Of a DNA stretch of 38,606 bases, positions 1-38,606 are shown piece by piece (positions within the stretch are counted from its first letter, which is position 1; each line of letters begins with the position of its first letter). The notes beneath the pieces are model-generated. The model did not search any database. It was not told the DNA's origin and saw only the letters and a program-made list of their open reading frames with translations. Origin of the DNA: an uncultured Erysipelotrichaceae bacterium (GTDB lineage Bacteria > Bacillota_I > Bacilli_A > RF39 > UBA660); contig CACXGX010000087.1 in NCBI GenBank assembly GCA_902767365.1, forward strand, positions 1 through 38,606. The letters run 5' to 3'. The translations under genes and the position numbers were made by a program.

Positions 1-162
1 TAAAACATCTCCTATTTTATCTTTAGTTGCATCATTGTATTTAGTACAAAATTCTTGTAAATTAATTCCTTTAGGTCCTAATACAGTTCCAACTGGTGGA
101 GCTGGTGTAGCTCTTCCAGCTTGAATTTGCAACTTAACTTTACTTACAACTTCCTTTGCCAC
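1..162 (-). CDS. rplK: Ribosomal protein L11, N-terminal part (runs off the window)
   Basis: First 54 codons of L11, which forms the base of the large-subunit stalk and contacts 23S rRNA and elongation factors. The translation begins [20 protein letters not shown] and continues with [18 protein letters not shown], the hallmark N-terminal domain. The start is GTG at 162, preceded by a strong AGGAGGTG ribosome binding site. No ATG lies in frame at this position. It follows nusG, as in most bacteria, and rplA should lie beyond the window edge. The gene is cut only by the window end; nothing suggests a real truncation. Confidence 0.95.
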
Positions 163-277
163 GAAAAACACCTCCTATATTTTTTAGTTTTCGCGAGTGG
201 TCCTAATAGCACTCATTTTTTTGCGCAAATTGCGCTTCTTCGCTTCCCACTAATCAATCTATATAATTAAATATAGC
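163..277 (-). promoter_or_regulatory. rplK leader RNA, probable L1-binding autoregulatory site
   Basis: About 115 nt of untranslated leader lie between the rplK promoter and GTG start. The RNA reads AGTGGGAAGCG (plus 241-251) and closes with GACCACTCGCG. AGTGG (251-247) pairs with CCACT (200-196), enclosing a second hairpin GCGCAA/TTGCGC (235-223). GTGGG and ACCAC segments flanking a stem resemble the L1-binding site known in rplKA leaders, where free L1 represses its own operon. The L1 role is inferred from position and these motifs; no covariance model was run. Confidence 0.5.
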
Positions 278-283
278 GATTTG

Positions 284-312
284 ATATTATCACTTTTTAT
301 TATATTTTGCAA
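284..312 (-). promoter_or_regulatory. Promoter of rplK operon
   Basis: Sigma-70-type boxes on the minus strand: -35 TTGCAA (312-307), a 17 bp spacer and -10 TAATAT (289-284). Predicted transcription begins near 277 and yields the structured rplK leader. It sits directly downstream of the nusG stop, so rplK can be transcribed separately from secE-nusG. Confidence 0.55.
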
Positions 313-318
313 GTGTTT

Positions 319-858
319 TTAATTATTTGCAATCTCAATTTGTGATAATTCCACTTCTACAGAAGTTTCTTGACCAAATAAATCTACATTTAATTCTAAT
401 TTTTGATTTGGTAAATCAATTGATTCGATTACACCATACATACCAGAAAATGCTCCAGCAATAATTTTAACTTTAGCACCAACTTCTAGTTCTTTATCAA
501 CATCAAGTCTACTAATTCCCATATTTTTAAGAATATTATCAACTTCATAAGGTTGAAGTGGTGTAGGCTTTGCACCTTTTCCACTTGATCCAATAAACCC
601 TGTAACACCAGGAGTATTTCTTACTACAAACCAAGCTTCGTCACTCATAACCATTTCTACAAGAACATACCCTGGAAACATCTTCTTTACTTTTTCTTTA
701 GTTACACCATCTTTTACTTCAACTTCTTTTTGTTCAGGAATAACCACTCTAAAGATATAATCTTTCATGTCCATTGATGCTGCACGCATCTCTAATTTTT
801 CTTTAACCTTATTCTCATGACCAGAATAAGTATTAACTACATACCATTGTTTTTCCAT
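319..858 (-). CDS. nusG: Transcription elongation/antitermination factor NusG
   Basis: NusG of 179 residues, the usual length. It binds RNA polymerase and modulates pausing, and can couple transcription to ribosomes. The N-terminal NGN domain starts MEKQWYVVNTYSGHENKVKE and includes the typical FPGYVLVEM and NTPGVTGFIG segments (about residues 80-110). A C-terminal KOW domain (about 125-160) contains AGAFSGMYGVIESID. It lies 10 bp downstream of secE, the conserved secE-nusG-rplK order, and is probably transcribed from the promoter at 1232-1260. Confidence 0.97.
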   Translation of the reverse strand: MEKQWYVVNTYSGHENKVKEKLEMRAASMDMKDYIFRVVIPEQKEVEVKDGVTKEKVKKMFPGYVLVEMVMSDEAWFVVRNTPGVTGFIGSSGKGAKPTPLQPYEVDNILKNMGISRLDVDKELEVGAKVKIIAGAFSGMYGVIESIDLPNQKLELNVDLFGQETSVEVELSQIEIANN

Positions 859-868
859 AAATCCACCC

Positions 869-1180
869 CTACATAGTCTTAATTAAATATACAACTAGTT
901 CAATCAAATAGAAGAATAAAGCGAAAAATAAAATAAAAATTATTGTAGCAATAGAATATTTAACCATTTCTTTTCTATTAGGCCATCTTACCTTCTTAAA
1001 TTCAGATTTAACTCCATGCCACCAAGACTCTTTTTTAACTACTTGTTTACTTTCTTCCTTCTTAGAATCTTTTTTTTCTTTCTTATTTTCTTTCTTTTTT
1101 ACTTCTTTAGTAACCTTCTCCATTTGATCTAGTATTTCTTTACTTTTTTCATCAATGGTTTTCTTTTCTTTCAAAGCCAT
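869..1180 (-). CDS. secE: Preprotein translocase subunit SecE
   Basis: SecE stabilises SecY in the general secretion channel. The conserved segment VKSEFKKVRWPNRKEM (about residues 57-72) is followed by one membrane helix (about 75-98), as in single-helix Gram-positive SecE. At 103 residues it is longer than many Gram-positive homologues. The extra length is a roughly 50-residue N-terminal Lys/Glu-rich extension, probably cytosolic. The ATG has an AAGGTGG ribosome binding site. No rpmG (L33) gene is found just upstream, where it often occurs. Confidence 0.95.
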   Translation of the reverse strand: MALKEKKTIDEKSKEILDQMEKVTKEVKKKENKKEKKDSKKEESKQVVKKESWWHGVKSEFKKVRWPNRKEMVKYSIATIIFILFFALFFYLIELVVYLIKTM

Positions 1181-1204
1181 AAATTCCCCACCTTTTTTAC
1201 CAAA

Positions 1205-1250
1205 ATAAAAACACCTTTACGTGTCATCTATAAAATAACACAAAAGGTAT
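1205..1250 (-). terminator. Rho-independent terminator of uvrA-lgt operon
   Basis: On the minus strand downstream of lgt, ACCTTT..GTGT pairs with ACAC..AAAGGT, followed by GTTTTTATTTT. The stem overlaps the secE promoter, so the same bases serve as the end of one operon and the start region of the next. Confidence 0.65.
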
Positions 1251-1260
1251 TATAAGTCAA
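1232..1260 (-). promoter_or_regulatory. Promoter of secE-nusG
   Basis: -35 TTGACT (1260-1255), 17 bp spacer, -10 TATTTT (1237-1232). Predicted initiation is near 1225, about 45 nt upstream of the secE ATG. It lies inside the lgt terminator hairpin. Confidence 0.6.
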
Positions 1261-1279
1261 TATATTATATATACTCTTT

Positions 1280-2092
1280 TTATTGCATTTGAATAGTAAC
1301 TCCCTCATTATTATAAAGATGGTCAAATCTAGCGCATTTAAATCTTCTAATAAAAAAGTATAATCCTAATCCAAACATTCCAATTGAAACTAATTGAGCC
1401 ATTTTTATTGGTCCAAGCATTAAACTATCTTGTCTAGATATTTCTATAAAGAATCTTCCTAGAGAATACCACATACAATATAAACCAAATATTTGCCCAG
1501 TTTTAATATAACGTCTTTTCCTAATAACTAAAAGTGCTATAAATCCAATAATACACCATATTGATTCATACAAGAATGTTGGATGATAATATTTTGTTCC
1601 AATATGCATACCATCAATAATAAATTGAGGCAAATGTAATCCTTTTAAAAAATCAAGTGAAACTTCTGCACCATATGCTTCTTGATTAAAGAAATTTCCC
1701 CATCTTCCAATTGCTTGTCCTATTATAAGTCCAACACAGCAAATATCAAGTACCATCGAAACATCAAGTCTTTTTTTCATACAATAAGCAATCAAAAAAG
1801 ATCCACCAAATATTATTGCCCCATGAATTGCAAGGCCACCATTCCATATTTCTAATATTTCTAAAGAATGTTCACTATAATAACCCCAGTTGAACATAAC
1901 ATAATATATTCTAGCACCGACTATTGAAACTAAAACAGTATAGAAGATAATATTTGTTACTACAGAATCAGATATTTTTTTCTTTTTTGATTCGCTATAA
2001 ACCAAAAACATACCAACAAGCATTCCAATAATTATAAAGATGGAATACCAATATACCTGAAAAACTCCGAAATCAACCGCTACTCTATTCAT
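1280..2092 (-). CDS. lgt: Prolipoprotein diacylglyceryl transferase
   Basis: Lgt transfers diacylglycerol from phosphatidylglycerol to the lipobox cysteine of prolipoproteins in the membrane. The 270-residue multi-pass protein carries the family signature GRWGNFFNQEAYG (residues 129-141) and the GGLAIHG motif (85-91), with late YHPTFLYES and SLGRFFIE segments. Its ATG overlaps the upstream stop as ATGA, so it is translationally coupled to the YvlD-like gene. The uvrA-yvlD-lgt neighbourhood resembles the Bacillus uvrA-yvlABCD-hprK-lgt region, but yvlABC and hprK are absent. Confidence 0.96.
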   Translation of the reverse strand: MNRVAVDFGVFQVYWYSIFIIIGMLVGMFLVYSESKKKKISDSVVTNIIFYTVLVSIVGARIYYVMFNWGYYSEHSLEILEIWNGGLAIHGAIIFGGSFLIAYCMKKRLDVSMVLDICCVGLIIGQAIGRWGNFFNQEAYGAEVSLDFLKGLHLPQFIIDGMHIGTKYYHPTFLYESIWCIIGFIALLVIRKRRYIKTGQIFGLYCMWYSLGRFFIEISRQDSLMLGPIKMAQLVSIGMFGLGLYFFIRRFKCARFDHLYNNEGVTIQMQ

Positions 2093-2502
2093 TTTCTATT
2101 TGCCTTTCTTATAATTGGTTCAATAATTAACTTTTCTATTAAAAGATTTAATAAAGCTAAAATAATTGAAATAAAGAAAAGTATCCATATATCAGTAAAA
2201 TCAAGTTTAGGCCCCATAATCCAATCAGTTAACTTTAAAATAAATGCATTTATTACAAAGTAAAACAAACCAAATGTAATACCAGTAATAGGGGTAGATA
2301 TTGTAACCAAAATTGGTTTTAAAACTTTTTCAAGAACATAAATTATAACAATTGCTATAAAAGCAATAATAATATTATGTTCACTATTTATTTCAAAACT
2401 ATTAAACATACTCTCAACAGCCATAAAAGCAGCAGTATATAATACTGAATAAAGAATAAACTCAAGTAATAAATTAAATTTTCCTTTAGTAACTAATTTC
2501 AT
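2089..2502 (-). CDS. YvlD-like membrane protein (phage holin superfamily 4 fold)
   Basis: A 137-residue hydrophobic protein with about four membrane helices and a basic C-terminus (IIRKANRK). The segment KPILVTISTPITGITFGLF followed by FVINAFILKL is typical of the Mycobacterium/YvlD membrane family, which databases sometimes label phage holin. The family has no established biochemical role and is widespread in chromosomes; envelope stress has been proposed for YvlD. It begins 8 bp after uvrA and overlaps lgt by 4 bp, so it is part of the uvrA-lgt transcript. Confidence 0.75.
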   Translation of the reverse strand: MKLVTKGKFNLLLEFILYSVLYTAAFMAVESMFNSFEINSEHNIIIAFIAIVIIYVLEKVLKPILVTISTPITGITFGLFYFVINAFILKLTDWIMGPKLDFTDIWILFFISIILALLNLLIEKLIIEPIIRKANRK

Positions 2503-2510
2503 AAATCCTC

Positions 2511-5318
2511 CTATAACATTTTCTTTAAAAACTCACCCGTAAATGAGTTTTTATTTTTAGAAACTTCTTCTGGAGTACCAGTAGCAACAATTTCTCCACC
2601 ATTATCTCCTCCAAGAGGTCCTATATCAATTATATAATCAGAACATTTAATCATATCTAAATTATGTTCTATAACTATTACTGTATCCTTATTATCTACT
2701 ATTTTTTGAATAATTGCAAGTAATCTTTTAATATCATCAGAGTGAAGTCCAGTTGTTGGCTCATCCATAATAAACAATGTTTTACCTGTTGGTTTTTTCT
2801 GTAATTCTTTTGCAAGTTTAACACGACTTGCTTCTCCACCAGACAATGTTGTAGCGCTTTGCCCAAGTTTTAAATAACCTATTCCAACATCTTCTAAAAC
2901 TTGAAGTTTAGATTTAATTTTTGGAACATTTTCAAAAAACTTTAATGCTTCACTAACTCTCATTTCAAGTACATCAGCAATATTTTTCCCTTTATATTTT
3001 ATGTTCAAAGTTTCACTATTATAACGAGTTCCATGACATATTTCACATGGAACATATACATCAGGTAAAAAATGCATTTCAATTTTTTTAACTCCATCTC
3101 CACGACATGCTTCACATCTTCCACCTTTAACATTAAAAGAAAATCTATTTTTCTCAAATCCATACATTTTTGCTTCCTTAGTATTTGTAAATAAATCTCT
3201 TATATCATCAAAGACCCCTGTATATGTAGCAGGATTACTTCTTGGAGTTCTACCAATTGGATTTTGAGTTATTTCTACTATTTTATCTATATTTTCTAGT
3301 CCCACAATTTTTTTATGTTTTCCAACATATACTTTAGAACCATAAACATGCTTCATGGCAGCACTAGATAATATTCTCATAACCAAACTACTTTTACCAC
3401 TTCCGGATACTCCAGTAACACATGTATAAGTTCCAAGAGGAAATTTAACATCAATATTTTTTAAATTATTTTCAGAAGCACCTTTTATTTCTATAAAAGA
3501 ACCATTTCCCGTCCTTCTTTTATTTGGAACTTCTATCTTTTCTTTTCCACTTAAATATCTTCCAGTTATACTATTTTCAACTTTCATTACTTCTTCTGGA
3601 GTACCTGCTGCCATAACATAACCTCCCTCACTTCCAGCATGAGGGCCAATATCTACTAAATAATCTGCAGCAAGCATAGTATCTGTATCATGTTCAACAA
3701 CAATCAAAGTATTTCCAAGATCTCTCATTTCTTTTAAAGAATTAATAAGTCTTTCATTATCTCTTTGATGAAGACCGATGCTTGGTTCATCTAAAACATA
3801 TAATACTCCAGTTAAGCGAGACCCAATTTGAGTAGCAAGTCTTATTCTTTGAAGTTCACCTCCAGACAAAGTTCCAGCCATTCTACTAAGAGTCAAATAT
3901 TCAAGTCCTACGTTAGATAAGAAATTAAGTCTACTTTTAATTTCCTTAATTAATAAATCTGCAATAGATTCCTGTTCTTTATTAAGTTTTAAATTATTAA
4001 AGAATTCTATTATCTTATCTATACTCATAGAAGTTAACTCAAATATATTTTTATTATTAATATAAACTGATAATGCATCATTATTAAGTCTTGCACCATG
4101 ACAAGTTTCACATTCAGTCTCAACCATATAATTTTCTAACCATTCTCTAATCCATGTACTTGTCGTTTCCATATAACGTCTTTGTAAATTATTTATTACT
4201 CCTTCATAATAATCAACTTGATTAGTTATATTTCCACTACGAGAAGAATAATTAAATTTTATTGGTTCTAAACTACCATAAAAAATCAAATCTTTTTCTT
4301 TTTGAGTTAACTTTTTAAATGGTTTAGTAGTACTAATTTTATAGTGCTTACACATACATTCTAATCTTTTATAATAAATATTATCAGTGTCATCTCCAAG
4401 AGTTACGATTGCCCCATCTTCAAGAGATTTATTTTTATCAGGTACAACTAATTCTGGATCAATTGATAGTTTTATTCCAAGTCCTTTACAATCAGGGCAA
4501 GCGCAATAAGGAGCATTAAAACTAAACATGCGGGGTTCAAGTTCTGGAAGTGAAAATTCACAATATGGACATGCATAAAGTTCAGAAAACAATAGTTCCT
4601 TATCTCCAACTATATCAATTACTACTTTTCCATTAGAAAGTTTACAAGAGGCTTCTAATGATTCAAACAATCTACCTCTAATATTTTCCTTAATTACTAA
4701 TCTATCTACAACAACATCAATATTATCTTTAACATTTTTATCAAAATTAAACTCTTCAGTTAATTCATGCATCTCACCATTTACTCTAACTCTTGCATAA
4801 CCATCTGCTCTTAATTTATCTAGAAGTTCCTTATGAGTTCCCTTTTCTCCATGTACAACGGGAGCCATAATTATCATTTTCGTTCCTTCACTATATTCAA
4901 GCAATTTATTAGCCATTTCTTCAATACTTTGACCTTTAATAGGTATATGATGATTAGGACACATTGGAGTTCCAATTCGAGCATATAAAAGTCTAAAATA
5001 ATCATATATTTCAGTAACAGTACCAACTGTACTTCTAGGATTATTACTAGTTGTTTTTTGATCAATACTAATTGATGGAGATAATCCTTCTATAGAGTCG
5101 ACATCAGGTTTTTCAGTTCCACCCAAGAACTGTCTAGCATAACTAGATAAACTTTCTACGTACCTTCTTTGTCCTTCAGCATAAATAGTATCAAAAGCCA
5201 AACTAGATTTACCACTTCCTGAAACACCAGTCATTACAATTAACTTATTTTTAGGTAAAGTAAGATTAATATTTTTTAAATTATTCTCTCTTGCACCTTT
5301 AATAATTATTTCATCCAT
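2511..5318 (-). CDS. uvrA: Excinuclease ABC subunit A
   Basis: UvrA, the damage-sensing ATPase of nucleotide excision repair, which loads UvrB. At 935 residues it is full length. The first Walker A (GVSGSGKSSLAF, about 31-42) is followed by ESLSSYARQFL; the first zinc finger has CPYC and CPDC pairs around residue 250-280. The first ABC signature is LSGGELQRIRLA. The second half has Walker A GVSGSGKSSLV, zinc finger CEAC/CEIC and signature LSGGEASRVKLA. It starts a transcript continuing into the YvlD-like gene and lgt. Unlike in many Firmicutes, uvrB is not immediately upstream: three genes intervene. Confidence 0.98.
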   Translation of the reverse strand: MDEIIIKGARENNLKNINLTLPKNKLIVMTGVSGSGKSSLAFDTIYAEGQRRYVESLSSYARQFLGGTEKPDVDSIEGLSPSISIDQKTTSNNPRSTVGTVTEIYDYFRLLYARIGTPMCPNHHIPIKGQSIEEMANKLLEYSEGTKMIIMAPVVHGEKGTHKELLDKLRADGYARVRVNGEMHELTEEFNFDKNVKDNIDVVVDRLVIKENIRGRLFESLEASCKLSNGKVVIDIVGDKELLFSELYACPYCEFSLPELEPRMFSFNAPYCACPDCKGLGIKLSIDPELVVPDKNKSLEDGAIVTLGDDTDNIYYKRLECMCKHYKISTTKPFKKLTQKEKDLIFYGSLEPIKFNYSSRSGNITNQVDYYEGVINNLQRRYMETTSTWIREWLENYMVETECETCHGARLNNDALSVYINNKNIFELTSMSIDKIIEFFNNLKLNKEQESIADLLIKEIKSRLNFLSNVGLEYLTLSRMAGTLSGGELQRIRLATQIGSRLTGVLYVLDEPSIGLHQRDNERLINSLKEMRDLGNTLIVVEHDTDTMLAADYLVDIGPHAGSEGGYVMAAGTPEEVMKVENSITGRYLSGKEKIEVPNKRRTGNGSFIEIKGASENNLKNIDVKFPLGTYTCVTGVSGSGKSSLVMRILSSAAMKHVYGSKVYVGKHKKIVGLENIDKIVEITQNPIGRTPRSNPATYTGVFDDIRDLFTNTKEAKMYGFEKNRFSFNVKGGRCEACRGDGVKKIEMHFLPDVYVPCEICHGTRYNSETLNIKYKGKNIADVLEMRVSEALKFFENVPKIKSKLQVLEDVGIGYLKLGQSATTLSGGEASRVKLAKELQKKPTGKTLFIMDEPTTGLHSDDIKRLLAIIQKIVDNKDTVIVIEHNLDMIKCSDYIIDIGPLGGDNGGEIVATGTPEEVSKNKNSFTGEFLKKML

Positions 5319-5371
5319 ATTATCACCTCAAATTGCTACTATATAATAACATACAATCAAAAATTATAAAA

Positions 5372-5398
5372 CAAAAAAGTTAATCTTCAAGATTAACT
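5372..5398 (-). terminator. Terminator after the acyltransferase gene
   Basis: Minus-strand hairpin AGTTAATCTT/AAGATTAACT (10 bp stem) followed by TTTTTTGTTTT. It separates the acyltransferase gene from uvrA. Confidence 0.8.
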
Positions 5399-5413
5399 AT
5401 TAACAAAACTATA

Positions 5414-6403
5414 TTATTTACTTTTCCCAGACATTACAGGAATATACTTATCAATTAAATATGCTATCAACCTAAGTAAAGGCAATGCCAAAATAATAGA
5501 AATTAAAAAATTAATATTTTTACTATGTAAAGATAAACAATCTATAAAATAATAAGCAATAGGAAATACAATTGGATTTTGAAAAGCATAAATAATTAAA
5601 GTATTTTTTCCTAAATCTTCAAGAATATTACATTTCCTAATACCATATGAAAATAAATAAACACAAAAAACACCTGAAAAAGCAGCAACAAAATAATATA
5701 TAGGATTTCCAATATTACAATCATATATATTTATTAACCCATGATAAACACTATTTAAATGAGCAAAACAATATCCAATTACTAAAAATATAAATGATAA
5801 ACATAATTTCAAATATTTATTAATTTTACAACTAAATTTATAAAAATCTCTTTTAAATAAATATCCAGTAATAAAAAAGAATAAACTAATAGGTATTAAA
5901 TCAATACTATATATAAAACCATTAATATATTTAAATTCAAAATAACTAATAGTAAACATAAAAATAGCTATACAATATAAATATCTTTTTAAATATTTAA
6001 TAAGAAAATAAAAGATATTTTCTATAAAAAATAATACCAAAACAAACCATAAACAAAAATAATACTTAGATAATCTAAAACCTATAAAAATACCAATAAA
6101 TCTATTTTTTGCTTCTTCAGTTAAAATAAATTTATAATCAAACAAAAACAAGATAAACCATATAAATAAAGCGAGCAAAATATATGGAATAATAAATGAT
6201 TTAATTTTCTTTTTTAAAAATAATTTATAGTTATCTTTATATTTATCATAATTAAATAAATATCCAGATATAAAAAAGAATAAAGGCATATGAAAAGAAT
6301 AAATCCATTCTTTAAAGTATTTATTAATATACATACTATGACCAAGAGTTACTAATAACGTACCAATACCTCTTGCAATATCAATTTCTTTATCTCTTTT
6401 CAC
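5414..6403 (-). CDS. Membrane acyltransferase, family 3 (OafA/WecH-like)
   Basis: Integral membrane acyltransferase of the acyltransferase-3 family, which O-acylates sugars of surface glycans. Evidence is the N-terminal motif RDKEIDIARGIGTLLVTLGH with the family His, then FHMPLFFFISGYLF, followed by about nine further hydrophobic helices. The chosen start is GTG at 6403, giving 330 residues. A GGAG site lies 7 nt upstream, whereas ATG 6418 has no ribosome site and coincides with the predicted transcription start. It has its own promoter and terminator. Substrate cannot be deduced. Very Phe/Ile/Lys-rich composition reflects membrane content and high A+T. Confidence 0.82.
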   Translation of the reverse strand: MKRDKEIDIARGIGTLLVTLGHSMYINKYFKEWIYSFHMPLFFFISGYLFNYDKYKDNYKLFLKKKIKSFIIPYILLALFIWFILFLFDYKFILTEEAKNRFIGIFIGFRLSKYYFCLWFVLVLFFIENIFYFLIKYLKRYLYCIAIFMFTISYFEFKYINGFIYSIDLIPISLFFFITGYLFKRDFYKFSCKINKYLKLCLSFIFLVIGYCFAHLNSVYHGLINIYDCNIGNPIYYFVAAFSGVFCVYLFSYGIRKCNILEDLGKNTLIIYAFQNPIVFPIAYYFIDCLSLHSKNINFLISIILALPLLRLIAYLIDKYIPVMSGKSK

Positions 6404-6424
6404 TTCTTTACTCCACATAGCCTA

Positions 6425-6433
6425 ATATTATCA
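6425..6433 (-). promoter_or_regulatory. Extended -10 promoter of the acyltransferase gene
   Basis: TGATAATAT on the minus strand (TGn plus TAATAT). Initiation would be near 6418, on top of the first ATG. This favours the internal GTG at 6403 as start, unless the mRNA is leaderless. No good -35 box is seen. Confidence 0.45.
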
Positions 6434-6457
6434 TAAACAATAACTAAAAAAAAGGCT

Positions 6458-7597
6458 TTATATTTTTATTTTAGGTCTTCCTTTTGTAATATATTTATTA
6501 TAACTATCAACAATATATTTATTAATTTCATCAAGTTTATTTTCTATTTCTTGAACCAACTTAATTTGATTTCTAGCTCTATCTAAATTATGTTTATCAT
6601 AATTAATTTTAAAATATGTGTCTCCATTAATATAATCATTTAAAAATCTAATTGCTAATTCTAGAGTAATAATTCTAATAGATTCTCCCATTAAAGATAC
6701 TTCCTCATATGTTAAATGATCTGCCATCTCACTCATATAACCATCTGTATATGACTTAAATAAATCCATATCCAATTGCACTTTATCTAAATTTGTTTCA
6801 TCTTCTGATGCAGTTGATGCTGTTGATCTAATTCCATCTCCATAATCATATAACATACTTCCAGGCATAACAGTATCTAAATCTATAACTGCTAAATAAT
6901 CATTTATATCTTTATTAATCATTACATTATTAACTTTAGTATCATTGTGAGTAACTCTAAGAGGAATTTCTCCAGCATTTAATTCACTAGTTATTTGAGA
7001 ATAACTATCTTCTCTCATCAAAATAAAGACTATTTCTCGAGATACTTCTAATGCTCTTCCTTCAGGATCAATCTTTATATCATATATTAGTTTATTATAT
7101 CTTTCTTTTGTATCGTGAAATCCTTTAATTGTTTCTTCGAGTTTATCCATAGGATAATGTTCAAGAAGTCTTTGAAAATTACCGAAAGCCTTACCAGTGC
7201 AAAATACAACATTTGAATCAAAAGAACAATCATAAGAAATTGCATTATCTATATAATCATACATTCTATAATATTCTCTAGTATCTGATTCGTTAGTTAC
7301 ATAACACAAAGGCTTTCCATCTCTTGTTTTAATAACTTCCAACACTTTGTGTTTCGTATCACCATTTTTGATTAATTGTTTCTTTAAATACGAAGTAACC
7401 CCTTCTATATTCTTCATTAATTTATATGGTTCAGAAAAAACCTTAGTATTTATCTGTTGTAAAAGATATTTTTTAATTATTCCGTCATTACCTTTTACAC
7501 TTAATACATAAGTCTTATTAATATTCCCGGAACCAGTTTTTGTTACCTCAACTAACTCTCCACCAATATTAAATTTTTTAAGAATTTCTTCAATCAT
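6458..7597 (-). CDS. APH-fold sugar kinase, N-acetylhexosamine 1-kinase-like
   Basis: Aminoglycoside-phosphotransferase-fold kinase of 379 residues. The catalytic loop HNDTKVNN (217-224, HxD...N) and metal site AVIDLDTVMPG (236-246) followed by YDYGDGIRS closely resemble NahK, the bifidobacterial kinase making GlcNAc/GalNAc 1-phosphate in the lacto-N-biose pathway. Such proteins are sometimes mislabelled mucin desulfatase. From family knowledge the substrate is probably an N-acetylhexosamine; the sequence alone does not prove it. It starts 2 bp after the radical SAM gene and belongs to the uvrB transcript. No partner phosphorylase or uridylyltransferase is nearby. Confidence 0.72.
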   Translation of the reverse strand: MIEEILKKFNIGGELVEVTKTGSGNINKTYVLSVKGNDGIIKKYLLQQINTKVFSEPYKLMKNIEGVTSYLKKQLIKNGDTKHKVLEVIKTRDGKPLCYVTNESDTREYYRMYDYIDNAISYDCSFDSNVVFCTGKAFGNFQRLLEHYPMDKLEETIKGFHDTKERYNKLIYDIKIDPEGRALEVSREIVFILMREDSYSQITSELNAGEIPLRVTHNDTKVNNVMINKDINDYLAVIDLDTVMPGSMLYDYGDGIRSTASTASEDETNLDKVQLDMDLFKSYTDGYMSEMADHLTYEEVSLMGESIRIITLELAIRFLNDYINGDTYFKINYDKHNLDRARNQIKLVQEIENKLDEINKYIVDSYNKYITKGRPKIKI

Positions 7598-7599
7598 AT

Positions 7600-8442
7600 T
7601 TATCTCATGAACCTCTTTCTAAAATCACAATTTTTACATAACCTACAAATTGATTTATTATTTTTAAAACCCAAAATCATATTATTTACAATATTTGAAT
7701 TCAATATATCATCTAAATTATCTTCAAAAATATTTCCTAAATTAATTTCACCATTTGAATCTAAACAACAAGGTATAACAGTTCCATCAGATAATATCCC
7801 AATATGAGTATCAAGGCCATAACATTTACCATCTATATTAAAGTTATTATTTTCATTAGGCCACGTAAATAAATTATCTTTATTAACAAAAGTGTTATTA
7901 TCTATCTTAATTGAAACATCATTTATTATTTTATCAACAATTTCTCTTGATAAATTATAACTATTAATAATTATATCCACAATTTTTGTGGAATTACCAT
8001 CAAGTTCATAATTATTAAGATTCCATATTCTATAACTTATAATAATATTATTAGATAGTTTTTTACATACTTCAAATACATCATTATAATAATTACTATA
8101 ATTATTCTCACAATGTAATGATACATTTATCTGTCTAATAGATTTATGATTGTTCAATATATCATAATTATTTTTTAACAAGGTTCCATTAGTAGTAATA
8201 TTTACTTTTATATTTTCTCTATCACAAACACTTAAGATTTCATCTAAATTACTATGTAATAATGCTTCTCCTTTAACATGTAAATAAATATAATCAGTAT
8301 AATTTTTAATCTTAGAAATAACAATTTTAAATTCATTAACTGACATTTCTTTTTTATTCTTTTTATTAACTCCACAAAAAGAACAATTTAAATTACAAAT
8401 ATTAGTTATTTCTACGTATATTTTTTTAAATCTTTTTTTCAT
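7600..8442 (-). CDS. Radical SAM protein with SPASM-type C-terminus
   Basis: A 280-residue radical SAM enzyme. The cluster motif [14 protein letters not shown] places Cys16, Cys20 and Cys23 for the 4Fe-4S centre. The C-terminal part resembles a SPASM domain: [20 protein letters not shown] followed by a GN-I-ED-LDDIL segment and a [10 protein letters not shown] cysteine group, for auxiliary clusters. SPASM enzymes often modify peptides, nucleotides or proteins. No short precursor peptide gene is adjacent, so the substrate is unknown. Its ATG overlaps the uvrB stop by 4 bp, indicating translational coupling to a DNA repair gene, which is unusual. Confidence 0.85.
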
Positions 8443-10388
8443 TTATCAGCTTTTAGTTCAAACAAAATATCACGAAGTTCCATTGCTCTTTCAAAGTCTA
8501 AATTTCGAGCTGCTTCTCTCATCTCTTGTTCCAATTCTTCAAGATTTAATTCTTTTTCCTTTTTACTTACTTTAGTCTTTGTTTTCTTACTATCATCAAC
8601 ATTACTAATTAACTCTCTAATATCTTTAATAATTGTTTTTGGAACAATTCCATGTTCTTCATTATACTTTTCTTGAATACTTCTCCTTCTTTTCGTTTCA
8701 TCAATTGACTTTTGCATAGATTCTGTTATTTTATCTGCATACATTATACATTTACCATGAGCATTTCTTGCACATCTACCAATCGTTTGGATAAGACTTC
8801 GTTCACTTCTTAAAAATCCTTCTTTATCTGCATCAAGTATAGCAATTAAACTAACCTCTGGTATATCAATACCTTCACGTAGCAAATTTATTCCTACGAC
8901 ACAATCATATTTTCCCAAACGTAAATCCCTAATAATTCTAAGACGTTCCAAAGTTTTAACTTCAGTATGCAAATATGCTACATTTATATCTAATTCTTTC
9001 AAATAATTTGTAAGTTCTTCAGCCATACGAATAGTTAATGTAGTAATTAATACTCTTTCATTATTTTGCATTCTATCTTTGACTTCAGAAACTAAATCAT
9101 CAATTTGACCAAGAGAAGGTCTAACTTCAATCAAAGGATCTAAAAGCCCAGTAGGTCTAATTAACTGCTCAACAAACATATTATTAGTTTTTTCAAGTTC
9201 ATAATCCCCTGGTGTAGCAGATACATATATTACTTGACTTATTTTATTTTCAAATTCTTCAAATTTTAAAGGTCTATTATCAAGAGCACTAGGAAGGCGA
9301 AATCCATATTCAACTAGATTCATTTTTCTTGCTCTATCACCATTATACATTCCTCTAACTTGAGGAAGAGTAACATGAGATTCATCAACTATTAATAAAT
9401 AATCATTCCCAAAAAAATCCATTAAAGTTGTAGGAGTTTCTCCTTCTCCACGAAGTGCCATATGTCGTGAATAATTTTCAACTCCAGAACAAAAGCCTGT
9501 TTCAGCGAGCATTTCCAAATCATAATTAACTCTTTCTTCAATTCTTTGAGCTTCTATTAATTTATTATTTTCTTTAAAATATTTAACTCTTTCAACACAT
9601 TCTTCTTTAATCCTTTTCATTGCTTCTTCAAGTTTTTCTTCACTTGTTACAAATAAACTTGCAGGGAAAATAGAAACGTTTTTTTTGTTCACTTTAATAT
9701 TCCCAGTTAAAGTATCTATTTCACTTATTCTATCTATTTCTTCTCCAAAAAATTCAACTCTTATACCATTAGTACGTTCACTAGCAGGAATAATTTCAAT
9801 AATATCCCCTCTAACCCTAAAAGTTCCACGTTTAAAATCAATATCATTTCTTTCATAAAGCATATCAACCAATTTATTTAAAACAACATTTCTATCTACT
9901 GTATCTCCTACAGTCAAAGTTAACATTTTATCTTTATATTCTTCAGGTTCACCAATTCCATATATACATGAAACAGATGCAACCACTATCGTATCTCTCC
10001 TTGTTAATAATGAACTCGCAGCAGCATGTCTTAATTCATCTATTTCATCATTAATAGAAGAATCCTTTTCTATGTAGGTATCAGTACTAGGAACATATGC
10101 TTCAGGTTGATAATAATCATAATATGAAACAAAATATTCTACACGATTATTTGGAAATAATTCTTTTAATTCACTATAAAGTTGTCCCGCTAAAGTTTTA
10201 TTATGAGCAAGAACTAAGGTTGGTTTGTTAACATTTGCAATAACATTTGCCATAGTAAATGTTTTACCACTACCAGTAACACCAAGCAAAACTTGATGTT
10301 TCTTTCCACTATTAATACCATCAACAAGCTTCTTAATAGCATCTGGTTGATCTCCTGAAGGATTAAATTTACTTACTAAATCAAACAT
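8439..10388 (-). CDS. uvrB: Excinuclease ABC subunit B
   Basis: UvrB, the helicase-like damage-verification subunit that hands DNA from UvrA to UvrC. The 649-residue protein begins [20 protein letters not shown], with Walker A GVTGSGKT (about 37-44), the beta-hairpin region [16 protein letters not shown] helicase box II and QTIGRCARN box VI. The C-terminal UVR motif [21 protein letters not shown] binds UvrC. It is the first gene of a transcript continuing into the radical SAM and sugar kinase genes. Confidence 0.98.
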
Positions 10389-10410
10389 AAATTACCTCCA
10401 TTTCATGCTT

Positions 10411-10439
10411 ATTTTACCATTTAGGCATAATAAAAACAA
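10411..10439 (-). promoter_or_regulatory. Promoter of uvrB operon
   Basis: -35 TTGTTT (10439-10434), 17 bp spacer, -10 TAAAAT (10416-10411), about 20 bp before the uvrB ATG. No LexA-like box is apparent. The -35 overlaps the terminator of the preceding gene. Confidence 0.55.
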
Positions 10440-10463
10440 GAGAACGAATCTTATTCTCTTGTT
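10432..10463 (-). terminator. Terminator after the 712-residue gene
   Basis: Hairpin AACAAGAGAA/TTCTCTTGTT (10 bp stem, 9 nt loop) on the minus strand, followed by TTTATTATG. The U-tract is short, but the stem is perfect. Confidence 0.7.
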
Positions 10464-10470
10464 ATTATTA

Positions 10471-12609
10471 TTAAATATTTTTAATTTCTTTTCCTTTAAT
10501 TATTTTATCAAATTTACTAATCATTTCATCTCTTATTTTATCTTTATCAATTACTATTTTACCAACTACATCACTAATACTATCATTAACACTAAATGTT
10601 AATACAGGAACTCCTATGGAAAAATATCCAACGATTTCATCTTTAAAATACTCATATAACATTTCCTGTTCATCTTCACTATAATTATTTATATAATCCA
10701 TAGCATTGAATTCATATTTAACGGTTACTTCAAGATCATTTTCTTCTAAAAACACGTATTCATTTAATTGTGATATTAATCTCAAATTTAAAATCTCACA
10801 AACATTACGTTTATTAATTCGATACTCTTCATCCAATACTTCACATAATTCCTTGAATGATTTATTTAAGTATTTATCCTCTAAAACAAATTTTTCTACT
10901 AAACCCAACTGTAAAACTGCTTCATTATAATCTTGAATTGAATATCCAGTTTCAGATATATCATTAGTTAAAGGCATTTCCCTATTTTTATCAACATAAC
11001 AATTAATTGCACATAAAGCTAATATTATTTGCTCTTCAGAAACTGACTGATTTAGTAATTCTCTGATGTTTATTACATGTAATTTATTTTCAAGTTTTTC
11101 TAAATCTTCTTTTTCCAAATGAAGGTCTTTTTCTCCATTAGGATAATTACTTGTATCACTCATTAAACGATCATAATTCATAAGCATATGACTAAAATTC
11201 CTTTTACCAATAGGTCCATAATTAGAATCATTTGTTGGATCACTAAGATTAACTAAATCCATATTGTATTTTGGATCTTTTATATGAACAGCTGCTATAG
11301 CATGATTATCTCCGATTTTAGAACCTTCTCCTAAACAATGAACTAAATACATACTTATATCATCTTCCATTCCAGAACGAGAAAGAAGCTCTATTAGTAA
11401 ATTAGTATAACCAACACATACAATTCTAGTATCTGTTACTTTATCAATAAATTCATATACTGAACGGGACTCATAATAGTGATTATCTTCATGTTTATAT
11501 TGTGCAAAATTAGTAACAAGAATATAAGCTGCTACAAATTTTTCAAAAGGACTTAACTGTTTTTCTCCATTACCTTCTAAGACTTTTGCATATCTATCAA
11601 TTATCATTTCTTTTTTTCTTAATTCATCAATAGTATAATATCCTTCATTAAAAGATTTTAAAGATCCTTCTGTACCCCTCAAAGGCTTAACAAAGATATT
11701 ATCACCTTTAATTTCTTCAGCTTTATCTAAAAAAGAAAAATCAGGATAATCAACTGTCAAATTAACACGACAATTACTTTCTTTCATTCTTTGAATTGTA
11801 TTCAAAAAATTATCAACATTTATTTGATTATGTTCTTTATTATGTAATACAAATCTTAATTCATAATCATTTATATAATCAGGATATTTATTTATTATTA
11901 AATTTATTATTTTATATTTAATATTATTTTCTTCAATTTCTGTTTCGCCAGTTAAATATAATTTCTCAAATGCCATAGAGCACACTTCTTTAGAATAAGA
12001 AGCTTTCTCAAAAAATTTTGAAATATATTCATTCCATTTATATCTAATATCATTATCAAAGAATTCAAAATAATTCCAATTTTGTTTTGAAAATAACAAA
12101 TCTAAGAATTCTTTATCATTCTCGCTAAAAGAATAATTATTCTTTTGACAAAAGTCTAACACTTCATCAAAATATCTCATCATAAATGAATATTTTGATG
12201 AAATTTTAGTAATATTATTTATATCTTTTTTTAAAATATACATATGATCAAATCTATCACATATATCTATATAATAACGATAATCTTCTAAATCATAAAT
12301 TCCTTCAGTAGCCATTTCATACATTTTTTTAAAAATTGCTTCTCTTTTAGGGTTATCATAATCTATATAAAATTTGTTAAGTAATGTTATTGGTAATTTA
12401 TTATCAAGAGCATAATCTATTATCTTGGTACTAACTTTTTCATTAATTGCAATCATAAAATTAGAATCATTAACATATTTTTCAGGATTTTTAGTAAATA
12501 GATGAAAAAGAACTTCATTAAGAATATCTCTGTTTGAAATTCCACATAATAATTGATTATATAATTCTTCTTCCGTCATATTTGCTACCGTTTCAATCTG
12601 TATATTCAT
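10471..12609 (-). CDS. Uncharacterised protein with transglutaminase-like core
   Basis: I do not recognise a named family. The 712-residue protein has no signal peptide or membrane segment and is acidic and Asn-rich. In the middle, FEKFVAAYILVTNFAQYK precedes VCVGYTNLLIELLSRSG (Cys398), then DNHAIAAVHI (His436) and NLSDPTND (Asp457). A Cys at a helix start followed by spaced His and Asp is the catalytic pattern of the transglutaminase/papain-like fold, so a thiol hydrolase or acyltransferase is possible. The N-terminal 300 residues look alpha-helical; the C-terminal 200 show no motif. Start ATG has an AGAGGAA site. The gene is monocistronic. Confidence 0.6.
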   Translation of the reverse strand: MNIQIETVANMTEEELYNQLLCGISNRDILNEVLFHLFTKNPEKYVNDSNFMIAINEKVSTKIIDYALDNKLPITLLNKFYIDYDNPKREAIFKKMYEMATEGIYDLEDYRYYIDICDRFDHMYILKKDINNITKISSKYSFMMRYFDEVLDFCQKNNYSFSENDKEFLDLLFSKQNWNYFEFFDNDIRYKWNEYISKFFEKASYSKEVCSMAFEKLYLTGETEIEENNIKYKIINLIINKYPDYINDYELRFVLHNKEHNQINVDNFLNTIQRMKESNCRVNLTVDYPDFSFLDKAEEIKGDNIFVKPLRGTEGSLKSFNEGYYTIDELRKKEMIIDRYAKVLEGNGEKQLSPFEKFVAAYILVTNFAQYKHEDNHYYESRSVYEFIDKVTDTRIVCVGYTNLLIELLSRSGMEDDISMYLVHCLGEGSKIGDNHAIAAVHIKDPKYNMDLVNLSDPTNDSNYGPIGKRNFSHMLMNYDRLMSDTSNYPNGEKDLHLEKEDLEKLENKLHVINIRELLNQSVSEEQIILALCAINCYVDKNREMPLTNDISETGYSIQDYNEAVLQLGLVEKFVLEDKYLNKSFKELCEVLDEEYRINKRNVCEILNLRLISQLNEYVFLEENDLEVTVKYEFNAMDYINNYSEDEQEMLYEYFKDEIVGYFSIGVPVLTFSVNDSISDVVGKIVIDKDKIRDEMISKFDKIIKGKEIKNI

Positions 12610-12754
12610 ATTTTTTCCTCTATTCTCCTTTCTTAATTAACTCATCAATTTCATAAATATACTTTTTATATATATTCTTATACTATATAAATAATCTATC
12701 ATATTTTTTATTAATTATAAATAAAAATTATTTCTACAACATCTTATATAGTAA

Positions 12755-12784
12755 TATATAGTATATGGAAAAATTTACTGACAA
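12755..12784 (-). promoter_or_regulatory. Candidate promoter of the 712-residue gene
   Basis: -35 TTGTCA (12784-12779), 18 bp spacer, -10 TATATA (12760-12755), leaving a leader of about 140 nt. The 12610-12850 spacer is extremely AT-rich with repeated TATATAGTA words, so other -10-like sequences compete. A second purine-rich AAAGGAG lies upstream of the one used by the ATG. Confidence 0.3.
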
Positions 12785-12855
12785 AATTATTTCATTTTCT
12801 TAAATCTTAAATGCATCATATATAGTATACAATTATATTTTATAAAGTTTTGCAA

Positions 12856-12881
12856 GAAAAAAAGATAATTATTATTATCTT
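12856..12881 (-). terminator. Terminator overlapping the stop of the 525-residue gene
   Basis: Minus-strand hairpin AAGATAAT/ATTATCTT followed by a TTTTTTTCTT tract. The 5' arm includes bases of the TAA stop. Confidence 0.65.
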
Positions 12882-14457
12882 ATTTTCCAACTTTTCTATT
12901 ATTAATATCACTTACCATTTTTTCAATATCTTCTTCTATATCATATCTTCTTATTTCATAATTTTCTAAAGGTTTTTTTCTATCATATTTATCACTATGA
13001 ATTAACACAATAGGCAAATTATATCTTCTTGATGCATCAAGTGTTTTTTCATTGACTGAATCAAAAGCAACAACAAAACTAGGTCTAATAGTTTGATAAT
13101 ATTCATCATTACGAAGATTATTATTTATATTTATTTCAGAATAATCATATTCATTTCCACCTAAAACTATCTCATCAGGAGTCATTATTCTATTAACAGA
13201 AGAATTATAACGTCCTCTACAAGTCCATGAATCTTTTTCCAATACATTACTAATATTTCTATAATCAATATCACTAAAACCAAATACAACAGATTTTTCA
13301 TCTTCACCAGGATAATAATTTACATTTCCATCCCCAATTAAAGAATAACAATCAAAAGGATTTACAGTAGCATCATATACATCAGATGTAGTTCTAATCA
13401 TCATCTTAAATGGTTCACCATTTAATTCATAAACATTTACTCCAAATTCATTACTATATTCTTCATTAACATGTCCATTATCACAATTATATAAACTTTT
13501 TACTATTTCTTTATAAGAATGATCTTTAACTACTCTAATATTATCATAAAACTTTTCCATTACATTTTTATCTTTTAATTCATTTAAAAATGTTTTAATT
13601 TCATTAATACTTAAAGTATCAATATTAACAATCTTTTTATATAAAAGTAAATCTTCATTAGTTAATAACTCACTATTAACCTGTTCAAGATATCTAAATA
13701 ACTCATTTATATCAATTAAAACATTATACATAGTATCTTTAAACAAATATTGATAAAATATTTCAATAAGCATATTTTTATCATTAACATTTGTATCATC
13801 ATTAATTTTGTCAATAAGACTATCATAATACTTTGAAGCTTTTTCTTCTATTTCTACTGAACCACGTAATATTTCTATCTTATTTAATTTACTTCTAAAA
13901 TCTTGAATATTATTATCTTTTAAATAATTAAAAACAAAAGAAGAATTAGCTAATTCTAAAGGTATATTATAATCACGATTTAAAAACCAAGAAAGGCCTA
14001 ATTCATCAATAATTTTTAAAGACAACTCTTTATCACACAATACATCATATGTAAAATTTTTATCTTGGCTAGATAATATATCATCATAATAAGAAGTGCA
14101 ATATAGCAATTCTTTTGCTTGATTTCTATTAACACACGCTTTTAAAAAACCACATCGATCATAACTATTAGTTAGTTTATTAAGTATTTTTATTACTATA
14201 TCTGTATTAAAGGACATACCTATCATTTTTGCTTCATATATATCATTTTCAAAAGTATTAGATTCTATCCATTCTGAACTTTGATATTTCTTTTTTAATT
14301 CCAAATATTCATATTCAGTTGGATATAAATCTAAATCTGGAAACTTTATATTTGGATCATAAATAGATTCAGAACGATTATTATAATGTGAATCAATCTC
14401 ATCAAATTCACCAACCCATGGATCTATATCTTCTAAGTTTTCCTCATTTAATACCAT
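12880..14457 (-). CDS. Uncharacterised protein, possible ADP-ribosyltransferase-like C-terminus
   Basis: No confident family. This is a 525-residue soluble, acidic protein without a signal peptide. Residues 1-320 look helical. Residues 330-495 form a denser block: VYELNGEPFKMMIRTTSD (Arg355), CYSLIGDGNVNYY (370-382), KSVVFGFSDI, MTPDEIVLGGNEYDYSEINI (Glu441), then RPSFVVAFDSVNEK and YNLPIVLI. An Arg after a beta strand, a following Ser strand and a late Glu are spaced as in R-S-E type ADP-ribosyltransferases, but the STS and ExE signatures are incomplete, so this is a hypothesis. Translation has a GGAGGG site. It lies 30 bp after the small membrane protein and probably shares its transcript. 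Confidence 0.5.
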   Translation of the reverse strand: MVLNEENLEDIDPWVGEFDEIDSHYNNRSESIYDPNIKFPDLDLYPTEYEYLELKKKYQSSEWIESNTFENDIYEAKMIGMSFNTDIVIKILNKLTNSYDRCGFLKACVNRNQAKELLYCTSYYDDILSSQDKNFTYDVLCDKELSLKIIDELGLSWFLNRDYNIPLELANSSFVFNYLKDNNIQDFRSKLNKIEILRGSVEIEEKASKYYDSLIDKINDDTNVNDKNMLIEIFYQYLFKDTMYNVLIDINELFRYLEQVNSELLTNEDLLLYKKIVNIDTLSINEIKTFLNELKDKNVMEKFYDNIRVVKDHSYKEIVKSLYNCDNGHVNEEYSNEFGVNVYELNGEPFKMMIRTTSDVYDATVNPFDCYSLIGDGNVNYYPGEDEKSVVFGFSDIDYRNISNVLEKDSWTCRGRYNSSVNRIMTPDEIVLGGNEYDYSEININNNLRNDEYYQTIRPSFVVAFDSVNEKTLDASRRYNLPIVLIHSDKYDRKKPLENYEIRRYDIEEDIEKMVSDINNRKVGK

Positions 14458-14487
14458 AACACAATTCCCTCCAATTAATTATAACAA

Positions 14488-14835
14488 TCATTTCTTCTTT
14501 CTTGACTTATTTGAAACTAATAAATCATACTGCTTATACATATATTGAACACCATTTTCTAGATAATAATAGTGAAATATATAAGGAATTAATAAAGCAA
14601 TAAATAATATTACTAACAAAATTAAACCTAAACTTACATGTACCAAAGTAAAAAAGAAAGTTATAATTGTCATTAAAGCAAATAACATAGTTACTAAAAA
14701 GTGAATTAATCTTTCATGCATAAAAAACTTAATTTTAATTAAATGCTCCTCAATAACACTATCTAAATCACTAAAATCCCCGTTTGCAATATAATTATCA
14801 ATTTTATCAATATAACTTTTCATATAACTTTTCAT
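14488..14835 (-). CDS. Small two-helix membrane protein
   Basis: Unrecognised 115-residue protein with two adjacent hydrophobic helices (about 44-65 and 66-88) and a basic end, KSRKKK. The first codons are a 12 bp tandem duplication giving MKSYMKSY, so either ATG could initiate. The AAGGGA site lies closest to the first. It is the first gene of a probable two-gene transcript with the 525-residue protein, perhaps its membrane partner (inference from adjacency only). Confidence 0.6.
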   Translation of the reverse strand: MKSYMKSYIDKIDNYIANGDFSDLDSVIEEHLIKIKFFMHERLIHFLVTMLFALMTIITFFFTLVHVSLGLILLVILFIALLIPYIFHYYYLENGVQYMYKQYDLLVSNKSRKKK

Positions 14836-14860
14836 ATAAATCCCTTCTATCTATATAATT

Positions 14861-14912
14861 ATTTTATCATATTTTAAAAATATTTTTAAATATAATTGCA
14901 ATATGATATAAT
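14861..14912. promoter_or_regulatory. Divergent back-to-back promoters
   Basis: Two extended -10 elements face away from each other: TGATAAAAT on the minus strand (14869-14861) toward the small membrane protein, and TGATATAAT on the plus strand (14904-14912) toward the glycosyltransferase. They sit in an inverted repeat, TATCATATT/AATATGATA. No good -35 box is seen for either. Confidence 0.5.
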
Positions 14913-14938
14913 CATAATAGTAAAATAGAGGTAATTGT

Positions 14939-16378
14939 ATGATTGACTTATCACTAATAGTTTTAGGATTTCAAAATAATATTAAAAATGAACAAAATAA
15001 CGTTGAAATGATATATAGTAATGGAATCAATCTTATTGATACAATAAAAGACTCAAAAGGAAGATATATTGCTTTTATAAAAGAAGAAGATAATATTAGA
15101 GAAGATTACTTAAAAACAGTACTAAATAAATGTTCAGATGATTTTGATTGTTGTTTTATAAATTATAAAATAGAATTTAATTATATAAATGAACCTAAAA
15201 TAATTAAAAATAAAGATGAATTAAAAGAATTTAAACCATATTATGGAGAATACATTTGGGCATTTATTTACAATAAAGAATCACTTATAAAAATACTAGA
15301 AATAAAAGATAAAGATATTTTTAATAAAAAAGTTGATGAAGAATTTTTAAATAATACTGCCATAGAAGATGTAATATATTTTCATAAACCAACATCAACA
15401 AAATTAATAAAAGATTTTCAATTATCAGATATAAAAAGAAATGATTATAGTAAAAATATAATATACATAGGTAATGGATGTAATGGCGTTTTTAATGGAT
15501 ATATAAGTTGGATGAAAAATATAGGTAGATGTTTTGAAAATAAATATGAAATAACATTTTTATATGATAATTGTATTGATGAAACTTTAAAAGATTTTTC
15601 TAAATATTTTAGATGTGAGCAAAGAAAAGATGATATCAACTATGTTTGTGATAGATTATTAACTACATATTCTAATTATTTTTATCCGAAAAACATTACA
15701 TCATTAGAAGAAAATTATTTATTTATTCATGGAAACATGAGTGATTACCCAAATACTAGAGTATTTCATGATGACATATATACAAAATACATAGCAGTAT
15801 CTAAAACAGCAGCAGAAAAAGCAAAAGGATACTTTCCAACAAATAATATAGACTATATCCTAAATCCATTTAAGTTAGATGATAGTCTTACAAAACCGCA
15901 TTTAACTTTATCTTCAGCTTTCAGATATTCAGATGTAAAAAGACCGGATAGAATAGAAAAAATGGCAACAATTCTTGATGAATTACAAATACCATATACT
16001 TGGAACTTATTCACTGATAAATACGAAAATACTAATAGAAATGGATTAATATATAGAACAAGAGTAGCTAACCCAATACCATATATTAAAGATAGTGATT
16101 ATTTTGTTTTACTAAGTGATAGTGAATCATATGGTTATTGTGTTGTAGAAGCACTATCAGTAAATACAAAGGTAGTATTAACACCTCTTGAAGTATATAA
16201 TGAATTAGGAATAAATGATGAAAATGCTACTATTATACCTTTTGATTATTTTGAAGATAATAATAAAAATAAACTAAAAGAAATTATTATTAAAATGTAT
16301 GAAGAAAAAGATAAGATAGTTAAATATAATATAGACGAATCTTTATGGGAAAAATATAATTCAATATTTAAAAAATAG
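14939..16378 (+). CDS. Two-part glycosyltransferase (GT4-like C-terminal half)
   Basis: A 479-residue cytosolic protein. The N-terminal 110 residues resemble a fragment of a GT2 domain: ISNG-type start, then DTIKDSKGRYIAFIKEEDNI. The usual DxD is absent, so this part is probably inactive or vestigial. From about residue 175 the sequence resembles a GT-B enzyme: YIGNGCNGVFNGYISWMKNI, YIAVSKTAAEKA, a RPDRIEKMATIL segment and SDSESYGYCVVEALSVNTKV, whose Glu-x7-Glu spacing matches the nucleotide-sugar site of GT4. The acceptor is unknown. An AGAGGT site precedes ATG. It is monocistronic with its own terminator. Confidence 0.68.
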   Translation: MIDLSLIVLGFQNNIKNEQNNVEMIYSNGINLIDTIKDSKGRYIAFIKEEDNIREDYLKTVLNKCSDDFDCCFINYKIEFNYINEPKIIKNKDELKEFKPYYGEYIWAFIYNKESLIKILEIKDKDIFNKKVDEEFLNNTAIEDVIYFHKPTSTKLIKDFQLSDIKRNDYSKNIIYIGNGCNGVFNGYISWMKNIGRCFENKYEITFLYDNCIDETLKDFSKYFRCEQRKDDINYVCDRLLTTYSNYFYPKNITSLEENYLFIHGNMSDYPNTRVFHDDIYTKYIAVSKTAAEKAKGYFPTNNIDYILNPFKLDDSLTKPHLTLSSAFRYSDVKRPDRIEKMATILDELQIPYTWNLFTDKYENTNRNGLIYRTRVANPIPYIKDSDYFVLLSDSESYGYCVVEALSVNTKVVLTPLEVYNELGINDENATIIPFDYFEDNNKNKLKEIIIKMYEEKDKIVKYNIDESLWEKYNSIFKK

Positions 16379-16399
16379 ACTATTTAATTAGTCTTTTTT
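16377..16399 (+). terminator. Terminator of the glycosyltransferase gene
   Basis: AGACTA/TAGTCT hairpin followed by six T residues. The stem begins within the TAG stop. Confidence 0.75.
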
Positions 16400-16452
16400 A
16401 TTGTAAAGCAAAGCAAAATATAATGTTAATTTTAGCAAATAATAGATACATT

Positions 16453-16461
16453 TGGTATAAT
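16453..16461 (+). promoter_or_regulatory. Extended -10 promoter of the dockerin protease operon
   Basis: TGGTATAAT (TGn plus consensus TATAAT), about 22 bp upstream of the ATG at 16484. The -35 region (TTTAGC-like) is weak. Confidence 0.55.
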
Positions 16462-16483
16462 TATTATATTAGGAGAGATGTAG

Positions 16484-18664
16484 ATGAAAAAAACCTTCTT
16501 AATACTTATTTTATTTTTATCTTTCACGAAATGTTATGCTTTAGAAAAATGTACACCTAGTAAAGATTATAAAGAATATGAAAAATTAAATAATAAAGAA
16601 TTATATGAAGAACCAATTTATTGTAATGAGATAAAAAATAATACATCAAAAAACTCATTTAATACTAGAATCCAACTAAAAAATGGTTTTGGAAAGATAT
16701 CTCTATCCACAACTTTATCAGATAAATACAATGCATTAGAAGAAGGATACATTACAGGTATCAAAAATCAGTATAGTTTGGGTACCTGTTGGGCATTTTC
16801 AGCAATATCATCAGTTGAATCAAATGCATTAAAAAACAAATTAGATTCTTATGATTTTAGTGAAGCTCATATGATTTATTCTTTAATATCTGGAGGATAT
16901 AAAGATGAAGCTGGAAAAGTTGGAAAATACAAAACAGAAAATCTTAATGGTGGTCAAATAAACTATGCTGCTACATATTATTTCAATGGTCTAGGTCAAT
17001 TAAATGAAGAAGAAATGCCATATCCTAAAACATACAAAACTATTACAATAGATGAATATATTCCAGGTAGAGATATCATCTCTATTGAAAAATTTGAAAT
17101 TAACAACGTAAATGATTATGGCAAATGTACAAATAACGAAATTGAAATAATTAAATCAAAATTAATCGAATATGGTGCTGTTCAAGCAACTATGTATATG
17201 GATGAAAATTTATTCAAAGATTCAAACAAAAACTATTATATTTCAACAAATAGTAACTCAACTAATGCTAATCACGGAATAAGTATAATTGGGTGGGATG
17301 ATACAATAAACAAATCAAACTTTAAAGATGCAACAAGAGATGGAGCATGGTTAATAAAAAATTCTTGGGGAAATAACTGGAGTAATGATGGACTATTCTA
17401 TATATCATACGATGATAACTTTATTTGTAAAAATGTAGCATCATATATAGGGGCATCTACTGATAAATTTAATTACAAATACAAGTCAGCAGATTTAGTT
17501 GGTCTTCCAATATTTTACTTTAGTAACTCTTTTTACACATCAGCTAAATTTACAAAACAAAGTGAAAATGAAGAAGAAATAAAACGAATAAGTTTTCCAA
17601 CTGGAGAAAATATAACTTATAAAGTATATCTTTCTAAAAATAATACAATAAACGATAAAAATGACTGGATATTATTAAAAGAAGGACATTCAAATGCATT
17701 AGGAATTGATTCTATAAATTTAAATGAAAAAATAAACAATGATTTCACAATAATAACAGAATATAAAGTAGATACTGGAAAAAATTCTTCTATCTTAACA
17801 TTATGTAATGACAAAAAAGATACTGAAGATATAAATATAAGCAAAAATACAAATTATTATTCTAATAATGGAACACAATGGTATGACATGGAATCAATTA
17901 AAATTGGAGATGAAAAAATAAGTTGTGAACCTAATATTTATGCTTATACAAATTTAATAGAAAATGAAGATGAAAATATATCTATAAGTATTTCATCCAT
18001 ATCAAAAATAGATAATAATACAATAAACGTTTTAATCAATAAAAATGATATTAATATTGATAACATTATATATTCAATTAATGATTCAACTAATCGTGAT
18101 GTAACAAATCACTTCACAATAACCCCTTCATATGATAAAAACATTATTACAATAAAAAATGATAATCAAATATCTGGAGTATTTACTTTAAAATTACAAT
18201 ATGAAGATTTAATAATATCAAGGGACTTTACTTTAGATGAAATAATTAAATCTCTAAATTCAAAAACTAGAATAAATGTAGATACAATTATACTAATTGT
18301 GGATAAAGACAAAACATACAATTACAAAAATTTAATAGATAGCATATCAATAAGTAATACAACAATTAAAATATATGATGTAAATAATAACATAATAAAT
18401 CAAGATACCTCAACGATTGGAACAGATTATATACTTACAACAAATAATAAAAATTATAAGCTGATTGTAAAAGGAGATGCTACCCAAGATGGGACGGTTA
18501 ACTCCGCTGATTTATTAAAAATAGTTAAATATCTTAAAGGTTCAAATCAATTGAGTAAAGGTCAACAGATAGCTAGTGATTGTACAAATGATTCAATAAT
18601 TAATTCTGCTGATTTATTAAAAATAGTTAAATATCTTAAAGGTACATCAAATATTACAATGTAG
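16484..18664 (+). CDS. Secreted C1 (papain-like) cysteine protease with dockerin
   Basis: A 726-residue exported protease. A Sec signal peptide (MKKTFLILILFLSFTKCYA) has no lipobox. The C1A catalytic domain spans about 80-315: Gln96 and Cys102 in NQYSLGTCWAFS, His264 in NANHGISIIGWDD, Asn293 in WLIKNSWGNNWS. All catalytic residues are present. Residues 320-490 look like the beta-rich lectin-like domain that follows C1 domains in clostridial proteins; 490-660 is a linker or Ig-like region. Residues 664-726 form a type I dockerin: two 22-residue calcium-loop repeats (DATQDGTVNSADLL and DCTNDSIINSADLL, each followed by KIVKYLKG). A dockerin normally docks to a cohesin on a scaffold. Ribosome site AGGAG. 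It is coupled to the next gene, whose ribosome site overlaps this stop. Confidence 0.88.
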   Translation: MKKTFLILILFLSFTKCYALEKCTPSKDYKEYEKLNNKELYEEPIYCNEIKNNTSKNSFNTRIQLKNGFGKISLSTTLSDKYNALEEGYITGIKNQYSLGTCWAFSAISSVESNALKNKLDSYDFSEAHMIYSLISGGYKDEAGKVGKYKTENLNGGQINYAATYYFNGLGQLNEEEMPYPKTYKTITIDEYIPGRDIISIEKFEINNVNDYGKCTNNEIEIIKSKLIEYGAVQATMYMDENLFKDSNKNYYISTNSNSTNANHGISIIGWDDTINKSNFKDATRDGAWLIKNSWGNNWSNDGLFYISYDDNFICKNVASYIGASTDKFNYKYKSADLVGLPIFYFSNSFYTSAKFTKQSENEEEIKRISFPTGENITYKVYLSKNNTINDKNDWILLKEGHSNALGIDSINLNEKINNDFTIITEYKVDTGKNSSILTLCNDKKDTEDINISKNTNYYSNNGTQWYDMESIKIGDEKISCEPNIYAYTNLIENEDENISISISSISKIDNNTINVLINKNDINIDNIIYSINDSTNRDVTNHFTITPSYDKNIITIKNDNQISGVFTLKLQYEDLIISRDFTLDEIIKSLNSKTRINVDTIILIVDKDKTYNYKNLIDSISISNTTIKIYDVNNNIINQDTSTIGTDYILTTNNKNYKLIVKGDATQDGTVNSADLLKIVKYLKGSNQLSKGQQIASDCTNDSIINSADLLKIVKYLKGTSNITM
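18506..18643 (+). repeat. Dockerin tandem repeat, near-identical at DNA level
   Basis: A 36-base direct repeat at 18506-18541 and 18608-18643, 102 bp apart, encodes the second half of each dockerin repeat (ADLLKIVKYLKG). Identity including synonymous positions suggests recent duplication or gene conversion rather than old divergence. Confidence 0.85.
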
Positions 18665-18672
18665 GAGGTAAA

Positions 18673-19560
18673 ATGAAAAAAAGAATAATTAAAGGATTAT
18701 TATCACTTATATTATTTACCATATTTATAACAGGCCAAAAAGTAAACGCAGCATCAGCATCAATAACATCGTCGAAAACATCTGCCATAGTTGGTGATAA
18801 AGTAACGATAACAATAACTTCCAAAGCCGGTTCTTGGAACTTAAAAGTAAGTGGAAGTGGAATTAGTGATTCAATAGTAGGATACGATTTAGATGGCAAC
18901 AAAACAACAACAAAAACTTATACATTAAATACGTCCAAAGTAGGAACATACACAGTTAGCTTAAAAGGAGATATAACAGACTACGATACAGAAGTTAATT
19001 CAACTATTAATAAATCTGTAACAGTAACTGTTAAATCAAAACCAACTACCACAACTACTACAAAGCCAACTACTACAAAACCAACTACTACAACTCCTAA
19101 ACCAGAAGTTATTGAACCAATAAAAATATCTAAATTTGATATAATTGGTTATAATATTGATTTTAATAATGATAAATTAGAATATGAAATAAATGTTGAT
19201 AAAGATGTAACAAAATTATATATTATTGTTGAAGGTAATAGTATAACTACTTCCGGAGATAAAATTGTAGATATAAAAGATAAAGACGAAATAATAGTTA
19301 AAATTACAAAAAAAACATTATCAAAAGAATATAAAATAAAAATAAATAGAAAGAAAACTGAAGATGAGTTAAAAGAAGCAATAACAAAGGAGTTTGAAGA
19401 ATCAAAAAGAAAAGAAGAAGAAAGTAAAAAATTAGAAATAAAAGAAGAAACAATAGAAAACAAATCAATTAACATATTTTTAATATCTACAATTATACTT
19501 GGGATAATATCTATTATTGAGTTTATAATTATTATGAAAAGAAAACCTAAGAACTTATAA
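18673..19560 (+). CDS. Membrane-anchored surface protein, Ig-like plus cadherin-like domains
   Basis: A 295-residue exported protein. A signal peptide ends near VNAAS (about residue 26). An Ig-like domain follows (about 27-123; AIVGDKVTITITSKAGSWN, GTYTVSLKGD), then a Thr/Pro/Lys linker (about 124-145). Next is a domain resembling the cadherin-like beta sandwich found in clostridial surface proteins (about 150-225; ISKFDIIGYNIDFNNDKLEY). A charged helix rich in Glu/Lys, a C-terminal membrane helix (about 268-288) and a basic KRKPKNL tail complete it. There is no LPXTG motif, so anchoring is by the helix. AGGAGGT overlaps the upstream stop by one to two bases, implying coupling. The Ig-like domain is too short to be a normal cohesin. 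A role as surface partner of the dockerin protease is inferred from adjacency. Confidence 0.75.
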   Translation: MKKRIIKGLLSLILFTIFITGQKVNAASASITSSKTSAIVGDKVTITITSKAGSWNLKVSGSGISDSIVGYDLDGNKTTTKTYTLNTSKVGTYTVSLKGDITDYDTEVNSTINKSVTVTVKSKPTTTTTTKPTTTKPTTTTPKPEVIEPIKISKFDIIGYNIDFNNDKLEYEINVDKDVTKLYIIVEGNSITTSGDKIVDIKDKDEIIVKITKKTLSKEYKIKINRKKTEDELKEAITKEFEESKRKEEESKKLEIKEETIENKSINIFLISTIILGIISIIEFIIIMKRKPKNL

Positions 19561-19575
19561 TAGTTCTTTTTTTTT
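19549..19575 (+). terminator. Terminator of the protease-surface protein operon
   Basis: AAGAACT/AGTTCTT hairpin containing the TAA stop, followed by a run of T residues. It faces the convergent terminator at 19577-19606. Confidence 0.8.
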
Positions 19576-19576
19576 G

Positions 19577-19606
19577 TAAAAAAAAAGATAGACATTAGTC
19601 TATCTT
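19577..19606 (-). terminator. Terminator of the ftsEX-M23 operon
   Basis: Minus-strand hairpin AAGATAGAC/GTCTATCTT with loop TAAT, followed by a long T run. The M23 peptidase stop codon lies in the stem. Confidence 0.85.
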
Positions 19607-20823
19607 GAACTCCAAGAATTATAAGTACCTTTAGGGAAAGAAATTAACTTTCTTGGTCCATATCCTTGTTTCAATAAATTTTGTGCAAATGAATCATATG
19701 CACTCCATTTATAACAATTTTTATCAGTCGGATCATATAACCTACATGGGAATACCTCTAAATGTAAGTGTACTCCATATGCTTTACCCGTATCACCCAT
19801 ATAACCAATATATTGATCACTAGTAATATTCATTCCAACTTTTAATCCAGGCGCATAAGAACTCATATGAACATATAATGATGAATAATATTTACCATCT
19901 TTAACATTATAATGTTGAATTACAAGACATAATGCATGCCATTTATCTTCATATATTGATGTAATCTTTCCATCTGCAATTGGATAAATCTTTTCTTTTC
20001 TACCATTTTTACTTCCAATATCTAATGCCCTATGGAATTTAGAAGCATTTTTAAAATATGATTCTTGAGTAACATATCCTGTCTTTGTAGGTCTTCTAAA
20101 TATTCCAGTACCTCCTTGAACAGCACAATCAACTCCAATGACATCATTAGTCTTACAACCTTGTTTTTTATACATAGCAACAGTTTCTTCATATATCTTA
20201 ATTTGTTTTGCAGTATCAACACCACCAGATTGTAAAGACTCTTTCTTCTCTCCAAGAGATACAACATTATTTGCAAGTTCAACTTCTTTATTACTAATTA
20301 TAGCCTGTCTTTTATCAATCTCTTCTTGTCTTTTTTCATTATCTTTTATTATTTGTTCCATATCATTAATTACTCTTGTATTATAATCAATAATTTCTTT
20401 AACAACATAACTTCTGTTTATTAAATCTGTAACAGAATTAGCTTTGAAAACATAATCAAGATATACATTCCTTCCACTTGATATTTGCATAAATTCTAAT
20501 ATCTGTTTTGATTCAGTAAGTTTATCTTTTATTTCTTCTTTATAAGAAGCAATTTCTTCATTTAATTTTACAATTTCTTTACTAAGAGATAAAGTTTCAT
20601 TTTTTAAACTTTCTATTCGATTTTTTGTACTATTTATTTCACTTTGAGTTTTATTAATTGCTTTTTGATTATCTTCATATTCTTTTTTATACTTTGCTAC
20701 CATTTGCTCATAGTATCCTAGAGTACGATTAGAAGCAGCGTCAACATTACCAGGTATAAACATTGGAATAAATAAACCAATTAATAATAGAACAAGAACT
20801 ATATTTTTAACTATCTTTATCAT
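19600..20823 (-). CDS. Coiled-coil M23 peptidoglycan endopeptidase (EnvC/PcsB-type FtsEX partner)
   Basis: A 407-residue exported murein hydrolase. After a signal or anchor segment (1-30) comes a long coiled coil (about 35-220), then an M23 domain (about 260-370). The zinc motif is complete: His264-x3-Asp268 (HRALD), the catalytic His319 (YVHM) and His352-x-His354 (HLHLEV). EnvC-like and PcsB-like proteins use such coiled coils to bind the extracellular loop of FtsX, which activates hydrolysis during division. Its ATG overlaps the ftsX stop as ATGA, supporting that role. Unlike EnvC, which has a degenerate LytM domain, this enzyme looks catalytically competent. Confidence 0.85.
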   Translation of the reverse strand: MIKIVKNIVLVLLLIGLFIPMFIPGNVDAASNRTLGYYEQMVAKYKKEYEDNQKAINKTQSEINSTKNRIESLKNETLSLSKEIVKLNEEIASYKEEIKDKLTESKQILEFMQISSGRNVYLDYVFKANSVTDLINRSYVVKEIIDYNTRVINDMEQIIKDNEKRQEEIDKRQAIISNKEVELANNVVSLGEKKESLQSGGVDTAKQIKIYEETVAMYKKQGCKTNDVIGVDCAVQGGTGIFRRPTKTGYVTQESYFKNASKFHRALDIGSKNGRKEKIYPIADGKITSIYEDKWHALCLVIQHYNVKDGKYYSSLYVHMSSYAPGLKVGMNITSDQYIGYMGDTGKAYGVHLHLEVFPCRLYDPTDKNCYKWSAYDSFAQNLLKQGYGPRKLISFPKGTYNSWSSR

Positions 20824-21725
20824 ATCTTTAAATACTTCCTTACTGCTCTACCACTTCCAAACATTCCTACTACTACACCAATAATTAATATAATTAATGA
20901 TACTAAAAAAACAAATGGTTGAGGATCAATAAACTCTAGCCAGAAAGACATAAAATGTCCATCATCTAACATTCCATAAAAAGCTTTATATCCAAATATT
21001 GTAACAATAATAGGAACTATAGATCCAAGTAAACCTATAATAAATCCTTCAATAATAAATGGATTTTTAATTGTCATATTGCTAGCACCAACAACTCTCA
21101 TTATTGATATTTCTCTTCTTCTTGAGAATATAGTTAATTTAATTGTATTTATAATTAAAAATACTGTAACAATCATAAGAACAATAGCAATTCCAATAGC
21201 AACTTTTCCGGCAACGTCAAACATATTAATCATTCTCGAAATAGTTTCATCACCATATTCAGCAGAATCTACAATAGTAAGTGACCTAATTTCTTTTTTA
21301 GTTTCTTCTATTTTTTTAATATCATTAACATTTATATCATATCGATAATGAAATACTTCATTTTCATTGTCAATTAGAGTCGCAACTGAACTTAAAAAAT
21401 CATTTTCTTCTTTTAATTCATTTTTTCTCTCCGTAGGAGTATGTTTTTTCCAGTCTTTATTTACATTTTCTATATTCTCAATTGTCTTTTCAAAATTAGC
21501 TATCTCTTCATCACTTACACCAAGTTTTAAATAAGTAACAATAGTAACATTATCTCCAGCCTTTTTAGAAAAATTTTCAACATTAAATGCTACTAGCAAA
21601 GCAAGTGCAACCACCATTAAAGTAATACTAATACAAGAAATAGAAGCAATAGATAAAGAGAAATTTCTATATACACTCTTGAATGCATCGCGAATGCCAT
21701 TTTTAATCATTCTAAATAGCTTCAT
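20820..21725 (-). CDS. ftsX: Cell-division ABC permease FtsX
   Basis: FtsX, the membrane half of the FtsEX complex that controls peptidoglycan hydrolases at the septum. From ATG 21725 it has 301 residues: MKLFRMIKNGIRDAFKSVYR, first membrane helix (about 25-45), a large extracellular loop (about 50-170), then three helices. ISIMRVVGASNMTIKNPFIIEG is the diagnostic coupling-helix segment. ATG 21746 is also in frame but lacks a ribosome site; GAGGAAGGGA precedes 21725. It overlaps ftsE by 14 bp and the M23 gene by 4 bp. Confidence 0.93.
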   Translation of the reverse strand: MKLFRMIKNGIRDAFKSVYRNFSLSIASISCISITLMVVALALLVAFNVENFSKKAGDNVTIVTYLKLGVSDEEIANFEKTIENIENVNKDWKKHTPTERKNELKEENDFLSSVATLIDNENEVFHYRYDINVNDIKKIEETKKEIRSLTIVDSAEYGDETISRMINMFDVAGKVAIGIAIVLMIVTVFLIINTIKLTIFSRRREISIMRVVGASNMTIKNPFIIEGFIIGLLGSIVPIIVTIFGYKAFYGMLDDGHFMSFWLEFIDPQPFVFLVSLIILIIGVVVGMFGSGRAVRKYLKI

Positions 21726-22413
21726 TATCGTACTTCCCTTCCTCATAGTCTTTTACTAGTCTACCTTCTTTAATGACTATAACACGTTTTTTAAATTTAT
21801 TTACAATTTCTTTATCATGAGTAGCCATTACAACAGTAGTACCAGTAGTTTTATTGATATCATCAAGAACCTTAACTATTTCAAGACTCATTTTAGGATC
21901 AAGATTTCCCGTCGGTTCATCACATAAAATTAATTTAGGATCATTAACTATAGCTCTTGCAATAGCAACTCTTTGTTGTTCTCCTCCTGATAACTCATCC
22001 GGATAATTTCTTGTTTTTCCTTTTAAACCAACAAGTTCTAAAGCTCTAAGAGTTTTAATTCTAATTTCACTACTTTTAGCACCAATTGCTTCAAGAGCAA
22101 ACGCAACATTCTCATAAACAGTTAATTTAGGTAATAATCTATAATCTTGAAAAACTATTCCAAGTTTTCTTCTTAATTTATATACTCTACTATTTCTTAA
22201 TTTTACAACATTAATACCACCAACAAATATTTCTCCTTTTGTAGGTTTTTCCTCTCTATATAACATTTTAATTAAAGTAGATTTACCACTACCAGATCCT
22301 CCAATAACAAAAACAAATTCTCCTTTTTTTATTTTTAAATCTAAATCATAAATAGCATTAACACCATTTTTATATTTTTTGTTTACATTAGTCAATGTGA
22401 TTAATTCAGACAA
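21712..22413 (-). CDS. ftsE: Cell-division ABC ATPase FtsE
   Basis: FtsE, the cytosolic ATPase of FtsEX. Walker A GGSGSGKST, Q-loop VFQDYRLLP, signature LSGGEQQRVAIARA, Walker B LILCDEPTGNLD and switch His in ATHD are all present. Start: TTG at 22413 preceded by AGAGGTGA at a 5-6 nt spacing gives a 233-residue protein beginning with SELITLTNVNKKYKNGV, matching FtsE length. An ATG at 22449 is in frame but lies upstream of the predicted transcription start. First gene of the ftsE-ftsX-M23 transcript. Confidence 0.94.
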   Translation of the reverse strand: MSELITLTNVNKKYKNGVNAIYDLDLKIKKGEFVFVIGGSGSGKSTLIKMLYREEKPTKGEIFVGGINVVKLRNSRVYKLRRKLGIVFQDYRLLPKLTVYENVAFALEAIGAKSSEIRIKTLRALELVGLKGKTRNYPDELSGGEQQRVAIARAIVNDPKLILCDEPTGNLDPKMSLEIVKVLDDINKTTGTTVVMATHDKEIVNKFKKRVIVIKEGRLVKDYEEGKYDNEAI

Positions 22414-22437
22414 TAAAATCACCTCTATTCTCATATA

Positions 22438-22446
22438 ATTATAACA
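22438..22446 (-). promoter_or_regulatory. Extended -10 promoter of ftsEX operon
   Basis: TGTTATAAT on the minus strand, with transcription predicted near 22431. This leaves the AGAGGTGA ribosome site and the TTG start inside the message, but excludes ATG 22449. Confidence 0.55.
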
Positions 22447-22507
22447 CACATACTATAAAAAAACTATGAAAACTCGATAAATACAAATAATTGGTTAAAA
22501 TTTGGCC

Positions 22508-22531
22508 AAAAAAAAAGAGGTTATTTACCTC
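22508..22531 (-). terminator. Terminator after the YitT gene
   Basis: GGAGGT/ACCTCT hairpin overlapping the stop codon, followed by eight or more T residues on the minus strand. Confidence 0.8.
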
Positions 22532-23369
22532 CACACACTTCATAAGCATCACATACAACAAAAAAGGCTTCATCATCTATTTTGTTAATTCCTTCTTTCA
22601 AAATAAAATATTCTCTTGTAGGAATAACACAAAATAATACTTTTTGATTTTCTTTTGAAAAACCACCAACTGAATCAAAAATTGTAACTCCATGACCTAA
22701 GTTATTTAAGATATATTTTTTTACTTCAAAAGTTTTATCAGTTACAATATAAAATGCTTTAGATTGCCCAACTCCTAAAATAACTCTATCAGTCATAACA
22801 GTCATTAAATATAAAACTACTACCGCATACATAAATAAACTAAATCCAAAGACAAAAATACTACTTGTAACTATTGCAATATCAACAATAAACATTGCTT
22901 TTCCAAGACTTATTTTAAAATATTTATGTAAAATCTGATTTACTATATCTGTTCCTCCAGTAGTAAATCCAGCCTTATAAACTAAACCTAAACCTACTCC
23001 TGCCAATATTCCACCAAACAACGCAGAAATTATAAGATCAACGTCTTCTAATACTATATATTTTGCTAAAAACTCGGTAAATTCTAGGAATACAGGTAAC
23101 AATAATGATCCAATAATTGTTCCTAATGTCTTCTCTTTACCTAAAACTAAAAAACTTATTATTATTAGTAGTATTGATACTGATAAAATAAAAATTGTTG
23201 TATCAAAATTAAATATTTCTTTAAAAATTATTGATAGGCCAGAAACTCCTCCAAATACTAAATTATTTGGAAGTAAAAAGAAAGTAAAAGAAAATGAAAA
23301 AATAAATAATCCAGCTATAAAATTTATAATTCTTATAATATTCTTTTTAAATTCTTTTTTATTCTTCAT
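22521..23369 (-). CDS. YitT-family membrane protein
   Basis: A 282-residue protein with five or six membrane helices (about 15-205), followed by a soluble DUF2179-type domain. Family marks include LPNNLVFGGVSGLSIIFKE, GGILAGVGLGLVYKAGFTTG and TGGTDIVNQIL. The C-terminal domain has GHGVTIFDSVGGFSKENQKV and CVIPTREYFILKEGI. YitT proteins are common in Firmicutes and their substrate is not established. Ribosome site GGGAGG; the start overlaps the end of prfB by 11 bp, so it is cotranscribed. Confidence 0.88.
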   Translation of the reverse strand: MKNKKEFKKNIIRIINFIAGLFIFSFSFTFFLLPNNLVFGGVSGLSIIFKEIFNFDTTIFILSVSILLIIISFLVLGKEKTLGTIIGSLLLPVFLEFTEFLAKYIVLEDVDLIISALFGGILAGVGLGLVYKAGFTTGGTDIVNQILHKYFKISLGKAMFIVDIAIVTSSIFVFGFSLFMYAVVVLYLMTVMTDRVILGVGQSKAFYIVTDKTFEVKKYILNNLGHGVTIFDSVGGFSKENQKVLFCVIPTREYFILKEGINKIDDEAFFVVCDAYEVCGGK

Positions 23370-24454
23370 ATGCGTCCTCCCTAAGTTTAGATTCTATAAA
23401 ACCATCTAATTCTCCATCTAGAACTTGTAATACATTACTAGTTTCATATTTAGTTCTATGATCTTTAACCATTGAATAAGGATGCATTACATAACTTCTT
23501 ATTTGAGAACCAAATTCAATATTTTTTTGTTCTCCCTTAATATTATTAAGCTCAGTTTCTTTTTTCTCTATTTCTAACAATTTAAGTTTATTAAGCAATA
23601 TTTTCATTGCATGTTCTTTATTTTGCAATTGACTTCTTTCATTTTGACAAGTAACAACAATTTTAGTAGGTAAATGTGTTATCCTAACTGCTGAATCCGT
23701 TGTATTAACGCCTTGTCCACCATTCCCACTTGACCTATAAACATCTATTTTTAAATCTTTTGGGTCAATAACAACATCACTAACATCTAATATTTCTGGA
23801 GTAACTAAAACAGACGCAAAAGATGTATGTCTTTTATGATTAGAATCAAAAGGAGATAACCTAACTAATCTGTGAATCCCTTTTTCACATTTTAAATATC
23901 CATATGAATATAAACCTTTAACTAAAATTGAAACACTTTTTATTCCAACTTCTTCCCCTTCTTGATAATCAATTATTTCATACTTATAATTTTTCTTTTC
24001 ACACCATCTAGTATACATTCTGTAAATCATCATTGCCCAGTCACAAGCTTCAGTTCCACCTGCTCCTGAATGAATTTCAAGAATGCAATTATTTTTATCA
24101 TAATCTCCACCAAGAAGTAATAATAATTCTAATTTTTCTATTTTTTCTTTATTATTATTAACTTCATCTAATACAAGATTAATAGTATCTTCATCTATAT
24201 CTTCTTCAACTATTTTTTTTAAATCTTTAGCACTAATAAACAAACTATCGACATCTTTAATTACATTCTTTAAACTATTAATTTCACCAATTACATCACC
24301 ATTAGACTGATCATTCCAAAAATTTGGAGAGTTCATTAGCTCTTCAAGTTCACTTATTCTTTTTCTCTTACTTTCTATGTCAAAGTAACCTCCATAAATG
24401 TTCTACTTTTTCAAAAGATTCATTAACAATTTTTCTTATTTCATATAATTCCAT
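23359..24454 (-). CDS. prfB: Peptide chain release factor 2, programmed +1 frameshift
   Basis: RF2 releases peptides at UGA and UAA. The gene is in two frames. The first 24 codons run from ATG 24454 (site GGAAGG) to the TGA at 24382-24380. A +1 shift at CTT then continues with DIESKRKRISELEELMNSPN through the main frame, giving 364 residues, normal for RF2. The main frame has the anticodon-like SPF motif (RLSPFDSNHKRHTS) and the catalytic GGQ (SSGNGGQGVN). The longest single frame starting from ATG 24336 gives only 325 residues and lacks the true N-terminus. An extended -10 promoter lies just upstream. Confidence 0.96.
24379..24393 (-). promoter_or_regulatory. prfB autoregulatory frameshift site
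   Basis: The element reads GGAGG-TTA-CTT-TGA-C on the minus strand. GGAGG is 24393-24389, CTT 24385-24383 and TGA 24382-24380. The Shine-Dalgarno-like stimulator sits three nucleotides before the CTT slip codon, and TGA is followed by C, the weak context. This matches the known RF2 feedback site: low RF2 favours the +1 shift and more RF2. Confidence 0.95.
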
Positions 24455-24473
24455 AAAAGTACCTTCCCATAAA

Positions 24474-24482
24474 ATTATAACA
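24474..24482 (-). promoter_or_regulatory. Extended -10 promoter of prfB
   Basis: TGTTATAAT on the minus strand, about 20 bp upstream of the prfB ATG at 24454. It begins just inside the short gap after the ClpC-like gene. No convincing -35 is seen. Confidence 0.5.
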
Positions 24483-24486
24483 AAAA

Positions 24487-26475
24487 TTATGCTAAAACTC
24501 TATCTTTATCTTCAAATTTATAAGTCTTAGATATATATTTATATAGCATCATATTGTTGTTCATATTATTAAAACCTAAGCATGAATTATTACTATTATC
24601 AAAAAAAACAATTAAAGAATTATTAAAATATATCCTAAAACCATTCTTATCTTCTAAAAAGCCTCTATTTAATATTTGCTTTAATTTATTAAATAATTTA
24701 TAACTACATTCCTCAAGATGTTCAAATAGAATAATTGATTGAGGATTACTTTTTAAACTTTCAAATTTAGATTTATTATCTTTTAAACTAATATTATTAT
24801 TTTCATACTCATTATCATAATTAGCTAAATTAATATTTATAATATTAGAATTAAATACTTTATTAGATAATTCATAAATTAAACTTCTTTTGCTTTCATA
24901 ATCATTTCCACTAAATAAAAGCGATATTGGTCTATCAAGAACATTATCATCATCAAATATAGGAATAACATTATTTAATATATCATTAAGTATATAATTA
25001 TAAGTAAAATGATCTTTAAGTTCAGTAAAACGTTCTAAAACATCACTTTTTATAACATTGTACTTATTTACCTGTATACCATATTTAAATTGTAATGCTT
25101 TCCTAACATCATTGACATCTACAATCTTTTTATCTTTATTTGAAAAAAGAAGAAAATTATTTTTATTTATTTGAGATTCAATTATTCTTTCCTTTTTTCT
25201 AAGTTTAAATGCCATATTATAATTATTATTATTTAAAAATAATTCTTTTTTATTTTTAATTTCTATTAATTGTTCTTGAAGAATTTGATTTTCTTCTTCT
25301 AAAGAAGAATAAGACGATACTGTAAAAGAACATACATCATCAAGTAAATCAAGCGATCTATCTGGTTCTTTTTTATTACTTGGGAACTTTTTAGATATTT
25401 TAGAAATATAATCAATTACCTCATTTTTAATAACAACATTGTGAAATAATTCATATTTTTCTTTTACTCCATTTAAAATATTAATAGTATCTTTAAAAGA
25501 AGGTTCATTAATAATAACATTTTGAAATCTTCTTACTAATGCCTTATCATTTTCAATATACTTTTTATACTCTTCGAAAGTTGTAGCCCCTATTACATTT
25601 ATATCACCACGAGCTAAAGAAGGTTTTAATATATTACTCGCATCAATTGCGCCTTCAGCCCCTCCTGCCCCAACTAGAGTATGTATTTCATCTATAAATA
25701 ATATAACATTTTTACTATTATCTATTTCTTTAATAATATTTAATAATTTCTCTTCAAATTCTCCGCGATATTTTGTACCAGATACCAAATTTGCCATAGA
25801 TATGGAAAAAATCCTTTTATTAAACAATTTAGCAGGTACTTTTTTATCTTTAATTCTTTTTGCAAGTTCTTCTACAATTGCTGTCTTTCCAACTCCTGCA
25901 TCCCCAATTAATAAAGGATTACATTTATTTTTACGAAGTAAAATATTTATTATTTCTTTAATTTCTTTATCTCTAGAAATTACTCTATTTGAATAATCAA
26001 GTAAACATAAATCAACACCATATTCATTTAAATAATGATAACTCTTATAATTATTTTTTAATCCCTTTATTTGATCAGATATTAAATCTAAATCAACATT
26101 TAGTTCATTTAAAATTCTATAAGATACTCCTTCTCCATACGACATCATAATATAAAATAAGTCAATTAAATTAAGCTCATTCTTTTTTTCATCAAGTGCT
26201 GTATATATTGCATTTTCAATACATTTTTTAAGCAGAGGGGTAAAAATAAATAAATTTGATTCAATTTTACCTAATCCTAAATGTTCTATTACTTTTTCAT
26301 TAAACAATTTATAATCTATACCAAAAGAATTAAGAATCTGAGATACTTCATTATCAAAAGACAATATAGAAAGAAAGATGTGTTCAGTTCCAACATAAGA
26401 ATGCTTTAAAATCATTTTTTCTTTATTAGCACCTTTTAATACTTGTTGTAATTCAAAAGAAAAATTAATAAACAT
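24487..26475 (-). CDS. ClpC-like AAA+ ATPase with degenerate second ATPase domain
   Basis: A Clp/Hsp100-type protein of 662 residues; ClpC usually has about 810. An N-domain (1-145; ILKHSYVGTEHIFLSILS) is followed by an intact D1 ring: Walker A GDAGVGKT (191-198), Walker B VILFIDEI (257-264), pore loop GTKYRGEFEEK (233-243) and arginine pair RR (315-316). A short coiled middle segment (about 392-440) resembles the ClpC UVR region. D2 is recognisable but broken. The Walker A position reads SGNDYESKRS, Walker B reads IILFEHLEE, the GYVG pore loop is absent, and the protein stops soon after FLEDKNGFRIYFNNSLIVFF. No sensor 2 or ClpP-loop region is evident. It probably binds substrates with one active ring. 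The chaperone versus protease role is unclear. Confidence 0.82.
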   Translation of the reverse strand: MFINFSFELQQVLKGANKEKMILKHSYVGTEHIFLSILSFDNEVSQILNSFGIDYKLFNEKVIEHLGLGKIESNLFIFTPLLKKCIENAIYTALDEKKNELNLIDLFYIMMSYGEGVSYRILNELNVDLDLISDQIKGLKNNYKSYHYLNEYGVDLCLLDYSNRVISRDKEIKEIINILLRKNKCNPLLIGDAGVGKTAIVEELAKRIKDKKVPAKLFNKRIFSISMANLVSGTKYRGEFEEKLLNIIKEIDNSKNVILFIDEIHTLVGAGGAEGAIDASNILKPSLARGDINVIGATTFEEYKKYIENDKALVRRFQNVIINEPSFKDTINILNGVKEKYELFHNVVIKNEVIDYISKISKKFPSNKKEPDRSLDLLDDVCSFTVSSYSSLEEENQILQEQLIEIKNKKELFLNNNNYNMAFKLRKKERIIESQINKNNFLLFSNKDKKIVDVNDVRKALQFKYGIQVNKYNVIKSDVLERFTELKDHFTYNYILNDILNNVIPIFDDDNVLDRPISLLFSGNDYESKRSLIYELSNKVFNSNIININLANYDNEYENNNISLKDNKSKFESLKSNPQSIILFEHLEECSYKLFNKLKQILNRGFLEDKNGFRIYFNNSLIVFFDNSNNSCLGFNNMNNNMMLYKYISKTYKFEDKDRVLA

Positions 26476-26532
26476 TAAATCACCCTTTATAAACTATATG
26501 ATTATTATGTTTCACAATTTACTTATTTAAAC

Positions 26533-26556
26533 AAAAAAAAAGAAGTTTCCTTCTTT
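26533..26556 (-). terminator. Terminator of the YfcC-like gene
   Basis: Minus-strand hairpin AGAAG/CTTCT with a GAAA loop, followed by a run of nine T residues. Confidence 0.8.
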
Positions 26557-26557
26557 T

Positions 26558-27973
26558 TTATACAAATAATAATATTATAAATATTGCTGCAAACAATTCT
26601 AGTAATAATAACCAAATAGACTTTAACCATTTAGTATATGAAATATCTAAATATGATAAAGTAGATAATAGAATTATACTAGTAGGTGCAATTAACATTG
26701 TTAAACCATACATTGTTTGCCAAATCAATCCTACAAGCCCTGCTTTTTCAGATGTAACAACAGCTAATATATAAGTAGATGCAGTTGTAACACCATAATA
26801 AGCTTCAACAGTAAAGAAACAATAAACTATAGCAATAATGCACATAGTTATAATTTGAACTCCACCATCTAAACTAACAATATTTTTTAATAAAGTCATT
26901 TCAAATGGAACATTTACTGCACAAACTAATATTACATATGCAAGAACTGATAGCATTGCAGGAAGTAAAGCTTTTTTAGCACCTTCACCAAAATTTGTTA
27001 AATATTTAGAAAAACTATTTTTATAAATAAATGATAACAACCAACTAGCAAATAAAATAACTAAAATTCCTTCAAAAATAGTCCAATTACCAAATGCATT
27101 AGATGTTGTAACACCAAGAACAGTATTAATAGCACCATATAATCCTTTTGTAAATGCACTACCAGTTGGATTAACAAAATTAGTAGTCATATCATTAAAT
27201 AATTTAACATTTAATAAATCCCAAGAGATGAATGCTAATGCTAAAATAACTAATACTAAGTCTAAAACAACAACTATTGGATAAGTTTTCTTATTTTCAG
27301 TTTGAACTTTTTCAGGAATATAATATCCTTTTACAAGATGTTTTCTATCTTGATGTTTCTTAGCATATAATATTGTATTAACTAATACAATTGCTAAAGC
27401 TACTACTAAAAGAACTATTTTTATTAAAACATTTCCATTTGCAGCATAACCACCATATTCTTCTAATACTGCATTAATTCCTGATACATCATATGTAGAA
27501 AATACTGAACCAATTAAACCAGCAATTGTAGAACCAACTGTTAACATTGCAGCAGTTATTTTATCATATCCCATTAATAACACAACTGATATAACAAAAG
27601 GAAAAATAAATAATAATGCAAGTGATAAACCAGCCATTGAAGATAACAATGCTAGTACTATACCAACAATAACAAAGAAAATCCATTCTTTATCTTTAAA
27701 TCCGTTTGCTATTTTATCTAATAATAATCTATATTGTGGTATTTTATGCAAAACTCCATATAAACCACCAATAGCCAAGACATACAAAAATATTGGTAAA
27801 AAATATTGAAAAACAATACGTAGATAAGACAAAACAGTAAATAAACCTATTTTAATTGATTCTTCTGTTACGAACTCTTTTCCAGATACTTTTGTAATTT
27901 GTAATGTCCATGATGCTAATACAACTATTAATAGAGTTGTTAACAATGCTTTTACTAAACTATGTTTTTTCAT
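26558..27973 (-). CDS. YfcC/DcuC-family membrane transporter
   Basis: A 471-residue multi-pass protein of about twelve helices. The family resemblance rests on the C-terminal segment IAPTSIILLSTLSYLDISYTKWLK, similar to the APTS-x(n)-PYGKW element of YfcC/DcuC ion-transporter-superfamily proteins, and on overall topology. This superfamily carries carboxylates, amino acids or peptides; the substrate here cannot be called. The start is ATG 27973: the GAGGAGG ribosome site lies immediately before it and would be inside the coding sequence if TTG 27988 were used. Single gene with its own promoter and terminator. Confidence 0.62.
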   Translation of the reverse strand: MKKHSLVKALLTTLLIVVLASWTLQITKVSGKEFVTEESIKIGLFTVLSYLRIVFQYFLPIFLYVLAIGGLYGVLHKIPQYRLLLDKIANGFKDKEWIFFVIVGIVLALLSSMAGLSLALLFIFPFVISVVLLMGYDKITAAMLTVGSTIAGLIGSVFSTYDVSGINAVLEEYGGYAANGNVLIKIVLLVVALAIVLVNTILYAKKHQDRKHLVKGYYIPEKVQTENKKTYPIVVVLDLVLVILALAFISWDLLNVKLFNDMTTNFVNPTGSAFTKGLYGAINTVLGVTTSNAFGNWTIFEGILVILFASWLLSFIYKNSFSKYLTNFGEGAKKALLPAMLSVLAYVILVCAVNVPFEMTLLKNIVSLDGGVQIITMCIIAIVYCFFTVEAYYGVTTASTYILAVVTSEKAGLVGLIWQTMYGLTMLIAPTSIILLSTLSYLDISYTKWLKSIWLLLLELFAAIFIILLFV

Positions 27974-27993
27974 ATATATCCTCCTCAAATTAA

Positions 27994-28023
27994 ATTATAC
28001 AACAATAACAATATTAAATACAA
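27994..28023 (-). promoter_or_regulatory. Promoter of the YfcC-like gene
   Basis: -35 TTGTAT (28023-28018), 18 bp spacer, consensus -10 TATAAT (27999-27994). Transcription near 27987 leaves a very short leader with GAGGAGG. Confidence 0.6.
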
Positions 28024-28046
28024 TTAATTTAACCAAAAAATCTTTT

Positions 28047-28640
28047 TTATTCCTTAATTACTTTAGTTCTAAATATAATATCATGTAATCCCCTTTTATC
28101 ATTACGACTTAAAATCATAACAAAACAACTAATTATAAATAAGAATTGTATTCCACTAAAAAAATAAGATATTATTGAATATTTTTTATAATCAACAAGA
28201 AATACAAATACTATACTTACTAATGTAGTAAATACTCCTTCAACCAACAATGCTCGACCAATTAAATTAATATGATTAAGTTCACTATCTATAGAAGGAA
28301 CTATTTTTATCTTTAATAATTTTTTCCCAAATGTTTGTCCGTTATTATAATAAGCAAAAGAACCAAAGTAACCAACAATTACAACTATTTGAATAATATT
28401 TATTATCACACTCTCTTTATCAAGAGTATATCTTAACTTTGAAGATTCATTATAATATTCATCATAACTTAATTTACTGTCTTCTTCTAAAAATTCGTTA
28501 AACAATTCTTCACCTTTCTTAACCGCATTATTATATTTCTCACTTTGAGGTATCCAAAAAGTCAAGAATAATACTATAAAAGAAACAATAATCATATCAA
28601 TTAAATAAGCTCCGATTCTTTGAATTATATGTGCTTCCAT
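28047..28640 (-). CDS. RDD-family membrane protein
   Basis: A 197-residue protein with the RDD pattern: RIGAYLIDMIIVS in the first helix, NNGQTFGKKLLKIKIV between helices and DKRGLHDIIFRTKVI at the end. RDD proteins have three to four helices and mostly unknown roles; some act in sodium/proton exchange. A charged insert (about residues 33-75) lies outside the helices. Its ATG shares an A with the dusB stop (TAATG), so translation is coupled to dusB. Confidence 0.82.
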   Translation of the reverse strand: MEAHIIQRIGAYLIDMIIVSFIVLFLTFWIPQSEKYNNAVKKGEELFNEFLEEDSKLSYDEYYNESSKLRYTLDKESVIINIIQIVVIVGYFGSFAYYNNGQTFGKKLLKIKIVPSIDSELNHINLIGRALLVEGVFTTLVSIVFVFLVDYKKYSIISYFFSGIQFLFIISCFVMILSRNDKRGLHDIIFRTKVIKE

Positions 28641-29623
28641 TAATTTTCCTCCTCTATCAAATTTCTATATTCTTTTAATATATTTAAAATCTCATTAATA
28701 TCTTTAGTAGAATATACTTTATTTTTTATTTCATTAGAACCTTTAATTCCTTTTAAATACCATGCTATATGATTTCTAATCTCAAGTACAGCAACTTTAT
28801 CTATTTTTATCTCTTTTAAATAATTCAAATGTTTAATACACATATCTATTTTTTCTAAAGAATTAGGTCCATTTATAATATTACCATTTTCTAAATACTC
28901 ATTAATTTGTTTAAATATCCAAGGATTTCCTAAAGATGCTCTACCTATCATTATCGCATCACAACCTGTTTCATCAATCATTTTTTTTGCAGAATAAATA
29001 TCTACAATATCTCCATTCCCTATTACTGGAATTGAAACACTTTCTTTAACCTTTTTAATAATTGACCAATCTGCTTTACCAGAATAACCTTGACTTCTTG
29101 TTCTAGCATGGATACAAATAGCACTTGCTCCTGCTTTTTCACATGTTTTAGCAACAACAACAGCATTAATACTATTATTATCCCATCCACTTCTAATTTT
29201 AACTGTTACAGGAATTGGAACCGATTTAACAACTGCAGAAACTATTTCATAAATTTTATCAGGATTTTTCAAAAGAGATGCTCCCGCTTGAGCCCTTACA
29301 GCAACTTTTGGAACAGGACATCCCATATTTATATCAATAATATCAGGATGCATATTATTATATATAAACTTAGCAGCCTCCACAAATGAATTTATATCAC
29401 TTCCGAATATTTGTTGAGCAATTGGCCTTTCCTCATTAGTCATATAAAGCATTTCTAATGTTTTTTTATTATTATAAAAAACTGCTTTATCACTTACCAT
29501 TTCAGCATAAACAAGACCACAACCCATTTCCTTAACAATTCTTCTAAAGGCCGAATTACATACACCAGCCATAGGCGCTAAAACAACCCTATTAGTTATT
29601 TCTACATTTCCAATCTTCCACAT
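28640..29623 (-). CDS. dusB: tRNA-dihydrouridine synthase (DusB type)
   Basis: Flavoenzyme reducing uridines in the tRNA D-loop. The 327-residue protein begins MWKIGNVEITNRVVLAPMAG, with the catalytic Cys in INMGCPVPKV, then AGASLLKNP, the TVKIRSGW strand, ICIHARTRSQGYSG and the FMN-phosphate segment VIGNGDI..AKKMI..TGCDAIMIGRASLGNPWIF. The start is ATG 29623 with a GGTGA site; in-frame TTG 29635 and GTG 29632 add four residues with no support. dusB downstream of ftsH is a common Firmicutes arrangement, though a terminator separates them here. Confidence 0.95.
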   Translation of the reverse strand: MWKIGNVEITNRVVLAPMAGVCNSAFRRIVKEMGCGLVYAEMVSDKAVFYNNKKTLEMLYMTNEERPIAQQIFGSDINSFVEAAKFIYNNMHPDIIDINMGCPVPKVAVRAQAGASLLKNPDKIYEIVSAVVKSVPIPVTVKIRSGWDNNSINAVVVAKTCEKAGASAICIHARTRSQGYSGKADWSIIKKVKESVSIPVIGNGDIVDIYSAKKMIDETGCDAIMIGRASLGNPWIFKQINEYLENGNIINGPNSLEKIDMCIKHLNYLKEIKIDKVAVLEIRNHIAWYLKGIKGSNEIKNKVYSTKDINEILNILKEYRNLIEEEN

Positions 29624-29639
29624 AAATTTCACCAAAACA

Positions 29640-29648
29640 ATTATATCA
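29640..29648 (-). promoter_or_regulatory. Extended -10 promoter of dusB-RDD
   Basis: TGATATAAT on the minus strand, immediately after the T-run of the ftsH terminator, about 17 bp before the dusB ATG. Confidence 0.55.
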
Positions 29649-29670
29649 AAAAAAAGGATTACAAATCCTT
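29648..29670 (-). terminator. Terminator of tilS-ftsH
   Basis: Perfect 7 bp stem AAGGATT/AATCCTT with a 3 nt loop, followed by eight T residues on the minus strand. Confidence 0.85.
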
Positions 29671-29676
29671 TTTATT

Positions 29677-31668
29677 TTATTTATCATCAAAAGAGTCATC
29701 TTCAATATCTATAACATCTACATCTTTTTTGCTTTTTCTTGTTACTTTTTTCTTCTCTTTTTCTTCATTTTTCTCTTCTAATTCTTCATTATTATCTTCT
29801 AAATCTTCATTTTTCTCTTCTATAGTAGATTCATCTGGCATTCTACCTGTTTTAACTAAATATTCAATTTGTTCCTTAGTTAATGTTTCATACTCTAACA
29901 AATTATCTGCAATTAATTTAACTAAATCAGAATTTTCTTTTAAGATAGTTTTTGCTTTTTCATAACATTCATCTATTATTTTACGCATTTCAAGATCTAT
30001 TTCATGAGCAACTTCATTAGAGAAATTACGAGTTTTTCCATAATCTCTTCCTAGGAATACTCCGCCTTCTTGTTGCTCTAATTGAACAGGACCTAAATCA
30101 CTCATTCCATATTCAGTTACCATAGCTCTTGCAATTTTTGTAGCTTTTTCAAAATCGTTATGTGCCCCTGTTGAAATTTCACCAAAAGTCAATTCTTCAG
30201 ATACTCTTCCTCCAAGTAAACCAGTTATTTCTTCTAACAACTCTGTCTTTGTAGCTGTATATTTTTCTTCTTTAGGAACCATTAAATTATATCCACCAGC
30301 ATTACCACGCGGAATAATTGTTACTTTTTGAACTTCACTTGCATTGCTTAATTTTAATCCAATAACAGCATGACCAGCCTCGTGAAAAGCAACCATTCTT
30401 CTTTCTTCTTCAGTATATTTTTTACTTTTCTTAGCAGGACCCATTAATACACGGTCAGTTGCTTCATCAATTTCTTTCATTGTGATTTGTTCTTTATTTC
30501 CACGTACTGCAAGAAGGGCAGCTTCATTCATTAAATTTTCTAAGTCAGCTCCGGAAAAACCAGGTGTTCTTTTTGCTAAATTTTTAAGTGATACACTTGG
30601 TGCAAGTACTTTATTTTTAGAATGTACTTCAAGTATTTCTTCTCTACCTTTAACATCTGGTAAGTTAACAATTACTTGTCTATCAAATCTTCCTGGTCTT
30701 AAAAGAGCAGGGTCAAGTACATCTGCACGGTTTGTAGCTGCAATAATAATTATACCTTCATTAGCACCGAAACCATCCATTTCAGTAAGTAATTGGTTAA
30801 GTGTTTGTTCTCTTTCATCATGTCCTCCACCTAATCCAGTACCTCTTTGACGCCCTACAGCATCAATTTCATCAATAAATATTAAGCATGGAGCATTGTG
30901 TTTAGCTTCTTTAAACATATCTCTTACACGACTTGCCCCAACACCGACAAACAATTCAACAAAATCAGAACCACTAATGTAATAGAAAGGAACATTTGCT
31001 TCTCCTGCAACTGCTTTTGCAAGTAAAGTTTTACCTGTTCCAGGAGGTCCTACCAATAAAACCCCTTTAGGTATTCTAGCTCCAAGTTTTTGGAATCTTT
31101 TTGGATTTTTCAAAAAATCAATTAATTCTTTTACTTCTTCTTTTTCTTCTTTTAATCCAGCAACATCTTTAAATGTAGTCTTATTCTTCTCATTGTTAAG
31201 TTTAGCTTTACTTTTACCAAACTCCATAGATTTACCAGCTGTACTCATTTGTTTAGTAATAAACCAATATGCAAGACCTAAAATCAAAATTATAGGTAAT
31301 ACATTTACCAATATAAACAAAATTGGACTTGATCCAGGATCAGAATCTGTATCTAATTTATAATTTAATCCATCATCTAATGAAACAATTTGATTAATTA
31401 TAGAATCAGTAAGAGGTGTTTGAGTAGAAAAAGTCTCTTTTTCTCCATATCCTTCTAATTTACCAGTAATATGATAAACGCCTTCACTAGAATGTGGAGT
31501 AATAACAAGTTCTACAACATTTCCCTCTCTTATTTCAGATAATAATTTATCATAAGTCAAATCATTAACTTTACTTCCACCAAAAGTTACAACATATGCA
31601 ACTACTAATATCACTATTAACAAAATTGCATAAGGCATTAACCCTTTTTTAACATTTCTTTTATTCAT
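29677..31668 (-). CDS. ftsH: ATP-dependent zinc metalloprotease FtsH
   Basis: Membrane-bound AAA+ protease that degrades misassembled membrane proteins and short-lived regulators. There are two membrane helices (about 11-30 and 115-137) around an extracytoplasmic domain. Walker A is GPPGTGKT (207-214), Walker [11 protein letters not shown] (263-272), the SRH region [20 protein letters not shown] follows, and zinc motif HEAGH is at 429-433. The 663-residue protein ends in an extended Glu/Lys/Asp-rich tail (about 615-663). Ribosome site GGAGG. It lies 12 bp after tilS; the hpt gene usually between them in Firmicutes is missing. Confidence 0.98.
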
Positions 31669-31680
31669 TTTTTTGCCTCC

Positions 31681-33006
31681 TTACTCATATTTAATTATTA
31701 TATCACATTTTTCAGATTTCAACTTAGTATATTTAGATTTCTTTATACCAGGTAGCCATAATATCCTATCCTCAGAATCTACCACCACTGGCCATTTATC
31801 TCTTTCATCTAAAGGTACTTTGCAATCTATAAAAATAGATTTTATTTTTCTTGCACCATTTACCTTTTTTAAATACATTTTATCACCAAGTTTTCTTGTT
31901 CTAACATACAACGGTGTCTTAATTTCACTACTATCAAGTCTACAAACATAATTATTGTTGCTTTCAATATCATCCACCACTTCTAATTTATGTCCATTAG
32001 GTAATAAAGCATACTTAATCAATTCAATATTATAATCAATAACTTCTTTAACTTCTTTAGTAAAAATCAGTTTATTGTAATTTTTAATAACATCTATATT
32101 ATGAGGTAAACATATTTTAGAATTAGACTTTTTAGAATTAATCAAATTCATAATTAATTTAATATGCTTATCTGTTATAACCATTAAATCTTCTTTATAT
32201 ATATCTTCAAGAATATATGCTATTATTTTTTTTTGAATTAATATATCTAAATCTAAAAACTTAGATAAATCTATTTCATTATTTTTATATACAAATTTTA
32301 TGGATTTTTCAAGTTCTTTATTAATGAATCTATCGTATTCTTCCAATATTTCACTAAACTTTAAAAATTTTCTATTAACATTTGTATCTTCCTCTTTTAA
32401 AAAAGGTAATATATTCATTCTATATCTATTTCTAGTATATTTACTTTTAAAATTAGACTTATCAATAACATATGGAATGTTATTTTTATCATCATAATCT
32501 TTAATATAGTCTTTTGTTAGAAATATTAAAGGCCTTACTGTTTTATAAAAACCATTATCAACTATTTTTTCAAAACCACTATATCCTTTTAAAGTTGAAC
32601 CTCTAACAATTCTCATAAGAATTGTTTCAATTAAGTCATCTCCATGGTGTGCTGTCATTAAATAATTTGCATCATATTTTTTTACTAAATCTTCAAAAAA
32701 ATTATATCTGATATTACGGGCTTGATTATGAAAATTATCATCGCCATACTTCTCAATTTTCATTGATTCAAATAAAACATCATGATTTAAACAATAATTC
32801 ATTAAAAATACTTGTTCACTATCACTCTCTACTCTTACATTATGATTAACATGAGCACAAACTATTTTTAAATTATACTTTTTTCTTAATTCAAGTAAAA
32901 CATTAAGTAAAAACATAGAATCAGGCCCACCAGAGTTTCCAAGAATAATCGTATCATTATCTTTTAAATGTACAGTATTAATTAAAAAATCTATAACTAT
33001 ATCCAT
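31681..33006 (-). CDS. tilS: tRNA(Ile)-lysidine synthase
   Basis: TilS converts C34 to lysidine in tRNA-Ile(CAU), which lets it read AUA, a very common codon in this AT-rich genome. The N-type PP-loop is ILGNSGGPDSMFLL (about 21-34), then CAHVNHNVR, LMTAHHGDDLIET and IVRGSTLKGYSG. The C-terminal part (about 340-441) contains RTRKLGDKMYLKKVNGARKI and IFIDCKVPLDERDKWPVV, the TilS substrate-binding domain. At 441 residues it is normal length. It has its own promoter and leads into ftsH. Confidence 0.96.
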   Translation of the reverse strand: MDIVIDFLINTVHLKDNDTIILGNSGGPDSMFLLNVLLELRKKYNLKIVCAHVNHNVRVESDSEQVFLMNYCLNHDVLFESMKIEKYGDDNFHNQARNIRYNFFEDLVKKYDANYLMTAHHGDDLIETILMRIVRGSTLKGYSGFEKIVDNGFYKTVRPLIFLTKDYIKDYDDKNNIPYVIDKSNFKSKYTRNRYRMNILPFLKEEDTNVNRKFLKFSEILEEYDRFINKELEKSIKFVYKNNEIDLSKFLDLDILIQKKIIAYILEDIYKEDLMVITDKHIKLIMNLINSKKSNSKICLPHNIDVIKNYNKLIFTKEVKEVIDYNIELIKYALLPNGHKLEVVDDIESNNNYVCRLDSSEIKTPLYVRTRKLGDKMYLKKVNGARKIKSIFIDCKVPLDERDKWPVVVDSEDRILWLPGIKKSKYTKLKSEKCDIIIKYE

Positions 33007-33025
33007 AATGTCACCACTCCAATAT

Positions 33026-33054
33026 ATTTTATTAGATAATTACAATATTATCAA
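33026..33054 (-). promoter_or_regulatory. Promoter of tilS-ftsH
   Basis: -35 TTGATA (33054-33049), 17 bp spacer, -10 TAAAAT (33031-33026), about 20 bp before the tilS ATG. Confidence 0.6.
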
Positions 33055-33086
33055 GAAAAAAAAAGAAAGATTGTATAATATCTTCC
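33055..33086 (-). terminator. Terminator of divIC
   Basis: GGAAGAT/ATCTTTC stem (7 bp with one G-T pair) followed by an uninterrupted T run of about ten on the minus strand. Confidence 0.65.
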
Positions 33087-33412
33087 TAATTTTGACTAGG
33101 TAGCTTAATAATATACTCATCTTCTCTAGAATATAAATATTTTTCCCTCAAATATCGGCCTACATATTCAGGATCTTGAAGTTTTAAAACATCAGTAGAA
33201 AGCTCTTCTTCTTCTTCTTTTAAGACTTCAAGTTCTTTATTTAAAATTTTCTTTTCTTCATACTTTCCAGCAATTTCAAGCGAAACATTAACAACAACGC
33301 TAAAAAAGTACACTATGAAAACAAAGCTTGCTACGCCAAAAAACAAGAAACGTAATACACCCTTTTTCCTTTTTTCACGTATAGTATTTGGCTTATTGTT
33401 GACACTTTTCAC
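33086..33412 (-). CDS. divIC: Septum formation initiator, DivIC/FtsB family
   Basis: A 108-residue bitopic division protein: basic cytosolic N-terminus, one membrane helix (about 22-44), then a Glu/Lys coiled coil (about 48-80) and LQDPEYVGRYLREKYLYSREDEYIIKL. The last segment is the conserved FtsB/DivIC ending. It assembles with FtsL and DivIB at the septum. The start is GTG 33412 after GGGTGA. A divIC-tilS-ftsH order is typical of Firmicutes; the intervening S1-domain and hpt genes found in some relatives are absent. Confidence 0.9.
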   Translation of the reverse strand: MKSVNNKPNTIREKRKKGVLRFLFFGVASFVFIVYFFSVVVNVSLEIAGKYEEKKILNKELEVLKEEEEELSTDVLKLQDPEYVGRYLREKYLYSREDEYIIKLPSQN

Positions 33413-33459
33413 CTGTTATCACCCACTATATCAAGTTTATAATATCACAAAAGTGTCAA
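33399..33459. repeat. 11 bp perfect inverted repeat around divIC start
   Basis: TTGACACTTTT (33399-33409) and AAAAGTGTCAA (33449-33459) are perfect inverted copies, 39 bp apart. One arm is in divIC codons 2-5; the other reads as a consensus -35 box TTGACA on the minus strand. No -10 at a good spacing follows it. It could be an operator or chance in AT-rich DNA. Confidence 0.5.
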
Positions 33460-33509
33460 TTTTAAAATGTAAATTAATATAAAATAATGTAAATTATACA
33501 AATTATTTA

Positions 33510-33537
33510 CAAAAAAAGATACCCAAACGGATATCTT
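33510..33537 (-). terminator. Terminator of rpsF-ssb-rpsR
   Basis: AAGATA/TATCTT stem extended by CC/GG across a bulge, followed by TTTTTTT on the minus strand, directly after the rpsR stop. Confidence 0.75.
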
Positions 33538-33538
33538 A

Positions 33539-33754
33539 TTATTTAGCATATGGTAATAGAGCAATTTGTCTTGCAACTTTTACTTGGCTAGCAACATGTC
33601 TTTGATGTTTAGCACAATTACCAGTTACACGTCTAGGTAAAATTTTACCTCTTTCATTTACAAATTTCTTTAATGTTTCAACATCTTTATAATCAACATC
33701 ATGCCCAGTGCACATATAACAAACTTTTTTCTTTTTTCTAAAAAATTCTGCCAT
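33539..33754 (-). CDS. rpsR: Ribosomal protein S18
   Basis: Small-subunit protein pairing with S6. The 71-residue sequence has [20 protein letters not shown] and [17 protein letters not shown], diagnostic of S18. CYMC near the N-terminus plus Cys at NCAKH resemble the zinc-binding (C+) form. Last gene of rpsF-ssb-rpsR. Confidence 0.97.
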
Positions 33755-33771
33755 TTAAATTATCTCCCTTC

Positions 33772-34245
33772 TTAATAGAATGGTAACTCATCAGGATCAA
33801 TTTCTATGTTAGAACCAGCATCCCAAACATTAGAACCACTATTCTCAGAATCACTAGGGAAATCACTTGGACTTACAGAAGAATCGTCAAAATTTACATT
33901 TGATGGAGTATCACCTTTTCTATCCAAAAATTGAATAGAGTCAGCAACAACATATGTTGACCAAACCTGATTTCCATCCTTACCTGTATAACTATCTACT
34001 TGAAGTCTACCATCTACTGCTACTTGATTTCCTTTCTTTTGAAATTTAGCAACGTTTTCAGCTTGTTTTCTCCAAGCTACAACACTTATAAAGTCAGCAG
34101 TTCTATTTCCATCTTGATTTCCAGAATTGAAGCTTCTATCTACTGCTATTGTAAATCTAGCACGAGCTACACTTCCATTACTTGTATTAACATATTCACA
34201 TGTTGGATCTTTAGTTAAGCGTCCAACTAAACATACTTTATTCAT
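33772..34245 (-). CDS. ssb: Single-stranded DNA-binding protein
   Basis: SSB protects single-stranded DNA and recruits partners through its tail. The OB fold spans about 1-110: MNKVCLVGRLTKDPTCEYVN, ARFTIAVDRSF, DFISVVAWRKQAENV and KKGNQVAVDGRLQVDSY. A Ser/Asn/Asp-rich linker ends in DPDELPFY. The usual partner-binding end is DDDLPF, so an extra C-terminal Tyr caps the motif here. Located between rpsF and rpsR, the conserved order. Confidence 0.96.
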   Translation of the reverse strand: MNKVCLVGRLTKDPTCEYVNTSNGSVARARFTIAVDRSFNSGNQDGNRTADFISVVAWRKQAENVAKFQKKGNQVAVDGRLQVDSYTGKDGNQVWSTYVVADSIQFLDRKGDTPSNVNFDDSSVSPSDFPSDSENSGSNVWDAGSNIEIDPDELPFY

Positions 34246-34260
34246 ATATTACCTCTTTTC

Positions 34261-34551
34261 TTATTCTTCAACTTTAACAACTATGTGACGAATAATATTT
34301 TCATTAATTAGAGCAACACGATCAAATTCTTTAACAGCATTTGCATCTTTTGCTTCAACTAAATAATAGAAATAATAACCTGTTTTGTATTTGTTAATTT
34401 CATAAGCAAGTTCTTTTTGACCCCACTCTTTTGCTTCAACAATAGTAGCTTTCTTATCTTCAAGCATAGACTTAATAGAATCATTTACTCCCTTAATTAG
34501 AGATTCTTCTAAATCAGGTTTTACTATAAAGATTAGTTCATATTTATACAT
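34261..34551 (-). CDS. rpsF: Ribosomal protein S6
   Basis: S6, which binds 16S rRNA with S18. From ATG 34551 the 96-residue protein begins MYKYELIFIVKPDLEESLI and has EWGQKELAYEINKYKTGYYF, typical of S6. An upstream ATG (34590) extends the frame by 13 residues, but those codons contain the AAAGGAGGTG ribosome site, so 34551 is the real start. Confidence 0.96.
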   Translation of the reverse strand: MYKYELIFIVKPDLEESLIKGVNDSIKSMLEDKKATIVEAKEWGQKELAYEINKYKTGYYFYYLVEAKDANAVKEFDRVALINENIIRHIVVKVEE

Positions 34552-34608
34552 CTTTACACCTCCTTTTGGACAATTGGCCATTTCTGGCAAGGAGTATTAA
34601 AAATACTC
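34552..34608 (-). promoter_or_regulatory. rpsF leader with two hairpins, probable S6:S18 control site
   Basis: The short leader starts with a perfect hairpin GAGTATT/AATACTC (34608-34592). It is followed by a second one formed by TTGCCA and TGGCCAA around GAAA (34590-34574), just upstream of the ribosome site. Bacterial rpsF operons are often repressed by the S6:S18 complex binding a leader hairpin. Structure is seen; the regulatory assignment follows from position only. Confidence 0.45.
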
Positions 34609-34614
34609 GTAAGT

Positions 34615-34643
34615 AATATAACAAAAAACAATGAATTTGTAAA
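34615..34643 (-). promoter_or_regulatory. Promoter of rpsF-ssb-rpsR
   Basis: -35 TTTACA (34643-34638), 17 bp spacer, -10 TATATT (34620-34615) with an upstream TG (extended -10). Initiation near 34608 places the hairpin at the 5' end of the message. Confidence 0.65.
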
Positions 34644-34654
34644 GTTTTTTCTAC

Positions 34655-34684
34655 ATAAAAAAGCAAGAATTATATTTAATTCTT
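34655..34684 (-). terminator. Terminator of pncC-Nudix transcript
   Basis: AAGAATTA/TAATTCTT stem (8 bp, 4 nt loop) followed by GCTTTTTT on the minus strand. Confidence 0.75.
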
Positions 34685-34696
34685 ACAAAATGTTAT

Positions 34697-35515
34697 TTAA
34701 TTATTTTTATATTTAAATAGCCTACTTGGTCTATGTCCTTCTCCAGTTTTAAATTTATCAGTTTGTTCAACTTTATTTGCAATAATTCTTCTAAATGCTG
34801 GATCCAATAATTTTTTACCAAGTATTAACTCATAAACTTTTTGTAATTCACCCAAAGTGAAGTATTCAGGCATCATATTAAAAACAATATCAGTATATTC
34901 TATTTTATTTCTTAATCTTTCTAGTCCGCTTAATATAACTAATGGATTATCAAAAGCTAAATTTGGATTTTCTTTTATATAAAATGAATATCTATCTGTA
35001 GTTAACTCTCTTAATACTTTTAAAATTGAAAAAGAAATTAATTCATCACCATTAGATAACCAAATTTCTACGATATTATCTTTTTCTTCAATTTTTACTA
35101 TATCAAACCAAAAAGTATTACTATTTAATTTATTATTCAATCTATCTTTATCTATTAATGCCATGTAACTAGATAATACCACTCTCATACGAGGATCTCT
35201 TTTAACCCCACCAAAAGTGTATAATTGCTCTAAATAAATATGCTCAACACCTGTTTCATCTTTTAATATTCTTTTAGGAGCATCATCAAGTTCTTCATCT
35301 ATTTGAACAAAACCTCCAGGCAAACACCATTTACCTTTATAGGGATAATTATCTCTTTTAACAAGTAAAACACTCATCTTTTTTTCATCTAATTTTTTAT
35401 AATTTTTATCATCGACACTAGATATTCCAAATACTAGAATATCAGTTGATACAGCAAAACTAGGATATAATGATGAATCATAATCATTTAAAAACTCTTC
35501 TTCACTTTTATACAT
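34697..35515 (-). CDS. NrtR-like Nudix-winged-helix regulator (probable NAD-metabolism sensor)
   Basis: A 272-residue protein with an N-terminal Nudix domain (about 18-160) and a C-terminal winged-helix part (about 210-270; YFTLGELQKVYELILGK, then FRRIIANK). This architecture is that of NrtR, a repressor of NAD-synthesis genes that senses ADP-ribose. The Nudix box (68-90) is altered. In GX5EX7REUXEEXGU, the catalytic Glu after Arg82 is Ile83, and the EE pair is Asp86-Glu87. This suggests ligand binding without hydrolysis. KWCLPGGFV and YLEQLYTFG match NrtR-type proteins. It starts 3 bp after pncC. Regulation of the NAD genes upstream is inferred. Confidence 0.75.
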   Translation of the reverse strand: MYKSEEEFLNDYDSSLYPSFAVSTDILVFGISSVDDKNYKKLDEKKMSVLLVKRDNYPYKGKWCLPGGFVQIDEELDDAPKRILKDETGVEHIYLEQLYTFGGVKRDPRMRVVLSSYMALIDKDRLNNKLNSNTFWFDIVKIEEKDNIVEIWLSNGDELISFSILKVLRELTTDRYSFYIKENPNLAFDNPLVILSGLERLRNKIEYTDIVFNMMPEYFTLGELQKVYELILGKKLLDPAFRRIIANKVEQTDKFKTGEGHRPSRLFKYKNN

Positions 35516-35518
35516 TTA

Positions 35519-35986
35519 TTACCTCACTGATTTTTTTAACAACTTTATTGTTTCTAATAATACTAAGTCTTTATTATCTTCTCTTTTATCATAAACAGCA
35601 GTAATTCTACCAGAATAGTATTTATCTACATCTCTATCATAAACAGATATAAAAACTTCATCATCTTTTCCATATAAATTGCTTTCATCTTTTTTCAACA
35701 ATTTTCCAGTTATACCAATACCATAATTAGAATTTGCAAACATAGATATTTTTAAACTCATTTCTTTTGCAACTTCGATAGAATATACTGAATATTTATC
35801 AATTATTTCACTACTAACATTCATTTTTATTTTATATTCATTTGAATAAGTAACGCAAGAAAATTTTAATACATTTGATGCACCAGGTACATTTGTAATA
35901 GCATCAACTATATGACCACCAGTACAAGATTCCATTGTAGCGATTGTCTTATTTAATTTAATTAGTTTTTCTACTACTTCTTTCAT
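35519..35986 (-). CDS. pncC: Nicotinamide-nucleotide amidase (CinA C-terminal domain)
   Basis: A standalone CinA-C/PncC protein, which deamidates NMN to nicotinate mononucleotide and recycles NMN made by DNA ligase. Motifs are TMESCTGGHIVDAITNVPGAS with the catalytic Ser, CVTYSNEYKIKMNV and YGIGITGKL. From ATG 35986 it is 155 residues. An in-frame GTG (36007) adds seven codons spanning AAGGAG, which is better read as the ribosome site. The lengthy family insert SNLYGKDDEVFISVYD is intact. Confidence 0.82.
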   Translation of the reverse strand: MKEVVEKLIKLNKTIATMESCTGGHIVDAITNVPGASNVLKFSCVTYSNEYKIKMNVSSEIIDKYSVYSIEVAKEMSLKISMFANSNYGIGITGKLLKKDESNLYGKDDEVFISVYDRDVDKYYSGRITAVYDKREDNKDLVLLETIKLLKKSVR

Positions 35987-36012
35987 ATATCTTAACACTC
36001 CTTTCACTATAT

Positions 36013-36457
36013 TTATTTTATACTATCATTTTTATCATAACCATTTCTAAGGAAAAATATTGCAATTGCAACTGATTCAGCATCTTTATTCATTCATCAT
36101 TATTATGAGAAGTACTAGACACTAACACTACTTTTTTTATAAAATCATTAGAATTGTCAAATAAAAAACCTACAGATTTTGCCATTATAGAACGCTATTA
36201 CACCACTAAGCCAGTAAGCAAAGTCTTTTCCAAACATACTACACTAATTCTAAAATAATTTTTTCTAAGCTACACTTTTAAATATTTTTCCATTTTTATC
36301 GCAGTTTATATTGCAAAAAGTTAATATTGTGCAAGAAGAATCAGTACAAAACAATGGTTCCAACTTGTTATTAATAACATCTTTATCTTTTATATTCAAT
36401 ACTTAATTCACTTCTAATACTTCATATATAGATTAATCTATATATCCAACATACCAT
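36013..36457 (-). pseudogene. Decayed ADP-ribosylglycohydrolase (ARH/DraG family) gene
   Basis: No open frame, but four ordered pieces on the minus strand, in different frames, match the N-terminal two thirds of an ARH protein. First is IKDKDVINNKLEPLFCTDSS..TILT, corresponding to the metal-binding FTDDTVMT. Next, N-stop-CSMFGKDFAYWLSG corresponds to NAGYGxxFxxWL. Then MAKSVGFLFDNSNDF corresponds to GSAMRxSPVGFxFD. Last, SSTSHNNDE, a stop and shift, and DAESVAIAIFFLRNGYDK correspond to SHNHPEGIKGAxAVAxAIFLARxG. The C-terminal GGDSDT part is missing. ARH enzymes remove ADP-ribose from proteins. Family match is from recalled motifs. This explains the 500 bp gap between pncC and the PRPP synthetase gene. 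Confidence 0.68.
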
Positions 36458-36503
36458 GTTTTCTTTAAGTTATTAATCAAATGTTAATAACACCATATAT
36501 ATA

Positions 36504-36529
36504 AATAAGAAAGATTAATCTTTCTTATT
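36504..36529 (-). terminator. Hairpin at the end of the PRPP synthetase gene
   Basis: Perfect 13 bp inverted repeat AATAAGAAAGATT/AATCTTTCTTATT spanning the stop codon. The minus-strand tail is TATATATATGG, with only a weak U-tract; the plus-strand tail TTTATTT is stronger. It is likely a terminator, possibly bidirectional. Confidence 0.5.
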
Positions 36530-37594
36530 TTTATTTAACAATTCTATTATTTTATCATTTCCATGAACTATCTTTTTTAAAGATTTACCTTCATGAATAT
36601 AATCAATTATTTCTGCTATTCTTTTTGAACAATTTACTATATGTAACCACTTACATTTACTATAATTTTTAGGTATATAAGTTAAATTTGTTGTATATAA
36701 TTTATCAAAATATTTCTTTTTATAGGCATCTTTAAATACATCTATTCCCTCAGTAAATAAAGAGAAGGTTGTAATAAAGAATATTTTTTTAGCGCCACGT
36801 TCTCTTAATTTTTCTCCAACTTCAATCATTGATGCTCCGCTTGCTATCATATCATCTACAACAAGTACATTTCTATCTTTAACATCAGCACCCATATAAG
36901 CATGTTCAACTATTGGATTTTTTCCATTAACAATTTTTGTTAAATCACGTCTTTTATAAAACATTCCTACATCACTTGATAACATATCAGCATAATATCT
37001 AGCACGTTCCATAGCCCCCATATCAGGACTAATTACTAATAAATTATCAATTATATCTTCTGATTCAATAAGTTCTTCCAAAATAATATTAGTTGGATAA
37101 AAATTTTCAAATGGTAAGTTAGGTATTGCATTTGCAACTTTTCTTTCATGACAATCAAATGTTATTATATGTTGTATATTTAATCTTTCCAATTCCTGTA
37201 AAGCTGTTGCACAATCTAATGATTCTTTCCCTTTCCTTTTATCCTGCCTAGATTGATAAAGTAAAGGCATTATAACTGTTATTCTTCTAGCATATCCAGA
37301 TAAAGCACTAACTGCTCTTTTAATATCTTGAAAATGTTCATCTGGTCCCATTGGAACTTTCATTCCATGCATATCATAAGTAATACTATAGTTTCCAACA
37401 TCACTTAAGATAAAAACGTCTTTATCTCTAGTTGTTTCTTCAATTGATACTTTTCCTTCACCATTATTGAATCTAATACAATTAACATCCATTATATATG
37501 TTTTATCATTTCGATTCATTTTCTTTAAAAACTCATCAATTTCTAGACCAACTTCTTTAATATTGTCCATAACAATTAACTTTAAATCATTCAT
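36515..37594 (-). CDS. Divergent ribose-phosphate pyrophosphokinase (PRPP synthetase)
   Basis: Makes PRPP from ribose 5-phosphate and ATP. At 359 residues it is longer than standard Prs (about 315). Family motifs are shifted in sequence: VIMPLLYQSRQDKRKGKESL replaces PYYGYARQDRK..EPI, ITFDCHERKVANAI replaces ITLDLHxxQ, and FYKRRDLTKIV is followed by the PRPP loop VLVVDDMIASGASMIEVGE (normally VDDMIDTGGT). It is probably not the housekeeping enzyme. It follows the P-loop kinase by 24 bp and likely supplies PRPP for nucleotide or NAD salvage; ribosome site GGTGG. Confidence 0.82.
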   Translation of the reverse strand: MNDLKLIVMDNIKEVGLEIDEFLKKMNRNDKTYIMDVNCIRFNNGEGKVSIEETTRDKDVFILSDVGNYSITYDMHGMKVPMGPDEHFQDIKRAVSALSGYARRITVIMPLLYQSRQDKRKGKESLDCATALQELERLNIQHIITFDCHERKVANAIPNLPFENFYPTNIILEELIESEDIIDNLLVISPDMGAMERARYYADMLSSDVGMFYKRRDLTKIVNGKNPIVEHAYMGADVKDRNVLVVDDMIASGASMIEVGEKLRERGAKKIFFITTFSLFTEGIDVFKDAYKKKYFDKLYTTNLTYIPKNYSKCKWLHIVNCSKRIAEIIDYIHEGKSLKKIVHGNDKIIELLNKNKKD

Positions 37595-37618
37595 AACTTA
37601 CCACCATATTTCCCTTTA

Positions 37619-38158
37619 CTAACTAATTATATATTCTAAAGCCTTTTTTAAGACTTCTTCTCTATTACTTGATGTATCAAAATAAGGAATATTATACTTT
37701 TTACATTCACTCTCAATAAATTTTGAATATTCAATATCATCTTGAGTCCATTTTTTTAAATTTTCATCACTTATTTTGTTACTCCAAAAATTATTTTTAT
37801 CATTATCTCTTATTTGTTTAACATATGTATCAGCATCTACATGTGCATAACCAAGAAATATAACTTTAGTATCACTTGTATCAATCATTTCTATATCTTT
37901 AGGATATAAAAATGGTGTATCAAACAAATATTTTTCAATTCCATAATTAGTATCAGTTTTATTATCTAAAATGATCCTGTTAATAACAGTACATATTAGT
38001 GGTGAGACAGCTTGCCAACAATCATATTTTAAATTAAAAGCTTCACATATACCTCTTTTCACCGAATCCATTTTATAATGTGTAAAACCATAATCATTCA
38101 GCATCAATGAAAGACTAGTTTTTCCTGCTCTTGCTGCCCCAGCAATTATTACATGCAT
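37619..38158 (-). CDS. P-loop kinase, possible nicotinamide-riboside kinase
   Basis: A 179-residue P-loop protein: MHVIIAGAARAGKTSLSLML (Walker A GAARAGKTS), VKRGICEAF, FDTPFLYPKDI and VIFLGYAHVD, ending in YNIPYFDTSSNREEVLKKAL, a pattern of small nucleoside/nucleotide kinases. Adjacent to a NadD-like adenylyltransferase it recalls a split NadR, whose kinase domain phosphorylates nicotinamide riboside. Substrate is inferred from context only. The ATG 38158 has GGTGA; ATG 38182 is in frame but lacks a site and is nearly contiguous with the upstream stop. Confidence 0.62.
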   Translation of the reverse strand: MHVIIAGAARAGKTSLSLMLNDYGFTHYKMDSVKRGICEAFNLKYDCWQAVSPLICTVINRIILDNKTDTNYGIEKYLFDTPFLYPKDIEMIDTSDTKVIFLGYAHVDADTYVKQIRDNDKNNFWSNKISDENLKKWTQDDIEYSKFIESECKKYNIPYFDTSSNREEVLKKALEYIIS

Positions 38159-38171
38159 TTTATCACCAACC

Positions 38172-38606
38172 TTAATTTCCATACAAATGATTTTCTATAA
38201 TATAATTATAAACTTTTTTATCTAAAAAATCTTTATTTATTTTTCTTCTTAATTCAGTTGAACTGATTTTTATAAATGGATAATCTTGTATAATTAAAAA
38301 CTTATCTTTCTGTTCATAATTATCTACATAGCTCTTAATGTTTATATTATCTCTATTTAATACAATAACATTATTATTTAATAAAATGTCATCAACATTT
38401 TTCCATTTATCAAACGAAATAATATTATCAGCTGCTATAACCAAATATAGAGAATCATTTTTATAAATTTTGTTTAAAGCATCTAATATTTGATATGTAT
38501 ACTGATATTTATTATTAACATCATCTACAATTAAATAATCCCTTTTAATAAGTTTAATCATTTCACATCGTTTATTAATATCTGTTAAGTTATTTTTTCC
38601 CCAATA
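38172..38606 (-). CDS. Nicotinate/nicotinamide-nucleotide adenylyltransferase, C-terminal part (cut by window)
   Basis: The frame is open to the window edge (YWGKNNLTDINKRCEMIKLI...), so this is the C-terminal 144 residues of a longer protein, and the ATG at 38561 is internal. LVIAADNIISFDKWKNVDDI, VIVLNRD and the ISSTELRRKI nucleotide motif, then VYNYIIENHLYG, identify a NadD/NMNAT-type nucleotidyltransferase. It adenylates (deamido-)NMN to (deamido-)NAD. The GxFxPxHxGH motif should lie outside the window. It may be the housekeeping nadD or a salvage paralogue; this cannot be decided here. Confidence 0.85.
   Translation of the reverse strand, partial: YWGKNNLTDINKRCEMIKLIKRDYLIVDDVNNKYQYTYQILDALNKIYKNDSLYLVIAADNIISFDKWKNVDDILLNNNVIVLNRDNINIKSYVDNYEQKDKFLIIQDYPFIKISSTELRRKINKDFLDKKVYNYIIENHLYGN

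What the first reader, a model, noticed from the sequence alone, without database searches (positions are those of the whole stretch)
16484..19560. Dockerin-tailed C1 protease coupled to a membrane-anchored surface protein
A catalytically complete papain-like protease carries a two-repeat dockerin and is translationally coupled (ribosome site overlapping the stop) to an Ig-like/cadherin-like protein with a C-terminal membrane helix. Dockerins are best known on plant-fibre enzymes; a protease version with a dedicated neighbour suggests a small protein-degrading or host-directed surface complex in a reduced gut Bacilli. The neighbour has no normal cohesin, so either an unrecognised docking domain or a distant scaffold exists.
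Basis: partly seen in the sequence, partly recalled or inferred. Interest (0 to 1): 0.7.

Follow-up and report, generated by a model that had tools for sequence, protein, structure and literature searches.

The report
Membrane-docked protease: minimal cohesin–dockerin pair
A secreted papain-type protease carries a "plug" (dockerin), and the very next gene encodes what looks like a membrane-anchored "socket" (a shortened cohesin-like domain); the same plug-and-socket gene layout recurs across a large family of small-genome uncultured Bacilli, mostly on a cell-wall enzyme.

Summary
ORF 16484-18664 is a catalytically complete C1 protease with a C-terminal type I dockerin. It is coupled to 18673-19560: signal peptide, Ig-like domain, linker, cadherin-like domain, C-terminal TM helix.

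Pfam finds no cohesin in the neighbour, but its N-domain profile aligns full-length with cohesins of the same bacterial family. A whole-genome search with that profile, without any adjacency criterion, landed directly downstream of a dockerin gene at 25 of 26 independent loci. In 12 held-out dockerin loci, 12 of 12 had such a partner 8-19 nt downstream. Dockerins occur in 289/386 family genomes, usually on a SagB-like glucosaminidase. Of 17 C1-dockerin genes examined, 14 had a cohesin-like or TM partner next door; for one exception a partner is encoded elsewhere.

Best explanation: a one-enzyme, one-receptor cohesin-dockerin module that tethers the protease to the outer face of the membrane. 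Binding itself is inferred; no co-fold could be run. A host-directed role is unsupported. Dockerin peptidases and single-cohesin TM anchors are known separately; the short receptor domain and its family-wide one-to-one use look like a new variant.

The parts
16484..18664 (+). C1A (papain-like) cysteine protease with C-terminal type I dockerin, 726 aa, secreted
   Evidence: ORF; PF00112 and PF00404 over cut-off; best PDB relative C. difficile surface cysteine protease 4ci7/4d59, E 1e-23 over res 76-402
16736..17431 (+). Peptidase C1 domain (res 85-316); Gln96, Cys102, His264, Asn293
   Evidence: PF00112; residues invariant in 7 homologues
17471..17953 (+). probable lectin-like domain after the C1 domain (approx. 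res 330-490)
   Evidence: aligned position of PF18560 in the homologue L076; 4ci7 match extends to res 402; PF18560 does not itself hit the window protein
18470..18637 (+). Dockerin type I domain, two near-identical Ca-binding repeats (res 663-718)
   Evidence: PF00404 E 5e-9; genome search 42.6 bits
18662..18675 (+). translational coupling: stop TAG 18662-18664 overlapped by Shine-Dalgarno AGGAGGT 18663-18669, next ATG 18673
   Evidence: sequence
18673..19560 (+). membrane-anchored partner protein, 295 aa (proposed dockerin receptor)
   Evidence: ORF; family alignments A1, A3, A4
18673..18750 (+). signal peptide of the partner (approx. res 1-26, ending VNA-A)
   Evidence: sequence; conserved V-x-A-A at its end in the alignment
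18751..19041 (+). N-terminal short cohesin-like Ig-type beta-sandwich (res 27-123), proposed dockerin-binding domain
   Evidence: AF2 pLDDT 89.3, 8 strands; hhalign family profile vs cohesins 93-97%; adjacency to dockerin genes
19042..19113 (+). Thr/Pro/Lys-rich linker
   Evidence: sequence
19120..19347 (+). cadherin-like (PF12733-type) domain, approx. res 150-225
   Evidence: weak PF12733 in the window, over cut-off in homologues, alignment A11
19462..19524 (+). C-terminal transmembrane helix (approx. res 264-284) followed by a basic tail
   Evidence: hydropathy and sequence

Best explanation
The two genes form a minimal cohesin-dockerin display module. The secreted C1 protease is held on the outer face of the cytoplasmic membrane by its C-terminal dockerin, which binds the N-terminal short cohesin-like domain of the co-translated, membrane-anchored neighbour. 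The linker and cadherin-like domain act as a stalk and the C-terminal helix as anchor. It is one enzyme per receptor rather than a multi-enzyme scaffold, and is the protease version of a layout that the bacterial family mainly uses to hold a SagB-like glucosaminidase near the membrane. Shown here: domain content, translational coupling, gene pairing in relatives, cohesin kinship of the receptor domain by profile. Inferred: that the dockerin binds this domain; that the complex stays on the cell; that the substrates are extracellular proteins (environmental protein or the cell's own surface proteins).
For: Dockerin and C1 over cut-off. Same layout for the second dockerin of the own genome and in 11 genus loci. 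N-domains of those 11 genus partners all match PF00963 Cohesin at E<0.1 (best 1.3e-7). Window-type N-domain profile vs those partners 95.8%, E 7e-9, 94 columns, and vs Pfam-recognised cohesins 93.4%, 92 columns; cadherin-like control 0.2%; column-shuffled controls score below 16 against 43-50 observed. Genome-wide search with the partner profile, with no adjacency criterion, hit directly downstream of a dockerin gene at 25 of 26 independent loci. Held-out dockerin loci: 12 of 12 with partner 8-19 nt downstream, each with a C-terminal TM helix. Background: 3 of 237 other gene pairs, all three within dockerin loci. In L085 a C1-dockerin gene follows two cohesin + cadherin-like + TM genes over the Pfam cut-off. 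In G001 the C1-dockerin gene has no partner next to it, but a window-type partner (E 2e-31) is encoded on another contig.
Against: No direct binding evidence; no complex could be predicted. None of 30 window-type N-domains matches PF00963, while 5 of 30 weakly match Big_2, and the profile is also 91% to Big_2 over 64 columns, so the domain could be an Ig domain that merely sits beside dockerin genes. Structure search gives a generic Ig-like sandwich; C. perfringens cohesins (Z 8.3-8.4, 97-100 of 103 residues) are tied with unrelated Ig folds. C1-dockerin genes L039 and L075 lack an adjacent partner. Two cohesin-type partners (L076, L078) show no C-terminal TM by the simple hydropathy cut.
Confidence: 0.76

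Rival explanations
1. The protease docks to another cohesin protein of the same cell (the SagB-type partner on contig C65 or the orphan cohesin on C33), and the neighbour is an unrelated co-expressed surface protein.
For: The own genome holds cohesin-like domains elsewhere; an orphan cohesin + cadherin-like + TM protein has no dockerin gene beside it in the window genome; dockerin-cohesin pairs can be promiscuous (general knowledge).
Against: The window-type partner domain is found next to dockerins at nearly every locus, and the trans partner in G001 is of this type.
Confidence: 0.13
2. The N-domain is a Big_2-like Ig module that acts as a spacer or ligand-binding domain, not a dockerin receptor; the pair is merely an operon of two surface proteins.
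For: 5 of 30 family members weakly match Big_2; hhalign 91% over 64 columns; weak PDB sequence hits to S-layer Ig domains.
Against: Genuine Big_2 domains in this genus score 50-78 bits and none is found in the own genome; the window domain alone prefers cohesins (85.7%) over Big_2 (1.5%); the adjacency to dockerins would be unexplained.
Confidence: 0.08
3. A host-directed or virulence-type protease complex, as hinted by the first reader.
For: Gut/rumen-type provenance of several named relatives; the closest solved relative is a pathogen's surface protease.
Against: The relative 4ci7/4d59 is, from general knowledge, Cwp84, a protease that processes the cell's own S-layer; most dockerin enzymes of the family are cell-wall glucosaminidases; no host-binding or toxin module was seen.
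Confidence: 0.03

Closest known systems
Single-cohesin 'nonSLH-anchoring scaffoldins' with a C-terminal TM helix (PMC11557425: H. luporum, C. cibarium, Lachnoclostridium sp. MSJ-17)
   Same: secreted protein with one cohesin and a C-terminal membrane helix
   Different: their binding partners are unclear or many; here the receptor is encoded directly after its own enzyme, one to one, and the receptor domain is too diverged for the Pfam cohesin model
Dockerin-bearing peptidases in cellulosomes and mucinolysomes (R. flavefaciens RflaF_05439, PMC3573020; Limousia, PMC12997984)
   Same: peptidase with C-terminal dockerin
   Different: the R. flavefaciens module is NlpC/P60-like; those enzymes join multi-cohesin scaffoldins
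C. difficile surface cysteine protease (PDB 4ci7, 4d59; Cwp84 by general knowledge)
   Same: C1A protease followed by a lectin-like domain, cell-surface located
   Different: anchored by cell-wall-binding repeats (general knowledge); here a dockerin takes that place
C. perfringens non-cellulosomal cohesin modules (2jh2, 2vo8, 2w1n)
   Same: similar sandwich fold over nearly the whole domain (Z 8.3-8.4)
   Different: 133-135 residues versus about 97; carried on glycoside hydrolases rather than on a TM receptor; structural tie with other Ig folds
SagB glucosaminidase of the peptidoglycan release complex (NCBIfam NF052642)
   Same: glucosaminidase domain of the main dockerin enzyme of this bacterial family (E 1e-21, below the family cut-off)
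   Different: here the enzyme carries SH3, cadherin-like and dockerin modules

Membership tests
Peptidase C1A (papain family) | Gln/Cys/His/Asn catalytic set in a PF00112 domain | tested here: met
Dockerin type I | two Ca-binding loop-helix repeats matching PF00404 over cut-off | tested here: met
   36.6 bits vs 22.9
Dockerin type I | binds a cohesin | not testable with these tools
Cohesin (PF00963), for the neighbour's N-domain | match to PF00963 over cut-off | tested here: not met
   no match in the window protein nor in 30 window-type domains
Cohesin (PF00963), for the neighbour's N-domain | homology by profile to recognised cohesins over the full domain | tested here: met
   hhalign 93.4% (92 columns) and 95.8% (94 columns), controls low except Big_2 (91%, 64 columns)
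Cohesin (PF00963), for the neighbour's N-domain | cohesin fold | tested here: inconclusive
   beta-sandwich model; C. perfringens cohesins Z 8.3-8.4 tied with other Ig folds
Cellulosome | scaffoldin with several cohesins plus cellulases | tested here: inconclusive
   the own genome shows only single-cohesin-like proteins and 2 dockerins, but it is 74% complete; cellulases were not searched
Big_2 (PF02368), for the neighbour's N-domain | match to PF02368 over cut-off | tested here: not met
   no hit in the window domain; no Big_2 at E 1e-5 in the own genome
Sortase-dependent surface display | LPxTG signal on enzyme or partner | tested here: not met
   neither protein has one (sequence), although sortases exist in 349/386 family genomes

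The most novel reading that the evidence does not exclude
A distinct short (about 97 residue) Ig-type dockerin receptor, intermediate in profile between cohesin and Big_2, serves alongside or instead of the classical cohesin in a large family of small-genome Bacilli as a one-to-one, membrane-anchored display system for a cell-wall glucosaminidase and, in some members, papain-type proteases.
Probability: 0.5. Interest if true: 0.72.

Novelty: new variant of a known kind. Interest (0 to 1): 0.58.

Why it matters
Cohesin-dockerin pairing is usually discussed as a device for assembling many enzymes on fibre. Here the same kind of parts appear in about three quarters of the sampled genomes of a small-genome lineage (mostly 0.6-1.9 Mb), typically as one enzyme and one membrane receptor, which suggests that the pair serves simple enzyme display and perhaps cell-wall biology. 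It supplies many natural, compact, gene-linked dockerin-receptor pairs, some with a receptor domain that present models miss, for tests of binding specificity and for engineering.

Tried and rejected
AF2 of the enzyme's C-terminal half (res 490-726) was poor (pLDDT 54) and is not used. Sortase-replacement idea: rejected, sortases are present in 349/386 family genomes. Viral contigs and phage records gave only distant C1 relatives. The Pfam/PDB sequence scans of the N-domain gave weak Big_2 and S-layer Ig hits only. The 'order' search listed only genomes of the same family, so spread beyond it is untested. A first Big_2 control with three sequences was too shallow and was replaced by 17 sequences, which is less favourable to the cohesin reading. 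Papers: no description found of cohesin-dockerin pairs in RF39/Mollicutes-related Bacilli, but only open-licence papers are held.

Full report
WHAT IS THERE. The ORF 16484-18664 (726 aa) and the ORF 18673-19560 (295 aa) are exactly as described. The first is a papain-type protease (PF00112, E 1.7e-23) with a C-terminal type I dockerin (PF00404, E 5e-9). The catalytic Gln96/Cys102/His264/Asn293 are invariant in seven homologues. Its nearest solved relative is the C. difficile surface cysteine protease 4ci7/4d59 (E 1e-23 over res 76-402); a homologue in the same bacterial family carries a Pfam lectin-like domain after the C1 domain. The Shine-Dalgarno AGGAGGT overlaps the TAG stop and lies a few bases before the next ATG. 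By eye, weak T-tailed hairpins lie before the protease gene (about 16377-16400) and after the partner gene (about 19549-19575); the scan tool did not count them, so a two-gene transcription unit is only plausible.

THE NEIGHBOUR. It has a signal peptide, an Ig-like domain, a Thr/Pro linker, a weak cadherin-like domain and a C-terminal TM helix. Its N-domain has no Pfam cohesin match. AlphaFold2 on two sequences gives a confident eight-strand sandwich (pLDDT 89.3, pTM 0.80). Fold comparison gives many Ig-like folds; three C. perfringens cohesins cover 97-100 of 103 residues at Z 8.3-8.4, but the best unrelated rows reach 9.8, so the fold search does not decide.

THE GENOME CONTEXT. The own genome (1.6 Mb, 74% complete, 134 contigs) has one other dockerin, on contig C65: a SagB-like glucosaminidase with SH3, cadherin-like and dockerin modules (Pfam; the SagB assignment rests on orthologues L028 and L030, E 1e-21), followed after 10 nt by a cohesin-like + cadherin-like + TM protein. 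With this one, the pair is seen at 11 loci of the genus. All 11 partner N-domains match PF00963 at E<0.1, best 1.3e-7. C1 proteases occur in 3 of 12 genus genomes: the window, G007 (partner adjacent) and G001 (no adjacent partner, but a window-type partner on another contig).

FAMILY-WIDE PATTERN. Dockerins are found in 289 of 386 sampled genomes and 122 of 150 genera of the family. A profile of four window-type partners (A3) was searched in whole genomes without any adjacency criterion; apart from three profile members, 25 of 26 loci with the N-domain lie directly downstream of a dockerin gene. Twelve dockerin loci not used in any profile all have the partner 8-19 nt downstream with a C-terminal TM helix. 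In loci on hand, 53 of 58 dockerin ORFs with a downstream ORF had a recognised partner domain against 3 of 237 other pairs, and those three lie inside dockerin loci; this figure is partly circular, because some profiles were made from neighbours. C1-dockerin genes (17 seen): partner directly downstream in the window, L035, L076, L078, L079, L080, L081, L082, L091, L093 and L125 (L079 by architecture only); L086 and L090 have a cohesin-type neighbour upstream; one gene of the L085 cluster follows two Pfam cohesins. L039, L075 and the second C1 gene of L085 have none adjacent.

IS THE N-DOMAIN A COHESIN? Trimmed to the domain, its family profile aligns with the genus cohesins (95.8%, 94 columns) and with Pfam-recognised cohesins (93.4%, 92 columns); cadherin-like 0.2%; column-shuffled controls stay below score 16 against 43-50. 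A Big_2 profile gives 91% over 64 columns, so the family sits between the two; the window sequence alone scores 85.7% with the genus cohesins and 1.5% with Big_2. Several partners match both the short-domain and the cohesin profiles. I call it cohesin-like by homology and position; it fails the Pfam membership test.

MECHANISM. The best-supported reading is a one-to-one tether: the dockerin on the protease binds the N-domain of the co-translated neighbour, which holds the enzyme at the membrane by a stalk and a helix. Binding, surface retention and substrate are inferred. Sortases are common in the family, so the pair does not replace a missing sortase system.

WHAT IS KNOWN. Single cohesins with C-terminal TM helices have been noted in other genomes, with unclear partners (PMC11557425); dockerin peptidases are known (PMC3573020, PMC12997984). 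A survey of RF39 and related orders does not mention cohesins (PMC10868615). The assignment of the window's lineage to a named family is not established here; the closest named ortholog pair is from 'Bacilli bacterium' JAUNMV010000045.1 (44% identity).

Noticed in passing
L025:5424-9015 (own genome, contig C65): SagB-like glucosaminidase-dockerin gene followed 10 nt later by a cohesin-like + cadherin-like + TM gene; conserved through the genus, usually followed by a third large membrane protein and an RNase J-like gene.
   Followed up: partly
L085:554-14887 (G187 contig C7): Cluster of four dockerin proteins (two with C1 protease domains) with two Pfam-recognised cohesin + cadherin-like + TM proteins between them: a possible small multi-enzyme surface complex.
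   Followed up: partly
L042:1426-7554 (G008): M60 metallopeptidase with a dockerin-like module near its N-terminus, followed 12 nt later by a 312 aa secreted protein with a C-terminal TM helix.
   Followed up: no
L026:3706-5157 (own genome, contig C33): Cohesin-like + cadherin-like + TM protein, with similar-sized cohesin proteins throughout the genus, but no dockerin gene beside it here; the gene upstream looks like a polysaccharide deacetylase.
   Followed up: partly
L040:2-6041 (G003): Cadherin-like array with C-terminal dockerin followed by two cohesin + cadherin-like + TM proteins in a row.
   Followed up: no
L041:4247-11971 (G009): A 2574 aa protein with both a cohesin and a dockerin match in one chain.
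   Followed up: no
window 14488-20823 versus L044:6266-13708: In G009 the pcsB-like gene is directly followed by the 114 aa homologue (61% identical) and then a large dockerin protein; in the window a glycosyltransferase and the protease pair lie between these two genes, suggesting a variable cargo slot beside ftsEX-pcsB.
   Followed up: partly
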